64,000 nucleotides of DNA from Candidatus Gastranaerophilales bacterium. Lineage in GTDB: Bacteria; Cyanobacteriota; Vampirovibrionia; Gastranaerophilales; Gastranaerophilaceae. The stretch is taken from NCBI GenBank assembly GCA_944325735.1, contig CALVBI010000001.1, positions 620,001 through 684,000 on the forward strand. The letters are read 5' to 3'. Both the position numbers and the translations under genes were made by a program. Positions 1 to 64,000 of this stretch are shown in pieces (the stretch's first letter is position 1; every line of letters starts with the position of its first letter). The notes under the pieces were generated by a model, which saw only the letters and a list, made by a program, of their open reading frames with translations, searched no databases and was not told where the DNA came from.

Positions 1-675
1 CAGCCTGATGAAATTGTAATTGATAAAAATAAAAATATTGCTTATATCTCAAGTTCTGTAGATTCAAGTATTTATACAGTAAATCTTGAAACTATGACTT
101 TGTCAAAACAAATAAAAATTACAGGCATGTGCGAAAAGTTGACTTTATCGGAAGATGGTACAAAACTCTTTTATTATGATAAAAGAACCCGTGATATTTG
201 GGCTATTGAGTTAGATAATAATTATTTGTTAAAGGAAATTGGTAAATTCCCAAATGTTTCAAAAATTGTATACACAAATAACAAAATTTATATAACAAGC
301 AGAACAAAAAACAGACTAGCAATTATTGATTATGATACTATAAATCTGATTGCTGAAATAGAAATTTGTGAAAAACCTATTGATATGCTAGCTTTCCATG
401 AAAGGGTATATGTATTAGGAGCTGGAGATAATTCTGTTCAAGTTGTAGATGCTAAAACTGACACATTAACTGATTCTATTTATTTGAATACAAATGGTTT
501 TTCTACAAAAATTAATCAGATTGAAAACACAAATATAGCTCTTATTACTGATACAAAGGCTTCGTTATACACTGTATTTGATTTAGGAACTAACAAGGTT
601 ATTAAAACTATTCCTATTGATATTCCTGCAAATACGATTGTTGTAACTGAAAAAGTTAAAAAGATTAATAAATAA
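1..675 (+). CDS. Beta-propeller repeat protein (5'-truncated by window)
   Basis: The reading frame is open from base 1, so the start lies upstream; the ATG at 94 is internal because the same repeat pattern continues before it. I see about five blade-like repeats of roughly 40 residues, each with a strand such as YISS, FYYD, YITS or YVLG followed by a central NxxxxIDxxT-type turn (for example NRLAIIDYDTINLIAEI and NSVQVVDAKTDTLTDSI). This resembles YVTN/lactonase-type beta-propellers, which usually act outside the cytoplasm as binding scaffolds. No catalytic residues can be assigned. The C-terminus is lysine-rich and unremarkable. It is followed after 19 bases by an O-methyltransferase, so the two may be co-transcribed. 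Confidence 0.6.
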   Translation, partial: QPDEIVIDKNKNIAYISSSVDSSIYTVNLETMTLSKQIKITGMCEKLTLSEDGTKLFYYDKRTRDIWAIELDNNYLLKEIGKFPNVSKIVYTNNKIYITSRTKNRLAIIDYDTINLIAEIEICEKPIDMLAFHERVYVLGAGDNSVQVVDAKTDTLTDSIYLNTNGFSTKINQIENTNIALITDTKASLYTVFDLGTNKVIKTIPIDIPANTIVVTEKVKKINK

Positions 676-694
676 TTATACAGGCAATAAAATT

Positions 695-1261
695 ATGAAA
701 TATTTTGATGACACAACTGAAAATGTACTTAGCGAATTAGAAAAAACTCAAAAACAATTTTGGAATATATCAAGAGTTACAGCAGAATTTTTATATACAT
801 TAATAAGAGCAGAAAAGTCAAAAAACGTTTTGGAAGTAGGAACTTCAAACGGATATTCTGGAATTTGGCTAGGTAAAGCAGTAAAAGAAAATGGCGGTCA
901 TCTTACAACTATTGAGTTTTATGATAAAAGACTTGATGTTGCAAAAGAAAACTTCAAAACTTGTAAAGTTGATGATGTGATTACAACGCTAAAAGGTTCT
1001 GCTTTGATGCATCTTGAATATTTACCTGATGATTTTGAAATTGATTTTGCTTTTGTAGATGCTAATAAATCAGAGTATATCAAGTATTTTGAATTTATCA
1101 ATAAACACTTGAAAAAAAATGGCATAATCGCATGTGATAATGTGTTGTCACATGAGGCTAAATGCAAACCTTTTATTGATGCGATTAATGCAAATCCAAA
1201 TTATGAAAACGTTGTATTACCATTACCGGCTGGCTTATCCTTAGCAAGAAAAATCAAATAA
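695..1261 (+). CDS. Class I SAM-dependent O-methyltransferase
   Basis: At 188 residues this is slightly shorter than typical members of the O-methyltransferase family 3 (caffeoyl-CoA/catechol type). The SAM-binding motif I, LEVGTSNGYSGIWL, lies near residues 46-60. The acidic FVDANKSEYIKYFE segment (around 119-132) matches the family's metal/substrate loop (usual form DADK), and CDNVLSH matches the second metal-binding region. The substrate cannot be inferred. No clear ribosome binding site precedes the ATG; it sits 19 bases after the propeller gene and 26 bases before ruvC, which has its own promoter-like sequence. Confidence 0.85.
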   Translation: MKYFDDTTENVLSELEKTQKQFWNISRVTAEFLYTLIRAEKSKNVLEVGTSNGYSGIWLGKAVKENGGHLTTIEFYDKRLDVAKENFKTCKVDDVITTLKGSALMHLEYLPDDFEIDFAFVDANKSEYIKYFEFINKHLKKNGIIACDNVLSHEAKCKPFIDAINANPNYENVVLPLPAGLSLARKIK

Positions 1262-1275
1262 GTATTAAATTATGG

Positions 1276-1281
1276 TATAAT
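1276..1281 (+). promoter_or_regulatory. Extended -10 box for leaderless ruvC
   Basis: TGGTATAAT carries a perfect TATAAT ending 6 bases before the ruvC ATG at 1288, so the predicted transcription start falls on the A of ATG. No Shine-Dalgarno sequence is present. Almost the same sequence (CTATAATAATTTTATGAAA) precedes tyrA on the other strand. Confidence 0.55.
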
Positions 1282-1287
1282 AATTTT

Positions 1288-1761
1288 ATGAAAATTTTAG
1301 GTATTGACCCAGGGTTAGGAATTGTAGGATATTCTATTGTTGAATATGAAGGAGAAACTCCTGTACTTTTGCATTCAGGTTCTATTCAAACTCAAAAAGG
1401 TGCTCGAGAATCTGCAAGACTTTTAGAGATTTTCGAGGATATGAATACTATAGTTGAAAAATACAGACCTGACTGTGCTGCGATAGAAAAACTTTTTTTC
1501 TTTAGAAATCAAACAACAGTAATGCCTGTTGCCCATGCAAGGGGTGTGATTTTAACTGTTCTTGAAAAATTTCAAATACCTATTTATGAATATACTCCTA
1601 TGGAAGTTAAGCAGGTTTTGACAGGATATGGTCGTGCGGATAAAAAAGAAGTAGAACAAATGGTTAAATTGTCACTGGGTGTCGATACTTTGCCAAAACT
1701 CGATGATACAGTAGATTCAATTGCAATTGCAATTTGTCATACGCGTTCAATCATGATATGA
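1288..1761 (+). CDS. ruvC: Crossover junction endodeoxyribonuclease RuvC
   Basis: RuvC resolves Holliday junctions with RuvAB during recombination and repair. The 157-residue length is normal. All four acidic catalytic positions are visible: D7 in GIDPGLG, E67 in AAIEKLFF, and D140/D143 in DDTVDSIAIAICH. The family QxxxVMPVAHARG segment follows E67. ATG at 1288 is supported by family alignment and by the TATAAT exactly 6 bases upstream, implying a leaderless mRNA. The TGA stop overlaps the next gene's ATG (ATGA at 1758-1761), so that membrane protein is translationally coupled to ruvC. Confidence 0.95.
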   Translation: MKILGIDPGLGIVGYSIVEYEGETPVLLHSGSIQTQKGARESARLLEIFEDMNTIVEKYRPDCAAIEKLFFFRNQTTVMPVAHARGVILTVLEKFQIPIYEYTPMEVKQVLTGYGRADKKEVEQMVKLSLGVDTLPKLDDTVDSIAIAICHTRSIMI

Positions 1762-2222
1762 TTATTCCTATGGATATTAATTATGTATTATTAAGACAAA
1801 TTTCTATATTAAGTGTGTTTTTCGGAGCTGTACTTGGTGCTGTGACTTTAATACCTTATTTAGGAGTTGTGTCTTTTGTTTTTTTATTATGTTTCATTTC
1901 CCCGATTGTAATTTGGCTTTTGACTAAATATGATTGTCTTTCTTATTTATCGACAAAAGATAGTATTATTATCGGAGCCATATCGGGATTTGTTTCATAT
2001 TTAGGCTTTTCAATAATCTATGTACCTATTTCGGTTATTTTAATGAAGTTTTTTCATATAGCTGCAAATTACGGAGTAGGGTTGATGCTTGAACATGCTA
2101 GCTTTTTTATACTTGTTGTAATCTCACTTTTTATGGGTGTGTTAAGTGCAACAGTGAATGCTTTTACAGGATTTTTAACTTTCTATGTAATGGATTTTTT
2201 AGGCGTGTTCAGGAATAAGTAA
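1758..2222 (+). CDS. Small four-helix membrane protein, unknown function
   Basis: The chosen start is the ATG that overlaps the ruvC stop (ATGA); an in-frame TTG at 1734 would add eight residues inside ruvC and is less likely. The 154-residue product is almost wholly hydrophobic, with about four membrane segments: ISILSVFFGAVLGAVTLIPYL, VVSFVFLLCFISPIVIWLL, a central SIIIGAISGFVSYLGFSI region, and a C-terminal pair around FFILVVISLFMGVLSATV. I do not recognise a family. Coupling to ruvC says little about function. Confidence 0.7.
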   Translation: MIIPMDINYVLLRQISILSVFFGAVLGAVTLIPYLGVVSFVFLLCFISPIVIWLLTKYDCLSYLSTKDSIIIGAISGFVSYLGFSIIYVPISVILMKFFHIAANYGVGLMLEHASFFILVVISLFMGVLSATVNAFTGFLTFYVMDFLGVFRNK

Positions 2223-2257
2223 AATTTTTAGTTTAATTAGTAAAAGAGGAAATAAAA

Positions 2258-3319
2258 ATGGCAGAATTTCATTCAAAAATAAAAACAATCGAATGGGTAG
2301 ATAATTATTCAAAAATGGTAGATCAGACATTGTTGCCTTATGAATTCAAATATGTAAATATTACAGGCGGGCAAGAGATGTTTGATGCAATCAGGACAAT
2401 GATAGTTCGTGGAGCTCCGGCGATTGGTGTTGCAGGTGCTCATGGAGTTGTTTTATATGCTCAAGAACTTGCGAAAGAAAATCTTTCTCGAGATGAATTT
2501 GTAAAAAAACTTTTTGAAAAAGCTGATTATATGGCAACATCAAGACCTACCGCAGTGAACTTGATGTGGGCTTGTGAAAAACAAAAAGAAGTTATAAAAA
2601 ATTCTAAATCAGATATTCAAGGAATTGTAGAAGAATTAAAACAAAACGGAATTAGATTAGAAGACGAAGATATTGCAATCAATAAAAAAATAGGTGATTA
2701 CGGTGCGGAAGTTGTTCCAAAAGGTGCAACAATTCTAACTCACTGTAATGCCGGCGGACTTGCAACTGTCGGTTACGGAACAGCTTTAGGAGTTGTTCGT
2801 TCAGCATTTGCAAATGATCCTACTATTCAAGTATTTGCAGATGAAACTCGCCCTCGTCAACAAGGTGCAAGAATTACTACATTTGAATTGACAATGGACG
2901 GAATTCCTACAACTTTAATTACTGATGGAATGTGTTCATATTTTATGAAAAAAGGTATGATTGATATGGTAGTGGTAGGTGCAGACAGAATTGCTGCTAA
3001 TGGTGATACAGCTAATAAAATCGGTACTTACACAGTAGCAATCGCCGCTAAATACCATAACGTTCCATTCTATGTTGCAGCACCTTTATCAACTATTGAT
3101 ACAAGTATTAAAACAGGTGATGAAATTGTAATTGAAGAACGTTCTCATGATGAAGTAACTCACATTAACGGAAAAATAATTTGTGCACCGGATGTAAATG
3201 TAATAAATCCAGGATTTGACGTTACTCCGCATGAATTAATTGCCGGTATTATTACAGAAAAAGGAATTTTAAGACCTGATTATAACAAATCAATTGCAGA
3301 AGCGTTTGCTAAAGCTTAA
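2258..3319 (+). CDS. mtnA: Methylthioribose-1-phosphate isomerase MtnA
   Basis: MtnA isomerises 5-methylthioribose-1-phosphate to the ribulose form in methionine salvage. The 353-residue length is typical. Diagnostic signs are RTMIVRGAPAIGVAGA near residue 50, SRPTAVNLMWA, the catalytic-cysteine region LTHCNAGGLATVGYGTALG, and the catalytic-aspartate region VVVGADRIAANGDTANKIGT. These separate it from eIF2B-type paralogues. A good AAGAGGA ribosome binding site precedes the ATG. No other methionine-salvage gene is in the window, so it may serve a partial or alternative MTA-recycling route, but that is inference. Confidence 0.95.
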   Translation: MAEFHSKIKTIEWVDNYSKMVDQTLLPYEFKYVNITGGQEMFDAIRTMIVRGAPAIGVAGAHGVVLYAQELAKENLSRDEFVKKLFEKADYMATSRPTAVNLMWACEKQKEVIKNSKSDIQGIVEELKQNGIRLEDEDIAINKKIGDYGAEVVPKGATILTHCNAGGLATVGYGTALGVVRSAFANDPTIQVFADETRPRQQGARITTFELTMDGIPTTLITDGMCSYFMKKGMIDMVVVGADRIAANGDTANKIGTYTVAIAAKYHNVPFYVAAPLSTIDTSIKTGDEIVIEERSHDEVTHINGKIICAPDVNVINPGFDVTPHELIAGIITEKGILRPDYNKSIAEAFAKA

Positions 3320-3323
3320 TTGA

Positions 3324-3599
3324 CTATTTATCAGTAATAAAAAAATCTTTACCTAAATCATTTTCAAGTTGTTTGATAATTTCAGACAGCGGAATTTCTA
3401 ATGCTTCTGCAATCCTCCAAAGCATTGTAATTTTAGGCTCAATTTGTCCGTTTTCAACTCGGCTTAGATTCCCCGGATTGAGATCATACTCATATGCAAA
3501 TGTGTTGAGAGAAATATTTTCCTTTTTTAGTCTGTTTAATTTAATAATTTTTCCGAGTTGGTTAATCAAATGTAAAGTTTTTTCACTCTTGTATTGCAT
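3324..3599 (-). CDS. XRE-family helix-turn-helix regulator
   Basis: A 91-residue Cro/CI-type protein with a single HTH domain: the scaffold IIKLNRLKKENISLNTFAYE, then the recognition region LNPGNLSRVENGQIEPKITML and the third-helix region RIAEALEIPLSEII. There is no other domain, so it would be a simple dimeric DNA-binding protein. Its ATG lies inside the first copy of a palindromic TGTATACA site, and the divergent prepilin-like gene starts 70 bases away, which suggests it represses itself and the neighbour. It converges on mtnA with 4 bases between the stops. Confidence 0.85.
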   Translation of the reverse strand: MQYKSEKTLHLINQLGKIIKLNRLKKENISLNTFAYEYDLNPGNLSRVENGQIEPKITMLWRIAEALEIPLSEIIKQLENDLGKDFFITDK

Positions 3600-3642
3600 G
3601 TATACAATTGTAAAACTTATAATATATCATGTATTGTATACA
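3594..3642 (+). promoter_or_regulatory. Divergent promoter with paired TGTATACA operators
   Basis: Two copies of the perfect palindrome TGTATACA lie at 3599-3606 and 3635-3642; with flanks they form a 10-bp inverted repeat (TGTATACAAT / ATTGTATACA, 24-base gap). Between them, TTGCAT at 3594-3599 and TATAAT at 3618-3623 (18-base spacer) make a plausible promoter for the prepilin-like gene. One operator overlaps the -35 side and the regulator's own start codon; the other lies just after the predicted transcription start. This is the layout of a repressor binding site pair. Confidence 0.6.
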
Positions 3643-3668
3643 TAAAATAGTTGGAGGATAATATTATT

Positions 3669-4457
3669 ATGAGTAAAAATGGTTTTACTTTGGCGGAAGT
3701 ATTGATAACTCTCGGGATTATAGGAGTTGTGGCAGCTATGACAATGCCTTCATTAGTTGGGCATTATAGAGAGAAACAAACTATAGTTGCTCTGAAAAAA
3801 AGTTATTCAATCTTAAATCAGGCATTTTTAATGGCTACAAAAGATTATGGTCCTCCAACTAATTGGGATGGAATATTTACACCTGGAGGTGGCTGTGGTT
3901 CTTGTGCTAAAAAAATAGGAGATATATTTGCTCAATATATTCAACGAATAGAAAAATGCTATGGTAGTTCATATGGTGTTGATGAAGACGGCAATCCTGT
4001 TTATGATCAGGGAGAGAATACAAAATGCGGTGGCATCGACAGACAAAATCCTTTGCAATTAAATGGCTCTGGAGATAGTGTTTTAGGTGATATTTATGTT
4101 AGTGTAAATTTTGCAAGAAGTATCATTTCTGATGGTACTTTATTTATAACTCAGACTGCTACAAATAATTGTACAAATAAATATGGAACAGGGAGTAACC
4201 AGAATAATTTGTGTGGTTATATTTTTGTTGATATAAATGGCGGGCATAAAAAGCCTAATCAATATGGAATTGATTTGTTTCCTTTTTATTTAACAAATAC
4301 AGGCTTAGTGCCGGTTGGTGTAAAAAATAGTTATTCTGATGATACTTGTAAAAAATCTTCCAGCGGTATAGGTTGTACTGCTTGGGTATTGGTTAATGAA
4401 AATATGGATTACTTACATTGTGATGTAGATTGGGATGGAAAAACATCTTGTAAGTAA
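3669..4457 (+). CDS. Prepilin-like secreted protein, type IV pilin N-terminus
   Basis: The ATG at 3669 follows a GGAGG site at 3653-3657; an in-frame TTG at 3651 is rejected. The 262-residue product begins MSKNG and then FTLAEVLITLGIIG, the class III/type II-secretion prepilin signature: cleavage after G5, methylated F6, and E10 at the usual +5 position. The rest is globular, with many cysteines (GGCGSCAKK, CYGSS, KCGG, CTNKYG, CGYIFVDINGG) that probably form disulfides. The IFVDINGGHKKPNQYGIDLFPFYL block recurs in the second prepilin-like gene of this window as SVDLNGAQRPNTLGYDVFMFYI. No pilin assembly genes are nearby; export by a distant machinery is assumed. Confidence 0.85.
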   Translation: MSKNGFTLAEVLITLGIIGVVAAMTMPSLVGHYREKQTIVALKKSYSILNQAFLMATKDYGPPTNWDGIFTPGGGCGSCAKKIGDIFAQYIQRIEKCYGSSYGVDEDGNPVYDQGENTKCGGIDRQNPLQLNGSGDSVLGDIYVSVNFARSIISDGTLFITQTATNNCTNKYGTGSNQNNLCGYIFVDINGGHKKPNQYGIDLFPFYLTNTGLVPVGVKNSYSDDTCKKSSSGIGCTAWVLVNENMDYLHCDVDWDGKTSCK

Positions 4458-4458
4458 G

Positions 4459-5223
4459 TTATTGAAACATTTTAGAACGAATATTTTTTAACTCGGTGAT
4501 TGTCTTTGGATAGTCGCCGTTTGTTAATTCTCCGATTGCTTTGTATAATTTTAAAATCGATTGCTCAATATTTTTATGGTTCATTGTGACCATATCATTT
4601 GCCATTTCTTCATTAGACATTGCAAGACGTGTCATATCACGGAAACCGCTTGAGGCAATTTCTAATGCCAGTGGATTTTCTTTTGCAGCAAGCATAAGGC
4701 CTTGTGCAATTACCATTGGCATATGGGAAATCATTGCAACTGCTTCATCGTGTTTTTCTGCTGTTGTAAAAATAGGAGTTGCGCCGACATAATTAATAAT
4801 TTCTAGTAATAACGCCTGACCTCTTGCCTTCTTGTCCTCTTGATTGCCTATAATTACCCATTTAGCATTTTTAAAAAGTCCTTCAAAAGAGTTCTCAAAC
4901 CCTTTATGTTCAGTGCCAGCCATTGGGTGTGACGGAATGAATTTATAAGGTCTTTGTTTTTCTGATACAAATTTTTTCAAACTGCATACGTCTGTAACTA
5001 CTGTATCAGGTGATAAATAGTTTTCTAATTCATCTAGTACAGCGAGTGTTTTGTTCATTGGAGTGCATACAAAAATTAAATCTCTATCTTTTAAAACTTC
5101 ATAAGATTTGAAGATTTTATCTCCGTTTTGAGATTGCGAAACTGCTATTACATCATATTTTTTTGTTAAATCTTTGAATAAAGATCCGCCGATTAAGCCT
5201 AAGCCGATAATTCCTATTTTCAT
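4459..5223 (-). CDS. tyrA: Prephenate (or arogenate) dehydrogenase
   Basis: TyrA oxidatively decarboxylates prephenate or arogenate in tyrosine synthesis. At 254 residues it is the short form without chorismate mutase or ACT domain. The N-terminal Rossmann motif GIIGLGLIGGSL starts at residue 4, and the family-typical IPSHPMAGTEHKGFENS follows at about residue 98, with the catalytic-histidine region around SHPMAG. A C-terminal helical region contains MISHMPMVIAQGL and ASSGFRDMTRLA. The gene converges on the prepilin-like gene with one base between the stops. Its start has TATAAT 6 bases upstream and no ribosome binding site, so a leaderless mRNA is likely. Confidence 0.92.
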   Translation of the reverse strand: MKIGIIGLGLIGGSLFKDLTKKYDVIAVSQSQNGDKIFKSYEVLKDRDLIFVCTPMNKTLAVLDELENYLSPDTVVTDVCSLKKFVSEKQRPYKFIPSHPMAGTEHKGFENSFEGLFKNAKWVIIGNQEDKKARGQALLLEIINYVGATPIFTTAEKHDEAVAMISHMPMVIAQGLMLAAKENPLALEIASSGFRDMTRLAMSNEEMANDMVTMNHKNIEQSILKLYKAIGELTNGDYPKTITELKNIRSKMFQ

Positions 5224-5229
5224 AAAATT

Positions 5230-5235
5230 ATTATA
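5230..5235 (-). promoter_or_regulatory. Extended -10 box for leaderless tyrA
   Basis: On the minus strand TGCTATAAT places the TATAAT hexamer exactly 6 bases before the tyrA ATG (5223). No Shine-Dalgarno sequence is visible, so the transcript probably begins at the start codon. Confidence 0.55.
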
Positions 5236-5295
5236 GCATACAAATTGACGAACTCATTATTGTTTAATATAATTGTCAAATAAAAAGGGGGTATT

Positions 5296-5814
5296 ATGGA
5301 TTTATTAGAACTATTAAAGAAAAGATATTCTGTAAGAAAATTTGATGATAGAAAAGTAGAGAAAGAAAAACTTGATTTGATATTGGAAGCAGGTAGAGTT
5401 GCTCCGACAGCTGTTAATTTTCAACCGCAAAGAATTCTTGTAATAGAATCTAAAGAAGCACTTGAAAACTTGAAAAAATGCACGCCATATCATTTTAACG
5501 CGCCTTTAGCTCTTTTAATTTGTTATGATAATACAGTGAGCTGGAAAAGAGGTCATGACGGTTATGAAATGGGACCTGTAGATGCAAGTATTGTCACCAC
5601 TCAAATGATGTTGGAAGTTGAAAATATCGGACTCGGTACAACTTGGGTGGGATCTTTTAAAACAGAATTATTGAGGGAATTTTTTAATATTCCTGACAAT
5701 TTTGAACCTGTGGCAATTTTGCCTATCGGCTATCCTGCTAAAGATTCCACTCCAAATCCTCATCATAATGAGAGATATGAATTAAGTCATACCGTTTTTT
5801 ATAACAAATTCTAG
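5296..5814 (+). CDS. Nitroreductase-family FMN oxidoreductase
   Basis: A 172-residue single-domain nitroreductase. The N-terminal FMN-phosphate site RYSVRKFDDRKV (residues 10-21) is diagnostic; RVAPTAVNFQPQRILVI follows, and the C-terminal FMN region is IGLGTTWVGSF with VAILPIGYPA. These enzymes use NAD(P)H to reduce quinones, flavins or nitro compounds, and the physiological substrate cannot be read from sequence. A strong AAAGGGGG site precedes the ATG. The gene converges on the HAD phosphatase with 1 base between the stops. Confidence 0.9.
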   Translation: MDLLELLKKRYSVRKFDDRKVEKEKLDLILEAGRVAPTAVNFQPQRILVIESKEALENLKKCTPYHFNAPLALLICYDNTVSWKRGHDGYEMGPVDASIVTTQMMLEVENIGLGTTWVGSFKTELLREFFNIPDNFEPVAILPIGYPAKDSTPNPHHNERYELSHTVFYNKF

Positions 5815-5815
5815 A

Positions 5816-6571
5816 TTAATATATTTCGATATTATCAAGTGAAGTTGTTGTAAATTCAGATGTTTGCATAAGAGTATTTTCATCAATTTGTCCTGTAGAT
5901 ACAAGGATTGTTTGATTTACTCCGCCGTTTTTGGCTGCAATAAAATCCATTGGGGCATCGCCTACCATAAGTGTATTTTCAGGATTTGATTTTAATAATT
6001 CCAATGCCAACTTGACAGGAGCGCCGCTTTCTTTAGTCTCTTTAGTGGATTCTCTCCCGATTACGACATCAAATAAATTTTCCCATTGAAAATGTCTCAG
6101 AGTCAAAAGAGTTGATTCTTTTGCATCTGAAGTGACAATTCCTGTTTTCAAGCCTTTAGCTTTAATTTTTCTTATGAAATTTATTGCAGATTCAATCGGT
6201 TTTGTATATTCAGACATATTTTCATAAAATACTTTGCTTACGTGGTCGAATATTTTTTCAATATCGTTTTCTGTAATTTTTATGCCTAAGTCATTTAGGT
6301 TTTTGCAAAATATTTCAATAATCACAGGTCTAGAATACATCGCTGTAATGCCATCATGAAGCATTTCACCTTTTGAAATATCATAGCCTAAGTAAAGACA
6401 AAGTTTTGGGAATAAGTCTTTTGACAGATTAAATTTTTCAATAATTTCTTCCACTCTCATCTCTGTCATTTTGCCCCAAAAATAGTGCAAATCAATGAAA
6501 GTCCCGTCTTTATCAAATAATATTGTATCAATATTGCTGATAGTCCATTTGTCAGTTTTTAGATTAATCAT
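5816..6571 (-). CDS. HAD-superfamily phosphatase (Gph/PGP-like)
   Basis: A 251-residue haloacid dehalogenase-type hydrolase. Motif I is FDKDGTFIDL (nucleophile and acid/base aspartates around residues 19-21), motif II is GIVTSDA, the conserved lysine lies near GRESTKETKESGAPVKLAL, and motif IV is MVGDAPMDFIAAKNGG. A helical cap sits between motifs I and II, as in phosphoglycolate phosphatases. The substrate is unknown. Its ATG overlaps the stop of the ldpA-like gene by one base (TAATG), so the two are translationally coupled. Confidence 0.88.
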   Translation of the reverse strand: MINLKTDKWTISNIDTILFDKDGTFIDLHYFWGKMTEMRVEEIIEKFNLSKDLFPKLCLYLGYDISKGEMLHDGITAMYSRPVIIEIFCKNLNDLGIKITENDIEKIFDHVSKVFYENMSEYTKPIESAINFIRKIKAKGLKTGIVTSDAKESTLLTLRHFQWENLFDVVIGRESTKETKESGAPVKLALELLKSNPENTLMVGDAPMDFIAAKNGGVNQTILVSTGQIDENTLMQTSEFTTTSLDNIEIY

Positions 6572-7536
6572 TATTTGTCTGCCTTTACGATTGTATTTAC
6601 AAGTTCTTTTGCAATTTTTACTGCTTCTTCCATTAATTTTGGATCGTTGAACAGATTATCGTTTGTTAAATATTCTTTTACGATTTTTCTTGCATAAGAA
6701 CCTACGGCAAGACAATGTGGGTGAACATCGCACATATGAGCTAGTTCAATAGAATTCGAGTTAGTTCCGCCAGACATCATAATGTATGCAGGGAATTTTG
6801 CGTTTTCAAATAATTGTGCAGTTGCAACAGCTTGCAATGTTGTTCCAAAGTGGTCGTTGCTTCCGCTCATTGCAATTCCGTCAGCCTGAATAATTGTTGT
6901 GTAAGGCTTTCTTAGGCTCAACATCTTTTTAACACGTTCTTTAAGCTTTTTGTCTCCGAGTTCTGATCTGTCAATTGAAATACATAGCATTCCGTCAAAG
7001 AAATCATTGATTTGTAACCATTTATCCATTACATCTTTTTCATCAGTTGAAATCGCGTGGAATTCGATACAATCAATGCCTTTTTCGATTAATTTTGGTA
7101 AAACTTCTTTGTAATCTTGAAGTTGGCTGACCATTTCAATTGCTTGTTTAGGGCAGTTATTAGCGCATTGAGTACAGCCGATACATCTTTCTTTTTTAAC
7201 TTTGTATTTATCAAGTTCAATAATTGCATCATGTGGGCAAATTAATTTACATTTTCCGCATTTAACGCATTTTGTCTGATCGATTACAGCTTTTGTAATA
7301 TGAGGGTCCCCATCAATACCTACACTTACACATAAGTATCTGTCTTCTTTTATACCTGCTCTTTCAAGTCCTCTTTTTGCTGCATCTACAATTTCAGGTT
7401 TTGCACATAAGTCAAAAAAGTTGCAGCCTGCGAGTGAATAAATTGTGACAAGTCTTTCTACTTCTGTTGCATCTTCATTACCAGCACCGCATACAAGTTT
7501 AAAACATTCTTTTTTATCTAATAAATCTTTTAACAT
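6571..7536 (-). CDS. LdpA-like iron-sulfur protein
   Basis: The open frame extends to 7650 but that would read through the tRNA gene; the ATG at 7536 with AGAAGGAA upstream is the real start (321 residues). The N-terminus FKLVCGAGNEDATEVERL followed by YSLAGCNFFDLCAKPEIV matches my recollection of cyanobacterial LdpA, a redox-sensing Fe-S protein that affects circadian period in Synechococcus. Two 4Fe-4S ferredoxin motifs follow, CVKCGKCKLICP and CIGCTQCANNCP, and then a TIM-barrel-like C-terminal half with MSGGTNSNSIELAH. In a heterotroph the role may be general redox sensing or an unrecognised enzyme. Family assignment is moderate; the 2x4Fe-4S content is certain. Confidence 0.75.
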   Translation of the reverse strand: MLKDLLDKKECFKLVCGAGNEDATEVERLVTIYSLAGCNFFDLCAKPEIVDAAKRGLERAGIKEDRYLCVSVGIDGDPHITKAVIDQTKCVKCGKCKLICPHDAIIELDKYKVKKERCIGCTQCANNCPKQAIEMVSQLQDYKEVLPKLIEKGIDCIEFHAISTDEKDVMDKWLQINDFFDGMLCISIDRSELGDKKLKERVKKMLSLRKPYTTIIQADGIAMSGSNDHFGTTLQAVATAQLFENAKFPAYIMMSGGTNSNSIELAHMCDVHPHCLAVGSYARKIVKEYLTNDNLFNDPKLMEEAVKIAKELVNTIVKADK

Positions 7537-7606
7537 AACAAATTCCTTCTTTCTATTTTCATATTTGTGGGATAACGTTTTAAATAAAATAAAAATAATT
7601 GACACG

Positions 7607-7693
7607 CGGAGAGAGTGGGATTCGAACCCACGGAGAGTATTGCCTCTCACAGACTTTCGAGATCCGCACCTTAAACCACTCGGACACCTCTCC
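7607..7693 (-). tRNA. tRNA-Ser (anticodon CGA)
   Basis: Read on the minus strand, the 87-nt gene begins GGAGAGG and its 3' acceptor strand is TCTCTCC with discriminator G, forming a 7-bp stem with one G-U pair. The anticodon loop CTCGAAA gives anticodon CGA. A long variable arm (GTGAGAGGC...) and the T-loop GGTTCGAATCCC mark it as a class II tRNA. CCA is not encoded. It lies between proA and the ldpA-like gene. Confidence 0.95.
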
Positions 7694-7704
7694 TTTTTTA
7701 TTTG

Positions 7705-8961
7705 TTATGTTCTTACATCTTTATGTGAAAAATGTTTAGTCCCGTCAACGTAATCTTTTACGATATTTCCGTTGCCTATAAGTTTATATTTATAAATTGT
7801 TAAACCTTCTAATCCTACAGGTCCTCTTGCATGAGTTTTATTTGTAGAAATTCCGACTTCGGCTCCGAATCCGTAGCGGAAACCGTCTGCAAATCTTGTA
7901 GATGCATTAAAATATACTCCAGCAGAATCAACTTTGTTCATAAATTTTTCTGCATTTTCTATATTTTTTGTAATAATGCTGTCAGTATGGCCTGAACCGT
8001 ATGTATTAATATGTTCGATTGCTTCATCGACATTTTTTACGGTTTTGAATGATAAAATTTTATCACCATATTCATGTGACCAGCTTTCAGGTTTGTCTAT
8101 CAATTGAATTTCTGATAATTGTAAAGCTGCAAGCAGGTTATCAATTTTAGGGAATTTTTCATGGATTAACAAAGTTTCAACAGCGTTACAAGCACTCGGA
8201 TATTGAGTTTTTGCATCTGTTACAACTTTTATTGCCATATCAATATCAGCTGTTTCATCTACAAATATATGGCAAATACCGTCAGCGTGACCAAGTACAG
8301 GAATTTTTGTATTTTCTTTTATGAATTTAACAAGTTTATTTCCGCCTCTTGGGATTATCAAGTTAATATATTTGTCACATTTTAGCATTTCAGCAACGTC
8401 ATCGCGTGTGAATACTTGTTGGATAACATTTTTAGGAAATTCTTCGATTTTTCCAAGTGCAGAATTTATTACTGATAGAATTTTTTTATTTGTGTTTATT
8501 GATTCTTTTCCGCCTTTTAAAATTACAGCATTTGCTGATTTTATCGCAAGTGATGAAATCTGTGCAATTACATCAGGTCTTGCTTCAAAGATTATTCCTA
8601 AAACTCCGATAGGACAAGATACTTTGTATAAAGTTAAGTCACTGTCGAGTTCTCTTACTAAAAGTTTTTTATTCACAGGGTCTTCAAGTTTTGCAATATC
8701 TCTAATCCCTTGAATCATATCACGCATTTTATTTTCATCGAGTTTCAAGCGATTGAATGTTGATTTTGTAAGTTCGCCTGATTCTACAAGACTTTTTGCT
8801 GCTTCCAAATCTGTTTTATTAGCTTCAAAAATTTCATCTTTGTTTAATTCGATTTCATCTGCAATTTTCAATAATGCAGTATTTTTTAATTCTGTTGATA
8901 AATCTGCAATTTTTAATGAAGCTTCTTTGGCATCTTTTGTAATTTTTACAAAGTCAATCAT
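7705..8961 (-). CDS. proA: Gamma-glutamyl phosphate reductase
   Basis: ProA reduces glutamyl-5-phosphate to the semialdehyde, the second step of proline synthesis. It has 418 residues, the normal length. Visible signatures are GVLGIIFEARPDV (around residue 120), the nucleotide-binding ILKGGKESINTN, IPRGGNKLVKFI, and the catalytic cysteine in TQYPSACNAVETLL. The C-terminus has VYFNASTRFADGFRYGFGAEVGIST, typical of ProA. AAGGAG precedes the ATG. It lies 46 bases downstream of proB and the two form the proBA operon. Confidence 0.97.
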   Translation of the reverse strand: MIDFVKITKDAKEASLKIADLSTELKNTALLKIADEIELNKDEIFEANKTDLEAAKSLVESGELTKSTFNRLKLDENKMRDMIQGIRDIAKLEDPVNKKLLVRELDSDLTLYKVSCPIGVLGIIFEARPDVIAQISSLAIKSANAVILKGGKESINTNKKILSVINSALGKIEEFPKNVIQQVFTRDDVAEMLKCDKYINLIIPRGGNKLVKFIKENTKIPVLGHADGICHIFVDETADIDMAIKVVTDAKTQYPSACNAVETLLIHEKFPKIDNLLAALQLSEIQLIDKPESWSHEYGDKILSFKTVKNVDEAIEHINTYGSGHTDSIITKNIENAEKFMNKVDSAGVYFNASTRFADGFRYGFGAEVGISTNKTHARGPVGLEGLTIYKYKLIGNGNIVKDYVDGTKHFSHKDVRT

Positions 8962-9007
8962 TTTTTCTCTCCTTGTTTGGAAAAATTTTTCTCATATAGG
9001 CAGGGGG

Positions 9008-10147
9008 TTATAAAAGTGTTATATTATCTCGTGTTATAATTGCATCGTAATTCTTGAATCCGAGAATTTCCATAATATTGTCAGAATGTCTGCCGATTAC
9101 TTTTCTGCAGGAATCTGAACTGTAATTTACAATACCTCTGGCGATTTCATTTCCTTTTTCATCAAGTATTGATACAACGTCACCTTTATTGAATTCGTGA
9201 ACAACATCTAACACTCCGATAGGTAACAGACTTTTTTGCTCAAGAAGTGCTTTTTTAGCACCTTTGTTTACAACAATTTGACCAATAATATTTGTTGCAT
9301 AACCTATCCAACGTTTTTTGTCAGATAGTCCTTCTGTTTGAGGTAGAAACATTGTACCTATTTCTTCCCCGTTAAATATTTTTTGAATAACGTAAGGAAT
9401 TTTACCGTTTGCAATAAGAACTTTTCCGCCAAATCTTGTTACCATTCTTGCAGCTTTAAGTTTTGTTCTCATACCGCCGCGTCCGCCTTCTGAAGCATCT
9501 GTTCCAAGTGATAAAATATCATCTGTTACTTCTTTTACAGTGCGAATAATTTTTGCATCAGGGTTTGTTTTTGGATTTTTGTCATACAAGCCTTCGACAT
9601 CTGATAATATTACAAGTAAGTCTGCATCTAATTCACTTGCTACAAGTGCAGATAATTTATCGTTGTCTGAAAAACATACTTGCATATGTTCATATTGCGG
9701 GTGGACTTCAACTGTTGATACGGTATCATTTTGGTTAATAATAGGGATTACTTTAAGCTCAAGTAATTTATTTAAGGTTGTTCTAAGGCTTAAGTATCTT
9801 TGTCTTACCGAAAAGTCATCTTCTGTTAAAAGAATTTGAGATGCAATAAGGCCGTATGTGTCAAATCCTGTTTCGTAAATCGACATTAATTTTCCTTGAC
9901 CGATTGCAGCACAAGCTTGTTTTAGGGCAACTCCTTCGGTACTATCAATACCTAATCTTTTTTTGCCTAAGCCTACTGCTCCTGATGTGATTACGATAAC
10001 TTCTTTCCCCTGTCTTGCAAGGTGTGAAAGATCTTCAATAAAGGAGAATACTCTTGGCAATGATACATAGCCGTCATCTCCTCTTAAAATATTTGTACCA
10101 AATTTGAAAACTATACGTTTTGCATTAATAAATTCTTCTCTATTCAT
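9008..10147 (-). CDS. proB: Glutamate 5-kinase with PUA domain
   Basis: ProB phosphorylates glutamate as the first, feedback-regulated step of proline synthesis. The 379-residue form has an amino-acid kinase domain (RIVFKFGTNIL, VIVITSGAVGLG, SDNDKLSALVASEL, EGGRGGMRTKLKAA) followed by a C-terminal PUA domain starting near residue 275. The SDND and GGMRTK motifs are the usual substrate and ATP sites. The ATG at 10147 lacks a ribosome binding site and has TATAAT 6 bases upstream, suggesting a leaderless mRNA that runs on through proA. Confidence 0.97.
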   Translation of the reverse strand: MNREEFINAKRIVFKFGTNILRGDDGYVSLPRVFSFIEDLSHLARQGKEVIVITSGAVGLGKKRLGIDSTEGVALKQACAAIGQGKLMSIYETGFDTYGLIASQILLTEDDFSVRQRYLSLRTTLNKLLELKVIPIINQNDTVSTVEVHPQYEHMQVCFSDNDKLSALVASELDADLLVILSDVEGLYDKNPKTNPDAKIIRTVKEVTDDILSLGTDASEGGRGGMRTKLKAARMVTRFGGKVLIANGKIPYVIQKIFNGEEIGTMFLPQTEGLSDKKRWIGYATNIIGQIVVNKGAKKALLEQKSLLPIGVLDVVHEFNKGDVVSILDEKGNEIARGIVNYSSDSCRKVIGRHSDNIMEILGFKNYDAIITRDNITLL

Positions 10148-10153
10148 AATTTT

Positions 10154-10159
10154 ATTATA
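10154..10159 (-). promoter_or_regulatory. -10 box for leaderless proB
   Basis: The minus strand carries TATAAT with its last base 6 nt before the proB ATG (10147). The same arrangement recurs at many genes in this window. Confidence 0.5.
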
Positions 10160-10171
10160 TTACAAATAAAT

Positions 10172-10483
10172 TTAATCGATTTCAACTTCTTGATTTATTT
10201 CTACTTCATTTTTTTCATCAGATGCGGGAGCTTTGTTGTCTTTGTATAGCCAATAGAGGTACATATCTATGAGCAAGAAGAATGTATTCAAGATATACAG
10301 CCAAAATACCCAATCCATATTATCCAATACTTTGTGTGCTATACCGCAGACATAGCCCAATAAAATCAGCATTGAAAAGTGAATGCTTTTGCCATGTACA
10401 CATTTGCATTTATATGTTTTTAATGCTGCAACAGGCCAGCTAATTCCGAAACATACCATCATTCCTGCTTCAAATACGCTCAT
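10172..10483 (-). CDS. Small three-helix membrane protein, PQ-loop-like
   Basis: 103 residues with three predicted membrane helices: around 7-22 (MMVCFGISWPVAALKTY), 35-52 (FSMLILLGYVCGIAHKV) and 58-82 (VFWLYILNTFFLLIDMYLYWLY), ending in an acidic, disordered tail. The spacing of three helices, the SWPVAALKTYK turn and the GKSIHFS loop recall SemiSWEET/PQ-loop half-transporters, but the PQ motif itself is absent (WP instead), so this is only a fold-level suggestion. A good AAGGAG site precedes the ATG. Downstream is proB, which has its own promoter. Confidence 0.7.
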   Translation of the reverse strand: MSVFEAGMMVCFGISWPVAALKTYKCKCVHGKSIHFSMLILLGYVCGIAHKVLDNMDWVFWLYILNTFFLLIDMYLYWLYKDNKAPASDEKNEVEINQEVEID

Positions 10484-10502
10484 TTTTCTCCTTCTTTTTG
10501 AT

Positions 10503-11126
10503 TTATCCTTTTATATTTATTGTATTACTTTTTTTCTTTTCTTCAAATCCTAGTCCACGCATTAGTGGATGTAGTATGTGATTGCTTAATTCTGATGCTA
10601 TCCAGGCAAGACCTATTACTGTTCCTGTGAGGTTGCTTAATTCTATAGCACCTTTTGCTGCAGGAAATGCTGGAGGTTTGTCGTCTTTTAAGAGATGTTC
10701 TTTTAGGGTTAATTTATCTTCTTTTGATATTTTTAGGGTATCAGATATTTTTGATAAAAGTTTGTGACCTTGTCTATCTTTTTTCTCCATTTTTGCCAAT
10801 TTTGCATAATTTAGATACTCTGTAGCATTCTTGAATGCCGGAAGATCTTTGTCACCTTTTAGAATTTTTTGAGCTAGTTTGAAACCATATTTTTGGAAAA
10901 TAAATGGAATCATTGTCAAATATATTCCAAGACATAAAAGTTGGTATAGTCCTTCTTTAGTTGCTGCGTATTTTCTGGTTTTTTCATCAACGTTATTATC
11001 CATCATAATTGCAACAGGTCTGCCGGTTGCTTTGAATAAAGATTCTGTTGTGACTGTATAAGTTGTGTTATTTGCAAAATTTACAAATTTAGGATTTAAA
11101 AGTACATTAGCTACTTTATCAATCAT
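10503..11126 (-). CDS. Membrane protein, paralogue of upstream gene
   Basis: 207 residues, family not recognised. The shared block with the gene immediately upstream is RPVAIMMDNNVDEKTRKYAATKEGL versus RPTFTMMDKKQEKDSRRYTAFREGL, followed in both by a hydrophobic segment and a second C-terminal membrane segment ending in HPLMRGL or KPLMNAL. The gene is therefore a diverged tandem duplicate. A GGAGG site lies before the ATG, whose A overlaps the upstream stop (TAATG), so the pair is co-translated. A lysine-rich soluble stretch of about 60 residues lies between the two membrane segments. Function unknown. Confidence 0.7.
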   Translation of the reverse strand: MIDKVANVLLNPKFVNFANNTTYTVTTESLFKATGRPVAIMMDNNVDEKTRKYAATKEGLYQLLCLGIYLTMIPFIFQKYGFKLAQKILKGDKDLPAFKNATEYLNYAKLAKMEKKDRQGHKLLSKISDTLKISKEDKLTLKEHLLKDDKPPAFPAAKGAIELSNLTGTVIGLAWIASELSNHILHPLMRGLGFEEKKKSNTINIKG

Positions 11127-11653
11127 TATACACCTCCAATCTTCATTCCGGAATTATAAAAATTCTTGAAATGATAAGGTGTTGTATAACCTTGGAAATT
11201 AGGTTGTGCTATTTCTTTTCGGGGTAGTGGTTGCTGGGGAATCCTTTTTGTTTCTTTTTTAGGTAACAATGCATTCATGAGAGGTTTTGTTGCAGCGTTG
11301 CATATTGCAGGTATAACAAATAGAGCTGTTAAGCTCACTGTGATAAGTGACAGAGTAGATTTCATTTTAGGAAGTTCTTTAAGATGATTAGATTTTTCTG
11401 CAATATGTTTTGCAAGCTTCTCGACTCCGGCATCTGTAATTAAGTATGAGCCAAAAGCTACTGCTCCTGTTAATCCCTCTCTGAATGCTGTATATCTTCT
11501 TGAATCCTTTTCTTGTTTTTTGTCCATCATTGTAAATGTTGGACGTAAAATCCCTTTTGATACGGCGATTGTTAAAGCTCCATATAGGGCTTTATTATTT
11601 TTGCCTAAATTCATACATATATTTTTAAATTGTTTTTGAAAAGGGGTAGTCAT
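11126..11653 (-). CDS. Membrane protein, first of tandem paralogue pair
   Basis: 175 residues. The conserved MMD and RRYTAFREGL motifs (around residues 41-60) and two membrane segments (GAVAFGSYLITDAG and SLITVSLTALFVIPAICNAA) match its downstream paralogue. The C-terminal 40 residues are proline/glutamine-rich and end in an aromatic YHFKNFYNSGMKIGGV. GGAGAAAATATG gives a plausible ribosome binding site. I do not recognise the family; a two-subunit membrane complex with the neighbour is a reasonable guess. Confidence 0.7.
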   Translation of the reverse strand: MTTPFQKQFKNICMNLGKNNKALYGALTIAVSKGILRPTFTMMDKKQEKDSRRYTAFREGLTGAVAFGSYLITDAGVEKLAKHIAEKSNHLKELPKMKSTLSLITVSLTALFVIPAICNAATKPLMNALLPKKETKRIPQQPLPRKEIAQPNFQGYTTPYHFKNFYNSGMKIGGV

Positions 11654-11752
11654 ATTTTCTCCATTATTATTCTAAAACTTGAAAATAGTGTGTAAAATAC
11701 AAAAAATATTATAATAATTATAAGTTTTTCTTATAATTTATTAAATTTATGA

Positions 11753-11758
11753 TATAAT
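11753..11758 (+). promoter_or_regulatory. Extended -10 box for leaderless LysR gene
   Basis: TGATATAAT places TATAAT exactly 6 bases before the ATG at 11765, with no Shine-Dalgarno sequence. The T-rich, A-rich DNA upstream offers no clear -35 element. Confidence 0.55.
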
Positions 11759-11764
11759 TTAGTT

Positions 11765-12646
11765 ATGAACTTAAATCAATTAAAATATATTGTTGCAATT
11801 GCAGATGAATTAAATATATCGAAAGCCGCACAAAAATTATATGTTTCGCAGCCTTCATTGAGTCAGTGCGTTCAAAATATTGAGCGAGAACTTGGTACAA
11901 AAATTTTTGACAGAAGTACAACACCTTTAAAAATTACATATGCAGGAGATGTTTATATAAATTGGGCAAGAAAGATTTTAAATTCCACAGAAGAAATTAA
12001 TCGGCAAATTGCAGATATTTCAGGTCTTAAAAATATAAAACTTTCTATAGGTATTTCTCCATATCGTAGTACTTGTATTTTGCCGCCAGTTATAAAGCAG
12101 TTTAAAAAGTTATATCCTGATTGTTATATTGTCGTAGAAGAACATCCTACAACTGTTTTGCATTCAATGATGGATGAGGGGAAACTTGATATTTTAATTG
12201 ATACTCCGCATCATAATACTATTGATTATACAAGTATTCCGTTATTGAAAGAAAATATACTAATTGATGTCCCAAAGGATTGGGATATAAAAGCTGATGA
12301 AATTGATCTTTCTGAATTTGCGGATAAGCCTTTTGTAATGCTTGCAAATGAACAATTGTTAGGTAGATTGTCAAGAGATTTATGTGTTAAAAATGGTTTT
12401 GAACCTAAAATATCATTAGAATGTCATACAGTCGAAACTGCTCATGCATTTGTTGCTCAAGGATTGGGTGCATCTTTTGTGCCTGAACTTTTTGTAAAAT
12501 ATTGGGATAAAAAAGATACAAATTATTATAAAATTAAAAATTGTCAGCCTGTCCGAGAATTTTGTGTAATTTATGACAATAGGAAGTATTTACCTTTAGC
12601 AGTTAAGGATTTTATAAAAGTATTAGATGATTTCTTGCACAGTTAA
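11765..12646 (+). CDS. LysR-family transcriptional regulator
   Basis: 293 residues, the normal length. The N-terminal winged HTH reads NQLKYIVAIADELNISKAAQKLYVSQPSLSQCVQNIE, followed by ELGTKIFDRSTTPLKITYAG. The remaining 200 residues form the periplasmic-binding-like effector domain (LSIGISPYRSTCILPPVI onward). Effector and targets are unknown. LysR regulators often control a divergent gene, but the divergent neighbours here are the tandem membrane-protein pair, 111 bases away, which makes those candidate targets. The final codons and stop fall inside a 17-bp direct repeat. Confidence 0.93.
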   Translation: MNLNQLKYIVAIADELNISKAAQKLYVSQPSLSQCVQNIERELGTKIFDRSTTPLKITYAGDVYINWARKILNSTEEINRQIADISGLKNIKLSIGISPYRSTCILPPVIKQFKKLYPDCYIVVEEHPTTVLHSMMDEGKLDILIDTPHHNTIDYTSIPLLKENILIDVPKDWDIKADEIDLSEFADKPFVMLANEQLLGRLSRDLCVKNGFEPKISLECHTVETAHAFVAQGLGASFVPELFVKYWDKKDTNYYKIKNCQPVREFCVIYDNRKYLPLAVKDFIKVLDDFLHS

Positions 12647-12647
12647 T
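12631..12647 (+). repeat. 17-bp direct repeat, left copy
   Basis: TTTCTTGCACAGTTAAT, spanning the last codons and stop of the LysR gene. An identical copy lies 492 bases downstream at 13123-13139. The two bracket exactly the 131-residue gene. Confidence 0.8.
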
Positions 12648-12725
12648 GGTTTACATATTTTAATAAAAAGGCAATTTTCTTCTTAATAGTTTTTTTATAT
12701 TAATAAGAAAGGTTGGAATTTTGTA

Positions 12726-13121
12726 ATGAGTGTAAATTCTATAAGTTCTATGTATTTCCCATATCAAAATATTGGTGTTCAACGGCAGCAACTTGGTGCT
12801 AATCCTAAGCAACAAGTTTTAATTCCTAATAATAATGTGCAGCCAAAAGAGAAAAAAGGTTTATCTACTGCGGCCAAAGTAGCTATTATTGCTGGAGCTA
12901 TTGGAGTTGTTATATTAGCAGATTACTTTATTAGAGGTAAGGGTTCTGTAAGTAAAACAGTTATTAATAAAATAGAATCGTTATTAAAGAATAAAAAAGT
13001 TCAGGATTATTGTAAGAAAAATAATATAGATACAGATATTAATAAAATTAAAGAAAAAAGTACTGAAAAACAATTAGAGTTTCTTGGTGATTTACTTGAT
13101 ATTGTGATTATGGCAGTTTAA
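12726..13121 (+). CDS. Single-span membrane protein, unknown
   Basis: 131 residues: a disordered, Gln/Asn-rich 45-residue N-terminus (MSVNSISSMYFPYQNIG...), a single membrane helix AAKVAIIAGAIGVVILADYFI at about 49-69, and a charged, helical C-terminal half. There is no signal peptide, so the long N-terminal part would face either side depending on insertion. AGAAAGG lies upstream of the ATG. The general plan (unstructured N-terminus, then one Ala/Gly/Ile-rich helix) recurs in the 433-residue repeat protein at 16.8 kb. The gene lies between 17-bp direct repeats, consistent with a mobile or duplicated cassette. Not recognised. Confidence 0.65.
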   Translation: MSVNSISSMYFPYQNIGVQRQQLGANPKQQVLIPNNNVQPKEKKGLSTAAKVAIIAGAIGVVILADYFIRGKGSVSKTVINKIESLLKNKKVQDYCKKNNIDTDINKIKEKSTEKQLEFLGDLLDIVIMAV

Positions 13122-13122
13122 A

Positions 13123-13139
13123 TTTCTTGCACAGTTAAT
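13123..13139 (+). repeat. 17-bp direct repeat, right copy
   Basis: Perfect second copy of TTTCTTGCACAGTTAAT, beginning directly after the stop of the 131-residue gene and 25 bases before alr. Flanking bases on both sides differ from the left copy. Confidence 0.8.
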
Positions 13140-13164
13140 AATTTAGTAATATACTAAAGTTATT

Positions 13165-14292
13165 ATGAAAAACGTAAGACAAACAAATATAAATATACAT
13201 AGAGATAGCTGGGTTGAGATTAATTTAGAAAATATCGCATATAATATGCGTTCAATAAGAAAAAATACCCCTGAAGGAATTAAGTTATTAGCTGTTGTTA
13301 AAGCTGATGCATATGGACATGGTTCTGTAATGTTGGCACCAACTCTTTTAGCATCAGGTGCTGATATGTTGGGAGTTGCATCAATTGACGAAGGTGTAGA
13401 TTTAAGACAAGCAAAAATTAATTGCGAAATTTTGGTATTAGGTGCAGTTCCTGTATGGGCTGTAGAAACTGCAGTGAAAGCTGATTTAACTATTGCAATT
13501 TTTTCAAAAGAGCACCTATTAGCTTGTCGTCAAGCTTATGAAAGAACCGGTATAAAACCAAAAGTTCATGTAAAACTCGATACAGGCATGAATAGAATTG
13601 GTGTATCTATTGATGATGCAGTTGATTTTATTAACGAAGTTAGAAATGCAGATTATTTGGATTTTGGCGGAGTGTTTACACATCTTGCAAATGCTGAAAT
13701 TAGAGAAAAGACACAAATTCAAATAGATAGGTGGAATAGTGTTATTTCAAAAATTGATACAAAAGGTCTTCTACTACATATTTTAAATACTGCAGGTGCA
13801 ATGTGTTATGATGTTCCTAATTCAAATATGAGAAGGGCAGGAATTGCTTTATACGGGCTTTATCCTGATTTGCCTGAAGATGGTGTGGTGAAAAAGCCTG
13901 ACCTGAAGCCTGTAATGTCATTAAAAGCAAGAATTGTAAATATCCATGAGGCAAAAGACGGTGAAGGAATCAGCTATGGACATACTTTTACGGCACATGG
14001 TGCAAGAAAAATAGCAACAGTTCCTTTAGGTTATGCAGATGGTGTTCCTCGCGGACTTTCTAATAAAATATCAGGAGTTTTGAACGGAAAAGAAGTCCCA
14101 CAAGTAGGGAATATTACAATGGATCAAATGATGTTTGATATAACAGGAGTTGATGCTAACTTAGGTGATATTATAACATTATTAGATGAACATCATTCAA
14201 TTGATGAGTGGGCAAAAATATTAGGAACAATAAATTACGAATTGACTTGTCGATTAAAAGTAAGATTACCAAGAGTTTATACAAGGGAATAG
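13165..14292 (+). CDS. alr: Alanine racemase
   Basis: Alr makes D-alanine for peptidoglycan using PLP. 375 residues, normal length. The PLP lysine is in AVVKADAYGHG (around residue 45), KLDTGMNRIG marks the barrel, and the second catalytic base, tyrosine, is in GISYGHTF (about residue 270) ahead of ATVPLGYADGVPRGLSN. The C-terminal domain has VGNITMDQMMFDITG. There is no strong ribosome binding site, but a TATACT sits 9 bases upstream, so the leader may be very short. The next gene follows after 4 bases. Confidence 0.96.
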   Translation: MKNVRQTNINIHRDSWVEINLENIAYNMRSIRKNTPEGIKLLAVVKADAYGHGSVMLAPTLLASGADMLGVASIDEGVDLRQAKINCEILVLGAVPVWAVETAVKADLTIAIFSKEHLLACRQAYERTGIKPKVHVKLDTGMNRIGVSIDDAVDFINEVRNADYLDFGGVFTHLANAEIREKTQIQIDRWNSVISKIDTKGLLLHILNTAGAMCYDVPNSNMRRAGIALYGLYPDLPEDGVVKKPDLKPVMSLKARIVNIHEAKDGEGISYGHTFTAHGARKIATVPLGYADGVPRGLSNKISGVLNGKEVPQVGNITMDQMMFDITGVDANLGDIITLLDEHHSIDEWAKILGTINYELTCRLKVRLPRVYTRE

Positions 14293-14296
14293 TTTA

Positions 14297-15532
14297 ATGA
14301 GTGAAAATTGCAAATTTGATTTGGGTATAATTGGAGCAGGTCCTGCAGGTTATACTGCTGCTTTTCAGGCAAGAACTAAGGGATTATCTGTTGTTTTATT
14401 TGAAAAAGATAAAGTTGGCGGAGTATGTCTTAATAGAGGTTGTATTCCGACAAAAGCAATTTTGCATTCAGCTGAATTATATGAAGAAATGAAGTCAGCT
14501 TCAGAACTAGGTATAAATTTTGAAAACTTGTCAGTGGATTACAAAAAAGTTGTTGAAAGAAAAGATAAAGTTGTAGAAAAAATTAGAAAATCTCTTGAAT
14601 TAGCATTGAAAAACTGCGGAGTGCAGACAGTAAATGCAGAGGCAAAAGTAATTTCTAATAATCAAATTTCTGCTGATGACAAAGTTTATGAGTGTTCGAG
14701 TATAATTACTGCAACAGGATCAAAGCCTAAAGATTTTCCAAATCTTCGATTTGATCATGAATTTGTATTGAGTTCTGATGATATCTTAAATTTAGATACA
14801 TTGCCTAAAAGTATTGTAATAATAGGCTCAGGTGCTATCGGGATTGAATGGGCAAGAATTTTTTCAGCATTTGACGTAGAAGTGTCTATTGTAGAACTCG
14901 CAGAACATTTGCTTCCTTTAGCAGATGTCGAGGTTTCAAAAAGAGTTGAAAGAATTTTTAAGGCTAAAAAAATAAAAATGTTTTTAGCAAATTCTGTAGA
15001 AAAGATAGAAGATAAAAAAGTTTATTTATCTTCAGGTGATGTTTTAGAACCTGAAATTGTGCTTTTAGCTGTTGGGCGTAAGCCAGAGAATAGTTTTGAA
15101 AATGTAACTTGCATAGGTGATGCTTGCGGTAAAATTCAACTAGCTCATTTTGCAATTAAACAAGCTGTTGCAGAGGTATCTGGGGTAGAATTTGACGAAA
15201 ATTTAGTGCCTTCTGTTGTATATGGCTGTCCTGAAATTGCTTGGATTGGAAAGCGTGAACAGGATTTAGAAGAAGGGAGTTATAAAAAATCAAATTTATT
15301 GATTTCCGCTCTTGGAAAATCTCATTGTGATAACTGTTCAGATGGATTTATAAAAATACTTTCACAAAACGGAAAAATTGTAGGTGCCCATATTGTATCA
15401 AAAGAAGCATCTTCTTTAATTCAACAAATAACAATAGCTATGCAAAATAACATAGCTATTGATGATTTGAAAAAAGTATGTTTTGCCCACCCTACATATT
15501 CAGAGGGCATATTTGAATGCTTGTTTAAATAG
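14297..15532 (+). CDS. lpdA: Dihydrolipoyl dehydrogenase-like flavoprotein
   Basis: A class I pyridine nucleotide-disulfide oxidoreductase. The N-terminal FAD site is LGIIGAGPAGYTAAFQA, the redox-active disulfide is GGVCLNRGCIPTKA, the NAD site is IVIIGSGAIGIEWAR, the second FAD motif is CIGDAC, and the C-terminal catalytic pair is AHPTYSEG (His and Glu). At 411 residues it is about 50 shorter than usual E3 enzymes; the shortening is in inter-strand loops, not the motifs. It would reoxidise lipoamide of 2-oxoacid dehydrogenase or glycine cleavage complexes. The E1/E2 genes are not in the window, but lipA lies about 320 bases downstream. Confidence 0.88.
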   Translation: MSENCKFDLGIIGAGPAGYTAAFQARTKGLSVVLFEKDKVGGVCLNRGCIPTKAILHSAELYEEMKSASELGINFENLSVDYKKVVERKDKVVEKIRKSLELALKNCGVQTVNAEAKVISNNQISADDKVYECSSIITATGSKPKDFPNLRFDHEFVLSSDDILNLDTLPKSIVIIGSGAIGIEWARIFSAFDVEVSIVELAEHLLPLADVEVSKRVERIFKAKKIKMFLANSVEKIEDKKVYLSSGDVLEPEIVLLAVGRKPENSFENVTCIGDACGKIQLAHFAIKQAVAEVSGVEFDENLVPSVVYGCPEIAWIGKREQDLEEGSYKKSNLLISALGKSHCDNCSDGFIKILSQNGKIVGAHIVSKEASSLIQQITIAMQNNIAIDDLKKVCFAHPTYSEGIFECLFK

Positions 15533-15770
15533 AACCTGTCCAGAAAGGAACTTTCCCGAAATTCCAGTAAGTGTTTGTCGGATTGTTATCTTTGTGGCGC
15601 CAAATTCTTTTACGTTCCACTTTTGTATCGCTGACTTGTTTTGTGTTATCTTGCTGTTCTACTTTTACTTCTTCTGTTGTTTCAACTCTAGAACCAGGAA
15701 TTTCATACATTTCTGCGTATGCACATCCTGCAAAGCACAACAAACATAAAATTGTCATAAGTTTTTTCAT
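15525..15770 (-). CDS. Small secreted protein, possible lipoprotein
   Basis: 81 residues with an N-terminal signal sequence MKKLMTILCLLCFAGCAYAE; cleavage could be signal peptidase I after AYA or lipoprotein-type at FAGC. The mature part is short, polar and Thr/Lys/Glu-rich, ending WNFGKVPFWTGSI. A strong AAAGGGGG precedes the ATG. It converges with lpdA and their ends overlap by 8 bases. Function not recognised. Confidence 0.65.
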   Translation of the reverse strand: MKKLMTILCLLCFAGCAYAEMYEIPGSRVETTEEVKVEQQDNTKQVSDTKVERKRIWRHKDNNPTNTYWNFGKVPFWTGSI

Positions 15771-15840
15771 TTTTTACCCCCTTTTAAGGTTTTTATTCTC
15801 ATTATAACGTTTTAAGTCATGAAAATCAATATTTTTGCTA

Positions 15841-15846
15841 TATAAT
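15841..15846 (+). promoter_or_regulatory. -10 box for near-leaderless lipA
   Basis: TATAAT ends 7 bases before the lipA ATG at 15854, with no ribosome binding site, so transcription would begin at or one base before the start codon. Confidence 0.5.
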
Positions 15847-15853
15847 TTTAAAT

Positions 15854-16696
15854 ATGCAGAAAAGATTACCTGATTATTTAAAACGACCAATTATTGATAC
15901 AGATAAAACTCGTACTGTGCGTCGAATTTTAAAGACAAAATGCTTAAATACCGTATGTGAAAATGCTCGTTGCCCGAATAAAAATGAGTGTTATACAAAA
16001 AATACTGCGACATTTTTGATTATGGGGAATAACTGTACAAGAAATTGCAGATATTGCAATATTACTTGTTCTCGTCCTGAAACTTTAGATTTGAATGAGC
16101 CTTTTCATGTTGCAGAAGCGGTAAAAGATTTGGGTCTTAAATATGCTGTAATTACATCTGTTACAAGAGATGATTTGCCTGATGGCGGGGCAGAACATTT
16201 TGCAAATTGCATTTACGAAATCAGAAAAATGTCTCCTGATGTTAAAATTGAAATTTTAACTCCTGATTTTAAAGGGAATAAAGATTCTTTAAATACGATT
16301 ATAAAAGCAAATCCAAATGTGTTTAATCATAATATTGAAACCGTAAGAAATGTATTTAAAACAGCTCGTCCGCAAGGAGATTATGATTGTTCATTGGAAG
16401 TCTTGAAATATATTAAAGATAATAGTGATATTCTAACAAAATCAGGATTGATGATAGGTTTAGGCGAAACTTTTGAGGATATTGAAGAAACTCTTGTAGA
16501 TTTAAAAAATGTAGGTTGTGATATTTTGACAATAGGTCAATATATTCAACCCTCAAAGGCTCATTTGGAAGTTTCTAAATACTATACTCCTGAAGAATAT
16601 GAAAATTTAAAACAGTTGGCTAAAAAGGTTGGGATAAAGCACTATCAAATTGGCCCTTTAGTCAGAAGCTCCTATCGCGCATCTGAATTAATATAG
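15854..16696 (+). CDS. lipA: Lipoyl synthase
   Basis: A radical-SAM enzyme that inserts two sulfurs into protein-bound octanoate. 280 residues. The auxiliary cluster motif is CENARCPNKNEC with an upstream cysteine in KTKCLNTV, and the radical-SAM motif is CTRNCRYCNI. DDLPDGGAEHF and MIGLGETFEDI are further LipA blocks; the C-terminal conserved R-S-S-Y-R is present as VRSSYRA. Together with the LipM-type enzyme at 29.5 kb it would allow lipoate synthesis from octanoyl-ACP. Confidence 0.96.
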   Translation: MQKRLPDYLKRPIIDTDKTRTVRRILKTKCLNTVCENARCPNKNECYTKNTATFLIMGNNCTRNCRYCNITCSRPETLDLNEPFHVAEAVKDLGLKYAVITSVTRDDLPDGGAEHFANCIYEIRKMSPDVKIEILTPDFKGNKDSLNTIIKANPNVFNHNIETVRNVFKTARPQGDYDCSLEVLKYIKDNSDILTKSGLMIGLGETFEDIEETLVDLKNVGCDILTIGQYIQPSKAHLEVSKYYTPEEYENLKQLAKKVGIKHYQIGPLVRSSYRASELI

Positions 16697-16783
16697 TTGT
16701 TATATTTTACAAATGAAAAAGGCAAAAAATTTCAATTTCTTGTTTTATTATAAATATATTAGAATTTAAAAAGGGATTAATTA

Positions 16784-18085
16784 ATGTCTGTAGGGAAAAT
16801 CTTATTTAAAGGAATTGATTCAACTTCTAATATCCAAGAAGTCAAGAAAGAAGAAATAAAGATATTAACTCCAACAGAAGAAAATAAAGAAAAATCAAAT
16901 GCTACAAAATATATGATAGGTGCGACAGCTCTAGCTGCTACAATTGCAGTTGGTATTATTGGCCATAAAAATAATTGGTGGCGTAAGGCCGCTGATGCAG
17001 CGGATGATTTATCTAAAAAAGGTGCTGAAACTCTTGACAATGCTGAAAATAAAGCTTCAGGAATAGCAGATGATTTGTCTAGAAAAGGATCAGAAAGTAT
17101 AGATAATGTAGAAAAGAATATTCCAGAAATTACATCTACAAATCCAAAACCTCTTGAAGATATTGATTATTCTGATTTCTCTAAAATAGAAGGAGAAATC
17201 TATCAAGAAGAAGGTGCTTTCTGTAAAGATTTAAAAAATGAAGAAGGAAAATTGGTTAGAACTTTTGCTTCTGAAGATGGTAAAACATTATCTGCAATTG
17301 TTGATTATGATTTATCTACGGGAGGTAGAGCAAAAACGTTTATTTATCATAGTGATGGCAAGACTTTAAAATGTATTGAAAATTATAATCCTTCTACAGG
17401 AAAATTATTTACAAGAACTTCTTTTAGATACGACGGGACAAAATTTACCTATACTGATTATGATCCTCTGACTGGGGAGAAACTTACAAATACAGTGTTT
17501 AGGGCTGATGAAACAGTAAGTGCTATTACGGAGTTTGATCCATCTACAGGAAAAGATTTAAAAATGCTATCATATAATCTGGATGGAAAAACTTTAAATT
17601 ATATTATTAATTATGATCCATCTACCGGGAAAAAACTTAGTAAGCATCGTTTTATGTCTGATGGTAAATCATTACATAATGTGATTGAGTTTGACCCCAT
17701 AACAGGTAATTGTTTAAAAGAATCTTATTTCTGTCAAGATGGTAAATCATTACATAGTGTGAGTGAGTTTGACCCCATAACAGGTAATTGTTTAAAAGAT
17801 TCTTATTTCCGTCAAGATGGTAAAACAGTAGATTTTGTAACAGAGTATGATAGATTAACAGGTCATGAATTGAAAGAAATTTCTTATGGTGCTGACGGTA
17901 AGACTATAACTTCTGTTATTGAGTATGATGCCTCAACTGGTCATAGATTGAAAAAATTTGCTTATCAAGAAGATGGTAAGACTTTAAAATATGTAGTCGA
18001 TAATGATCCAAAAACTGGGATAAAACTAAAAACAACATATTACAAACCTGATGGGACTGTTGATAGAGTTGAAAATGCTCTATAA
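16784..18085 (+). CDS. Membrane-anchored 26-residue repeat protein
   Basis: 433 residues. An N-terminal cytosolic stretch of 40 residues is followed by a hydrophobic helix at about 44-60 (MIGATALAATIAVGIIG), two copies of an amphipathic motif (ADDLSKKGAETLDNAE and ADDLSRKGSESIDNVE), and then at least ten tandem repeats of 26 residues from residue 165 to the end. The repeat consensus is DGKTLxxVxEYDPxTGxxLKxxxYxx, with DG positions spaced 25-26 apart. It recalls DUF2963-type repeats I know from phytoplasmas; that is recollection, not a search. The short strands suggest a beta-solenoid or MORN-like sheet. AAAGGGA precedes the ATG. The end overlaps tsaC by 6 bases, convergently. Confidence 0.75.
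   Translation: MSVGKILFKGIDSTSNIQEVKKEEIKILTPTEENKEKSNATKYMIGATALAATIAVGIIGHKNNWWRKAADAADDLSKKGAETLDNAENKASGIADDLSRKGSESIDNVEKNIPEITSTNPKPLEDIDYSDFSKIEGEIYQEEGAFCKDLKNEEGKLVRTFASEDGKTLSAIVDYDLSTGGRAKTFIYHSDGKTLKCIENYNPSTGKLFTRTSFRYDGTKFTYTDYDPLTGEKLTNTVFRADETVSAITEFDPSTGKDLKMLSYNLDGKTLNYIINYDPSTGKKLSKHRFMSDGKSLHNVIEFDPITGNCLKESYFCQDGKSLHSVSEFDPITGNCLKDSYFRQDGKTVDFVTEYDRLTGHELKEISYGADGKTITSVIEYDASTGHRLKKFAYQEDGKTLKYVVDNDPKTGIKLKTTYYKPDGTVDRVENAL
17660..17815 (+). repeat. Two-copy 78-bp tandem DNA repeat
   Basis: Copies at 17660-17737 and 17738-17815 differ at only 4 of 78 bases, while the other protein repeats have diverged at DNA level. All four differences change the amino acid (N/S, I/S, E/D, C/R). 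This marks a recent unit duplication inside the repeat gene. Confidence 0.85.
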
Positions 18086-18664
18086 TTCAATTGTGATTGC
18101 ACCTTGACGGAAGATTTTTAATTCATCACCAAATACCCCGCAGACAGTTGATTCAAGACCTTTGCATATATGACCGTAATCAGGAATTATTAAATCAGCA
18201 AGTCCTTGCATATTTTCTAGTGCTTGTTCATAAGTCTTAGCAGATGGTTGGTGAGATAGATTTGCGCTTGTTGTTGCTAGTACGTGACCAGGTGTAATTT
18301 CACAAATTTCTTTAAAAACTTCATTATCTGGAACTCTTATTCCGACTGTTTCCATGTTTGATGTCATAAAATATGGTGTTTTGTCACTTTTCTCAACGAC
18401 AAGTGTGAGTGCTCCAGGAAAATATTTTTTAATTAAACGGCAACCAATTTTTGGTATTGGTTTTACATATTCAAGTAAATTGTATGTTTCGTTAGACATT
18501 AAAATTAAAGGTTTTTGAGCTTCTCGTTTTTTTATTTCATAAATTTTTTTCACAGCTTTTTCAGATCTTGGCAGGCAGCCTAGTCCCCATACTGTGTCTG
18601 TTACGTATGCGATTACTCCATCATTTTCTAAAACTTCTTTAATTTTTTCTTTATTTCCCAGCAT
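18080..18664 (-). CDS. tsaC: Threonylcarbamoyl-AMP synthase (TsaC/YrdC family)
   Basis: This enzyme makes L-threonylcarbamoyladenylate for t6A modification of ANN-decoding tRNAs. At 194 residues it is the short YrdC-only form lacking the Sua5 C-terminal domain. Signs are VIAYVTDTVWGLGC, IKKREAQKPLILM (the conserved K-R-x-x-x-K-P), GIRVPDN, and LATTSANLSHQPSA. The start overlaps the murJ stop by 14 bases, which indicates co-expression with murJ. Confidence 0.93.
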   Translation of the reverse strand: MLGNKEKIKEVLENDGVIAYVTDTVWGLGCLPRSEKAVKKIYEIKKREAQKPLILMSNETYNLLEYVKPIPKIGCRLIKKYFPGALTLVVEKSDKTPYFMTSNMETVGIRVPDNEVFKEICEITPGHVLATTSANLSHQPSAKTYEQALENMQGLADLIIPDYGHICKGLESTVCGVFGDELKIFRQGAITIEL

Positions 18665-20279
18665 TTATCTTCCTCATAAATCTTTGAGCTAACTCGTATG
18701 CATATTCCATTTTGAATATTAAATTTAATCCTGTATAGCTTACAAGACATAAAATACCTACTGATGCGATTTTTATTATTTCAAATAGTGTTTTAGGCAT
18801 ATGAATGAATTTGTCAAAACCGTATGCTAAGCCAAAACATAATATCAGTGATATAACACCTGCAATAGACATTTTTAATAGATTTGTAAATAGTCCTTTG
18901 TAATCCATTCTGACTTTTTTATAAATTAAGCTGCCAAGTACACAGGCATTGAATAGAGTTACAAGTGATGTAGATAGTGTAATTCCGCCTATTCCCATGT
19001 GCATTTTGCTTATGAATATTACGTTAAGCAGATATTTTAAGACAATTGATGAAAAGGCTACGATAAAAGGAGTTTTTGAGTCATTAAAAGAATAATAAAC
19101 TCTTGTGATAGAATCTCTGAATACATAAGGTAATATTGAAACAGATAGGAACCACAATGCTTCAGTTACCATAAATGTCGCATTAGCGTCAAATACTCCA
19201 CGTTCAAAGATTAATCGGACTGCGTCCATTCCAACAGTTAGAATTCCTATGATAATTGGAATTGCTGCAAAGAAAAGAACTCCTACGCCTTTATTAAAAT
19301 ATGTTTTGATTCCGTCTAAATCTTTTTCTGCTACAAGTCTTGAAAAAATTGGGAACAATGGAACTAAAAATGCTGTAACTAAAATCCCTACAGGGAATTG
19401 AAAAACCCTGTTTGCGTATCCGATTGCTGTCCAAGCTCCTTCTGAAATAGACGATGTGAAAAACATATCAACATAAATATGAATTTGTCCGACAGTAGAG
19501 CTTAATACTGCAGGGAATAAAAGTTCCATTATTTCTTTAAAATTAGGGTTATTCGTAAATTCAAAGTTTGGTCGCCATTTAAAACCGAGCTTTCTAACAT
19601 TTGGATATTGAATTATAAGTTGCAGTATTGCACCGATAGTAGTTGCCCAAGCAAGTGCATATCCTTTGTTGTCATTAGGAACAGCCATTACCACACCGAT
19701 TATAGCTGCACTCATAATTATTGGCGATAAATTCGGGAGCATAAACTGCTTATAAATAATTAAAATTCCATAATATATCCCAACAATTCCTCCGATTATT
19801 AAAAGCGGAGTCATAATTTTTAAGTGTTCTGCCGCTAAATTTATCATATCAGCAGATCCGCTTGAAATAATTAATCCCATTATTTGTCGAGGGAATACAA
19901 ACATTATTACAGAAAGTACAAGGAAAAATATTGTAGTTGCAGTCATAAATGTTGAATATAATTTATTTACTGCTTCTTCGGGTTTTTCTTGTAAATTTGG
20001 TATAAGTTTTGAAAATACTGCAACTGTTGCACTGTGGAATGGCCCGCCTACTCCGCCTAACAAAATTAATGACAATGACGGTATTTGGTAAGCATAATAA
20101 TATGCGTCAGATACAAGAGTTGCACCATAATAATTTGCGATAATAATGTCGCGTATAAAACCTATTAATTTACTTATAATTGTAACTACTGCAATAATCC
20201 AAGCGGCTTTTAAAACGCTCATACTTTTAGAATTATTATCTGTTACTGTTCCGCTATTTTTTTCACCAGATGTATTCAC
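18651..20279 (-). CDS. murJ: Lipid II flippase MurJ
   Basis: MurJ moves lipid II across the inner membrane in peptidoglycan synthesis. 542 residues with about 14 membrane segments, the MviN/MurJ pattern. The N-terminal signature SKLIGFIRDIIIANYYGAT and LLGGVGGPFHSATVAVF are family typical, as are PVGILVTAFLVPLFPIFSR and PYVFRDSITRVYYSFND. A 25-residue disordered N-terminus precedes the first helix. Its start overlaps the end of the spoIID-like gene by 17 bases. Confidence 0.95.
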   Translation of the reverse strand: MNTSGEKNSGTVTDNNSKSMSVLKAAWIIAVVTIISKLIGFIRDIIIANYYGATLVSDAYYYAYQIPSLSLILLGGVGGPFHSATVAVFSKLIPNLQEKPEEAVNKLYSTFMTATTIFFLVLSVIMFVFPRQIMGLIISSGSADMINLAAEHLKIMTPLLIIGGIVGIYYGILIIYKQFMLPNLSPIIMSAAIIGVVMAVPNDNKGYALAWATTIGAILQLIIQYPNVRKLGFKWRPNFEFTNNPNFKEIMELLFPAVLSSTVGQIHIYVDMFFTSSISEGAWTAIGYANRVFQFPVGILVTAFLVPLFPIFSRLVAEKDLDGIKTYFNKGVGVLFFAAIPIIIGILTVGMDAVRLIFERGVFDANATFMVTEALWFLSVSILPYVFRDSITRVYYSFNDSKTPFIVAFSSIVLKYLLNVIFISKMHMGIGGITLSTSLVTLFNACVLGSLIYKKVRMDYKGLFTNLLKMSIAGVISLILCFGLAYGFDKFIHMPKTLFEIIKIASVGILCLVSYTGLNLIFKMEYAYELAQRFMRKINAGK

Positions 20280-22023
20280 TATTATTTTTTCTCACTAATT
20301 CCACATATAATCTTAAAGCTTTTTTATCCCCTTCATCCATAGGGTAATAGAAAATTATAGTATTTTTTCCTTTTTTAATATATTTTGAAATATCTATTTC
20401 AGCATTTCTTTTTAAAATATTTGGTTCAAGTGCAAAAGTGTATTCTTGTCCGTTGATATTTGCTAGAAGTTTTGAAACCATAAATTTGTTATCGACAATA
20501 ATTTTTGCGTATTTATCTTTTGCGTAAAAATTTTGTTTAATCGATTGTTGTGCTGAATTTGCTGAAATTATTACAGGTTTTGTAGAAAGCGTAATTCCTG
20601 TATAATAGTGCTGCAAAATTTTGTCATATGGAATGTGCATTTCAGATCCCATAAAACCTGCACCAAATTGACTTAATCCGACACCATGGCCAAATCCGCC
20701 ACCATATGCATGGACTGATATAAGATTTCCATTTTCATCTTGGATATTATCAAATACGACGTTAGCACTAGGAAGAGCTTTGCCATCTTTAGTCATTAGA
20801 CGTCTTATTACAAGTTCTTTAAATACTTTATAATTTCCTGAACGGGTAACAATTTCCATTTCAATTATTTTACCGGAATCTCCGCGTCTTAAGACTTTGA
20901 TTTCTTGAATATCACCGAGGGTATCACCTTTTTTGAATGCCGGTTTTACAAATCCTGTTGCTGATTGTGCGATAAGGGTATTTTGCAAAACATTTTTTAA
21001 CTCATCACCTGCCCATTCTCTTTCCCATCTGTAATATGGTGAGCGAATATCATATGCATCAGGTTTTGATTTGTAAAAAGCACTTGCAGCCTCTTCTGTA
21101 TTAAGAGGTGTTTGTGTGATTATATCAGGACGAGCTTTTAAATAAGGCTTGTCTTCTGACGGGAATTCTTTTGTTTTCGGATCAGAAAAAGCATTTGCAT
21201 AACTTTCAGTATACCCTCCTGCTGTAGATGAGTATTGTGCAAGAATTAAATCCCAATTGTATATTGCAACAATACCTTCTGTTTCTTCTACTGCTTGATT
21301 AGAAAGTGGCTTTTCTGTATTAGCTCCATAATATACCTGACTTGCAACACTATCTACTACATCATAATTTGCAGAAGATTTAGTCCTTGGGGAAAGTACA
21401 TAATTTCTCGCTGCTACACTTTGTGCTTTTAGTGCTTCAAGTCCGAAACTTACAGGCATTTCATTTGGAACTACGCCTTTTAAATAATCTTCTACTTCAA
21501 TCATATTTACAAGATTAAAAGTCCCGTTACTGTTTTTTACAAGTTCAAAAGCTCCATGGTAAAGAGCTTGTTTGCCAGCTCTTTTTAATCCGCTTACTCC
21601 AAGTAACCCGAAATTGCTTGTAATTTGAACTGGACCGTCAACGGTTTCTGAAAACATATTACCTGGTGTATAGATATTAAATTTTCCATCTTTTAATGAG
21701 ATTTTTATTTCTTGATTTGGGGGGTAATTTCCGATTAATAATCTGTTATCATATATTTGGGTATCACCTGTGCCAAATATTGTAATATCCTTGTATTGAT
21801 ATGTTCCGAAATTTTGTGTACCAATTCCGACACGCACAACTTCTGATGTTGGTCCTTTTTCATTAATTACAGCCTCTCTTGCTGCTTGCAGGGTGTTTTG
21901 CGGAATTGTCGGCATAATTTGTGCCTGACATGGTATAGTGCACATTATTGAAATTGTGCACAAAAATAAGTATTTAATAATTTTGCATCTGTGTTTGTTT
22001 GATGCATTTATTTTACTTCCCAT
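20263..22023 (-). CDS. SpoIID/LytB-domain cell-wall protein
   Basis: 586 residues. The N-terminus is basic then hydrophobic (CKIIKYLFLCTISIMCTIPC then QAQ), a signal peptide. The SpoIID domain is marked by VEDYLKGVVPNEMP, EALKAQSVAARNYVL (around residue 190-205) and the C-terminal HAYGGGFGHGVGLSQFGAG. In firmicutes SpoIID is a lytic transglycosylase acting on denuded glycan; in this lineage the role is unknown but must be envelope-related. The C-terminal 100 residues form a beta-rich extension. It lies between cysS and murJ with overlaps at both ends, so the group is probably one operon. Confidence 0.88.
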   Translation of the reverse strand: MGSKINASNKHRCKIIKYLFLCTISIMCTIPCQAQIMPTIPQNTLQAAREAVINEKGPTSEVVRVGIGTQNFGTYQYKDITIFGTGDTQIYDNRLLIGNYPPNQEIKISLKDGKFNIYTPGNMFSETVDGPVQITSNFGLLGVSGLKRAGKQALYHGAFELVKNSNGTFNLVNMIEVEDYLKGVVPNEMPVSFGLEALKAQSVAARNYVLSPRTKSSANYDVVDSVASQVYYGANTEKPLSNQAVEETEGIVAIYNWDLILAQYSSTAGGYTESYANAFSDPKTKEFPSEDKPYLKARPDIITQTPLNTEEAASAFYKSKPDAYDIRSPYYRWEREWAGDELKNVLQNTLIAQSATGFVKPAFKKGDTLGDIQEIKVLRRGDSGKIIEMEIVTRSGNYKVFKELVIRRLMTKDGKALPSANVVFDNIQDENGNLISVHAYGGGFGHGVGLSQFGAGFMGSEMHIPYDKILQHYYTGITLSTKPVIISANSAQQSIKQNFYAKDKYAKIIVDNKFMVSKLLANINGQEYTFALEPNILKRNAEIDISKYIKKGKNTIIFYYPMDEGDKKALRLYVELVRKNNSEYIW

Positions 22024-23381
22024 GTAGTTCCTTCTTTCGAATCTTTCAATACTATATTGACTTCATCTAATGCAATTCTAATTTTATCTGCAATGTCCCA
22101 AATTTTTGCATCACGAGCTTCTTTTCTATATGCTATTAATTCGTCCATTGAGTTAAAATCTTTTCCTAATTTTTCTGATACGTGTTTTACTGCATTTTTT
22201 AATTCTTCTTCTGAAAGGGTTGGTTTTTCAAATGTGAAACCTAGTACAGTCGCAAGTTTATATAGAATTGTGAATGCATCTTTATCATCTTTGTTAGCTT
22301 TGTTTGTTAATTCAAAAAGTACTGCAAGAGCTTTAGATGTATTCAAATCATCGTCCATCGCTTCTGTGAATGCTTTGTACTCATCAGTTTTTGTAATATC
22401 TAAATCTTCATTTACTTTAGTTCTTTTTGCATTTAACATTCTTTTTACGCCTGCTTGAGCAGATGAAAGTGCTTCATCTGAAAATTCAACAGGCATTCTG
22501 TAATGATTTGTAAGAATGAAAAATCTTATTGTGTTTGAATCATATTTTTTCAATAATTCGTCAATTGTAAGGAAATTGCCTAAAGATTTAGACATTTTTT
22601 CTTTGTTGATTGTAACAAATCCGTTGTGTAGCCAGTAATTTACGAATTTGCATCCGTTAGCGCATTCAGATTGTGCAATTTCATTTTCGTGGTGAGGGAA
22701 TATTAAATCAGCTCCGCCTGCGTGAATATCAATTGTTTTACCTAAATATTTTCTGCTCATAGCTGAACATTCAATGTGCCAGCCTGGTCTGCCTACACCC
22801 CAAGGTGATTTATATCCGAATTTTTCATCTTTTTTCCATAGTGCAAAATCAAGCGGATCTTCTTTATGTTCTCCAATTTCAATTCTTGCTCCGCTTTCTA
22901 ATTGGTCAATAGGCTGTTTTGAAAGATAGCCGTATTGAGGGAATTTTTTTACTCTGAAATATACATCTCCGTCAGCTTCATAAGCAAAGCCTTTGTTGAT
23001 TAAATCTTTTACAATTGAAATCATTTCGCCTAATGTTTTTGTAGCAAATGGTTCAATATCAGGCTTTAGAGTGTTTAATGCTTTCATAGAGTTTGCAAAT
23101 TGCTTATACCAATATTGAGAAACTTCTTCGGGTGTTTTTCCTTCTTTTTCTGCTTTTTTCAAGATTTTATCATCAACGTCTGTTACGTTTCTGCAATATG
23201 TAACATCATAGCCTTTGAATTTTAAATATCTGTATAAAGTATCCCAAGTTATATAACATCTTGCGTGACCTAAGTGTGCAAAATCGTATACGGTAGGTCC
23301 GCATACATACATTTTTACTTTGTTTCCTTCAATAGGTGTAAAATCTTCAACTTTGTTTGTATAAGAATTGTGTAATTTCAT
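22008..23381 (-). CDS. cysS: Cysteinyl-tRNA synthetase
   Basis: 457 residues, class I synthetase. The HIGH-type motif is FAHLGHARCY (about residue 35), the KMSKS loop is KEKMSKSLGNF (about residue 263), and the zinc ligands include the cysteine in MYVCGPTVYDF and HIECSAMSRKYLG plus HAGGADLIFPHHENE. The C-terminal helical domain is normal. AGAGGGA precedes the ATG. It is the first gene of the cysS-spoIID-murJ-tsaC run. Confidence 0.97.
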   Translation of the reverse strand: MKLHNSYTNKVEDFTPIEGNKVKMYVCGPTVYDFAHLGHARCYITWDTLYRYLKFKGYDVTYCRNVTDVDDKILKKAEKEGKTPEEVSQYWYKQFANSMKALNTLKPDIEPFATKTLGEMISIVKDLINKGFAYEADGDVYFRVKKFPQYGYLSKQPIDQLESGARIEIGEHKEDPLDFALWKKDEKFGYKSPWGVGRPGWHIECSAMSRKYLGKTIDIHAGGADLIFPHHENEIAQSECANGCKFVNYWLHNGFVTINKEKMSKSLGNFLTIDELLKKYDSNTIRFFILTNHYRMPVEFSDEALSSAQAGVKRMLNAKRTKVNEDLDITKTDEYKAFTEAMDDDLNTSKALAVLFELTNKANKDDKDAFTILYKLATVLGFTFEKPTLSEEELKNAVKHVSEKLGKDFNSMDELIAYRKEARDAKIWDIADKIRIALDEVNIVLKDSKEGTTWEVK

Positions 23382-23526
23382 ATTAAAAATCCCTCTTTTT
23401 TTTAATTTTACTACAAAAAAGAAAGATGTTAACTAATGTAAACAAAAATATCATGTTTGGCAATTCTATATATAAAAAATATTTATTAAGTATATACGTA
23501 ATAGTTGAAAACATGAGGAGATAATT

Positions 23527-23979
23527 ATGGTAAATCCAGTAAACGGTGCAAACAACGGTAAAGCTCCAGACGGCTTTAACAAAGTTACAATGTATGATGA
23601 AAAGGCAAAGAAGACTAAAACATTTTTTGTTCCTGTCGGACAAAAATTGACAGTGAACGGTAATACTTATGATCTTGATAACGCAAAAGGTAATGAGCAA
23701 GTATTTAAAGGTGACAAAACCCAAACTAAATTTAATTTAATGGGTTTAGCTTTGGAACATATGGATGTAAATAAAGATGGTAAAATAGATAAAAAAGATA
23801 CTGATCCTGATTTAGCTACATCAATCAATAAAGATTTGGAAAATACTGTATATTACGTAAAACAAACTGATTTCTTCTCTGATGCCGGAGTTGATAAAGG
23901 TGAAGGTGGAGTTGTCTTTAGCCTTGATGGTCAGGGGCAATTCTTTGAAGTTGCATTAGAGAAAAAAGATAAAGAATAA
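23527..23979 (+). CDS. EF-hand-like protein, unknown
   Basis: 150 residues, no signal peptide or membrane segment. A canonical 12-residue EF-hand loop DVNKDGKIDKKD (about residues 79-90) has D, N, D, G, I and a final D at positions 1, 3, 5, 6, 8 and 12; a weaker second site may be DAGVDKGEGGVVFS. The N-terminus MVNPVNGANNGKAPDGFN is disordered. A GAGGAG ribosome binding site precedes the ATG. Probably a small calcium-binding protein, cytosolic or exported by a non-Sec route. A strong terminator follows. Confidence 0.7.
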   Translation: MVNPVNGANNGKAPDGFNKVTMYDEKAKKTKTFFVPVGQKLTVNGNTYDLDNAKGNEQVFKGDKTQTKFNLMGLALEHMDVNKDGKIDKKDTDPDLATSINKDLENTVYYVKQTDFFSDAGVDKGEGGVVFSLDGQGQFFEVALEKKDKE

Positions 23980-23989
23980 ATAAATATAA

Positions 23990-24022
23990 AAAAGCGAAGA
24001 TTTTATAAATCTTCGCTTTTTA
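23990..24022. terminator. Bidirectional intrinsic terminator
   Basis: The hairpin AAAAGCGAAGATTT ... AAATCTTCGCTTTT with a 3-base loop and A/T runs on both sides serves the EF-hand gene on plus and the M14 peptidase gene on minus. The last codons and stop of the minus gene lie inside the stem. Confidence 0.9.
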
Positions 24023-24677
24023 GTAATTCAAAAATTTTATACATCGGTTCAATTAAATCTTCAACAGGGCAAATTTCATCAAGTTCAAGTGTGATTGTCG
24101 GGATTTGTCTTTCTATTCCTGCATAAGTTCCGAAACTGCCTGGAGTTGGATAGCCGATACTTGCTTCTACTGGATAGTTTATAATTTTTGAAATTTTCTC
24201 AGCAATTTCTTTTGCAGGTCCGTCATAGTTTACTACTTTGTATGGAGCGTGAAGTGTTAGTATTAATTTTGGCTTGAATTCTGCAATAGTATCTATAAGA
24301 AACTGCGTTTCAATCTCACTTCCTGCACTCTTTCCCCCGTAGTAGTCTGTGTTTGCGTCATTACAGGTAGCGTTTTCTCCTTCATTTTTCCCCCAGTTTT
24401 TTGTCGGAAAATTTCTGTTTAAATCTACACCGTTTGAATTTGTTCTTTTATTCATTTGCATCCCGTCAGGATTCAGGCATGGTATGAATAAGAGGTTTTT
24501 GGGAATGTGTTTTTTTAAGTATTCATTAATCAAAAATTCGCCTTGAGGTTCATTGCCATGAAATACCCCAATGATAAGAGTTTTAGCGTTATTATCGCCG
24601 ATTAATTCTATTGTATTTCCTAATTTTGTTTTTGCAGATTTTAGTTTATTCAAATAAAGCCTCGATAAATTCTTCAT
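24003..24677 (-). CDS. M14-type zinc carboxypeptidase (MpaA-like)
   Basis: 224 residues. Zinc ligands are in VFHGNEPQGE (His and Glu) and LTLHAPY (His); the substrate-binding arginine region is RTNSNGVDLNRNFP and the catalytic glutamate is in TLELDE near the C-terminus. The size and motif spacing fit the murein-tripeptide amidase/succinylglutamate desuccinylase branch. No signal peptide, so a cytosolic role such as muropeptide recycling is plausible. The start overlaps the ftsY end by 32 bases, implying one transcript. Confidence 0.85.
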   Translation of the reverse strand: MKNLSRLYLNKLKSAKTKLGNTIELIGDNNAKTLIIGVFHGNEPQGEFLINEYLKKHIPKNLLFIPCLNPDGMQMNKRTNSNGVDLNRNFPTKNWGKNEGENATCNDANTDYYGGKSAGSEIETQFLIDTIAEFKPKLILTLHAPYKVVNYDGPAKEIAEKISKIINYPVEASIGYPTPGSFGTYAGIERQIPTITLELDEICPVEDLIEPMYKIFELLKSEDL

Positions 24678-25557
24678 TATTAAATGTTTTTAAATCTTCC
24701 ATTTTTTCGCCTACTCCGATTAATTTAACAGGTAGTTTTAATTCTTTTGCGATAGCAAGGACAATTGCACCTTTTGCAGAACCGTCAAGTTTTGTAAGTG
24801 CAACTGATGTTACATTTACAGCTTCTGTAAATACTTTTGCCTGTTGCAATCCGTTTTGACCTGTATTTGCATCAAGTACAAGTATGCATTCACGAAGTGC
24901 TTCAGGTGCTTTTTTATCTATTACGGATTTAATTTTTTTTAATTCTTCCATCAGGTTGAATTTGTTTTGTAAGCGTCCTGCGGTATCCACTAAGATTACG
25001 TCAAAATTTTCTTTTTGCGCTTTTTCAATTGCTTCATATACAACAGATGCGGGATCTGCTTTATCTCGTCTTACAATTGATGCACCAGCTCTTTTAGACC
25101 AAATGTCCAATTGTTCTTCTGCTGCAGCTCTGAATGTGTCACCAGCTGCGATAAGTACTCGTTTGCCTTCGTTTTTAAATTTGTATGCAAGTTTTCCAAT
25201 TAAAGTTGTTTTTCCGGCTCCATTTACTCCTGTGATAAAGTAAATGTTTAGTCCGTCTTTGAATTCAATAGTGTTATCACCTGCTGATTTTAGAACTTTT
25301 AAAAATTCTTCTTTAAGATAATTTTTAACATCAGAAGGTTTTATTTTTGTTTGATTTCTCAATTTGTCAACAAGTTCTGATGCGTAGCTGACACCTAAAT
25401 CAGCACTTATCAGCATATCTTCCATATCATCAAGCACGAATTCCGAAAATTCTTCTTCGTGTTCTACTGAATTTACAACATTATTTACAAGAGCTTGAGC
25501 TGTATTAGAGACAGTTTCTTTAAGGTTATTAAATTTATCTTTAAAAAATCCGAACAT
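24646..25557 (-). CDS. ftsY: Signal recognition particle receptor FtsY
   Basis: 303 residues: a short N domain and a G domain without the long acidic A domain of E. coli. GTPase motifs are GVNGAGKTTLIGKLA (G1), DTFRAAAEEQLD, ILVDTAGRLQ (G3), LTKLDGSAKGA (G4) and IGVGEKMEDL. It docks SRP-ribosome complexes at the membrane. nusB lies upstream on the same strand; I recall nusB next to ftsY in marine cyanobacteria, which supports the lineage guess. Confidence 0.96.
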   Translation of the reverse strand: MFGFFKDKFNNLKETVSNTAQALVNNVVNSVEHEEEFSEFVLDDMEDMLISADLGVSYASELVDKLRNQTKIKPSDVKNYLKEEFLKVLKSAGDNTIEFKDGLNIYFITGVNGAGKTTLIGKLAYKFKNEGKRVLIAAGDTFRAAAEEQLDIWSKRAGASIVRRDKADPASVVYEAIEKAQKENFDVILVDTAGRLQNKFNLMEELKKIKSVIDKKAPEALRECILVLDANTGQNGLQQAKVFTEAVNVTSVALTKLDGSAKGAIVLAIAKELKLPVKLIGVGEKMEDLKTFNNEEFIEALFE

Positions 25558-25577
25558 ACGCAGATGATAACATGAAA

Positions 25578-25763
25578 TTATTTAATTTTCATCCATCTTC
25601 TATGTATTTTGATTTGTCTGATAAGATTTGAAAATTTTCTTCGCCTATTTTCTCGTTCTTTAATAATGTCTTTAATGCAGAAAAATATATAAATTATCTC
25701 GCCCCACCAGCTGTTTGGCAGAATTATATCTTCTGTTCCGTCTATATTAATATTGTTATTCAT
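25578..25763 (-). CDS. Small basic protein of 61 residues, uncertain
   Basis: An open frame starting ATG at 25763 between the HTH gene and ftsY. The N-terminus MNNNINIDGTEDI is polar; a short hydrophobic GEIIYIFFCIKDII follows; the C-terminus is strongly basic (RENRRRKFSNLIRQIKIHRR). No clear ribosome binding site precedes it. It could be a real small DNA- or membrane-binding protein. If it is not a gene, the 300 bases at 25558-25861 contain only the iteron-like regulatory region described separately. Confidence 0.3.
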   Translation of the reverse strand: MNNNINIDGTEDIILPNSWWGEIIYIFFCIKDIIKERENRRRKFSNLIRQIKIHRRWMKIK

Positions 25764-25831
25764 TCTTAATCTTTGTTATTTATAAGCGAACATTGTTATT
25801 TTTAACATAACACTGGTTTATATATTTGTCA
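25753..25831. promoter_or_regulatory. Three phased TTGTTATT sites and promoter
   Basis: TTGTTATT occurs at 25753-25760, 25773-25780 and 25793-25800, exactly 20 bases apart, so on one face of the helix. The third copy also starts an inverted repeat TGTTAT-N7-ATAACA (25794-25812). Downstream, TTGTCA at 25826-25831 pairs with TAAACT at 25850-25855 (18-base spacer), whose end is 6 bases before the HTH gene's ATG. This looks like an operator array for a divergent region. Confidence 0.45.
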
Positions 25832-25861
25832 ATAATTTCTTTGCTAAGTTAAACTACTGGT

Positions 25862-26080
25862 ATGCTTAATATTAAAGAAGAAATCGGAATATGCTTATTG
25901 AAAAAAGGTTTATCAATGAGAAAAATTATAAAAATTCTCAAGGATAAAGGCTTAAATATTCCTTGTTCAAGTGCTCTATCTGTTCAATTAAATAAGAAAA
26001 GAGTTCGCTTTGAGACAGTTCAGGAAATTCTTGATTATCTTGGGTATGAGTTAGTAATTCAAGAAAAGAAAGAGAAATAA
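25862..26080 (+). CDS. Small helix-turn-helix-like protein
   Basis: 72 residues. The pattern EEIGICLLKKGLSMRKIIKILKDKG followed by CSSALSVQLNKKRVRFETVQEILDYLGYELVIQ matches the helix order of small Cro-type regulators: recognition helix with SSALSVQLN and the dimerising last helix. No ribosome binding site; a TAAACT box 6 bases upstream suggests a leaderless mRNA. It is followed at once by a strong terminator, so it is monocistronic. It could act on the phased TTGTTATT sites upstream, which is inference. Confidence 0.65.
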   Translation: MLNIKEEIGICLLKKGLSMRKIIKILKDKGLNIPCSSALSVQLNKKRVRFETVQEILDYLGYELVIQEKKEK

Positions 26081-26081
26081 A

Positions 26082-26115
26082 AAAATAACCTTTTCATTTA
26101 AGAAAAGGTTATTTT
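26082..26115. terminator. Intrinsic terminator
   Basis: A 14-bp perfect stem AAAATAACCTTTTC / GAAAAGGTTATTTT with a 6-base loop, between the convergent HTH and nusB genes. The A/T ends allow function in both directions. Confidence 0.88.
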
Positions 26116-26135
26116 AGTTTTAAATTTTTTGATAT

Positions 26136-26795
26136 TTAGTTGATACCGTAATCAACAATTACTTTTGCTAAAATACCGTTAATGAATGCTGCACTGTCAT
26201 CTGTTGAGTATTTTTTAGCTAATTCAAGAGCTTCATCTACAACAACTTTCATTGGAGCATCTTTCATATAAAGTAGTTCAACGATTGCAATTCTTAGGAT
26301 ATCTTTATCCATTTTTACAAGACGGCCTAAATCCCAATTTTTTGCATATTTTTGGATAATATCATCGATTTCTTTATGATTTCTTTGGAAGTATTCTGCG
26401 ATGTCAATTGCATAATTTTTTACATCACTTTGAGCATCAAGTGTTGTAAATTCTGCAATTTCGATAGCTAATGCAGCTTTTTCCGCAATGTCAATCATTT
26501 CATTAATTCTGCCTGTCATATCAGATGTCATAGGAAGCGGTACCGGAATATTTGCAACTCCTATCGGACGATTAAGATTTATTTCTGAATCAGCTTCGTA
26601 GTTTTCGATTTGATCTCTCATTGCAACTAATGAGCCTAGAGCTGTTCTTAATTCATCACTTGCACTGCTTGTTAATATTCTTACTGATTTCAAGATAATA
26701 TCTTGCAGGTCTTCTTTTGAATAGTTTGTAATTTTTTTATCAAACTGAGAAAATAGTATAAATGCTAATTCTCTTGCTGCTCTGCGCGCTTGCAT
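26136..26795 (-). CDS. nusB: Transcription antitermination factor NusB
   Basis: 219 residues, longer than E. coli NusB (139) because of a helical insertion between the N- and C-terminal halves. The N-terminus ARRAARELAFILFSQFD and the C-terminal block KMDKDILRIAIVELLYM, MKVVVDEALELAKKYSTDDSAAFINGIL are diagnostic. It binds boxA RNA with NusE in rRNA antitermination. AAAGAGGT precedes the ATG. The long form resembles what I recall for cyanobacteria. Confidence 0.93.
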   Translation of the reverse strand: MQARRAARELAFILFSQFDKKITNYSKEDLQDIILKSVRILTSSASDELRTALGSLVAMRDQIENYEADSEINLNRPIGVANIPVPLPMTSDMTGRINEMIDIAEKAALAIEIAEFTTLDAQSDVKNYAIDIAEYFQRNHKEIDDIIQKYAKNWDLGRLVKMDKDILRIAIVELLYMKDAPMKVVVDEALELAKKYSTDDSAAFINGILAKVIVDYGIN

Positions 26796-26925
26796 ATATT
26801 TACCTCTTTTTCATATTAATACGTTACACGACTTATGCTATCATGAAAAATTTTTATCTACAACAAAAGATATTTCTTTATGTGTGGAAAAGTATGAAAA
26901 TTTTAACAATAAAAATTACCTGTTT

Positions 26926-27660
26926 TTATTTGCAAATTTTTAGATGATTATTTAATCTTTTTTCGATTTTAAGTTTGTCTAATCTGTTTTTGATAAATTC
27001 TGCGTTTTGGGCGAAAGGTTTTTCAGATAAAAATTTTCTGTAATATCTTTGAGCGTAATTTGTTTTCCCAAGTTTATCAAAACATACGCCTATTCCTGCA
27101 TATGCTTTGTAGTAGTCAGGATTTAGCTTAATTAATTTATGCAAAACTTCTGATGCTTCATCGTATTTATCAAGTTTCATCAAAAGAGTTGATTTATGTT
27201 CGTATGCTTTTAAAAATCCCGGGGAATTTTCTATTAATTTTTGATAAATCATTAGGGCCAAATCGTATTCTTCACATAATTCATGTGCGATTCCAAGTTG
27301 CAAAATTGCATCTGGGTTATCGGGGTTGATTTGAATTGCTCGAACAAAGTTTTTGATTGCTCCGCATGGAATTCCTTCTAAAAGGTGGCAAATCCCGAGT
27401 TCGTAATATGTTTCATAGCTGTCATCTTTTAGCTCTGCAGCTGTATTTAAGTATTTGATTGCTTTTGAGTATTGTTTTAAATGTTTATAGCAAACGCCTA
27501 ATCCATAGTAACTTTCTGCGTTATTTCTATCTATAAGTATCGCATTCAAGTAATTTGATACTGCTTCTTTGAACATATTTTCCAAACGTAGTGCTGTAGC
27601 TTTTTGGTAAAAGCTGTTATTTTCGGCTGTGTTATTATATATTTTTGTGTTTGAACTCAC
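26926..27660 (-). CDS. Tetratricopeptide repeat protein
   Basis: 244 residues with a GTG start preceded by AAAGAGGT. About six TPR units are visible from residue 15 to 230, with the G-Y-A and P signature positions, for example AESYYGLGVCYKHLKQYSKAIKYL, ETYYELGICHLLEGIPCGAIKNF and YKAYAGIGVCFDKLGKTNYAQ-type units. No signal peptide or enzyme domain. TPR arrays mediate protein contacts; a partner cannot be named. I recall a TPR gene near nusB-ftsY in some cyanobacteria, so the position may be ancestral. Confidence 0.85.
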   Translation of the reverse strand: MSSNTKIYNNTAENNSFYQKATALRLENMFKEAVSNYLNAILIDRNNAESYYGLGVCYKHLKQYSKAIKYLNTAAELKDDSYETYYELGICHLLEGIPCGAIKNFVRAIQINPDNPDAILQLGIAHELCEEYDLALMIYQKLIENSPGFLKAYEHKSTLLMKLDKYDEASEVLHKLIKLNPDYYKAYAGIGVCFDKLGKTNYAQRYYRKFLSEKPFAQNAEFIKNRLDKLKIEKRLNNHLKICK

Positions 27661-27766
27661 TTTTTGTAACCTCTTTCATTATTTATGATAGTGATTTTTT
27701 TGAAGTTGAAGAACAACCGTTTGATGTATACTTTATCAATCGTTGGATTTATTATTTTTCTTGTGT

Positions 27767-27772
27767 TATAAA
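27767..27772 (+). promoter_or_regulatory. -10-like box for leaderless 27779 gene
   Basis: TATAAA ends 6 bases before the ATG at 27779, and no Shine-Dalgarno sequence is present, matching the leaderless pattern seen elsewhere in the window. Confidence 0.4.
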
Positions 27773-27778
27773 ATTGTT

Positions 27779-28591
27779 ATGAAAAAGTATTTGGTATGGC
27801 TTTTAATTTTGGTTGGAATTCCTGCTTGGGCAGACGAGGTATCTCTTGAGAAAGTTGAAGCTCAAAAAATTCAGCTTCCTAAGACTGACGTTAAAGCTAA
27901 GCAGTCTTTGGTTGTAAAAGATGAACAAATTTTGCAGGAATTAGTAAACAGGCAAAAAGAAAAAGATTTAGAAGATATTGAAAATCTTTGGAAAGGTACT
28001 GTTGAAAATAATCAGGTAATTGGGTTTGCATTAAAAAAATTAGCGACTCCTGAAAGTCAACGAAGAATTCATTCATCATTGATGGCAAAGACTTTATCTG
28101 CGGTTGTAGCTGGGGCTTCTTTAGCTCCGTCTTTGATTGGTGCTGATTATATGACACAATCTTCTGCTTTTGCGGCTGGTCGTTTAGCTCAAAATTTGAT
28201 TAACCGTAAAAATATGCCTACAGAAATTCCTTTGACTGATACTGAATTAATCGAGCTTGCAGGATTGGTTGAAAATTTACAGGACAAAATTATTACGGCA
28301 TATTATAATTACAAAAGTTCTCTATCTCAGTTGAAAGAAACAAGACAAAGACTTCTTTTGTATAATAAAAATTACGCAAAAGCTTTGGATGAAGAAGATT
28401 TGATGGAAATCTCTATTTCTTCTGCATTGTATGATAATATGAGGGTTGAAGAATTTTATTACATGGAAAATGCTAAAAAATATCATTTGGAATTACAGCG
28501 TTTAGCAGGTAAAAAAGTTGTTGACAAACTTAATTTGTATCAATTCAATTACAATTCTACTTTAGTCGGAGAAAAGGCGGTGGGTAAATGA
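27779..28591 (+). CDS. Exported helical protein, first of paralogue pair
   Basis: 270 residues. The ATG at 27779 begins a clean signal peptide (MKKYLVWLLILVGIPAWAD); an upstream in-frame TTG is rejected. The mature protein is mostly helical: an N-terminal linker, a small-residue-rich segment AKTLSAVVAGASLAPSLIGAD, then a coiled-coil-like C-terminal half (LAGLVENLQDKIITAYYNYKSSL and onward). The last part looks like one hairpin of a TolC-type protein, but the beta-barrel signature is missing. It is paralogous to the next gene, whose start overlaps its stop. Confidence 0.75.
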   Translation: MKKYLVWLLILVGIPAWADEVSLEKVEAQKIQLPKTDVKAKQSLVVKDEQILQELVNRQKEKDLEDIENLWKGTVENNQVIGFALKKLATPESQRRIHSSLMAKTLSAVVAGASLAPSLIGADYMTQSSAFAAGRLAQNLINRKNMPTEIPLTDTELIELAGLVENLQDKIITAYYNYKSSLSQLKETRQRLLLYNKNYAKALDEEDLMEISISSALYDNMRVEEFYYMENAKKYHLELQRLAGKKVVDKLNLYQFNYNSTLVGEKAVGK

Positions 28592-29481
28592 TGAAAAGAT
28601 TTTTAATAGCTGCTTTCATTTTAAATTTGATGCTCCCGACTTTTGCAATTTCTTATGAAGATATAAAAGTTCCGAAACCTCCAGCTTATAGAACAGGTCT
28701 TTCTGAGGATCCCGAAAAAGAATATATGGAAGCTAAAGCTAAAGAAGATAAAGTTCACCAGGAATATGTTAAAAAGGATGCAGAACAATTTGATTCTACT
28801 GATTTGACTTTTGCAGATTTAAGTATCAAACAGATTTCACGTGAAGTTGCAGCTGATTTAGAACTTGATCAGGAGGATATGGTAGGTGATTTATCAGTCT
28901 TATGGCAAGGTGCAGCATCTCAAAGTGATACTATAAACTTTGCATTATACAAACTTGCAAATCCTGATGAAGATAAGCCTGATGAAAAATCAGTAAAAAA
29001 AGTCCTTTCAACTATTGCGAGTATGTCAACATTAGTTGGTGCAAGTATGGGAAGTCCTATTTTGGCTACAAGTTCAATTATTGGCGGTAACGTATTAGGT
29101 ATTATGTCACAGGATACTAAAGCACTTAACTATAAATATACTAAAGTGACAGATGCTGATATGATTATTCTTGTCAGAAAAATAGAAGATTTGCAGCAAA
29201 AAACAGTTGATCTTTATTATAATTATATGACTGCTCGGAAAAAATTAAAAATGATTGAATCTATTGCTGCTGATAGAAAAAGAAATTTTGAGCTTTCTCA
29301 GAATATGTCAAAAGAAGTTATTTTGATTACGGATGCATATTATAGAACTGCTCTTGATAATCAAATGAAAGCTAAGTCTGATTTCTATGCTAAAAGAGCT
29401 GCATTGGAACAATTTGTCGGAAATGAAGTATTTGCACAGTTTGAAGAAGACTTGAAAAAACGAGAGAAGGATAAATCGTAA
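28588..29481 (+). CDS. Exported helical protein, second of paralogue pair
   Basis: 297 residues with an N-terminal signal peptide (MMKRFLIAAFILNLMLPTFA). It shares with the preceding gene the block LVRKIEDLQQKTVDLYYNYMTARKKL (here) versus LAGLVENLQDKIITAYYNYKSSLSQL, and an upstream small-residue segment TIASMSTLVGASMGSPILATSS. Both therefore have the same two-part plan. The ATG overlaps the previous stop (ATGA), so a hetero-oligomer in the periplasm is a natural guess. Function not recognised. Confidence 0.75.
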   Translation: MMKRFLIAAFILNLMLPTFAISYEDIKVPKPPAYRTGLSEDPEKEYMEAKAKEDKVHQEYVKKDAEQFDSTDLTFADLSIKQISREVAADLELDQEDMVGDLSVLWQGAASQSDTINFALYKLANPDEDKPDEKSVKKVLSTIASMSTLVGASMGSPILATSSIIGGNVLGIMSQDTKALNYKYTKVTDADMIILVRKIEDLQQKTVDLYYNYMTARKKLKMIESIAADRKRNFELSQNMSKEVILITDAYYRTALDNQMKAKSDFYAKRAALEQFVGNEVFAQFEEDLKKREKDKS

Positions 29482-29482
29482 A

Positions 29483-30136
29483 ATGGAATTTATTCCTTAT
29501 GAAGTAAAAACTGGTTATGAAAATATGCAAATTGACAGTGATTTGCTTGAATATGCCATAAAAAATAAATTAAAAGAACCAATATTCAGACTCTATGGCT
29601 GGTCTCCTGCTTGTGTGTCATTAGGGCGAAATCAAAAAAGTGATTTTTTAGATTTAGAATTTCTAAAACAAAATAATATTGATTATGTAAGGCGTCTTAC
29701 TGGTGGGCGTGCTTTATTGCATGATAATGAAATTACATACAGTTATATTTGTCCTGTATCATTTCTAGAAAATGGAGAAAATGTTGTAAATTCATATAAA
29801 GAAATTTCAAAGATTTTGATTGATGCATTTAAAAAATTAGATATAGAATTGGATTTTGGCGGAACTAAAAAAGTTAATGGTCATAAGGATTATTGTATGT
29901 TAGTTTCTACAGGTGCTGATTTATGCTACAAAAATAGAAAATTAATCGGTTCTGCTCAATTAAGAAAAGAAGGTTATATAATGCAGCACGGATCAATTCT
30001 TTATGATTATGATAAAGAATTATTGGAAAAAATATTTAAAGAAGAAGTCGATACTTCCTCAATAATTTCTATAAAAGAGATAAATTCTCAAATAACTAAG
30101 AATGATATTATAGAAATATTAAGAAATGTAAATTAG
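29483..30136 (+). CDS. LipM-type octanoyltransferase / lipoate ligase family
   Basis: 217 residues of the biotin/lipoate A/B ligase family. YVRRLTGGRALLHDNEITYS is the substrate loop; GADLCYKNRKLIGSAQ followed by MQHGSIL carries a cysteine at the position of the catalytic Cys of LipM, plus the acyl-lysine-contact K in RKLIGSAQ. This favours octanoyl transfer from ACP over ATP-dependent lipoate ligation, though LplA cannot be fully excluded. Together with lipA it would complete endogenous lipoylation. It follows the helical paralogues after 1 base. Confidence 0.83.
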   Translation: MEFIPYEVKTGYENMQIDSDLLEYAIKNKLKEPIFRLYGWSPACVSLGRNQKSDFLDLEFLKQNNIDYVRRLTGGRALLHDNEITYSYICPVSFLENGENVVNSYKEISKILIDAFKKLDIELDFGGTKKVNGHKDYCMLVSTGADLCYKNRKLIGSAQLRKEGYIMQHGSILYDYDKELLEKIFKEEVDTSSIISIKEINSQITKNDIIEILRNVN

Positions 30137-30267
30137 CTAGTCCCCTTTATTTATAAGTTTTTTAGCCATTAATCTAAAAAATTAAAGATTGGTCCATGCA
30201 ATTTTAGTGAATAAAAATTCTTTATATAAATACGGGGAATTTAAAAATTCACAGGGGATAAGGAAAG

Positions 30268-31725
30268 ATGTTTAATGCAATACCAAATTACAACATAATG
30301 ATGCCAAACTTACCTGCGTATTGGTCTTTAGGTAACCGTCATTGGGTATCAAATTTTGGTGGAAATATTCAACACAACATTTACCCTTCTGGTTATTCTC
30401 CTTTAACTTATGCTTTAGCTCAAGGAATTGGTAATCCAAATCATATCAGCCAATGGAATCCAATGTTAATTGGTTTAAATTTAGGTCAAGGTATGATGAC
30501 TGATCCTGCTTTAATCGCAGCTGGGAATCAATCAGCTTACAATTGGGGACTTTCATTAGGTCTTAGCGGAAGATTATCTTCTTTATTATCAAATTTAAGT
30601 GGTATTGAAGCTCAAATTTCAAATGTATTAAAATCAGATAAATTAGATGAATCTCAAAAACAACGTTTACAAGATGTTTTAGATGAAATTAAAGCATTGA
30701 AAGAACGTGTTGTAGAAATGGCTAAAGGTCAACCTAAATTAGAAGATGTTGAAGCTATTCAAGGTGAAGTTCTTGATTTAACTAAAAAAGCTTCTGAAGT
30801 TGCTCAAGAAATCATTGAAGAAATTAAAGAAACTCAAGAATCTGAAAATACCGAAGAAACTGAAGATTCAGAAGATGTAGAAGATTCTGAAGATCCAGAT
30901 TCAACAACTTCTGAAGCTAAAAAAGATAAAAAAGAAAGAGAATTAGCTTATGCAATGGAAAAAGTTTGCGACCGCATTGAAAAATCTGTAAGAGGTGTTG
31001 GCACAAACTATGATGATGATGAAAACGGTATTAAAAATATATTAACAGATGAAATTGATAAAGATAATGTATTAGAATTATTTGAAGCTTGGGATAGAAC
31101 TTATAAAGGAAAAGGCAGTTACTCAGGCGGAGATGACGATTATGGTCTTATCGGTACATTAATGAATGATTGCGAAGCTGGACAAAAAGAAGAAATCGCA
31201 ATGTTATTAATTAATGCATTAGAAGATAAAGCTCACGAATTAGGTATTGATGTATCAAAAGAAGTAGCAGCTGCTAAAGTTGCATCTCACGGAGATTGGC
31301 ACGTATTTACTTTCGGTATTACAACAAGAAATGACGATAAAATCTGCAAAGCTGTTAATGCTTTATATGAAAAAGTAAAAGCAGGTGCTGAATCTATTGA
31401 AGCTAAAAAAGAAGAAAAAGCTGATAAAGCTGCTGCTGATAAAAAAGCAAAAGCTGAAGCTAAAAAAGCTGAAGCTAAGAAAAAAGAAGCAGAAAAAGTT
31501 GCACAGAAAAAAACTCAATTCAGAGATGATATGAGAGAAATTTTAGGTGATGAAAATGCTGAAATTTCTGATAAAGTTGAATTTGAAAATAATAAATTTG
31601 TTATAAGAATTAAAGGTAAAAATTACTATGGCAAAGATTATTTAGAATTAGCAAAAGCTCTTGAAAAAGCAGGTTATGAACCAGCTAAATATTTGAAAAA
31701 AGAAAAAGTAGGAGCTGCTGCATAA
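30268..31725 (+). CDS. Annexin-like repeat protein, unknown function
   Basis: 485 residues, no signal peptide. Layout: an aromatic/Asn-rich N-terminus (1-100), a coiled-coil region (105-190), an acidic Glu/Asp/Ser linker (190-215), an annexin-like repeat (about 225-320), a second diverged unit (330-375), an Ala/Lys-rich charged helix (375-415) and a C-terminal domain ending in KKEKVGAAA. The repeat RIEKSVRGVGTNYDDDENGI, then ILTDEIDKDNVLELFEAWDRTY, then LIGTLMNDCEAGQKEEIAML follows the annexin plan with the GxGT calcium loop and a downstream acidic residue. A strong AAGGAAAG site and highly biased codons suggest high expression. Annexin homology is my reading, not a search. Confidence 0.65.
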   Translation: MFNAIPNYNIMMPNLPAYWSLGNRHWVSNFGGNIQHNIYPSGYSPLTYALAQGIGNPNHISQWNPMLIGLNLGQGMMTDPALIAAGNQSAYNWGLSLGLSGRLSSLLSNLSGIEAQISNVLKSDKLDESQKQRLQDVLDEIKALKERVVEMAKGQPKLEDVEAIQGEVLDLTKKASEVAQEIIEEIKETQESENTEETEDSEDVEDSEDPDSTTSEAKKDKKERELAYAMEKVCDRIEKSVRGVGTNYDDDENGIKNILTDEIDKDNVLELFEAWDRTYKGKGSYSGGDDDYGLIGTLMNDCEAGQKEEIAMLLINALEDKAHELGIDVSKEVAAAKVASHGDWHVFTFGITTRNDDKICKAVNALYEKVKAGAESIEAKKEEKADKAAADKKAKAEAKKAEAKKKEAEKVAQKKTQFRDDMREILGDENAEISDKVEFENNKFVIRIKGKNYYGKDYLELAKALEKAGYEPAKYLKKEKVGAAA

Positions 31726-31804
31726 AAAGTTTATATTAATGATTCCTCATATTTGGTAGAAAGAAAATCGTAGAAGAAAGTTAGTAGGAAAAGTGTGAAA
31801 TTTT

Positions 31805-31833
31805 ATCCCCTTGTAAAAAGGGGATTTTTTTTA
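31805..31833 (+). terminator. Intrinsic terminator of annexin-like gene
   Basis: Stem ATCCCCTT / AAGGGGAT with a 5-base loop, followed by a run of eight T. It ends right before the convergent ispD gene. Confidence 0.9.
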
Positions 31834-32490
31834 TTATTGTGCAAGATATATTTTGGCAATATCAATATCATTTTGTGTTGTTATTTTTATGTTTTTATAA
31901 CTTCCGTTAAGGATATAAACAGTTTGTCCTAATTCTTCTAACATTCCTGCGTCATCCGTAAAGTTTTGACCATACAATTTCATATGCGCATCTTTTATTA
32001 AATTATATTCAAATGCTTGAGGTGTTTGAGTGTTGTATAATTTAGCTCTGTCAATTGTTCTTACAATTTTACCGTCAATAACTTCTTTAATTGTATCGAT
32101 TGTTTTAGTCGCAACAGTGAGAGCTTTTTTTGTTTTTACTTCTTCTATGGCACTGTTTATCAAATCTGTTGAAATCATAGGCCTTGCTCCATCATGGATT
32201 AGAACATAATCACATTTAGAGGCTTTTAGCCCATTAAATACTGATTCTTGTCTTGTTGCTCCGCCTTCAATAATTTTTACTTTTTGACTGTTTTTGAATA
32301 TTTCTTTTAATTCTTCAATGATATTAATATTAGCGCATATGATAATTTCATCAATTTCTGATTTTTCAAAAGCTTCTATTGTATATCTGATTACTTCTTT
32401 GTCATAAATTTTTTCTAAAAGTTTATTCTTGTTTCCAAAGCGCGATGATGTCCCTCCTGCCGGAATTATTGCGTTGACTTTGAAATTCAT
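31834..32490 (-). CDS. ispD: MEP cytidylyltransferase
   Basis: IspD transfers CMP to methylerythritol phosphate in the non-mevalonate isoprenoid pathway. 218 residues. The glycosyltransferase-A-like nucleotide site is IIPAGGTSSRFGNKNK at the N-terminus; IIEGGATRQESVFNGL and VLIHDGARPMI are typical, with TQTPQAFEYNLI and FTDDAGMLEELG toward the C-terminus. It is the last gene of the glk-glycosyltransferase-GGDEF-thiL-ispD run. Confidence 0.95.
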   Translation of the reverse strand: MNFKVNAIIPAGGTSSRFGNKNKLLEKIYDKEVIRYTIEAFEKSEIDEIIICANINIIEELKEIFKNSQKVKIIEGGATRQESVFNGLKASKCDYVLIHDGARPMISTDLINSAIEEVKTKKALTVATKTIDTIKEVIDGKIVRTIDRAKLYNTQTPQAFEYNLIKDAHMKLYGQNFTDDAGMLEELGQTVYILNGSYKNIKITTQNDIDIAKIYLAQ

Positions 32491-32496
32491 TTTTAG

Positions 32497-33390
32497 CTAC
32501 TCCTTAAAATGATTGTATAATTTTTCGTCTATATTAGTGTAAAATCTTTGGTCTATCATTAGACCTGAATCAGTAATTTTTTCTTTTACCTCTCCTATTA
32601 TCATATAATCATTTAAGTTTTTCAATATGTCATCAGGAACAGTTGCAACAAGCTGATAGTCTTCTCCTCCATACAAAACTGTTTCCATATCAACAGATTT
32701 GTCATGCGGTATTTTTGAGGTATCTATAGATAAAATAACGTCACTAGCTTTTGCAATTTGCATTAATGCATCTGCAAGTCCGTCTGAAGTATCCATCATT
32801 GCATAATCACAAGTTATATTTTTTGAAATCTCTTTGGAAAATTCTTTTTGAGCTACAGGCATGAGGTGTGCTTTTATAAATTTTTCAGGTTTATTTTCTC
32901 TGTTTAATAAAAGTTTTAACCCATAAGCGCTTGAACCATGTTCCCCTGAAACGATGATTTTATGACCTATTTTTGCGTTTTTACGGGAGGATATTTTTCT
33001 TCCTGTAGTCGAGCCTATTGCTGTAACTGAAATATAAATTTTGTCACTGCCTGTAATATCTCCACCTACAATTTGTACATCATTTGATGCTTTTTTTGCA
33101 CCTTCATAAAATTCTTTTACAAAGTTTTCATTAACATAATTCGGTAGTGATAAAGAAATTGTTAAATATTTAGGCTCTGCACCTGATGCACAAACGTCAC
33201 TTATATTTACCATAACAGATTTGTATCCGAGTTGACATGGAGTGATAAAATCCATTTTAAAATGAACATCTTCTACAAGGCTGTCCTGTGTAATTACAAT
33301 TCCTAAATCTTTAAGGTAGGCACAATCATCGCCTATGTATGAGGAGTTTAATGTTGATTTAATTATTTTTATTAATTCTTTTTCATTCAT
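32497..33390 (-). CDS. thiL: Thiamine-monophosphate kinase
   Basis: ThiL phosphorylates thiamine monophosphate to the pyrophosphate cofactor. 297 residues. Signatures are YIGDDCAYL (ATP/Mg site, around 17-25), VITQDSLVEDVHF, QLGYKSVMVNISDVCASGAEP and VGGDITGSDKI, plus DTSDGLADALMQI. AIR-synthase superfamily fold. The ATG overlaps the stop of the GGDEF gene by one base (TAATG), so it is translationally coupled. No TPP riboswitch is seen in front of it, as expected for an internal gene. Confidence 0.95.
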   Translation of the reverse strand: MNEKELIKIIKSTLNSSYIGDDCAYLKDLGIVITQDSLVEDVHFKMDFITPCQLGYKSVMVNISDVCASGAEPKYLTISLSLPNYVNENFVKEFYEGAKKASNDVQIVGGDITGSDKIYISVTAIGSTTGRKISSRKNAKIGHKIIVSGEHGSSAYGLKLLLNRENKPEKFIKAHLMPVAQKEFSKEISKNITCDYAMMDTSDGLADALMQIAKASDVILSIDTSKIPHDKSVDMETVLYGGEDYQLVATVPDDILKNLNDYMIIGEVKEKITDSGLMIDQRFYTNIDEKLYNHFKE

Positions 33391-35285
33391 TATATGTCGT
33401 GGTCAATAAGTGAAATAAATTCTTGTACCAAAGCCGAATTCCATTTTTTGCCTGAATCTTGTTTAATTATTTCAACAGCTTGTTTTGGAGTTAGTTCTGC
33501 TCTGTATGTTCTAGGTTCTGTCAATGCAAAATATGCATCAACAATCAATATAATCTGAGATGTCATTGGGATTTCTTCTTTTGAAATTTGTGCAGGATAA
33601 CCTGTTCCGTCCCAATTTTCGTGGTGGTGTTCGATTATCGGAATAATATCTTGTATGTAACTAATTGGCTGCAAGATTTCTTTTGCTGCGATAATTGGGT
33701 GTTCCTTGATATGATTTCTTTCTTCTTCTGTCAAAGGAGTTGTTTTTTGTAATAATTCCGCAGGCAACATAAGATTTCCGATGTCATATAAGAGTATTGC
33801 AATTCTTAATTTATCGATTTCATCTTTAGGTAAATCAAAACGTTTTGCAAGGCTCACAGCTAGTAATACTTTTGATTTCATTACACCTGTGTGATGAAGC
33901 GGATTGTATGTTTGGGTCAGCATATCTGCGACAGTATATAAGGCTTCCTTATGTACTTCATCTTTAGGTTTTTGTAATTTGTTTTTAAGTTCTTCTGATA
34001 CATTTTTATCAAGCGGGATATTATGTTTTGATAGAATATCCATAAATGTGTTGATTGCAATTTCTTGCCAACTTGTCTCTGATATCGGTTTAGCAAGTGT
34101 AACTTGGTTTCTTCCGTTTCTTTTTGATTGATACATTGCTTGATCTGTTAATTCCAAGATATCTTCGATATTGTCAGAATGTTCTAAAAATGTTGCAACA
34201 CCTATACTTGCGGTAATATGACCTATTGTATCAAGCTGTTCTTCTTCCAGAGCTTTTCTAATTCTTTCTGCTGCAATCATTGCACCTTGAGAATCAACTC
34301 CAGGTAATATTACGTTAAATTCTTCTCCACCCATACGAGCAGCTGTATCAATAGATCTTGCGTTACGTTTTAGGACATCTGCAACTGTTTTGATTGCTAA
34401 ATCACCATATGCGTGACCATATTTATCATTAATTTCTTTTAAATGATCTAGGTCAAGTCCTATTACACTGAATGATTGTTTTTGACGTAATGCACGAGTA
34501 ACTTCTTTTTTTAGATATTCTTCAAAATATCTTCTGTTATAAAGTCCTGTAAGTCCGTCAGTTACAGCTTGAGCTTTAACTTCTTCAAAAAGACCTGCTA
34601 TTGTAATAGCCATTTCTATTTGTTGTGCGAATATTGTTAAAAAATCTGTTTCACTTGGAGTTAATTCTTTTCTTGACGAAAATACATTAAACCATCCATA
34701 GTGGGAATTTCTTGTGAAAAGAGGTACTGTAATTATTGATTTGCTTGGGCTGCCTTCAATAATTTCTTCAATAATATCATCAGGAATATCCGGTGCAACT
34801 GATTTTAGAGTGCCCCCAATATCTGTTGTTTGCATAATTTTTTTTGCGTTAGCAGCGTTTGCATATACGCTTTCTTCGTGATAGATTAGTTTTCTTGCTT
34901 GTACAGGAGTTTTTATCAGTTTATCTACTCTTTTTATTGATATATCATTGGATTGTGCTAAAACTGTTAGATATATTCCTTTTTCATCTTCACATTTTTT
35001 TATTATATTGCAATGGTAGTATCCTAATTCACCTTGGATGCTATTTACAATAGTTTCTAGAACGCTTTGTAATGGCCTTGAAGCATTCATCATATCCCAA
35101 ATATGTTGTAGGGTGAGCATTCTTTTATTTGCGATATTAAGTTCTCTTGTGCGTTCTTCTATTTCTTTTTCGAGTTGTTGATTTCGTTCATATATTTCAA
35201 GATAGTCTTCTTTGCCATTGTAAATAGCACTTTCGACTTCTGAAACTTTTCTGTATATTTCTTTTATATTATCGAAAAAACTCAT
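33390..35285 (-). CDS. GAF-GGDEF-degenerate HD-GYP signalling protein
   Basis: 631 residues. The ATG at 35285 is preferred to an in-frame GTG at 35300 because TATAAT lies exactly 6 bases upstream. Layout: N-terminal coiled coil (10-65), GAF-like domain (70-225), GGDEF domain with RMGGEEF (about residue 318) preceded by DGLTGLYNRRYFEEYL, then an HD-GYP-like domain. The GGEEF loop is intact, so diguanylate cyclase activity is expected. In the HD-GYP part HHENWDGTGYP is intact but the HD dyad reads LYDIGN, with Tyr replacing the metal-binding His, so phosphodiesterase activity is doubtful. It is soluble; the GAF domain probably senses a small molecule. Confidence 0.88.
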   Translation of the reverse strand: MSFFDNIKEIYRKVSEVESAIYNGKEDYLEIYERNQQLEKEIEERTRELNIANKRMLTLQHIWDMMNASRPLQSVLETIVNSIQGELGYYHCNIIKKCEDEKGIYLTVLAQSNDISIKRVDKLIKTPVQARKLIYHEESVYANAANAKKIMQTTDIGGTLKSVAPDIPDDIIEEIIEGSPSKSIITVPLFTRNSHYGWFNVFSSRKELTPSETDFLTIFAQQIEMAITIAGLFEEVKAQAVTDGLTGLYNRRYFEEYLKKEVTRALRQKQSFSVIGLDLDHLKEINDKYGHAYGDLAIKTVADVLKRNARSIDTAARMGGEEFNVILPGVDSQGAMIAAERIRKALEEEQLDTIGHITASIGVATFLEHSDNIEDILELTDQAMYQSKRNGRNQVTLAKPISETSWQEIAINTFMDILSKHNIPLDKNVSEELKNKLQKPKDEVHKEALYTVADMLTQTYNPLHHTGVMKSKVLLAVSLAKRFDLPKDEIDKLRIAILLYDIGNLMLPAELLQKTTPLTEEERNHIKEHPIIAAKEILQPISYIQDIIPIIEHHHENWDGTGYPAQISKEEIPMTSQIILIVDAYFALTEPRTYRAELTPKQAVEIIKQDSGKKWNSALVQEFISLIDHDI

Positions 35286-35291
35286 ATACTT

Positions 35292-35297
35292 ATTATA
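35292..35297 (-). promoter_or_regulatory. -10 box for leaderless GGDEF gene
   Basis: TATAAT on the minus strand ends 6 bases before the ATG at 35285. It overlaps the last codons of the upstream glycosyltransferase gene, so this is an internal operon promoter. Confidence 0.5.
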
Positions 35298-36354
35298 CAC
35301 TATGTTTTGAGTTTTGTAATACGTTGTTTACAATATTTATAATTTCTTCAGGTTTAGGATAATTTACACATTGTTCCGCATCTTCACCTTGAAGCGGACA
35401 TCTTCTTGTATGGCAAGGCTGGCATTTTAATTTTCCGTTTACTGCAAAATATTTTTTATCATCACCAAAAGGTCCGTATGATGTAGGTGGGGTGCAACAA
35501 AATATTGAAATTACTGCAGGTATTTCTGTTGCACGAGCTACGTGTGCGCTACCTGAATCAGGTGCCATAACAAGTGTTGCTCTTGAAAATATTTCAATTA
35601 AATCTTTAATACCTGTCTGACCTGCAAGGTTTATAAAATTATCCCCGCCAATGTATGAAATTAATTCTTTATCACCTTCTGTGCCTGTGAACACTAAAGA
35701 ACATTTGTCTTTGATTGATTCTACTACTTGTTTCCAATTGTTTTTATTCCAATGTTTTAAACGCCAAGTGGTTGCTGGACAAATTACTACCATTGGTTTT
35801 GATTTATCCAAATTCTTTAACAAAATATTTACTTTTGCTTTAGTTTCTTCACTAGTTGGAGGAAGTGTAAATTTTACTTGGTCAGTTCCTTCAAGTCCTA
35901 AATATTTTGCATATTGCATATGTTGAAATATTGCGTGAGTGGAAAAATTTGGATTTGGGGCAGGATCAATTCTTTCATCTCCTCCAAGATATGAGAATTC
36001 TTTTCCGTATTTTAAACTAATTTTTCTTTTGGCCCCACATAATCTCATCCACAGCATACTTTTGAACATCATTTGTGTATCGATTGCAATGTCAAAATGC
36101 TCATCTCTAATTCTTTTTAAAATCTTAAGAAATTCAATAAAGTTTTTTATGGAAAAGCCATCTTTTTTCCATTTTTTTATAGGTATTAAAATTGCATTTT
36201 TTACAGCGGGATTGTCTTTTACGATATCAATGCCTTTTTCTGAAACAAGCCAAGTAACTTCGTAGCCGTTATTTTTTAATACATTTGCAAGAGGAATATT
36301 AAAAATAACATCTCCTAGTGAGGATAATCTAACAAGCATAATTTTTTTTGTCAT
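35293..36354 (-). CDS. Glycosyltransferase family 9 (heptosyltransferase-like)
   Basis: 353 residues, GT-B fold of the WaaC/WaaF type. The N-terminus MLVRLSSLGDVIFNIPLANVL is the family's acceptor-side signature, and the donor-side block is MAPDSGSAHVARATEIPAVSI-like with FTGTEGDKELI upstream. The C-terminus has a cysteine-rich patch CQPCHTRRCPLQGEDAEQC seen in several members of this family. It implies an LPS inner core or similar glycan. GGGGGTATT gives a ribosome binding site. Sugar specificity cannot be told from sequence. Confidence 0.88.
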   Translation of the reverse strand: MTKKIMLVRLSSLGDVIFNIPLANVLKNNGYEVTWLVSEKGIDIVKDNPAVKNAILIPIKKWKKDGFSIKNFIEFLKILKRIRDEHFDIAIDTQMMFKSMLWMRLCGAKRKISLKYGKEFSYLGGDERIDPAPNPNFSTHAIFQHMQYAKYLGLEGTDQVKFTLPPTSEETKAKVNILLKNLDKSKPMVVICPATTWRLKHWNKNNWKQVVESIKDKCSLVFTGTEGDKELISYIGGDNFINLAGQTGIKDLIEIFSRATLVMAPDSGSAHVARATEIPAVISIFCCTPPTSYGPFGDDKKYFAVNGKLKCQPCHTRRCPLQGEDAEQCVNYPKPEEIINIVNNVLQNSKHSV

Positions 36355-36355
36355 T

Positions 36356-37321
36356 TTAATACCCCCTGTCTTCCAAAAAAGCAGCTCCTATTACTCCTGA
36401 ATAATCTCCTAGCATCGCTTTTTTGAATTGAATTTTTTCCGCAGGTACAGGCAATGATTTCGCTTTAGCTTTTTTTATTGTTTTTTGATAGAAATAATCA
36501 ACAGCTTCTATTAGGCCTCCTCCTAGAATAATCAATTCAGGATTAATAAAGTTTATGATACTCGCAATTCCTCCAGAAAGATATTCAGAAGCCTCTGTGA
36601 CGCATTGTAGGACAAGTTCATCTTCTCTTTCTATTGATTTTTGAATCATACTCGAAGTAATAGATTTTCCTGTTTCTAAATAATCTAAAATGCAGGATTT
36701 CCTACCTTTTTTTAATGCGCCTTCAATTCTTCTTTCAATCGCTGATCTTGAAGCGTATGCTTCCAAGCAACCATGTGCACCACAAGAACATTGTCTTCCG
36801 TTTAAATCCACTATTATATGGCCGATTTCTCCAGCTGTTCCAGTAGCACCTGTAATTATTTTTCCGTCTTTTACAATTGCAGAACCAACACCTGTGCCTA
36901 CAAATACACATACAAAATCCTTACAATCTTTTCCAGCTCCGAATTTTTGTTCTCCAATCGTTGCAATTTCTACATCATTTCCTACATATACTGGAAGATT
37001 AAATTTTTCAGTTAAAATTTTCTTTAAATTTAAATCATAACAATCTAAATTCGTTGCTGCAATTATAATTCCGTTTTCTCTATCAATTTGACCAGCTGCG
37101 CCTACTCCTATAGAACTTATTTCATCAAAAGTTTTTCCGCTAATTTCAATAAGTTCTTCAATGCCTTCAAGCATTTTTCTTATGATATTTTTAGGACCTT
37201 TATCTTTTTTAGTTTTCTTTTTAACGTGTTCTAAAACTTCCCCTGTATTTTTGTCTACAAGAGCTATAAGGATTTTAGTTCCGCCAAGATCAATGCCAAT
37301 TGAATATTTTTTCATATACAT
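36356..37321 (-). CDS. ROK-family sugar kinase (glucokinase-like)
   Basis: 321 residues. The ATP site is IGIDLGGTKILIALV at the N-terminus, the ROK zinc motif is GRQCSCGAHGCLEAYAS (about residue 175), and VGVGAAGQIDRE, VYVGNDVEIA and FVGTGVGSAIV are the other sugar/ATP blocks. Glucokinase is the most likely activity, but N-acetylmannosamine or fructose kinase are possible. A TATAAT ends 5 bases before ATG 37321; a second ATG lies two codons in. One base separates its stop from the next gene's start. Confidence 0.9.
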   Translation of the reverse strand: MYMKKYSIGIDLGGTKILIALVDKNTGEVLEHVKKKTKKDKGPKNIIRKMLEGIEELIEISGKTFDEISSIGVGAAGQIDRENGIIIAATNLDCYDLNLKKILTEKFNLPVYVGNDVEIATIGEQKFGAGKDCKDFVCVFVGTGVGSAIVKDGKIITGATGTAGEIGHIIVDLNGRQCSCGAHGCLEAYASRSAIERRIEGALKKGRKSCILDYLETGKSITSSMIQKSIEREDELVLQCVTEASEYLSGGIASIINFINPELIILGGGLIEAVDYFYQKTIKKAKAKSLPVPAEKIQFKKAMLGDYSGVIGAAFLEDRGY

Positions 37322-37326
37322 ATCAC

Positions 37327-37332
37327 ATTATA
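37327..37332 (-). promoter_or_regulatory. -10 box for ROK kinase gene
   Basis: TATAAT on the minus strand lies 5 bases before ATG 37321, with no Shine-Dalgarno sequence. It would start the five-gene run that ends at ispD. Confidence 0.45.
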
Positions 37333-37402
37333 TATAAAAAATATAAAATTTGCAAAAAGCCTAATTATTTGTTAGCATATTTATTATTAGAAGGGAGTAT
37401 GT

Positions 37403-38950
37403 ATGAAGTTTGTAAAAAAGTTTTTTATAGCATTTACGTTAATATCAATATTTTCCCAAACAGCTTTTAGTGCTGATGTTTGGGTGAATGATTTAAGAAA
37501 AATGTTTCTAAATAATTCTGCCATAATTTATGAGATAAATTTAAGGACTTTCGGGGCTCAAGATACAAATAAAAATGGGATTATTGACTTTGATGAAGCA
37601 GAAGAAAGCGGAACTTTTTTAAATGCAATTTCAAAACTTGATGAATTGCGTCAAAAAGGAATAAATACAATTCACGTAATGCCTATTACGCCTGTCGGAA
37701 AAACAAAGGCATTAGGCACTGCAGGATCTTTGTATGCTGCTTCAAGTTTTACTACATTAAATCCTCAATTAGAAAGTAAGCAAAGTGCATTGTCAATTAA
37801 TGATCAAGCGAGAAAATTTATAGCAGAAGCTCATAAAAGACATATTAGAGTAATAATAGATTTACCTTCTTGCGGTTCTTATGATTTGTACATGCAAAGA
37901 CCTGAATTGTTTGTTAAAGATAAATCAGGGCAACCTGTTGTGCCTGCTGATTGGACAGATGTAAGATTATTAAATGCAGGTTCTGAAACTGCCGTAAATA
38001 AAGATGTCTACGATTTATATAAAGGATTTGTAGATATGGTAATAAATTTAGGCGCTGATGGTATAAGAGCAGATGTTGCAACATTAAAACCTGCAAAATT
38101 TTGGAAAGATTTAATAAATTATTCAAGAAATAAAGACCCTCAATTCTTATGGCTTGCAGAAGCATCAGAAAGTTGGACTGATAAAGTTTCTGAATATGCT
38201 ATATTTACTCCATATGATAAATTATTAGAAGCTGGATTTGACGGTTATTACGGAAGCTTTTTTAATTTGAAAAATTATAAAACAGGCAGAGAATTAATAA
38301 ATCAAATAATTACAACAAGAGCTAATTTGATTAAATATGAAGATCCGAAAGCGGTAATTGGAAGTTTTTCTACTCATGATGAAATGAGCCCTATTTTAAT
38401 TAATGGTGAAAAGTTTAGCGAGATGCTAATTTGGTTAAATGCAACATTACCGGTAAATTCATATTTTGTAGATGGCTTTGATACAGGTGATAATTATATT
38501 TATTTGTGGGCAAATAAAAAAGCTTTTAAAACTTATACTGATGATGATTATTATTTTGTTCATAGAGGGAAAATGGACATATTTAATTTTTCAAGACAAC
38601 TTGGGGCTAAAAATGATAATTTATTAAGATCATTTATTTTAGCAAATGGAGTTAAACGTGAGTTGTCCACAATAATTAATAATGGGAAATTTGTTCCTTT
38701 AAAAACAAATGCACCTCAAGTTTTTGCTTATGCCATGAGTTATTCTGGTAAAAGTGTTATAGTTATTGGAAATTTGAACTTTAGGAATAATGTTGATGTG
38801 ACAGTTTCTGTTCCTAAATTGGAAAATAAAAATATTGTAATTCCTGTTAAAATTATTAATGCTCCGGTTGCTGAAAAAGGATCATTCAAAGTTACTTTGA
38901 TTCCCGGAGAAACTCAGGTTTTATATTTAAATGATTTAGAACTAAAATAG
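37403..38950 (+). CDS. Secreted GH13 alpha-amylase-family enzyme
   Basis: 515 residues with a signal peptide (MKFVKKFFIAFTLISIFSQT then AFSA). GH13 motifs: nucleophile aspartate in GADGIRADVATLKP, acid/base glutamate in LWLAEASES, and the transition-state aspartate in FSTHDEMSP. The usual NHD is THD and the H of region I is not obvious, so substrate or activity may be unusual. Between strand 1 and strand 2 an EF-hand-like loop DTNKNGIIDFDE is inserted. A beta-sandwich domain C follows from about residue 420. GAAGGGAG precedes the ATG. It probably acts on alpha-glucans in the periplasm or outside. Confidence 0.85.
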   Translation: MKFVKKFFIAFTLISIFSQTAFSADVWVNDLRKMFLNNSAIIYEINLRTFGAQDTNKNGIIDFDEAEESGTFLNAISKLDELRQKGINTIHVMPITPVGKTKALGTAGSLYAASSFTTLNPQLESKQSALSINDQARKFIAEAHKRHIRVIIDLPSCGSYDLYMQRPELFVKDKSGQPVVPADWTDVRLLNAGSETAVNKDVYDLYKGFVDMVINLGADGIRADVATLKPAKFWKDLINYSRNKDPQFLWLAEASESWTDKVSEYAIFTPYDKLLEAGFDGYYGSFFNLKNYKTGRELINQIITTRANLIKYEDPKAVIGSFSTHDEMSPILINGEKFSEMLIWLNATLPVNSYFVDGFDTGDNYIYLWANKKAFKTYTDDDYYFVHRGKMDIFNFSRQLGAKNDNLLRSFILANGVKRELSTIINNGKFVPLKTNAPQVFAYAMSYSGKSVIVIGNLNFRNNVDVTVSVPKLENKNIVIPVKIINAPVAEKGSFKVTLIPGETQVLYLNDLELK

Positions 38951-38977
38951 AAAAAGCGGATATTATATCCGCTTTTT
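38951..38977. terminator. Bidirectional intrinsic terminator
   Basis: Stem AAAAAGCGGATA / ATATCCGCTTTTT (loop near TT) between the convergent GH13 gene and the giant gene. A- and T-runs on the two sides allow use on both strands. Confidence 0.9.
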
Positions 38978-41900
38978 AAATATTATATCCTTTACCAGCT
39001 AATGCAGCTATGCGTTTTTTGTTTTTTTTCATAATTTCTTTAGTTCTTTCAGTAAGTTTTCCTGCTGGTGCTTTTCTTTTTTGTTGTTGCTGTTGGTCAT
39101 CAGATTTTGTGAATAGAGAGCCTGCAACATTAGCAGCTCCTGCTAATGCATTAGTTGCATTTGATAAAGTTTCTTTTCTATTTTCTTTTCTTATTTGTTT
39201 TTCAACAATTTGTTGTTGCTGTTGGCTTATTTGGCTGCTTAATTCTGCCATTTTTACTTTTGCATCTTCATTCAAAACTGTAATATCTGTTTCTATTAAA
39301 TCAGTAAGTTTAGTAGGTTTTTCTTCTACAGGTGCAGGTGGATTTACAGTTTCATTTTGAGCTTCTTGAATTGTTTCAGGAGTTGTATTTTTTAGTTCTT
39401 TTTCGATTTCTGCATCTGTATTTGTTTTAGTTTCAGTTTCATTAGTTTGTTTTGTATTATTTTGAGTTTCTTCTGTTTGATTTTGTAATTGTTCTGTTTT
39501 TTCTTGGTTTTCTTTGTTTTTTTCTGTTGCGTTATTGAATTTTTTATCAGCTACCATTCCAAGTGCTGATACTGTGCTTATAGCACCGCCTACCATTCCT
39601 AGGATATTTGCAGCTTTGCTATCTCCGCCGAATTCAGTCATTAATTCGCTGGATGTTGTTAATGCTGTGCCTGCTGCTCCTGCAATTTTGAATGATTTAC
39701 CTAATTTTGATGCTCCTGATTTGCCCATTTCAGTTAGAGATGCAGCTGAATTTGTGATAGCAGATGCAGCACCAGCAATAGTTCCAATTTTGCTAGCTAA
39801 ACCACTTTGTTCTTTGCCTTGAACAGCTCTAACGTTATTTACCATTTCTGCAGAAGATGATACAATGTTTAAACCTGCGCTGACAGCTGATAATGTGCTA
39901 CTTACAGCTCCTTGAGTTCCAGATAAAGAAGTTACCGCAGATATTGCAGTTTGCCCTAATGACATTAATCCTGCTGCCAAGTTTCCATTTGCAATGTTGA
40001 TTGCTGATTTTGTAACTCCACATGCTACAGTTCCGTATGTACCAACTGTAGTTAATGTTACACCTGTTGTTTGTATAGGTGTTCCTGATGAAATTAATGC
40101 GGCACCTGCTGCTGCGGTAAATGGGTTACTTAACATTGCAGTACCGCTAGCAATCATAGCTGTTCCGACTTTATTTAGGATTATACCTGTTGAAGTTGTA
40201 ATAGAGAAAACATTTTCTGCAATTCCAACTGCACCAAGTTGTTTAGCTAATCTTTTTTGTTTTTGTTGTTCTGCTTTTTCTTCTTCTTTTACTTTGTTGT
40301 TGATTACTTTTATTTTTTTATCGAATCTTTTTTGATTTGTAGTAGTAGATTTTTGTAATCTAGTAATTTTTGTTCTATTTCTATTTATAACATTTCCTTG
40401 AAGATTAAACTCTACACTTAGTTCGTTTATTCTTAAGCCGTTATTATTTATTCTGTCACTATTTCCGCCTTGTCCACCAGTAGTGTTTACCATAGCGGCA
40501 TTGCTTGTTCCTAAATTTGTATTATTATTTTGATTAGGTGTTAGAGTTTGTTGATTAGCTGTTTCTTCTGCAATTAATGTTTCATTTTCAGTGACTAAAG
40601 TTTCGTATTCAACTAATGCTTCTTCTTGTTTTTTAGCAGCTTCAGTTGATTCTTGAGTCATTTTAATAATTTCTTCTTCATCTTTTTTTATTTGTTTTTG
40701 AAGTTGTTTAGCTTCTTTTTCAAGTTGTTTTTTATCTTTTTCTGTATCTTTTTTTACTTGTTTAGATTCTTTGCTATCATCTTTAGCAGAACTATTGATG
40801 TTATCAACTTCATCTTGAGAATTATCAGCTTCTTTTGCTTCTGTTGTTCCATCAGTATCTTCTTCTTCTTGGGTAGAAGATGAAGAAGATGGAGAAGTGC
40901 CGTTAGTTAAAGTTGCTGATGATACTGATTTTTCAAGATTTGTTTCATTATTTGCTGCATTTTCTGGATCTGCATTTTTAGTAGTTGGTAATGCTTTAGT
41001 ATTTGAGAATGCTGCATTTTGAACTTCTTGGCCAGCTTCTTTTGATACAGTTGATACAGTATTTATAGTATTATCAAGATTAGTGCTTTCTGTATCATTT
41101 GCAGGTTCAGAAGTTTCTGAAACTTCTGTTGTTTCTATGGTTTCAGTAGTTTCTGTAGTTGTGTTTGGAGTTTGATTATTTTCAGTGTTTTGTGTTTCAT
41201 TATTTTGATTAGTTTGATTATTTGCAGAATTTTCATTAGTAGTTTCAGAACCTGCTTCTTGAGAATTTGCATCTTCGCCTGTTACAGAAACAATTTTATC
41301 ATTTACGATATTTACATCGCCAATGGCTTTGTTAATATTTGTTCCTGCTTCATCAGTTGTTTTTTCTGCTTTTTCAATTAAAGATTCATCATCTGAAACT
41401 TGGCAAGCTTTTATACCAATTCCAACACTTGCTGTCCCTTTTACGATAGTAAGAGATCCAAGTACAATTAATGCTATACCTTGTTGCATTGTAAATACTG
41501 TACTTAATAATGCTTGTCCAATTTGAGTTAGTCTGCCTCCTACTAATATTTGAGCAGCACCCATTTGAGCTAGAGTTGCACCAGTAGAATTAATATAATC
41601 CATTCTTTTATTATGTTCTGGTAATTCTTTTTCTTGGTATGCATTATTAATTTCTAATGCATTATTTTCTATAGATAGTGCATTAGTAATGTATTTTGAT
41701 TCTTTCGCTGTATCTTCTTTAAATTGTTCTTTAGCTTTTATTGATTCTTGATTTATTGCTTGTATATCTTTATTATTATCTATAATTATTTGTTTATATT
41801 TTTTGATGTCTTCTTTTGTAGAGTCATCGTAATATTTTTCATATCCTTCTTCTTTTTTGTTATTGTTATTATTATTTGCAAGTTCTTCATCAATTTCTTT

Positions 41901-43406
41901 TGGAGATTTGCCTGTTAATTCTTGTAATTGTTTTTTTGCTTCTTCATTTTCTTTTTCTTTGTTTTCAATTTCTTTTTGTCTTAATTCTTCTTCTTCGTTA
42001 AATTCTTCAACAAGCTTTGTAACAACTTTATCCATTTTTAAAGATGTTTTAGAATCTTTATTAGCTTGTCTTTTTTGAGATAATGCAATATTGATTTGTT
42101 TATATAAATCGCTATTTATGTCTTTGCCTTCATCTATTAATGATTTTACATAGGCATCAGTAATTAGACGATATTCTTTTTGAATATTTTCTTCTTCTTT
42201 TTGACTGTTTTCTTCAGATGTTGTTGTATTATTTTCTGTGTTTTCTGCTGTATCTTCTTCAGTGTTTGCTTCAGAAATTTCTGTGTTTCCGCCAAGAATG
42301 TCTTCTTTATTAGTTATACTATTTTCAATGCCTAAAACAGATGCGATATTATTTACTGATTGATTTGTTTCATTAGTGTATTCTAAAGTGTTGTGTCCAA
42401 CTTCGTTTGCATCATTAGCAATAGCTTTACCTTGAGCTAAAGATATAATTGTTTTTAAAAATCCAACACTTTGAGCTACTGTTTTATATGTTGTTTTATA
42501 ATTAGTTTCAGATGTATAGTCAGCAAGAGTATCACTGATTTCTACAGTTTCTTCTCCTAATTTTTCTCCTAAAACTGCTAATATATTAATTTCATTTAAA
42601 GATTTTGCTATTTCATTTTTATCAATTTCAAAATTGTCAGAGTCATTACCTTTTTGATCTCCTAAAGTTTTTGAAAGTTCTGAATAGCGTTTGTTTTCAG
42701 TATCAGTTAATGCTTCTCCATTGTTTAATTTATCTTGTAATTTTTTCCATTCTTTTATGATGTTTTCATATTCATTCAAAGAAGCTTGTTGTTTTTTTAA
42801 TTGTTCTGTAATATTTTTTTCTTGTTTTTCTGTTTCAGGGATAATTTCATTAATTTTATCATTAATTTTTTCGTTGGTTTCGTTGCATTTTTCTATTTTC
42901 TTTTCTGCTTTTGGAATCAATTCTAAGAAAGGTTCTTTTTCTGTTGTATCTGTTGAATCTGCAGTTCCTTCTTCTGTTCCGTTTGTTTCATAGTTTACAG
43001 CAGATGTTTCTAAAATGGTATTTGCAATATCCACAATTTCTTGTGGAATATTTACACCATTGTTTTTCATTCTCATAATTTCTTCAGCAGAATATTGAGA
43101 CCAAACTGGGTCTAATACAATACCTTTTTCTTTAGCATAACCCTCAATTGTATATTTCATATCAATGTATGCTTTTCTAATATTTTTTTTGTCAGGTTCA
43201 ACATTTTCACCTAGAGAATAGCCATTTGCGTCTACTATTTCGTAACCTGTTTCATCTTTGTAATATTGTTCAAAATCAGTTCTTTCTTCATTGTCCATTT
43301 TAGAAAAAAGTCTTAATGCTTCGGCATAGCTGATTTCTTTACCATTCACTTGAAGGTAATAATCTTGATATATTTCATATTTGTTTGGTACACCGTTTAC
43401 TTGCAT
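38976..43406 (-). CDS. Giant low-complexity coiled-coil protein, unknown
   Basis: 1476 residues, no signal peptide. ATG at 43406 with AAAGGA upstream. Layout: a folded-looking N-terminus (1-130); Glu/Lys/Asn-rich coiled coils (160-260, 420-600); a first hydrophobic, small-residue segment (about 608-665, TGATLAQMGAAQILVGGRLT onward); Thr/Asn/Glu low-complexity linkers (690-860); coiled coil (880-950); a second, much longer Ala/Gly/Ser/Thr hydrophobic region (about 1055-1290); then Gln/Asn-rich linkers and a basic tail ending in LAGKGYNI. Hydrophobic hairpins flanked by coiled coils recall translocator or pore-forming proteins, but no family is recognised. It has its own transcription unit. Confidence 0.7.
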   Translation of the reverse strand: MQVNGVPNKYEIYQDYYLQVNGKEISYAEALRLFSKMDNEERTDFEQYYKDETGYEIVDANGYSLGENVEPDKKNIRKAYIDMKYTIEGYAKEKGIVLDPVWSQYSAEEIMRMKNNGVNIPQEIVDIANTILETSAVNYETNGTEEGTADSTDTTEKEPFLELIPKAEKKIEKCNETNEKINDKINEIIPETEKQEKNITEQLKKQQASLNEYENIIKEWKKLQDKLNNGEALTDTENKRYSELSKTLGDQKGNDSDNFEIDKNEIAKSLNEINILAVLGEKLGEETVEISDTLADYTSETNYKTTYKTVAQSVGFLKTIISLAQGKAIANDANEVGHNTLEYTNETNQSVNNIASVLGIENSITNKEDILGGNTEISEANTEEDTAENTENNTTTSEENSQKEEENIQKEYRLITDAYVKSLIDEGKDINSDLYKQINIALSQKRQANKDSKTSLKMDKVVTKLVEEFNEEEELRQKEIENKEKENEEAKKQLQELTGKSPKEIDEELANNNNNNKKEEGYEKYYDDSTKEDIKKYKQIIIDNNKDIQAINQESIKAKEQFKEDTAKESKYITNALSIENNALEINNAYQEKELPEHNKRMDYINSTGATLAQMGAAQILVGGRLTQIGQALLSTVFTMQQGIALIVLGSLTIVKGTASVGIGIKACQVSDDESLIEKAEKTTDEAGTNINKAIGDVNIVNDKIVSVTGEDANSQEAGSETTNENSANNQTNQNNETQNTENNQTPNTTTETTETIETTEVSETSEPANDTESTNLDNTINTVSTVSKEAGQEVQNAAFSNTKALPTTKNADPENAANNETNLEKSVSSATLTNGTSPSSSSSTQEEEDTDGTTEAKEADNSQDEVDNINSSAKDDSKESKQVKKDTEKDKKQLEKEAKQLQKQIKKDEEEIIKMTQESTEAAKKQEEALVEYETLVTENETLIAEETANQQTLTPNQNNNTNLGTSNAAMVNTTGGQGGNSDRINNNGLRINELSVEFNLQGNVINRNRTKITRLQKSTTTNQKRFDKKIKVINNKVKEEEKAEQQKQKRLAKQLGAVGIAENVFSITTSTGIILNKVGTAMIASGTAMLSNPFTAAAGAALISSGTPIQTTGVTLTTVGTYGTVACGVTKSAINIANGNLAAGLMSLGQTAISAVTSLSGTQGAVSSTLSAVSAGLNIVSSSAEMVNNVRAVQGKEQSGLASKIGTIAGAASAITNSAASLTEMGKSGASKLGKSFKIAGAAGTALTTSSELMTEFGGDSKAANILGMVGGAISTVSALGMVADKKFNNATEKNKENQEKTEQLQNQTEETQNNTKQTNETETKTNTDAEIEKELKNTTPETIQEAQNETVNPPAPVEEKPTKLTDLIETDITVLNEDAKVKMAELSSQISQQQQQIVEKQIRKENRKETLSNATNALAGAANVAGSLFTKSDDQQQQQKRKAPAGKLTERTKEIMKKNKKRIAALAGKGYNI

Positions 43407-43495
43407 AATAATCCTTTTTTCCTTAATCTTTATGTCGGTATTTGTTTAGGAAAACTTTAATTAGTAACGGTTTTAAATCATTTTTAAATAGGCAA

Positions 43496-43530
43496 AAACC
43501 GCATAAAACTTATGTTTTATGCGGTTTACA
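43496..43530 (-). terminator. Intrinsic terminator of trxA
   Basis: A perfect 14-bp stem AAACCGCATAAAAC / GTTTTATGCGGTTT with a 4-base loop, followed on the minus strand by TTTTTGCC. It separates trxA from the giant gene. Confidence 0.85.
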
Positions 43531-43552
43531 ATGCGTTACAATTCGTATTTAA

Positions 43553-43876
43553 TTATAAGTGTTTTTCAATATTTGAAATTATTGTTGATTTTGGCATTAA
43601 TCCTACAAGTCTTTCAAGAGCTTTACCGTTTTTGAAAACTAAAATACTTGGAAGTCCGCTGATTGAATAATCTTGAGCAGTTTTTAAGTTTTCATCAGTA
43701 TTAACTTTTACAAATTTTACTTTGCCTGAAAATTCTTGTGCAACTTCATCTAGGATTGGTCCTAATTTTCTGCAAGGGCCGCACCAAGGAGCCCAAAAAT
43801 CTACAACTACAGGTTGTTCTGATTTTAATACTTCTTGTTCAAAACTTGCGTCATTAATATCAACTGCATTTGACAT
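43553..43876 (-). CDS. trxA: Thioredoxin
   Basis: 107 residues with the redox motif WAPWCGPCRKL at residues 28-38 and the cis-proline loop SGLPSILVF (about residue 73). Standard size. Cytosolic disulfide reductase for ribonucleotide reductase and other targets. AAGGAGAT precedes the ATG, and the gene is monocistronic between a terminator and a divergent neighbour. Confidence 0.97.
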   Translation of the reverse strand: MSNAVDINDASFEQEVLKSEQPVVVDFWAPWCGPCRKLGPILDEVAQEFSGKVKFVKVNTDENLKTAQDYSISGLPSILVFKNGKALERLVGLMPKSTIISNIEKHL

Positions 43877-43972
43877 TACATATCTCCTTACCTTTTTTAT
43901 TTAACGGACTTATTCTAACACAGAAATTTTTTTTGTGCTATTATCTTAATTAGAACTCTATAGGATAAGAAT

Positions 43973-44890
43973 ATGGCTAGAAAAAAGATAATTGAAATTG
44001 TTCTCGATACCGAAACTACCGGTTTGGATTATACAAAAGAGAAGATGGTTGAGTTTGCCGCTGTAAGGCTTGAAAATGGAAAGATTAAAGATGAATTTCA
44101 GACTTTAATCAATCCTGAACAGCATATTAGAAAATCAAGTATGGCAATTCATGGGATTACTCAAGAAATGGTTGCAGATGCTCCGACTGAAGCTGAAGCG
44201 ATGCCTAAAATATTAGAATTTATTGGAGATTATCCGATTGTAGCTCATAACTGTATTTTTGATTATTCATTTTTGAATGAGGCAAGCCTTAGAACAACTG
44301 GTGAAGAATTAAAAAATGCAAGAATTGATTCTCAACAAATGTTTAAAGAAGTTTACCCGGATTTACCATCACATGGACTTGAGGCTTTAACCAATAAATT
44401 TAAAGTTGAGTTAAATAATCATCACAGAGCTATGGCAGATACTATGGGACTTGCATTAGCTTATCCTAAACTTAAAAAATTATATTTGCAAAAATATGAT
44501 TGGGAAGTAAAACAGTTAGATAATGTTGAATATTTATTTGAAAGATTTTTGAGAATTCAACAGACAATCACGACTTTACAATCAGAATTGCAGGATTTAA
44601 AATCTGTATTCAAATTATATTTTGAACAAGGTGGTGAACCTATTATTTCTCAGACAGGTGAAACCCTTATTTATAACTCAAAACAGTCATTTGGATATGA
44701 TTTACATCAGATAAAAGATGTGTTGGAAGAAGTTGGAGCTTTTGAAAAAGCAGTTAAATTGAATACAGGATTTATTGACAGATTAGTTGGCGGTGGCAGA
44801 TTAGATGAAGAAAAAAGAGAAATTATCAAAGATGCTCGTCAAGAAATTACGGAAACTAGAAATATTCAAATTATAAAGGCAGGAAAATAG
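43973..44890 (+). CDS. DEDDh exonuclease (DnaQ/PolC epsilon-like)
   Basis: 305 residues. The exonuclease domain has IVLDTETTGLD (D, E), the aspartate in IVAHNCIFDYSFL and the HHRAMADTMGLAL (His and Asp) motif, so all DEDDh acidic residues are present. A C-terminal extension of 130 residues is partly coiled-coil (IQQTITTLQSELQDLKSVF) with no known domain. It could proofread or trim DNA or RNA. AGGATAAG gives a ribosome binding site. The OPA transporter follows after 3 bases. Confidence 0.88.
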   Translation: MARKKIIEIVLDTETTGLDYTKEKMVEFAAVRLENGKIKDEFQTLINPEQHIRKSSMAIHGITQEMVADAPTEAEAMPKILEFIGDYPIVAHNCIFDYSFLNEASLRTTGEELKNARIDSQQMFKEVYPDLPSHGLEALTNKFKVELNNHHRAMADTMGLALAYPKLKKLYLQKYDWEVKQLDNVEYLFERFLRIQQTITTLQSELQDLKSVFKLYFEQGGEPIISQTGETLIYNSKQSFGYDLHQIKDVLEEVGAFEKAVKLNTGFIDRLVGGGRLDEEKREIIKDARQEITETRNIQIIKAGK

Positions 44891-44893
44891 ATT

Positions 44894-46279
44894 ATGTTAG
44901 CGAAATTAGCTCAATTTTTTAAAGAGCCGCCTGTAAAAGAGACAATTCAGGATGGTGAAAAAGTTAAAAGTATGTATGCTCATTGGAGATTAAGAATTTT
45001 TTATGCTTGTTTCATTGGGTATACAGTTTTTTATTTATGTAAGAAAAATATCGCGGTTGCTTTGCCTGGTCTAAGTGCAGAGTACGGATATTCAAATACT
45101 GAATTAGGACTTTTAGGAAGTTCTTTGTATTTGACATATGGTATTGGAAAATTTGTAAACGGAGTATTGGCTGACGGGTCAGATGTTAGAAAATTCTTAC
45201 CTACAGCATTGATAATGACTGCGATTGCAAACCTTTGTTTTGCATTATCAGCAGTATTTATTACTCCTGGTCATGTTTCATTCTTTGGCTTACCTACAAA
45301 TACTATTTTGTTATGGTTATTTGTATTTTTCTGGGGTGCAAGCGGTTGGTTCCAATCAGCAGGTTTCCCGGCTGTTGCAAAAAGTTTGACATATTGGTAT
45401 TCAAATTCTGAAAGAGGTACTAAATGGTCATTGTGGTCTTGTTCTCACCAGACCGGTACTTTCTTAAGCGTAATTATTTCAGGATTTTTGGTAGCACATT
45501 ACGGTTGGAAGATGGCCTTTTTTGTACCAGGGACTTTAGCAGTTCTTGTTGCAATTTGGTTGTATAACAGATTAAGAGATCGTCCACAGTCTTTAGGTTT
45601 GCCTGATATTGAAACTTATAATAACGAACCAGTTGTGCAAAAAGCTGATTGTGGTGAAGATAACAGAACTTATATTGAAATATTTAAAGAAAATATCTTG
45701 TATAACAAAACAATTTGGCTTTTAGCTATTGCTTATATTTTTGTATATATTATCCGATTTGGAGCAGAAGATTGGATGATTAAGTATTTAAGTGAAGCAA
45801 AAAGCAACTCTTTAGAATTAGCTGCAATGAAATTAAGCTCTTTACCATTAGTTGGTATTGTTGGTACAATTTGTGCAGGCTTAGTTTCTGATAAGATTTT
45901 TAAAGGTCAAAGAGCGCCTGTAAATCTTATTTATCTTTTAGGTGTTGTAGTTTGCTTAATTTTATTGAAATTTAATACAATCAGCACTTTAGATTTTGTT
46001 CTCATTGGACTTTTAGGTGCATTTACATATGGACCTCAGATGATGATTGGCGGTTTATGTGCCGTAGAATCAAGTTCTAAAAAAGTTGCATCAGCAGCGA
46101 CAGGTTTTACAGGAACATTTGGTTACATAGGTGCTGTTTTATCATCAACCGGTACAGGATTTATGGTTGATAAATTCGGTTGGAACGGTGCTATTGTATT
46201 TTGGGTATTCTCAGCATTAGTATGTATCGCAATTTGTACTATATTAATGATTGATGAAAGAAAAAAACAAAATAATTAG
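44894..46279 (+). CDS. MFS transporter, organophosphate:phosphate antiporter family
   Basis: 461 residues with twelve membrane segments. GYTVFYLCKKNIAVALPGLS near the N-terminus, GKFVNGVLADGSDVRKFLP between helices 2 and 3, and the helix 4-5 block WGASGWFQSAGFPAVAKSL are typical of GlpT/UhpT/UhpC. Substrate would be glycerol-3-phosphate or a sugar phosphate exchanged for phosphate. It follows the exonuclease gene in a two-gene operon and ends at a strong terminator. Confidence 0.9.
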   Translation: MLAKLAQFFKEPPVKETIQDGEKVKSMYAHWRLRIFYACFIGYTVFYLCKKNIAVALPGLSAEYGYSNTELGLLGSSLYLTYGIGKFVNGVLADGSDVRKFLPTALIMTAIANLCFALSAVFITPGHVSFFGLPTNTILLWLFVFFWGASGWFQSAGFPAVAKSLTYWYSNSERGTKWSLWSCSHQTGTFLSVIISGFLVAHYGWKMAFFVPGTLAVLVAIWLYNRLRDRPQSLGLPDIETYNNEPVVQKADCGEDNRTYIEIFKENILYNKTIWLLAIAYIFVYIIRFGAEDWMIKYLSEAKSNSLELAAMKLSSLPLVGIVGTICAGLVSDKIFKGQRAPVNLIYLLGVVVCLILLKFNTISTLDFVLIGLLGAFTYGPQMMIGGLCAVESSSKKVASAATGFTGTFGYIGAVLSSTGTGFMVDKFGWNGAIVFWVFSALVCIAICTILMIDERKKQNN

Positions 46280-46296
46280 CAAATAAAATAAATAAT

Positions 46297-46332
46297 AAAA
46301 AATCCTCTCGTATTATCGAGAGGATTTTTTTT
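46297..46332. terminator. Bidirectional intrinsic terminator
   Basis: A perfect 14-bp stem AAAAAATCCTCTCG / CGAGAGGATTTTTT with a 6-base loop, between the convergent transporter and histidine kinase genes. The stop of the kinase gene lies inside the structure. Confidence 0.9.
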
Positions 46333-47473
46333 GCGGTATTGTAAACCAAAAAGTGCTGCCTTGATGAAGTTTTGATTTGACATATAAATCGCCGCCATGG
46401 GATCTGGCAATTTTTTTACATATTGCAAGCCCAACTCCTGAGCCTTGTTTGCGTTTTAATTCACTTCTGTTTACTTGAGTGAAGAAGTTGAATATTTTTG
46501 CAAGATCTCTTTTGCTAATTCCATCGCCTTTGTCTTGAATTTCAAATGTAAATTCTTTTTTATTGTTTAGGAATGTTACTATTGAAATAGAGCTGTTTTC
46601 TTTACTGAATTTAATAGCGTTAGATATCAGATTATATACAAGTTGTTTAAATCTGATGAGGTCTGCTTTTATTGTAATGTCAGATAATGTGTAATTAAAT
46701 GTTATGTTTTTTTCTTTCCTGATTTCATCGAAACTTAAAATTATATCGTCTATAATTTCTTTAGCTCTGATTTTTTCAGGTTTCAAATCCATTGTTCCGT
46801 ATTCATTTTTTGTGTAATCTAAGATGTTTTGGATTAATCTCATAAGATATGCTGAGCTTTTAGAAATGTTATTTAAGTATTTTTCATTATCTGTTTTTTG
46901 AAATTTTTCTGCTAAAAGATCAGAAAATCCCATAATTGAATTAAGCGGCGTTTTGAATTCGTGGGCGATACTTGCTAAAAATTCAATTCTTTCTCTGCCG
47001 CTTCTTTTTCTTTCTTCATATAGGGAAATTATTTCAAGTCTCGAATATATGTATTCGAGTAATATATTTACGATTTCGATATTTTTTTTATTAAAGTTCT
47101 CGTCATCGCTAATCATTCCGATATATCCTAAAGAATTGTTTCTGTAAATTAAAGGCTTTAGAATAATATTTTTCTTAGAAGTAAGCTCGAGGTATTCGTT
47201 TAAATCTTCCATTTCAAAATCTTTGTAGTAATCAAAAGCTATTTGTCTGATTTTTTTTACTTCTGATACTAAGTTCTTATTAGCTTTTAATTTCTCAGTC
47301 TCTTTAATTTTTTTGACTTCGATTTGATTAGTACCCCAATTAATTAGACCTGTCCAGCAGGCAAGAGCTCCTGTAATATCAATAAATCCTTGATTAATAA
47401 TTTCTGCTAAGGCTTTGTTAGATTTTGCCGAATTAATTTTTTTCAAAAATTTGTAAATTGCTTTCTTGTTCAT
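46313..47473 (-). CDS. Soluble sensor histidine kinase
   Basis: 386 residues, no membrane segment. A GAF-like N-terminal domain (about 15-150) contains ITGALACWTGLINWGTNQIEV and IGMISDDENFNKKN. The kinase core is HisKA with the phosphoacceptor in SIAHEFKTPLNSIMGFSDL, N box NLISNAIKFSKENS, G1 DKGDGISKRDL, and G2 GSGVGLAICKKIARSHGGDL. No response regulator is adjacent, so it is an orphan kinase. Its ATG has TATAAT 6 bases upstream, sharing a palindrome with gmk. Confidence 0.92.
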   Translation of the reverse strand: MNKKAIYKFLKKINSAKSNKALAEIINQGFIDITGALACWTGLINWGTNQIEVKKIKETEKLKANKNLVSEVKKIRQIAFDYYKDFEMEDLNEYLELTSKKNIILKPLIYRNNSLGYIGMISDDENFNKKNIEIVNILLEYIYSRLEIISLYEERKRSGRERIEFLASIAHEFKTPLNSIMGFSDLLAEKFQKTDNEKYLNNISKSSAYLMRLIQNILDYTKNEYGTMDLKPEKIRAKEIIDDIILSFDEIRKEKNITFNYTLSDITIKADLIRFKQLVYNLISNAIKFSKENSSISIVTFLNNKKEFTFEIQDKGDGISKRDLAKIFNFFTQVNRSELKRKQGSGVGLAICKKIARSHGGDLYVKSKLHQGSTFWFTIPQKKSSR

Positions 47474-47474
47474 T

Positions 47475-47486
47475 GTATAATTATAC
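47475..47486. promoter_or_regulatory. Palindromic divergent -10 of gmk and kinase
   Basis: GTATAATTATAC is a perfect 12-base palindrome lying in the 14 bases between the two divergent ATGs (47473 and 47488). It holds a TATAAT on each strand (plus 47476-47481, minus 47480-47485), each exactly 6 bases from its own start codon. Confidence 0.55.
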
Positions 47487-47487
47487 T

Positions 47488-48051
47488 ATGAATAAAAAAT
47501 TGTATGTAGTATCAGGCTCATCAGGAGTCGGTAAAGGAACTGTTTTAAAAGGCTTTTTATCAAGAAATCCTAATTTTATGCTGTCAATATCTTGCACAAC
47601 TCGTGCACCTCGTGAAGGGGAAGTTGATGGTGTGAATTATTTTTTTATGACAAAAGATGATTTTAAAGATTGTATAGAAAATGATAAATTTCTTGAGTGG
47701 GCAGAATTTGCAGGAAATTTTTACGGAACTAAGAAAAAATTTATAAACCAATGTCTAGAAGATGGAAAAGATATAATTTTAGAAATCGATACACAAGGGG
47801 CTTTGCAGGTAAAAAAACAAATGCCTGAATCTGTTTTGATATTTATTTGCCCTCCATCATTAGAGGATTTGGAAAAACGTTTGAGAGGTCGTCATACTGA
47901 AGATGAAGCGACTATTCAAAAACGTCTTAATGCGGTAAAAGAAGAACTTGCACGTGCTGAAAATTTTGATTATAAAATTGTGAATGATGATTTAGATAAT
48001 GCGATTTCTGAATTAGAACGTATTATAAACGGAGAACATGAAAAATGTTAA
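47488..48051 (+). CDS. gmk: Guanylate kinase
   Basis: 187 residues. P-loop VVSGSSGVGKGTVLKGFL at the N-terminus, the GMP-binding SISCTTRAPREGEVDGVNY and the EIDTQGALQVKKQ block mark guanylate kinase, which converts GMP to GDP. The ATG at 47488 is preferred to an upstream in-frame TTG because of family alignment and the -10 box 6 bases before it. The stop overlaps the coaBC start by 7 bases. Confidence 0.97.
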   Translation: MNKKLYVVSGSSGVGKGTVLKGFLSRNPNFMLSISCTTRAPREGEVDGVNYFFMTKDDFKDCIENDKFLEWAEFAGNFYGTKKKFINQCLEDGKDIILEIDTQGALQVKKQMPESVLIFICPPSLEDLEKRLRGRHTEDEATIQKRLNAVKEELARAENFDYKIVNDDLDNAISELERIINGEHEKC

Positions 48052-49208
48052 GCGGGAAAACGATTCTTTTAGGTATTACCGGAGGAATTGCTGCATATAA
48101 AATGTGCGAGTTAATAAGGATGTATAAAAGAGCTAATGCAAATGTTTTAGTTGTATGTACTCCTAATGCTTTGAATTTTGTTACAAAACTTACATTGCAG
48201 AATTTGAGTCAAAATGATGTAGCTGTAGAAGAATTCGATGTAAAGGATTTCAAGCCTGAACATATATCATATGCTGATTCTGCAGATATTATGGTTATAG
48301 CACCTGTGACAGCTAATACAATTTCTAAAATTGCTACAGGTGTATGTGATAATTTATTGACTTCAATAGCTTGTGCTTTTACAAAACCTGTTATAATCGC
48401 TCCTGCGATGAATTGTAATATGTGGGAAAATCCTGTTCTTCAAGAAAATTTGCATAAGCTTCATTATGAAATTTTAGAACCTGAAAGCGGTTTTTTAGCT
48501 TGCGGTTATGAAGGTAAGGGGCGTTTGTGCAGTCTTGATAAAATTTTTGACAAAACTGTAGAATTACTCAATTACAAACCGCTTAAAGGTAAAAAAATTG
48601 TGATTACATCAGGGGGGACAATCGAAGATATTGATCCTGTAAGGTATATTTCAAATTATTCTTCAGGCAAGATGGGACTAGCTCTTGCAGATACTGCGAA
48701 AAATCTTGGAGCTGATGTGACACTAATTACGACAAAAGATATTCAAAGAAGATACAGTGTAATAAAAGTAAAATCTGCAATTGATATGAAATCAGCTGTT
48801 GAAAATGAATTTGAATCAGCTGATTGTGTTATTATGGCAGCAGCTGTAGCTGATTATCGTGTAAAAGAGGTTGCTCCTCAAAAGATGAAAAAAACATCAG
48901 AAGATGAGATTACGCTTACTTTAGTAAAAAATCCTGATATCCTAAAAGAAATTTCATCAATAAAAAAATCTCAAATAGTAGTCGGTTTCTGTGCTGAAAG
49001 TGAAAATCTGATTGAGAATGCTAAAGAAAAAATAGCTAAAAAGGGTTGTGATTTCTTAATTGCAAACGATATTTCAAGAAAAGATATTGGATTTTCAAGT
49101 GATTATAACGAAGTTACAATTTTAGATAAAAATGGAAATATGACAAAAATTGAAAGAGCTGATAAAGCGACAGTTGCGCGAAAGATTTTTGAGGCAATTT
49201 ATGGATAA
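48045..49208 (+). CDS. coaBC: Phosphopantothenoylcysteine decarboxylase/synthase
   Basis: 387 residues, bifunctional. The N-terminal CoaC flavoprotein has LGITGGIAAYKMCEL and the APAMNCNMWENP motif with the catalytic cysteine nearby (FLACGYEGKGRL). The C-terminal CoaB part has ITSGGTIEDIDPVRYISNYS and MAAAVADYRV, and KNPDIL and ANDIS blocks. It makes 4'-phosphopantetheine for coenzyme A. It overlaps gmk and nif3 at its ends, so gmk-coaBC-nif3 is one operon. Confidence 0.96.
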   Translation: MLSGKTILLGITGGIAAYKMCELIRMYKRANANVLVVCTPNALNFVTKLTLQNLSQNDVAVEEFDVKDFKPEHISYADSADIMVIAPVTANTISKIATGVCDNLLTSIACAFTKPVIIAPAMNCNMWENPVLQENLHKLHYEILEPESGFLACGYEGKGRLCSLDKIFDKTVELLNYKPLKGKKIVITSGGTIEDIDPVRYISNYSSGKMGLALADTAKNLGADVTLITTKDIQRRYSVIKVKSAIDMKSAVENEFESADCVIMAAAVADYRVKEVAPQKMKKTSEDEITLTLVKNPDILKEISSIKKSQIVVGFCAESENLIENAKEKIAKKGCDFLIANDISRKDIGFSSDYNEVTILDKNGNMTKIERADKATVARKIFEAIYG

Positions 49209-49890
49209 ATATGAAATTGCAAAAAAAATTGAAAATTTTGCACCGCTAGAACTTGCAGAAAGCTGGGATTGTTCCGGTTGGGGGGTAGATAGTTCAGTAT
49301 CTGAAATAGAAAAAGTCATGCTCTGTCTAACTGTGACTGATGATATCGTAAAACAGGCAAAAGGCCAAAACTGCCAAATGATTATATCTCATCATCCTTT
49401 GTTTTTTGTTCCGTTAGCATGGAAGGATATAAATATATATAGTGCTCATACAAATATGGATAGAGCAGAGGGTGGTACAACTGATACATTAATTAAATCA
49501 ATCGGTCTTGAAAAATCTTGTAATATCGGAGATTTTACAAGATTCGTAACATTGGATAAAGAAATTGATATAAAAGATTTTGTTAATCTTTTAAAAAAGA
49601 TTTCGCCAAATCTTCGCTATGTAAATAATTCTAATAAGCAACAAATTAAACAAATAGCGTTTTGTGCAGGTAGCGGCTCAGAGTTTATTCCAGAAGCATT
49701 TGAATATGGTGCAGATGCTTTAGTTACTGGTGATTTGAAATTTCATACAGCACTTGATAGCCCTATTATATTGTTTGATCTAGGGCACTTTGAAAGTGAG
49801 ATTATGGTGCTTGATGTGTTTGAAAAAATTCTTAATTCATCAGTTTGTATAATAAAAGCTAAAGAAAAAAGTCCATTTATTCAAACATAA
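49201..49890 (+). CDS. Nif3-like dinuclear metal-centre protein
   Basis: 229 residues. The ATG at 49201 overlaps the end of coaBC by 8 bases. Metal-ligand motifs are MIISHHPLFF (two His), YSAHTNMD (His, Asp) and LGHFESEIMV near the C-terminus. This is the short form without the internal PII-like insertion. Family members are often called GTP cyclohydrolase I type 2; the true substrate is uncertain. Confidence 0.92.
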   Translation: MDKYEIAKKIENFAPLELAESWDCSGWGVDSSVSEIEKVMLCLTVTDDIVKQAKGQNCQMIISHHPLFFVPLAWKDINIYSAHTNMDRAEGGTTDTLIKSIGLEKSCNIGDFTRFVTLDKEIDIKDFVNLLKKISPNLRYVNNSNKQQIKQIAFCAGSGSEFIPEAFEYGADALVTGDLKFHTALDSPIILFDLGHFESEIMVLDVFEKILNSSVCIIKAKEKSPFIQT

Positions 49891-49941
49891 ATATTGACAT
49901 TAAACTTTTAGCGATTACAATAATAAACGTACCCACTATAT

Positions 49942-50013
49942 TGGGGCGTCGCCAAGTGGTAAGGCACCTGGTTTTGGTCCAGGCATTCGGAGGTTCGAAT
50001 CCTTCCGCCCCAG
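49942..50013 (+). tRNA. tRNA-Gln (anticodon TTG)
   Basis: 72 nt. The acceptor stem TGGGGCG / CGCCCCA is perfect, with discriminator G. The anticodon arm CCTGG-TTTTGGT-CCAGG gives anticodon TTG. The T-loop GGTTCGAATCC and D-arm GCCAAGTGGTAAGGC are standard. CCA is not encoded. A hairpin terminator follows. Confidence 0.97.
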
Positions 50014-50020
50014 ATTTTAA

Positions 50021-50047
50021 AAGAAGCCTTTGAGGCTTCTTTTTTTA
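50021..50047 (+). terminator. Intrinsic terminator after tRNA-Gln
   Basis: Stem AAGAAGCCT / AGGCTTCTT with a 3-base loop followed by a T-run. It could also terminate the convergent EamA gene at reduced efficiency. Confidence 0.88.
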
Positions 50048-50071
50048 TTGCTTATTTATATAAGTATATAT

Positions 50072-50950
50072 TTATTTCTTTTTTCTTGTAACGATTAGCA
50101 ATACACCAAAAAGTATCAGCATGACTCCGATGCATATTCTTGTTGTTAGTTGTTCATGAAATACTAAAACTCCAAAGAATATTGCTGTTAATGGCTCTAA
50201 TGCCCCTAAAATTGCGGTTGTTGTTGAACCGACTAGTTTTATCGAAATTGTAATTGTCTCAAGTGAAATAATTGTAGGGAATATTGATAGTCCTATTGCT
50301 AAAAGCCAAAGGTATGGTTTATCTAAAATTTGTAATTGAGTGCAGAATTTTAAATTTATTATATAGACTATGAGTCCAAATAACATTACATAAAAGCTCA
50401 TTTTAGCTCTGTTGATGTGTTGGATTGCTTTTATGTTTTTTACACCAACAATGTATAATGCATACAAAAGAGCTGATAAAAAAACTATTCCAACTCCGTA
50501 TAGATTTAAGCTCACTCCTGTTTTTCCATTGTATAAAAAAGCAATTCCTATTGAGGTTAATAATATTGAAGAGATAACTGTTTTGGTAATTTTTTCATTA
50601 AAAAACATTGCCATTATAATTGCAACTAATACAGGGTAAATAAATAAAATTGTACATGCAATCCCTGCTTCAATGTAATTAAATGCATCATATAAAGTCA
50701 AAGATGATAATGAGAAGAATATTCCGAGTATAAAAATCGGGATAAATTCTTTTTTCGTTAAGTGAAAAGACATTTTTTTCTTGAATTTCAACCATAGCCC
50801 GTAAATTATTACAGCAAGAGCATATCTGTAAAAAAGTACAGAATTGACTCCAATTCCTGCTGCAAATAACGGCAGGGCAAATAAGGGGTTTGTACCATAA
50901 CTGGCTGATGCAATTGCACCATTCAGTATGCCTTTTAGACGTCTGTTCAA
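50072..50950 (-). CDS. EamA/DMT-family transporter
   Basis: 292 residues with ten membrane helices arranged as two five-helix EamA halves. The TTG start at 50950 has GAGG 7 bases upstream. Signs include GTNPLFALPLFAAGIGVN, IAYLYNGK-like ends of helices and AILGALEPLTAIFFGVLVFHEQ in the second half, the usual EamA block. Substrate unknown; family members export metabolites or amino acids. Confidence 0.9.
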   Translation of the reverse strand: MNRRLKGILNGAIASASYGTNPLFALPLFAAGIGVNSVLFYRYALAVIIYGLWLKFKKKMSFHLTKKEFIPIFILGIFFSLSSLTLYDAFNYIEAGIACTILFIYPVLVAIIMAMFFNEKITKTVISSILLTSIGIAFLYNGKTGVSLNLYGVGIVFLSALLYALYIVGVKNIKAIQHINRAKMSFYVMLFGLIVYIINLKFCTQLQILDKPYLWLLAIGLSIFPTIISLETITISIKLVGSTTTAILGALEPLTAIFFGVLVFHEQLTTRICIGVMLILFGVLLIVTRKKK

Positions 50951-51010
50951 TTTAATTTCCTCTGTAAAATAATCTATATTAAAGAGTTAAAAAAATCAAT
51001 AAATTATTTT

Positions 51011-52528
51011 TTATAAATCAACATCAGATTCTTGGATAGGAGCTCCTACAACTCTTTCAAGTTCAGCTGCGTTGATGTTGTAGTTAAGAAGATTTGAATA
51101 ATAATCTAATTGAGCATTCAAATAGCTATTTTCAGCATCTTTAAATTCAATAGCATCTCCAAGTCCGACTTGGTATCTTCTGAATGCTTGGTATTGACGT
51201 TCTTTAGCTTGTTGAAGCGCAAGTTTTGATACATCTATACTATCATGAGAATTTAATAGGCTTATGTATGCACTTTTTACTTCCAAGTAGACGTTTTGTC
51301 TTTGTTGTTCATAATCAGCTACGGCTTTTTTATAAGCAGCTTTAGCTTCATCTACTTGTTTTTTCAATAACATAAGGTTTAGTGCGTTATAGTTTAATTG
51401 GACACCAAATTGATAACCATAATCACTGTCAATTTGTCTTCCTCCCTGATTGTATGAACCGAATGCACTTAAATCAGGAGAAAATGCTCTTTTTGCACTT
51501 CTGATATTTAATTCAGCAGCGTCCATTAATTTCTTAGAAGCTAAAAGTGCTGGTCTTGATTTTTCTGCTGTTTTTAAAAGGTCTTGAAAATTTACATTGT
51601 ATGCTTTTGAATTAAGCTTGTCTTTTAATATGACATTCTCTAATTCCGGAATACCTACAGCATTTGCAAGTTCTGCTGCTGCTAATTCTAATGTGTTTTT
51701 AGCTTTAATTAAATTAACTTTAGCATTTCCTAAGTTATATTCAGCTGTAGTTACATCTATTTTGGCTTTTCTACCGATATCATATTGAGCTTTAGCTTGT
51801 TTTAATTGTAATTCAAAGTCCTTTACAGTATCTTCATATACTGTTTTTTGTATTTCAGCAAATACAAGATTATAATATGCTACTTTTACATTGTATATTA
51901 CTAACTCAATACTTGTTTCAGCATCATATCTTGATGATTCGTAAGTTTTTTGAGCTGAATCTGCCATTGATTTGGTTTTTCCAAAGTCGAATAAAAGCAT
52001 ATTTGCTGAAATTGTCGGCATATAATACATATTATATTTTTGAGCCATCATTCTAGCATATGAGCTTGACATTGTCATAAACATGTCGTTTCTTGAATAG
52101 TTTACACCTGCACTTATTGTTGGGAAGTAATTTGACCAAGCTTGACCTACCATTGTTTTATAGATTTCAGCATTACTAATTGCTGACATAATTGTAGGGT
52201 GGTGAGTAATTGCAAGTTTTATACAGTCGCTTAAAGTGACTTCCCCATTCATTTGAGAATATTCTATTTTACTGTTAATGGCAGGGAATTTTGTCTCGTA
52301 CATTCCTTCTGCTTCTTTAGAAGATTCTTGTTGTGATTTTGCATTATATTTTATTTTTTTTATTTCATGTTTTAAGTTTGTTTTTTCTTTTTCAGGTTTT
52401 ACAATTTCAACTTTTTCTTTTGTTTCTTTTTCTGTTTTATCTTTTTTAAACCATCCTTTTGCAAAAGTTGGGGAGGTTGAAAGTGTAAATATTGAACATA
52501 TTAAAATTACATTTAAAATCTTTTTCAT
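51011..52528 (-). CDS. TolC-family outer membrane efflux protein
   Basis: 505 residues with a signal peptide (MKKILNVILICSIFTLSTSP then TFA). A Lys/Glu-rich linker of about 60 residues precedes the OEP domain, which has LSDCIKLAITHHPTIMSAISN, VKVAYYNLVFAEIQKTVYEDT and, in the second repeat, LEVKSAYISLLNSHDSIDVSK and AENSYLNAQLDYYSNLLNYN. The outer-membrane exit duct of the tripartite pump; its gene lies 6 bases after the RND gene. Confidence 0.93.
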   Translation of the reverse strand: MKKILNVILICSIFTLSTSPTFAKGWFKKDKTEKETKEKVEIVKPEKEKTNLKHEIKKIKYNAKSQQESSKEAEGMYETKFPAINSKIEYSQMNGEVTLSDCIKLAITHHPTIMSAISNAEIYKTMVGQAWSNYFPTISAGVNYSRNDMFMTMSSSYARMMAQKYNMYYMPTISANMLLFDFGKTKSMADSAQKTYESSRYDAETSIELVIYNVKVAYYNLVFAEIQKTVYEDTVKDFELQLKQAKAQYDIGRKAKIDVTTAEYNLGNAKVNLIKAKNTLELAAAELANAVGIPELENVILKDKLNSKAYNVNFQDLLKTAEKSRPALLASKKLMDAAELNIRSAKRAFSPDLSAFGSYNQGGRQIDSDYGYQFGVQLNYNALNLMLLKKQVDEAKAAYKKAVADYEQQRQNVYLEVKSAYISLLNSHDSIDVSKLALQQAKERQYQAFRRYQVGLGDAIEFKDAENSYLNAQLDYYSNLLNYNINAAELERVVGAPIQESDVDL

Positions 52529-52534
52529 TGTATT

Positions 52535-55500
52535 TTATATCTCCAAATCTTTTTCGCTTATTTCTTTTTTAGGGAATAGGTCTACAAATTCTTGAACGAT
52601 TACATAGAATGCTGGAGTAAGAACTGCACCTAATGTACAAGCTGCAATCATACCGCCAAATACTGTAGAACCAACAGAAATTCTTGAATTAGCACCTGCT
52701 CCTGTTGCAAATATCATTGGTAATACCCCGATGATGAATGCTAATTCTGTCATCATAATCGCTCTAAATCTTAATTTCGCAGCTTTTATTGCGGCATCTT
52801 TAACAGACAGACCGTGTTTTTCGTGTTCTTCTTTTGCAAATTCAACAATCAGGATTGATTGTTTTGCTGCAAGACCTATCAATGTGATCATACCAACTTG
52901 TGAATATATATCAAATGATTGGTTAATCATCATTTGGAATATCAACGCACCTAATGCTGCAATTGGAGAAATTAACAATACAGCGATAGGAATTGTGTAA
53001 CTTTCATATAATGCAACCAAGAATAGGTATACAAATACTAAAGCCATACCAACAATCATTGCAGTTTGTCCGGAAGCTTCTCTTTCTTGAGCAGAAGTAC
53101 CTGACCAGTCAAATGTCATATCTGAAGGTAATACTTGTTTTGCAACTTCTTCCATAGCATTCATTGCATCACCGGAACTTTTTCCTTCAGCCTGTTGACC
53201 TTGAATTTGTACTGATTTGTATTGGTTATATCTTGTAATTGATGCTGTACCTACTGTTTGTCTTAATTTTACAATTGATAGTATTGGCACCATTACTCCA
53301 TTGGTATTTTTTACATAAATTCCTGATAAATCAGTTGCTTTGTTTCTAAAATTACTTTCAGCTTGCATTTGAACTTTAAATATTCTGTCATACTTATTAA
53401 AGTCATTTACATAATATGTACCAAGCATTGATGATAGTGTTGCGTATAATTCTTGTAAATCTACGCTTTGAGCTAATGCTTTTTCATAATCTATTTCTAC
53501 GATATATTGAGGTACGTTTGCTTGGAATGATGTAAATACGTTTGATAATGTTGGGTTTTGATTAGCCGCTGATACTAGTTTATTTGCCCAGCTTTCCATT
53601 TCTTGAGGAGTGTATTCTCCTTGAGACAGCATTTGGAATTCAAAACCGCCCATCATACTCATACCATTGATTGCAGGAGGTGAAAAAGCTTGGATAGATG
53701 CTTCTTTAGTATTTGCTGCAACCATTCTTACTTTATTCAAAATTGTTGTATGTGCTAAATCCGTTTCTTCACCTTTGATTTTCTTAGTTATCCATTTTAT
53801 AGGTGTTATTTTTCTATCACCATATTCCAGTAACTGAATAATTACGTTTGCTTGATTAGATCCATCTCCACCAAATACTGTTAATTTTTCAGGGTTAATG
53901 CCTGGAATATCTTTTATTTCATTTACAAATTTTGTTGCTACAGCTTCTGTTCTTGATAATGAAGCTCCATCAGGTAAGGTAATACTTGCAATTAATACCC
54001 CTTGGTCTTCATCAGGGATAAAGCCTGTAGAAATTGTTTTAAAAGATATTAATGTTAAAAGTACTATACCTGCATAAAATATTGCAACAAGTTTTTTGTT
54101 ATATACGAATTTTTTTACGTATTCCATATAAAAATCTTCAACTTTTGCAAACATATCATTAAATTTCACAACAAGTACAGATGTTTTCTTATTTATTCTT
54201 TCAATGATATTTTCAATATGTATTAGGTAAGGGTATTTATTATAATCATGTTCTTTTTTCTCCTGTCCTAAGAAATGTGAACACATAGCAGGTGATAGTG
54301 TTAAAGCACAAATTGCTGAAATTGCAATAGATACAGCGATACATACTGCGAATTGTTTGTACATTACACCTGTCATACCGCCCATAAAAATGATTGGTAC
54401 AAATACTGCCATTAATACAAGAGCCATTGCTACTAATGCAAACCCAACTTCTTCCATTGTCAGTTGTGTTGCAATAATAGCTGATTTGCCTTCTTCCATG
54501 TGTCTTTTTACGTTTTCAATTACAACAATAGCATCATCTACTACAACACCTACTGCAAGAACAAGAGCAAATAAAGATAACAGGTTAATTGTCATCCCAA
54601 ATGCTTTTAAGGCAAAAAATGTACCTATTAATGAAACAGGAATCGTTGCACAAGGAACAAGCGTTGCCATCCCATCTCCTAAGAATAAGAAGATGATTAT
54701 TACAACAATAATTGCTGTTAATAAAATAGTAAATTCAACTTCTTTCATTGATTCGTGAATGAAATCAGCATCATCTTTTACGTATAGAATTTTTATTCCG
54801 TTTGTCATTCTTGAATTCATTTCATTAACTTTAGCTTTTACAGCTTTTGATAAGTTAATTATGTTTGCATCAGGTAATTGTGAAATAACTACAACTGCTG
54901 AAGGTTTACCGTTTACAAGACCTAAGTTAGAATATGATTCTGCTCCTAGTTCTACTCTTGCAACATCTTTAATTTTTACGTTTGAACCGTCCATATTTGA
55001 GCGGATAATTATATTTTCAAATTGTTTTACATCATTTAGTCTGCCAGGGGTTTTTAGTGTGATTTGTAATGCTTGAGGATCATCTGTTGGTAATTGACCT
55101 AATGCTCCAGTTGCTACTTGAGTGTTTTGACTTGTGATAGCATTTTGAATTTCTGTTGTAGAAACGTTTAGTCCAGCCATTTTTTGAGGATCAAGCCATA
55201 TTCTCATAGAATAATTACCGCCCCCAAATACACTTACATCAGCTACACCTTCTACACGTTTTAATTCGTCTTTAATATATATAGATCCATAGTTTGTTAA
55301 GTCAAGTTGTGACCAGTTACCTGATTCAGGATATAGTGTAAGGATTATCGCACCTGAACCTGAAGATCTGCTTATTGCAGTTACACCAGTTCTTTGTACT
55401 TCTTCAGGTAATTGTGATTGTACCCTTTGAATTAAATTTTGTACATTCATTAAGTTAATGTTTTTATCTGTTCCAACTTTAAAGTATATAGTTAAACTAT

Positions 55501-55783
55501 AGCTTCCGTCTGTTGATGTTGAAGACATATAAGTCATATTTTCAACACCGTTTAATTTGTTTTCCAATACGGTTGCAACAGATGATTCAATTACCTCAGC
55601 GCTCGCACCTTGGTATGTCGCAGATACTCTTACTTGAGGAGGCGTAACATCAGGGTAGCTCTCTTGTTTTAAGCTTAATATTGAAATTAAACCTAAAATT
55701 ACAATACATATTGATATTACCAATGCAAAACGAGGTTTTCTTATAAAAAAGAATAACTTTTCTTTGTCAAATATTTTTTTCAT
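52535..55783 (-). CDS. RND multidrug efflux transporter (AcrB/HAE1 type)
   Basis: 1082 residues, full length with twelve membrane helices and two periplasmic loops. HAE1 signatures are the N-terminal [12 protein letters not shown] block, [23 protein letters not shown] (about residue 597), the proton-relay region [17 protein letters not shown] in helix 4 and [15 protein letters not shown] in helix 10. It exports hydrophobic drugs, detergents or bile acids using the proton gradient. In a gut bacterium bile salts are a likely substrate, which is inference. Confidence 0.96.
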
Positions 55784-55812
55784 ACACTATATTTCCTGTT
55801 AAATTATAATTA

Positions 55813-56964
55813 TTATTGAGCTTTTTCTTCTGTTTTTTGTATAGGTTTTAATTTTTGTCCTTCTACTGCGATATTTTGAATACCTGAAAGAACAATTGTA
55901 TCATCAAGATTTAAGCCGCTGTTTACTACCCAGTTGTTATCAATAGCATCTGATACTTTGATATTTTTCTTAACAGCTTTGTTATCTTCTACAGCCCATA
56001 CATAGTACCCGCTCATAGCGTCACCTTTTGTGCTTGCTTGAGGAACTGTCATATATTTAACCAATTTAGGAGCAGTTATTTTAACTTTCATATAAGCTCC
56101 AGGAACTAACCAACCTTTTGTATTATCAAATGTAGCTCTTAATGTTACAGAACCTGAATTTTTATCAATTTTATTATCAACAAAATTTACTTTACCTATT
56201 TTGTCATACCAAGAGCCTCCGTCGAATTGTACTTCAACTTTTGCATCTTTGAATTTGTTACTTGCTTTTAATAGTCTTACAAAGTCATCACTCTTTAAGC
56301 TGAATGTCACAAATACTGGGTTTACACTTGAAATGTTTACTAAAGAACCTGATGTAGCAGTTACGTAATTACCTTCTGTAATATTTACTTTACCTATTCT
56401 TCCGTCAATTGGAGATGTAATTTTTGTATAACCTAGGTTAACTTTTGCTAATTCTAGTTGTTGTCTTGCGGCATCATATAATGCTTTATTTTGGTTTCTA
56501 GCTGCAAGACTTTGATCTACATCAGATCTGCTTATTAAATCTTCTTTTACAAGAGCATTAGCTCTGTTTAATTCTTGTTGAGCATTTTTTAATAATGCAC
56601 TGTATTGATTTACGTTTGCTTGAGAGTTATTTACTTCAATTTGGTATTCTCTAGGATCTATTTGGAATAGAACTTGACCTTTTTTTACAAAGTCACCTTC
56701 TTTAAAATATTTTTTTAATAAAAAGCCTGGTACTCTTGCTACAAGATCTACAGAATATTCTGCTTCTACTCTGCCTGTAGATTCCGCAGATACATTAACT
56801 TCTTCAATATGTGGGGTTCCTACTTCTACTTCTTTGGGCATTAACATTGCTCGTCTTTGTGCGATTGCAGCAATAATTCCAGATGTTTTATTATAAATTA
56901 TTGGCACAATAATTACTGCCAAAATAAGTATTCCCCATTTTTTTCTTGTCATTTGATATTTCAT
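55813..56964 (-). CDS. RND periplasmic adaptor (AcrA/MFP type)
   Basis: 383 residues with an N-terminal membrane anchor (WGILILAVIIVPIIYNKTSG). The order is beta-barrel-like hairpin, lipoyl (biotinyl) halves (ARVPGFLLKKYFKEGDFVKKG and ITSPIDGRIGKVNITEGNYV), a helical hairpin between them, and the membrane-proximal domain ending in GIQNIAVEGQKLKPIQ. First gene of the adaptor-pump-TolC operon, preceded by GGAGAGAG. No repressor gene is adjacent. Confidence 0.95.
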   Translation of the reverse strand: MKYQMTRKKWGILILAVIIVPIIYNKTSGIIAAIAQRRAMLMPKEVEVGTPHIEEVNVSAESTGRVEAEYSVDLVARVPGFLLKKYFKEGDFVKKGQVLFQIDPREYQIEVNNSQANVNQYSALLKNAQQELNRANALVKEDLISRSDVDQSLAARNQNKALYDAARQQLELAKVNLGYTKITSPIDGRIGKVNITEGNYVTATSGSLVNISSVNPVFVTFSLKSDDFVRLLKASNKFKDAKVEVQFDGGSWYDKIGKVNFVDNKIDKNSGSVTLRATFDNTKGWLVPGAYMKVKITAPKLVKYMTVPQASTKGDAMSGYYVWAVEDNKAVKKNIKVSDAIDNNWVVNSGLNLDDTIVLSGIQNIAVEGQKLKPIQKTEEKAQ

Positions 56965-57082
56965 ACTTCTCTCTCTCCAATTTTGTAAGGTAATCTGGTA
57001 GATTTTTCTACTTTAATCGTAATTTATTATTGTGCTTATGTCAATAAGTACATATTATAATCAATCATTTGCAGTATTAATG

Positions 57083-58057
57083 TTAATGTAGATTATTTTT
57101 ATTTAGAATATTTTTTAGTGTATCAGCGGATTTATATAAATTTTCTATTTCTGTTTTGTTTAATGATATTGGAATATGGTTTTCTACTCCGTTTGTCCCT
57201 ACAATTGCTGGCATACTCAAGACAACATCATTTATTCCATATTCTCCTTGCATCATAGAAGATATTGGAAGAATTGATTTTTCATCTCTTATAATTGCTT
57301 CACAAATTCGTTTTACAGACATTGCTATCCCGTAATTTGTTGCTTTTTTTCTTGAAATAATTTCATAAGCACTATTTCTTACATCTTCTGCAATTTTTTC
57401 TGTAGCTGATTTGTGGTCATAATGTCCTCGCATTTCGCAGAATGTGTTTAGGGGTACTCCTGAAATATTTGCACTGCTCCAAGCTGCTATTTCACTATCT
57501 CCATGTTCGCCTATAATGAATGCATGTACGCTTCTGCTGTCTATATTCAGATGTTGCCCTATTGCATATTTTAATCTTGCGGTATCAAGTACTGTGCCTG
57601 AACCTATTACTCTGTTTTGTGGTAGACCGCTCAATTTTAAAGCTGCATAAGTAAGTATATCTACAGGATTAGATACTATTAATAGAATTCCTTTAAAATC
57701 TCTTTTTGATATTTCTGGGATGATTGTTTTGAATATTTTGATGTTTTTTTCTACCAAATCAAGTCTTGTTTCCCCCTGTTGTTGATTTGCACCTGCTGTA
57801 ACGATTACGATTGCTGCGTTTTTTATGTCATCATAATCTCCTGCATATATTTTCATTGGTCTTGCAAATGGGATACCATGGCTAATATCAAGAGCTTCTC
57901 CTTCTGCGCGTTTTTTATCTGCGTCAATCATAACGATTTCAGTAAATAGTCCGCTTTCCATTAAACTGAATGCTGATGCAGAGCCAACAAAACCACAGCC
58001 TATAATAACAACTTTCCCATAATTTATGCAATTAGAACAATCTGAAGTGTTTTCCAT
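57083..58057 (-). CDS. ldh: L-lactate dehydrogenase
   Basis: 324 residues. NAD site IIGCGFVGSASAFSL, substrate loop GANQQQGETRLDLVEKN (Gln at the position that distinguishes LDH from MDH), GTVLDTARLKYA and the catalytic histidine in IGEHGDSEIAAWSS. It reduces pyruvate to lactate at the end of glycolysis, fitting a fermentative life. AAAGGGA precedes the ATG. Confidence 0.93.
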   Translation of the reverse strand: MENTSDCSNCINYGKVVIIGCGFVGSASAFSLMESGLFTEIVMIDADKKRAEGEALDISHGIPFARPMKIYAGDYDDIKNAAIVIVTAGANQQQGETRLDLVEKNIKIFKTIIPEISKRDFKGILLIVSNPVDILTYAALKLSGLPQNRVIGSGTVLDTARLKYAIGQHLNIDSRSVHAFIIGEHGDSEIAAWSSANISGVPLNTFCEMRGHYDHKSATEKIAEDVRNSAYEIISRKKATNYGIAMSVKRICEAIIRDEKSILPISSMMQGEYGINDVVLSMPAIVGTNGVENHIPISLNKTEIENLYKSADTLKNILNKNNLH

Positions 58058-58190
58058 AATATCCCTTTCTCGATTATAAATAATTTATATAATATATTTA
58101 TATGTTAAAGAATATTTATTTTTGAATATACAGTATATTATTTCCAGTTTACTAATTTTTTGTATTGTTGATATTTTAAAGAAAAATTAT

Positions 58191-58196
58191 TATAAT
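58191..58196 (+). promoter_or_regulatory. -10 box for leaderless nucleotidyltransferase gene
   Basis: TATAAT ends exactly 6 bases before ATG 58203. This fixes the start at 58203 and rejects an upstream in-frame start at 58122. Confidence 0.5.
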
Positions 58197-58202
58197 AATT
58201 TT

Positions 58203-58859
58203 ATGGAATTTAATATTGAAGATTGGTTACAGGATTTTACAAAAAAATTATTTGATCAATTTAATTCTCGTATAAAGTTTGTAGGCCTTCAGGGTAGTTA
58301 CAAAAGAGGAGAGGCAAACGAGAATAGTGATGTTGATATTGTAATAATTTTAGATAGATTAACTTTTGAAGATTTAGGTGAATATAAAAAAATAGTTCAT
58401 TCTATGCCTTTTTATGAAAAAGTTTGTGGATTTATTTCAGGAGAAAAAGAAATTTATAATTGGCCAAAACATGACCTGTTCCAATTAGTGAATGATACAA
58501 TTCCATTACATGGTAGTTTATTTCATTTTATACCAGCATTAGGCAGAGCAGATATTGTAAATGCTATAAAGATAAATTCTGCTAATTTGTATCATCAAAT
58601 GTGCCATGGATATTTGTTTGAAAACCGTGACATTGAAGTTTTATACCAAGGTTATAAATGTGCATTTTTTATTTTGCAAGCTATTTATTATCTTAAAAAC
58701 TCTGAATATATGGGTTCTAAAAAAGAACTTTTGATGGAGTTGGATGGTGAAGATAAAGAAATTCTACTTATAAATATTAATTGGAATTCCCTAGATATTA
58801 TTGGAAATACTGATTTTTATTTTGAAAAAATTATTAATTGGGCAGGCATGCATATTTAA
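58203..58859 (+). CDS. Nucleotidyltransferase-domain protein
   Basis: 218 residues. The Pol-beta-like motif GLQGSYKRGEANENSDVDIVI (residues 29-49) has the GS and DxD residues for NTP transfer. The C-terminal helical part (about 130-218) resembles the substrate-binding domain of aminoglycoside-type or HEPN-like partners, but no match is claimed. Substrate unknown; not clearly an antibiotic-resistance enzyme. It converges on the MlaA-fusion gene with a 4-base overlap of the ends. Confidence 0.8.
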   Translation: MEFNIEDWLQDFTKKLFDQFNSRIKFVGLQGSYKRGEANENSDVDIVIILDRLTFEDLGEYKKIVHSMPFYEKVCGFISGEKEIYNWPKHDLFQLVNDTIPLHGSLFHFIPALGRADIVNAIKINSANLYHQMCHGYLFENRDIEVLYQGYKCAFFILQAIYYLKNSEYMGSKKELLMELDGEDKEILLININWNSLDIIGNTDFYFEKIINWAGMHI

Positions 58860-60973
58860 TTTTTCGAATTTGCTATTTTGTGTGGAATTTTTATATCTTT
58901 TTTTAATTCATTTATAAATTCGTTAGTATATAAAAATCCAAGATGTGCTCCGTTATTTAAAATTATAGTTTTTTTGCCTGTGCATAGCTTTAACTTTTTT
59001 AATTGGCTATGATTTACTAAATAGTCATCTAAAGAGTGATATATTTTATAATTATTGTTATTTTGCAAATAGTTTGATAAAGATAGGATGCTTGAATCAG
59101 GTCTTAAATCTTCAAGAGTTTTGTAAGTATTACCGAGAACATATTTTTTTACGTAATCCTCATAATTCATATTATAAATTTTTTCATAGATGTCAGTTTT
59201 TTGATTTTTTTTAGTTTGTTCAATTGTAAATATCAAATCAGATAATTTTTGATGCATTACAAAACTTGTAATCAAAAGCCCTTCTTCTTCTGTGAATGGG
59301 AGTGCATTTATGTTAAAATTCTTGTTATCTTCTTTTTTCTCTACAAGTTGGATTACTTTTGCTGCGGTTTTAGCTGCTGTATTTTTTAAATTTTCAGTAT
59401 TTCGATCCCATTTATCAATGCCTTTGTCTACCTGTTCCATAGCATATACAAGTTCAATCGGAGGACAGATTGAGATGTATTTAGTAATGTTCAAAGTATT
59501 ATTTTTATATTCTTTATCGGCTACAAATAAAGTTGTAAGAGCTCCAAATGATGTTCCGATCAAGATTTTTTCTTGGAATTTACAATTATATTTTTTCTCA
59601 AGTTGATTAATAATTTTAGAAGTTACTAATCTTAAGTATTCAGCATCTTCTGCTGGAATTCCTGGAGCATAATTATCAGGCATACTTTTCACGAATTCCC
59701 ATTGAAAATGGCTTCCTTGAATTATTACGGAATACCCTGCATCATAAAATAATTTTGCAAATACAGCAGAATGTTCTGAAACTATCCCTTCCCCAATTGA
59801 CGGGTAGATTATTGCAAGCGGGGAGTTTTTATCTTTTTGCAGAATATATTTGAATTTATAATTTTCTTTTTCAGGAGTAATATTCACAGATGATGTTTTT
59901 ATTTGTTTGGTAAAACATCTGTTCCATATTGACATTTCATTCCAAATGGATTTATCTTTCTCAGGAATATCAAATAAGGCAGTTCGCATGGAATCAACGA
60001 CAGGATTTTGTGGATTGTAGTCAAATAAGAGCATATCTGCCATAAGTTGAGAATTTTCAAGGTTATAACTTTTCAATATAATATTATCAATATTTGTTCC
60101 GCCTTTTAAAATTTCAGCAACTGTGAGTTTTTCTTCGTTATTTATTTCGTTTTTATTCTGTTCTTTTATATCAAGTGTACTTTCATTATTATTAATTTTA
60201 TTATTTGCAATTTCTTCTTGCACGATTTCAAACCCTTTTGCGAGAATTTCCTTTCTATTAAAGTTATTTGATTTAATGTAATTTTCAACGCCATACATTT
60301 TTTTTGCGATATCATAAGGGTCAGCATATGTCGATTCTACCATTTTGATAAGAGGTTGCATTGTGCTTGTTCTGTTGACTGTTAAACCTGCTTTTACCAT
60401 AGCTAATACAGGAGTGCCTACGTATGTTGTCGGGTTTAGTGATGTGTCGAGGATTTTCCCAGCAACACCTCTTGCTGTTGTCCCGTTCATAACAGGTAAT
60501 ACAATGTAAGATCCTGAATTACATTTGCATTTTGTAAGAGCTTGTTCCATATCTTCATTTATGGGCTCAATTTTAAAAATACTTTTTGCTGGATCAAACA
60601 TTCCTCCTAATCCAAGAGTTGTATTTGTAAGAAATCTAGCTGTTTCACTTTTTGTAGTTTTAAAATCTTTTTGGATAAGGCTGCTGACTAATCTTTTGGG
60701 GTATTCTATGTTTTGATAGGCACTTTGAATTCTTTCTATTCCGTATTCAGGCAAAATAGAACACCATAGAATATGTACTGGTCTTATTGCATATTTGTTT
60801 AATCCGAGGTTAAATGCAAAAACTTTTCTATTAAATTTTTCATATTTGTCAGGTCCTAGATATATGTATGAATAATCGGGGATTTTACCTTGTTGTTTAA
60901 TTAATTCTTCACTGTTTGAGATGTTTGTTGTAAGTAGTAAAAGGATTAGAGTTATAAAAATTTTTTTTACCAT
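58856..60973 (-). CDS. MlaA (VacJ) fused to alpha/beta hydrolase
   Basis: 705 residues with a signal peptide (MVKKIFITLILLLLTTNISN). Residues about 30-240 match MlaA/VacJ: YEKFNRKVFAFNLGLNKYAI, ARFLTNTTLGLGGMFDPA and GTPVLAMVKAGLTVN. The lipobox cysteine typical of E. coli MlaA is not seen, so it may be periplasmic or anchored differently. After a linker, the C-terminal half is an alpha/beta hydrolase: nucleophile in LIGTSFGALTTL (serine about residue 474) and a candidate catalytic histidine in NNGAHLGFLYT (about residue 677). It couples phospholipid handling in the outer membrane with a possible lipase or esterase. Confidence 0.85.
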   Translation of the reverse strand: MVKKIFITLILLLLTTNISNSEELIKQQGKIPDYSYIYLGPDKYEKFNRKVFAFNLGLNKYAIRPVHILWCSILPEYGIERIQSAYQNIEYPKRLVSSLIQKDFKTTKSETARFLTNTTLGLGGMFDPAKSIFKIEPINEDMEQALTKCKCNSGSYIVLPVMNGTTARGVAGKILDTSLNPTTYVGTPVLAMVKAGLTVNRTSTMQPLIKMVESTYADPYDIAKKMYGVENYIKSNNFNRKEILAKGFEIVQEEIANNKINNNESTLDIKEQNKNEINNEEKLTVAEILKGGTNIDNIILKSYNLENSQLMADMLLFDYNPQNPVVDSMRTALFDIPEKDKSIWNEMSIWNRCFTKQIKTSSVNITPEKENYKFKYILQKDKNSPLAIIYPSIGEGIVSEHSAVFAKLFYDAGYSVIIQGSHFQWEFVKSMPDNYAPGIPAEDAEYLRLVTSKIINQLEKKYNCKFQEKILIGTSFGALTTLFVADKEYKNNTLNITKYISICPPIELVYAMEQVDKGIDKWDRNTENLKNTAAKTAAKVIQLVEKKEDNKNFNINALPFTEEEGLLITSFVMHQKLSDLIFTIEQTKKNQKTDIYEKIYNMNYEDYVKKYVLGNTYKTLEDLRPDSSILSLSNYLQNNNNYKIYHSLDDYLVNHSQLKKLKLCTGKKTIILNNGAHLGFLYTNEFINELKKDIKIPHKIANSKN

Positions 60974-61094
60974 TTTTGACCTGACTTATTTTCTGATTGT
61001 GTTTCATATTATTGTGTTTTGTTGATGAATAAATGGCATTACTCGTCAGGGTATTTTTTGTGATATTATTTTGGCAAGTAAGGAGAATGTATTA

Positions 61095-61652
61095 ATGAGA
61101 GAAAAAGAAAAAATGTTGAGCGGGCAATTATACGATGCAAATTATGATAAAGAGTTAATAGATGAGAGAATGCATTGTAAATGTCTATGTCATAAATATA
61201 ATAACCTTTCTCCTGATAATGTAGAAGAAAGAAAATCCGTATTAAAGCAATTATTAGGAAAAACTGGAGAAAATTTTTTGATTGAGCCGGATTTTAGATG
61301 TGATTATGGTTATAATATTGAAATTGGTGAAAATTTTTATTCTAATCACAATTGCGTAATTTTAGATCCTGCAAAAGTTAAATTCGGTGATAATGTATTT
61401 ATCGGTCCAAATTGCGGATTTTATACTGCAGGTCATCCATTAGATGTTAAAACAAGAAATGCTGGAATTGAGTATGCTTATCCTATAACTGTTGGGAATA
61501 ACGTTTGGATTGGGGGAAATGTTTGTGTAATGCCTGGTGTTACAATCGGTGATAATGTTGTGATAGGAGCTGGTAGTGTTGTTACAAAAGATATCCCATC
61601 AAATGTTGTAGCAGTTGGTAACCCTTGTAAAGTTTTGAAAAATATTGTATAA
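61095..61652 (+). CDS. maa: Sugar O-acetyltransferase (maltose/galactoside type)
   Basis: 185 residues. The ATG at 61095 has AAGGAG 9 bases upstream. The N-terminal REKEKMLSGQLYDANYDKEL is the maltose-acetyltransferase cap, followed by a left-handed beta-helix with hexapeptide repeats (VKFGDNVFIGPNCGFYTAGHPLD, WIGGNVCVMPGVTIGDNVVIGAG). The catalytic histidine is in AGHPLD. It transfers acetyl from acetyl-CoA to a sugar; exact substrate is not determined. Confidence 0.93.
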   Translation: MREKEKMLSGQLYDANYDKELIDERMHCKCLCHKYNNLSPDNVEERKSVLKQLLGKTGENFLIEPDFRCDYGYNIEIGENFYSNHNCVILDPAKVKFGDNVFIGPNCGFYTAGHPLDVKTRNAGIEYAYPITVGNNVWIGGNVCVMPGVTIGDNVVIGAGSVVTKDIPSNVVAVGNPCKVLKNIV

Positions 61653-61682
61653 TCAGTGAAGTATATATGAAAGGAGCAGTAG

Positions 61683-62424
61683 ATGAAAAAGATTAAATTA
61701 CTTGCAAAACTCGGGGGGGGGCAATTTAAGGCTCTTTACACAAGGCTTTACACTTTCAGAGGTCTTAATAACATTAGGGATAATTGGTATAGTTGCAGCA
61801 ATGACTTTACCAAGTTTGATTAATCATTATAGAGATCGGCAAATTCTTTCACAGTTCAATCATGCAGTATCATTATTTTCAAATGCATTTACTCAAATGG
61901 CAAATGATAATGGTGGACAATTAACTAATTTATTTGGACCTTGGAATGATTTTCGTCATTTAGGTCAAGATTTTTATGCTCAATATTTTAAATTGTTAAA
62001 AATGTGTATCCCATATGGTTCGTATAAAGATTGTGTTCCATATAAAATTTATGCCCTAGATAAGACAACTGAGGCTCCTGAAGTTTGCGGGACATATCAT
62101 CATGTTGGAATTTTAGAGAATGGTATGATATTTTGTTTAGGTATGCCAAATCGTCGAGGTGATGGATGGGAAGATAGATTTACTTTATCAGTAGACTTGA
62201 ATGGGGCCCAAAGACCTAATACTTTAGGGTATGATGTGTTTATGTTTTATATAAGTAATACAGGTACACTTAGGAATGTTAAGGATTGGGGTGCCAGTAG
62301 TTGTGATATAAATTTAAAAGGTTCTGGACGTAATGGCTTTAGATGTTCAGAATGGATCCAAAAATACCAAAATGTAGATTATTTACATCATTCTTATCCA
62401 AATTCTTCTAGTATTTGGAGATAG
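61683..62424 (+). pseudogene. Prepilin-like gene, frameshifted at a G9 tract
   Basis: A strong AAGGAG (61671-61676) precedes ATG 61683, which reads MKKIKLLAKLGGG and then leaves the prepilin frame, stopping at 61823 after 46 residues. The prepilin frame runs from inside the G tract to 62424 and reads SGGGNLRLFTQG, FTLSEVLITLGIIG, AAMTLPSLINHYRDRQ and on for a full-length globular part. Removing one G (G8) joins the two into MKKIKLLAKLGGGNLRLFTQG then FTLSEV. The N-terminal leader, cleavage after G and methylated F are then normal. Either phase-variable OFF state or sequencing error. The globular part shares the DLNGAQRPNTLGYDVF block with the prepilin-like gene at 3.7 kb. Confidence 0.75.
61713..61721 (+). 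repeat. G9 homopolymer in prepilin-like gene
   Basis: Nine consecutive G in an AT-rich window; the next longest G runs I see are six (in coaBC and nif3). It lies in codons 11-13 of the prepilin leader, where slippage by one base switches the reading frame. Confidence 0.95.
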
Positions 62425-62439
62425 TTATTTATATTCAAA

Positions 62440-62468
62440 GAGGCTTTCATAAAATTATGAAAGCCTTT
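62440..62468. terminator. Hairpin between convergent genes
   Basis: Perfect 12-bp stem AGGCTTTCATAA / TTATGAAAGCCT with a 2-base loop, between the prepilin-like gene and the 165-residue gene. The T-run on the plus strand is interrupted, so termination strength is uncertain. Confidence 0.7.
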
Positions 62469-62498
62469 CAATTTTTCGATTTTTAGAAAATATTTCTT

Positions 62499-62996
62499 CT
62501 ATAATCCTAAAGCATATTTATTGCTTAAGGAAATCATATCCATTGCGTTAAAAATATTTTGTTGTGTATTTTGAACAGAGTCTACTCTATCAGAAAGACT
62601 TGCCAATTGAGCTTGATATCCTTGAGCAGCGGATATTTTAGATTGATCTCCAGAATTTAGCATAACCTGAATTTCTGCAGAAATATTATCTATAATATCA
62701 TCTAAACTGTCATTAGATGAAACGCTTACTCCAACTGCAGATGCAAGTGTTTTTGCTTCTGATAAAAGTTCTTGTTCTGATGAATTACCTCCTCCTTGTT
62801 GTTGTCCTGAATTATTTTGATGTTTTGTAGCTTCAGCTTGAGCTATTAAACTTTGTGCTTGAGCTTCTGAGGTTACAGTTGTTGGGTCAATACCTAATGC
62901 TTCCAGTTTCAATTTGGTCGATGAACTGAGTTCGTCGCATTTATAGGTTGACATCGATGCAGCTTGTGCACTACTGATTGAACTGATAGATGACAT
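62499..62996 (-). CDS. Small Ser/Gln/Ala-rich protein, unknown
   Basis: 165 residues. ATG at 62996 with AAAGG about 8 bases upstream is preferred to a GTG two codons earlier. The N-terminus MSSISSISSAQAASMSTYK is serine-rich without a signal peptide; the middle has a Gln/Gly linker (NNSGQQQGGGNSS); the C-terminal half is helical (LASLSDRVDSVQNTQQNIFN). The composition resembles secreted flagellar-type or type III substrates, but there is no supporting machinery here. Not recognised. Confidence 0.65.
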   Translation of the reverse strand: MSSISSISSAQAASMSTYKCDELSSSTKLKLEALGIDPTTVTSEAQAQSLIAQAEATKHQNNSGQQQGGGNSSEQELLSEAKTLASAVGVSVSSNDSLDDIIDNISAEIQVMLNSGDQSKISAAQGYQAQLASLSDRVDSVQNTQQNIFNAMDMISLSNKYALGL

Positions 62997-63208
62997 ACCC
63001 ACATCCTTTCAATATTCTTACTTTCTACTTTTTGTTTAATGACTTTTTTCTTAAAGTCAAATTTTTGACAAAATTATTGACGGATATTTTGACTGTATCT
63101 TTACAAATTAAGCTTATAATTTTACATTTCTTAAATTTAATTTCTCCGAATATTTGAGAAAGTAGTCAAAGCTGTATGTTTGTGTTATTATGTCAATGGA
63201 GTTATATT

Positions 63209-63952
63209 ATGAAAAAGTTATTTATATTGTGTTCGATATTATTACTTATGTCTTCTAGTGCTTATGCTGCTGGAAAATATGTCAAGATTGTTCCTGAATT
63301 TTTGCAGCCAGCTCAGACGACAAGTTATGAGAAAGTTAATGAAACTCTTGCTGTTATTTTTAGCAAGATTAGACCGGTTATTAATACAGAAAAGTATCCA
63401 AAATATTACCATGATTTTACTTTGGTAAAAGATGACGGTACTCAAAATAAAGCATATCATTACGTAAAAAATGGTAATGCTGAATTAATTTATAATATTG
63501 ATACTAATGAATTAAAATATGTTTCTTTCAGACGTCCTGAACTTATGAAATGCAGAATTTTATATGATTATCCATCAGGAAATTTGCATGCAGTACAAGT
63601 TTTTGTTTCGGATAAAGAATCTTATGTATTTACTTCTGATGGTAAATATATTGATTACACTCCTTATGTAAAAGAAGTAAAAGAAAAAGTTGTAAAAAAT
63701 TGGAAAGTGCCACCACGAAAACAAATTGATATTCTTGCAAAAGGTCAAAAAGATTTGTTGGTACAAATGGCTTTAACTCTTAATAAAGACGGTTCAGTGA
63801 AAAAATGCAAGATTTTAAAATCATCAAAAATAAAAGCTCTTGATGATAATGCCGGTGCTGCAATTAAGGCTGCTGCTCCATTTAAGCCGTTCCCAAAATA
63901 CTTCTTTAATGATGAAATTGTAATTATTTTGAATTTTAATTTTAGTTTATAG
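63209..63952 (+). CDS. Secreted protein with TonB-like C-terminal domain
   Basis: 247 residues. ATG at 63209, seven bases after GGAG, starts a signal peptide (MKKLFILCSILLLMSSSAYA). The middle is beta-rich (YHYVKNGNAELIYNIDTNELKYVS), and the C-terminal 90 residues match the TonB/TolA C-terminal fold: VVKNWKVPPR, VQMALTLNKDGSVKKCKILKSS, and AAIKAAAPFKPFP. There is no N-terminal membrane anchor after cleavage, so it is unlikely to be an energy transducer; an adaptor or envelope role is more likely. Confidence 0.8.
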   Translation: MKKLFILCSILLLMSSSAYAAGKYVKIVPEFLQPAQTTSYEKVNETLAVIFSKIRPVINTEKYPKYYHDFTLVKDDGTQNKAYHYVKNGNAELIYNIDTNELKYVSFRRPELMKCRILYDYPSGNLHAVQVFVSDKESYVFTSDGKYIDYTPYVKEVKEKVVKNWKVPPRKQIDILAKGQKDLLVQMALTLNKDGSVKKCKILKSSKIKALDDNAGAAIKAAAPFKPFPKYFFNDEIVIILNFNFSL

Positions 63953-64000
63953 TAATTTCATAATTACCATTGTTAATTTTAAAGTTCATTCTAATAGTTT

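Follow-up and report, generated by a model that had tools for sequence, protein, structure and literature searches.

The window, that is, the whole 64,000-nucleotide stretch of Candidatus Gastranaerophilales DNA analysed here, encodes an MlaA domain and an alpha/beta hydrolase joined in one polypeptide. Judging from homology, this protein is probably a single-chain, reverse-order counterpart of the MlaZ-MlaY pair that would extract stray phospholipids from the outer leaflet and hydrolyse them on the spot. MlaZ of Pseudomonas aeruginosa has been described as an MlaA paralogue with MlaY as its phospholipase partner (PMC11131202, PMC11977310, PMC12569750). It is reported to take mislocalised phospholipids from the outer leaflet and to hand them to MlaY for degradation (PMC11131202, PMC12569750), and loss of MlaY is reported to block the cardiolipin degradation induced by sphingosine (PMC11977310). 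A previous sequence-only reading had placed an MlaA-alpha/beta hydrolase fusion at this locus without stating its strand; we find one 705-residue open reading frame there, on the minus strand. The gene and its parts are as follows.

58856..60973, minus strand: MlaA-hydrolase fusion gene, complete open reading frame of 705 amino acids plus stop, ATG to stop with zero internal stops
60911..60973, minus strand: signal peptide, about residues 1-21, with hydrophobic core and no lipobox cysteine (from sequence; cleavage site is an estimate)
60293..60850, minus strand: MlaA domain, residues 42-227 (PF04333, E 2.9e-41)
60044..60256, minus strand: variable charged linker, about residues 240-310 (length variation among relatives, low model confidence)
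58889..59941, minus strand: alpha/beta-hydrolase (MlaY-type) domain, about residues 345-695, with a probable helical cap (BLASTP to MlaY, AlphaFold2, fold match)
59549..59551, minus strand: codon of the nucleophile S475 (GTSFG), aligned with MlaY S187
59024..59026, minus strand: codon of the acid D650, aligned with MlaY D388
58943..58945, minus strand: codon of H677 (GAHLG), aligned with MlaY H415

The N-terminal half matches the Pfam MlaA family with 141.7 bits against a cut-off of 25, and its sole PDB relatives by sequence are solved MlaA chains; it also gave a weak match to the PRK15091 MlaA model. The source assembly has a single MlaA and a single copy of the hydrolase. A hydrophobic N-terminal stretch is found in all 63 relatives compared. 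A lipobox-like motif occurs in two of them and was not found in the N-terminus of the window protein. Lipoprotein signals are usual in the MlaA family, but as MlaA homologues that are not lipoproteins are known (PMC11131202), the lipobox is not a defining feature of MlaA. The linker measures about 70 residues in the window protein and 23-167 residues among the 63 relatives. For the C-terminal half no named hydrolase family scored above cut-off in Pfam or NCBIfam, Abhydrolase_1 being matched weakly over residues 466-681 (19 bits, cut-off 25.8), and sequence searches gave no convincing relatives among solved structures. The GTSFG and C-terminal GAHLG motifs picked out by the sequence-only reading are present, at residues 473-477 and 675-679. 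On the plus strand, a convergent gene at 58122-58859 with a nucleotidyltransferase-like product (GSYKRGEANENSDVDIVIIL) overlaps the stop of the fusion gene by 4 bases with its own stop, and a prepilin-like protein with the motif GFTLSEVLITLGIIGIVAAMTLPSL is encoded at 61702-62424.

The hydrolase half was identified through its relatives. Against 72,556 plasmid records at an E limit of 1 it found four matches only, three from P. aeruginosa and one from Fusobacterium, and in all four a VacJ/MlaA gene directly follows the hydrolase gene. The P. aeruginosa pair corresponds to PA3238-PA3239 (MlaY and MlaZ) by gene order, annotation and catalytic residues: S187, D388 and H415, given as the catalytic residues of MlaY (PMC11977310), coincide exactly with a Ser, an Asp and a His in the translated protein. 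The BLASTP alignment of the hydrolase half with MlaY covers 357 columns (E 1e-19) and sets these residues on S475, D650 and H677; the Fusobacterium protein aligns with E 2e-18. MlaY proteins are the only relatives found, which points to MlaY as the specific relationship of this hydrolase. Identity is only about 21-24%, so the substrate may differ from that of MlaY. We set aside the wording of PMC11977310 that MlaY is "homologous to PldA", as the hydrolase here is an alpha/beta hydrolase with no PldA-type barrel. The kinship with MlaY speaks well for the earlier idea that an extractor of phospholipids and a lipase are joined here; the distinctiveness claimed for such a device does not hold to the same degree, as its two-gene version, MlaYZ, was already known.

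The hydrolase half was modeled with AlphaFold2 from an alignment of 33 MlaY relatives, yielding an alpha/beta-hydrolase fold (pLDDT 80.6, pTM 0.84). In the half's own numbering, S176 sits after strand 170-175 and before helix 177-192, D351 follows strand 343-348 and H378 comes just after strand 370-373; in the model the three residues thus occupy the canonical places of an alpha/beta-hydrolase triad. Fold matches obtained with Foldseek and VIA-align are alpha/beta-hydrolase esterases, lipases and peptidases, the best being an esterase (Z 20.5, rmsd 3.6 over 246 residues). Between nucleophile and acid, some 130 residues are inserted that are mostly helical and probably form a cap. The full-length model, built from an alignment of only 20 distant rows, reached a pTM of 0.50 and says nothing firm on how the halves face each other.

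Of the order's 192 genomes, 93 have the full-length fusion, at identities down to 48% and nearly always as one open frame of approximately 650-830 residues. Across the phylum Cyanobacteriota, MlaA was found in 92 of 386 genomes and an MlaY-type profile, which has the window's own row as one of its 34 and is hence not fully independent of the window protein, hit the same 92 genomes in the same long frames. Wherever either half occurs the two are fused, the one exception being a genome (G133) in which they lie on two contigs with the break at residue 335. Ser, Asp and His of the triad are unchanged in 63 of 63 sequences, while the nucleophile elbow reads GTSFG, GTSLG or GTSLA. Between close relatives dN/dS is 0.00-0.12 in both halves, and in most pairs purifying selection is stronger on the MlaA domain than on the hydrolase. 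Both halves are under purifying selection, and the fusion is real, old and conserved across genera.

Within the window's own genus its distribution is patchy: 17 of 22 sampled genomes have the fusion and five, nearly complete, do not. One stop codon was reported inside the matched stretch in five genomes (G052, G088, G115, G119, G170) and may simply be near the C-terminal end of the match. Of 194 phylum members, 87 have photosystem I proteins, and none of those listed from the genus and family of the window does. Neighbors or operon partners of the fusion gene are not conserved across the order beyond a few genera, and no relatives were found in viral contigs. Genes for an RND-type tripartite efflux pump (outer-membrane-protein-like, RND permease and membrane-fusion protein) lie on the minus strand at 51011-56964 of the window. 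In several genera of the order, RND efflux pump genes are likewise close to the fusion gene, and Skermanella mlaYZ is flanked by genes for an RND permease and a TamB-domain protein.

The genomic setting of the order was examined for other parts of the pathway. LpxC is encoded in 191 of 192 order genomes, which makes an LPS-type outer leaflet likely, and such a leaflet has been reported for Melainabacteria (PMC4040986). MCE/MlaD proteins are found in all 192, and genus g10 carries a short gene with an MCE domain some 2 kb away from the fusion (G048:C4, G064:C5, G084:C7). Neither MlaC, for which control matches were obtained in E. coli and Caulobacter, nor PldA was detected in any of the 192 genomes. 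As about half of the genomes lack the fusion yet have LpxC, it is not indispensable for outer-membrane asymmetry in this order. According to a published survey, diderm Terrabacteria lack MlaABC totally (PMC10665443); the window protein is an exception to that statement. By its sequence and genomic company, this MlaA would have no lipid anchor and no need of MlaC.

Outside the phylum, species-level genomes were scanned with the Fusobacterium, Pseudomonas and Skermanella MlaY. At least 505 relatives came to light; the best 80, a selection that may miss rarer or more distant architectures, belong to Fusobacteriota, several classes of Pseudomonadota, Thermodesulfobacteriota and related groups, and a Nitrospirae MAG. 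Together with the four plasmid loci this gave 84 mlaY loci. An MlaA-family gene lies downstream of mlaY on the same strand in 80 of them, overlapping it or within 60 bases in 79 and 321 bases off in one; two carry both domains in one open reading frame and two hit the contig end just past mlaY. The two fused loci (Nitrospirae MAG L120 and Geobacter MAG L137) are hydrolase-first, opposite to the window. With fusions in both domain orders, the MlaA/MlaY pair has been fused more than once. Three Fusobacteriota genomes (L110, L111, L114) have a single MlaA, located beside mlaY, and MlaC was not found in them; MlaC-free MlaA systems may thus extend beyond this order.

In the tree of the MlaA domain the cyanobacterial fused domains come together in a single clade (100/100) with a long stem. 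MlaA genes beside mlaY share a clade with the two hydrolase-first fusions, separate from the other MlaA paralogues (100/99, and 91/86 when a smaller set was used). The cyanobacterial clade falls outside this MlaZ group in the best tree, and a joint clade was not rejected (p-AU 0.219).

These data bear on four other explanations. There is next to no chance that a lost stop codon or faulty assembly created the fusion; the sequence-only reading had itself raised the first of these concerns. Nothing was found in favor of an artefact beyond the one genome with the halves on two contigs; the same single open reading frame recurs in more than 90 species-level genomes with both halves under purifying selection, and its presence in nearly half of the order's genomes is explained neither by chance nor by gene calling. 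We regard it as very improbable that the hydrolase half is an inactive lipid-binding domain. Such a role would fit an elbow that is not strictly GxSxG in every copy, but the constancy of Ser, Asp and His and their places in the model argue against it, and the complete triad, matching that of MlaY, dispels the earlier worry that the hydrolase might lack one.

The two remaining explanations accept an active enzyme and differ in what it acts on. In the first, the protein would be a lipase, secreted or at the surface, that uses lipids from the environment or a host as food, and the MlaA domain would be no more than its outer-membrane anchor. A signal peptide lacking a lipobox and a patchy presence in the order, as expected of a niche function, would be consistent with this. 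It is nevertheless quite improbable, as the supposed anchor is in most pairs under stronger purifying selection than the enzyme, and for MlaZ-MlaY pairs outside the phylum the lipids acted on are described as those of the cell itself (PMC11131202). Unlikely, though less so, is an arrangement in which the halves share an anchor and no flow of substrate: the MlaA half would feed MCE/MlaD transporters and the hydrolase would serve a separate editing task, e.g. the clearing of lysophospholipids. The ubiquity of MCE/MlaD in the order and the nearby MCE gene in one genus are in its favor. However, MCE proteins are equally present in genomes without the fusion, and the pairing or fusing of the same two families across distant phyla suggests that they have a substrate in common.

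Extraction coupled to hydrolysis on one chain is the explanation we prefer. In this model the N-terminal MlaA domain, seated in the outer membrane, would take up phospholipids misplaced in the LPS-containing outer leaflet and pass them to the periplasmic side, where the C-terminal serine hydrolase, held on its tether, would cut the acyl chains, so that the lipid would be destroyed locally instead of being handed over to MlaC and returned to the inner membrane. The fusion would do in one place what E. coli does with MlaA-MlaC-MlaFEDB plus PldA. We infer the outer-membrane location, the extraction, the phospholipase activity and the direct hand-over between the halves, with transport and catalysis resting on homology to MlaYZ. 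We also lean towards the view that this Cyanobacteriota lineage, from a clade reported to be without MlaA, MlaB and MlaC, has a one-protein machine for extracting and destroying phospholipid that would need neither MlaC nor an inner-membrane transporter, and that its fusion arose independently of, and in opposite order to, those of the Nitrospirae and Geobacter MAGs.

In a clade for which MlaABC are stated to be absent, the gene occurs only in combination with a lipase and in no case together with MlaC. That unrelated phyla have joined these two families covalently, and in both orders, is gene-fusion evidence for MlaZ and MlaY working as a unit, a view supported so far mainly by Pseudomonas genetics. 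With both steps on one polypeptide, lipid hand-over from MlaA to lipase becomes testable with one construct and one point mutant.

Compared with known systems, the closest parallel is MlaYZ of P. aeruginosa (PA3238 lipase, PA3239), which likewise couples an MlaA-family protein to an alpha/beta hydrolase with the same Ser-Asp-His triad. There, however, the two are separate genes with the lipase first, whereas the window protein is one polypeptide with the MlaA domain first, and P. aeruginosa genomes have a second MlaA and MlaC, both missing from the window's order. The Fusobacterium mlaY-mlaA pair resembles the order in having one MlaA per genome, coupled to mlaY, and no MlaC, but consists of separate genes, lipase first, with a lipobox in MlaA. 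The Nitrospirae and Geobacter fusions also hold both domains in one open reading frame; they differ in their opposite domain order and in the MlaC present in both genomes, unlike in the window's order, and are an independent fusion. Canonical E. coli MlaA belongs to the same Pfam family as the window's MlaA half, yet it is a lipoprotein without a hydrolase and hands its lipid to MlaC, which the window's order lacks. Finally, PldA (OMPLA) destroys mislocalised outer-leaflet phospholipid, as proposed for the fusion, although it is a beta-barrel enzyme of an unrelated family that is absent from the window's order.
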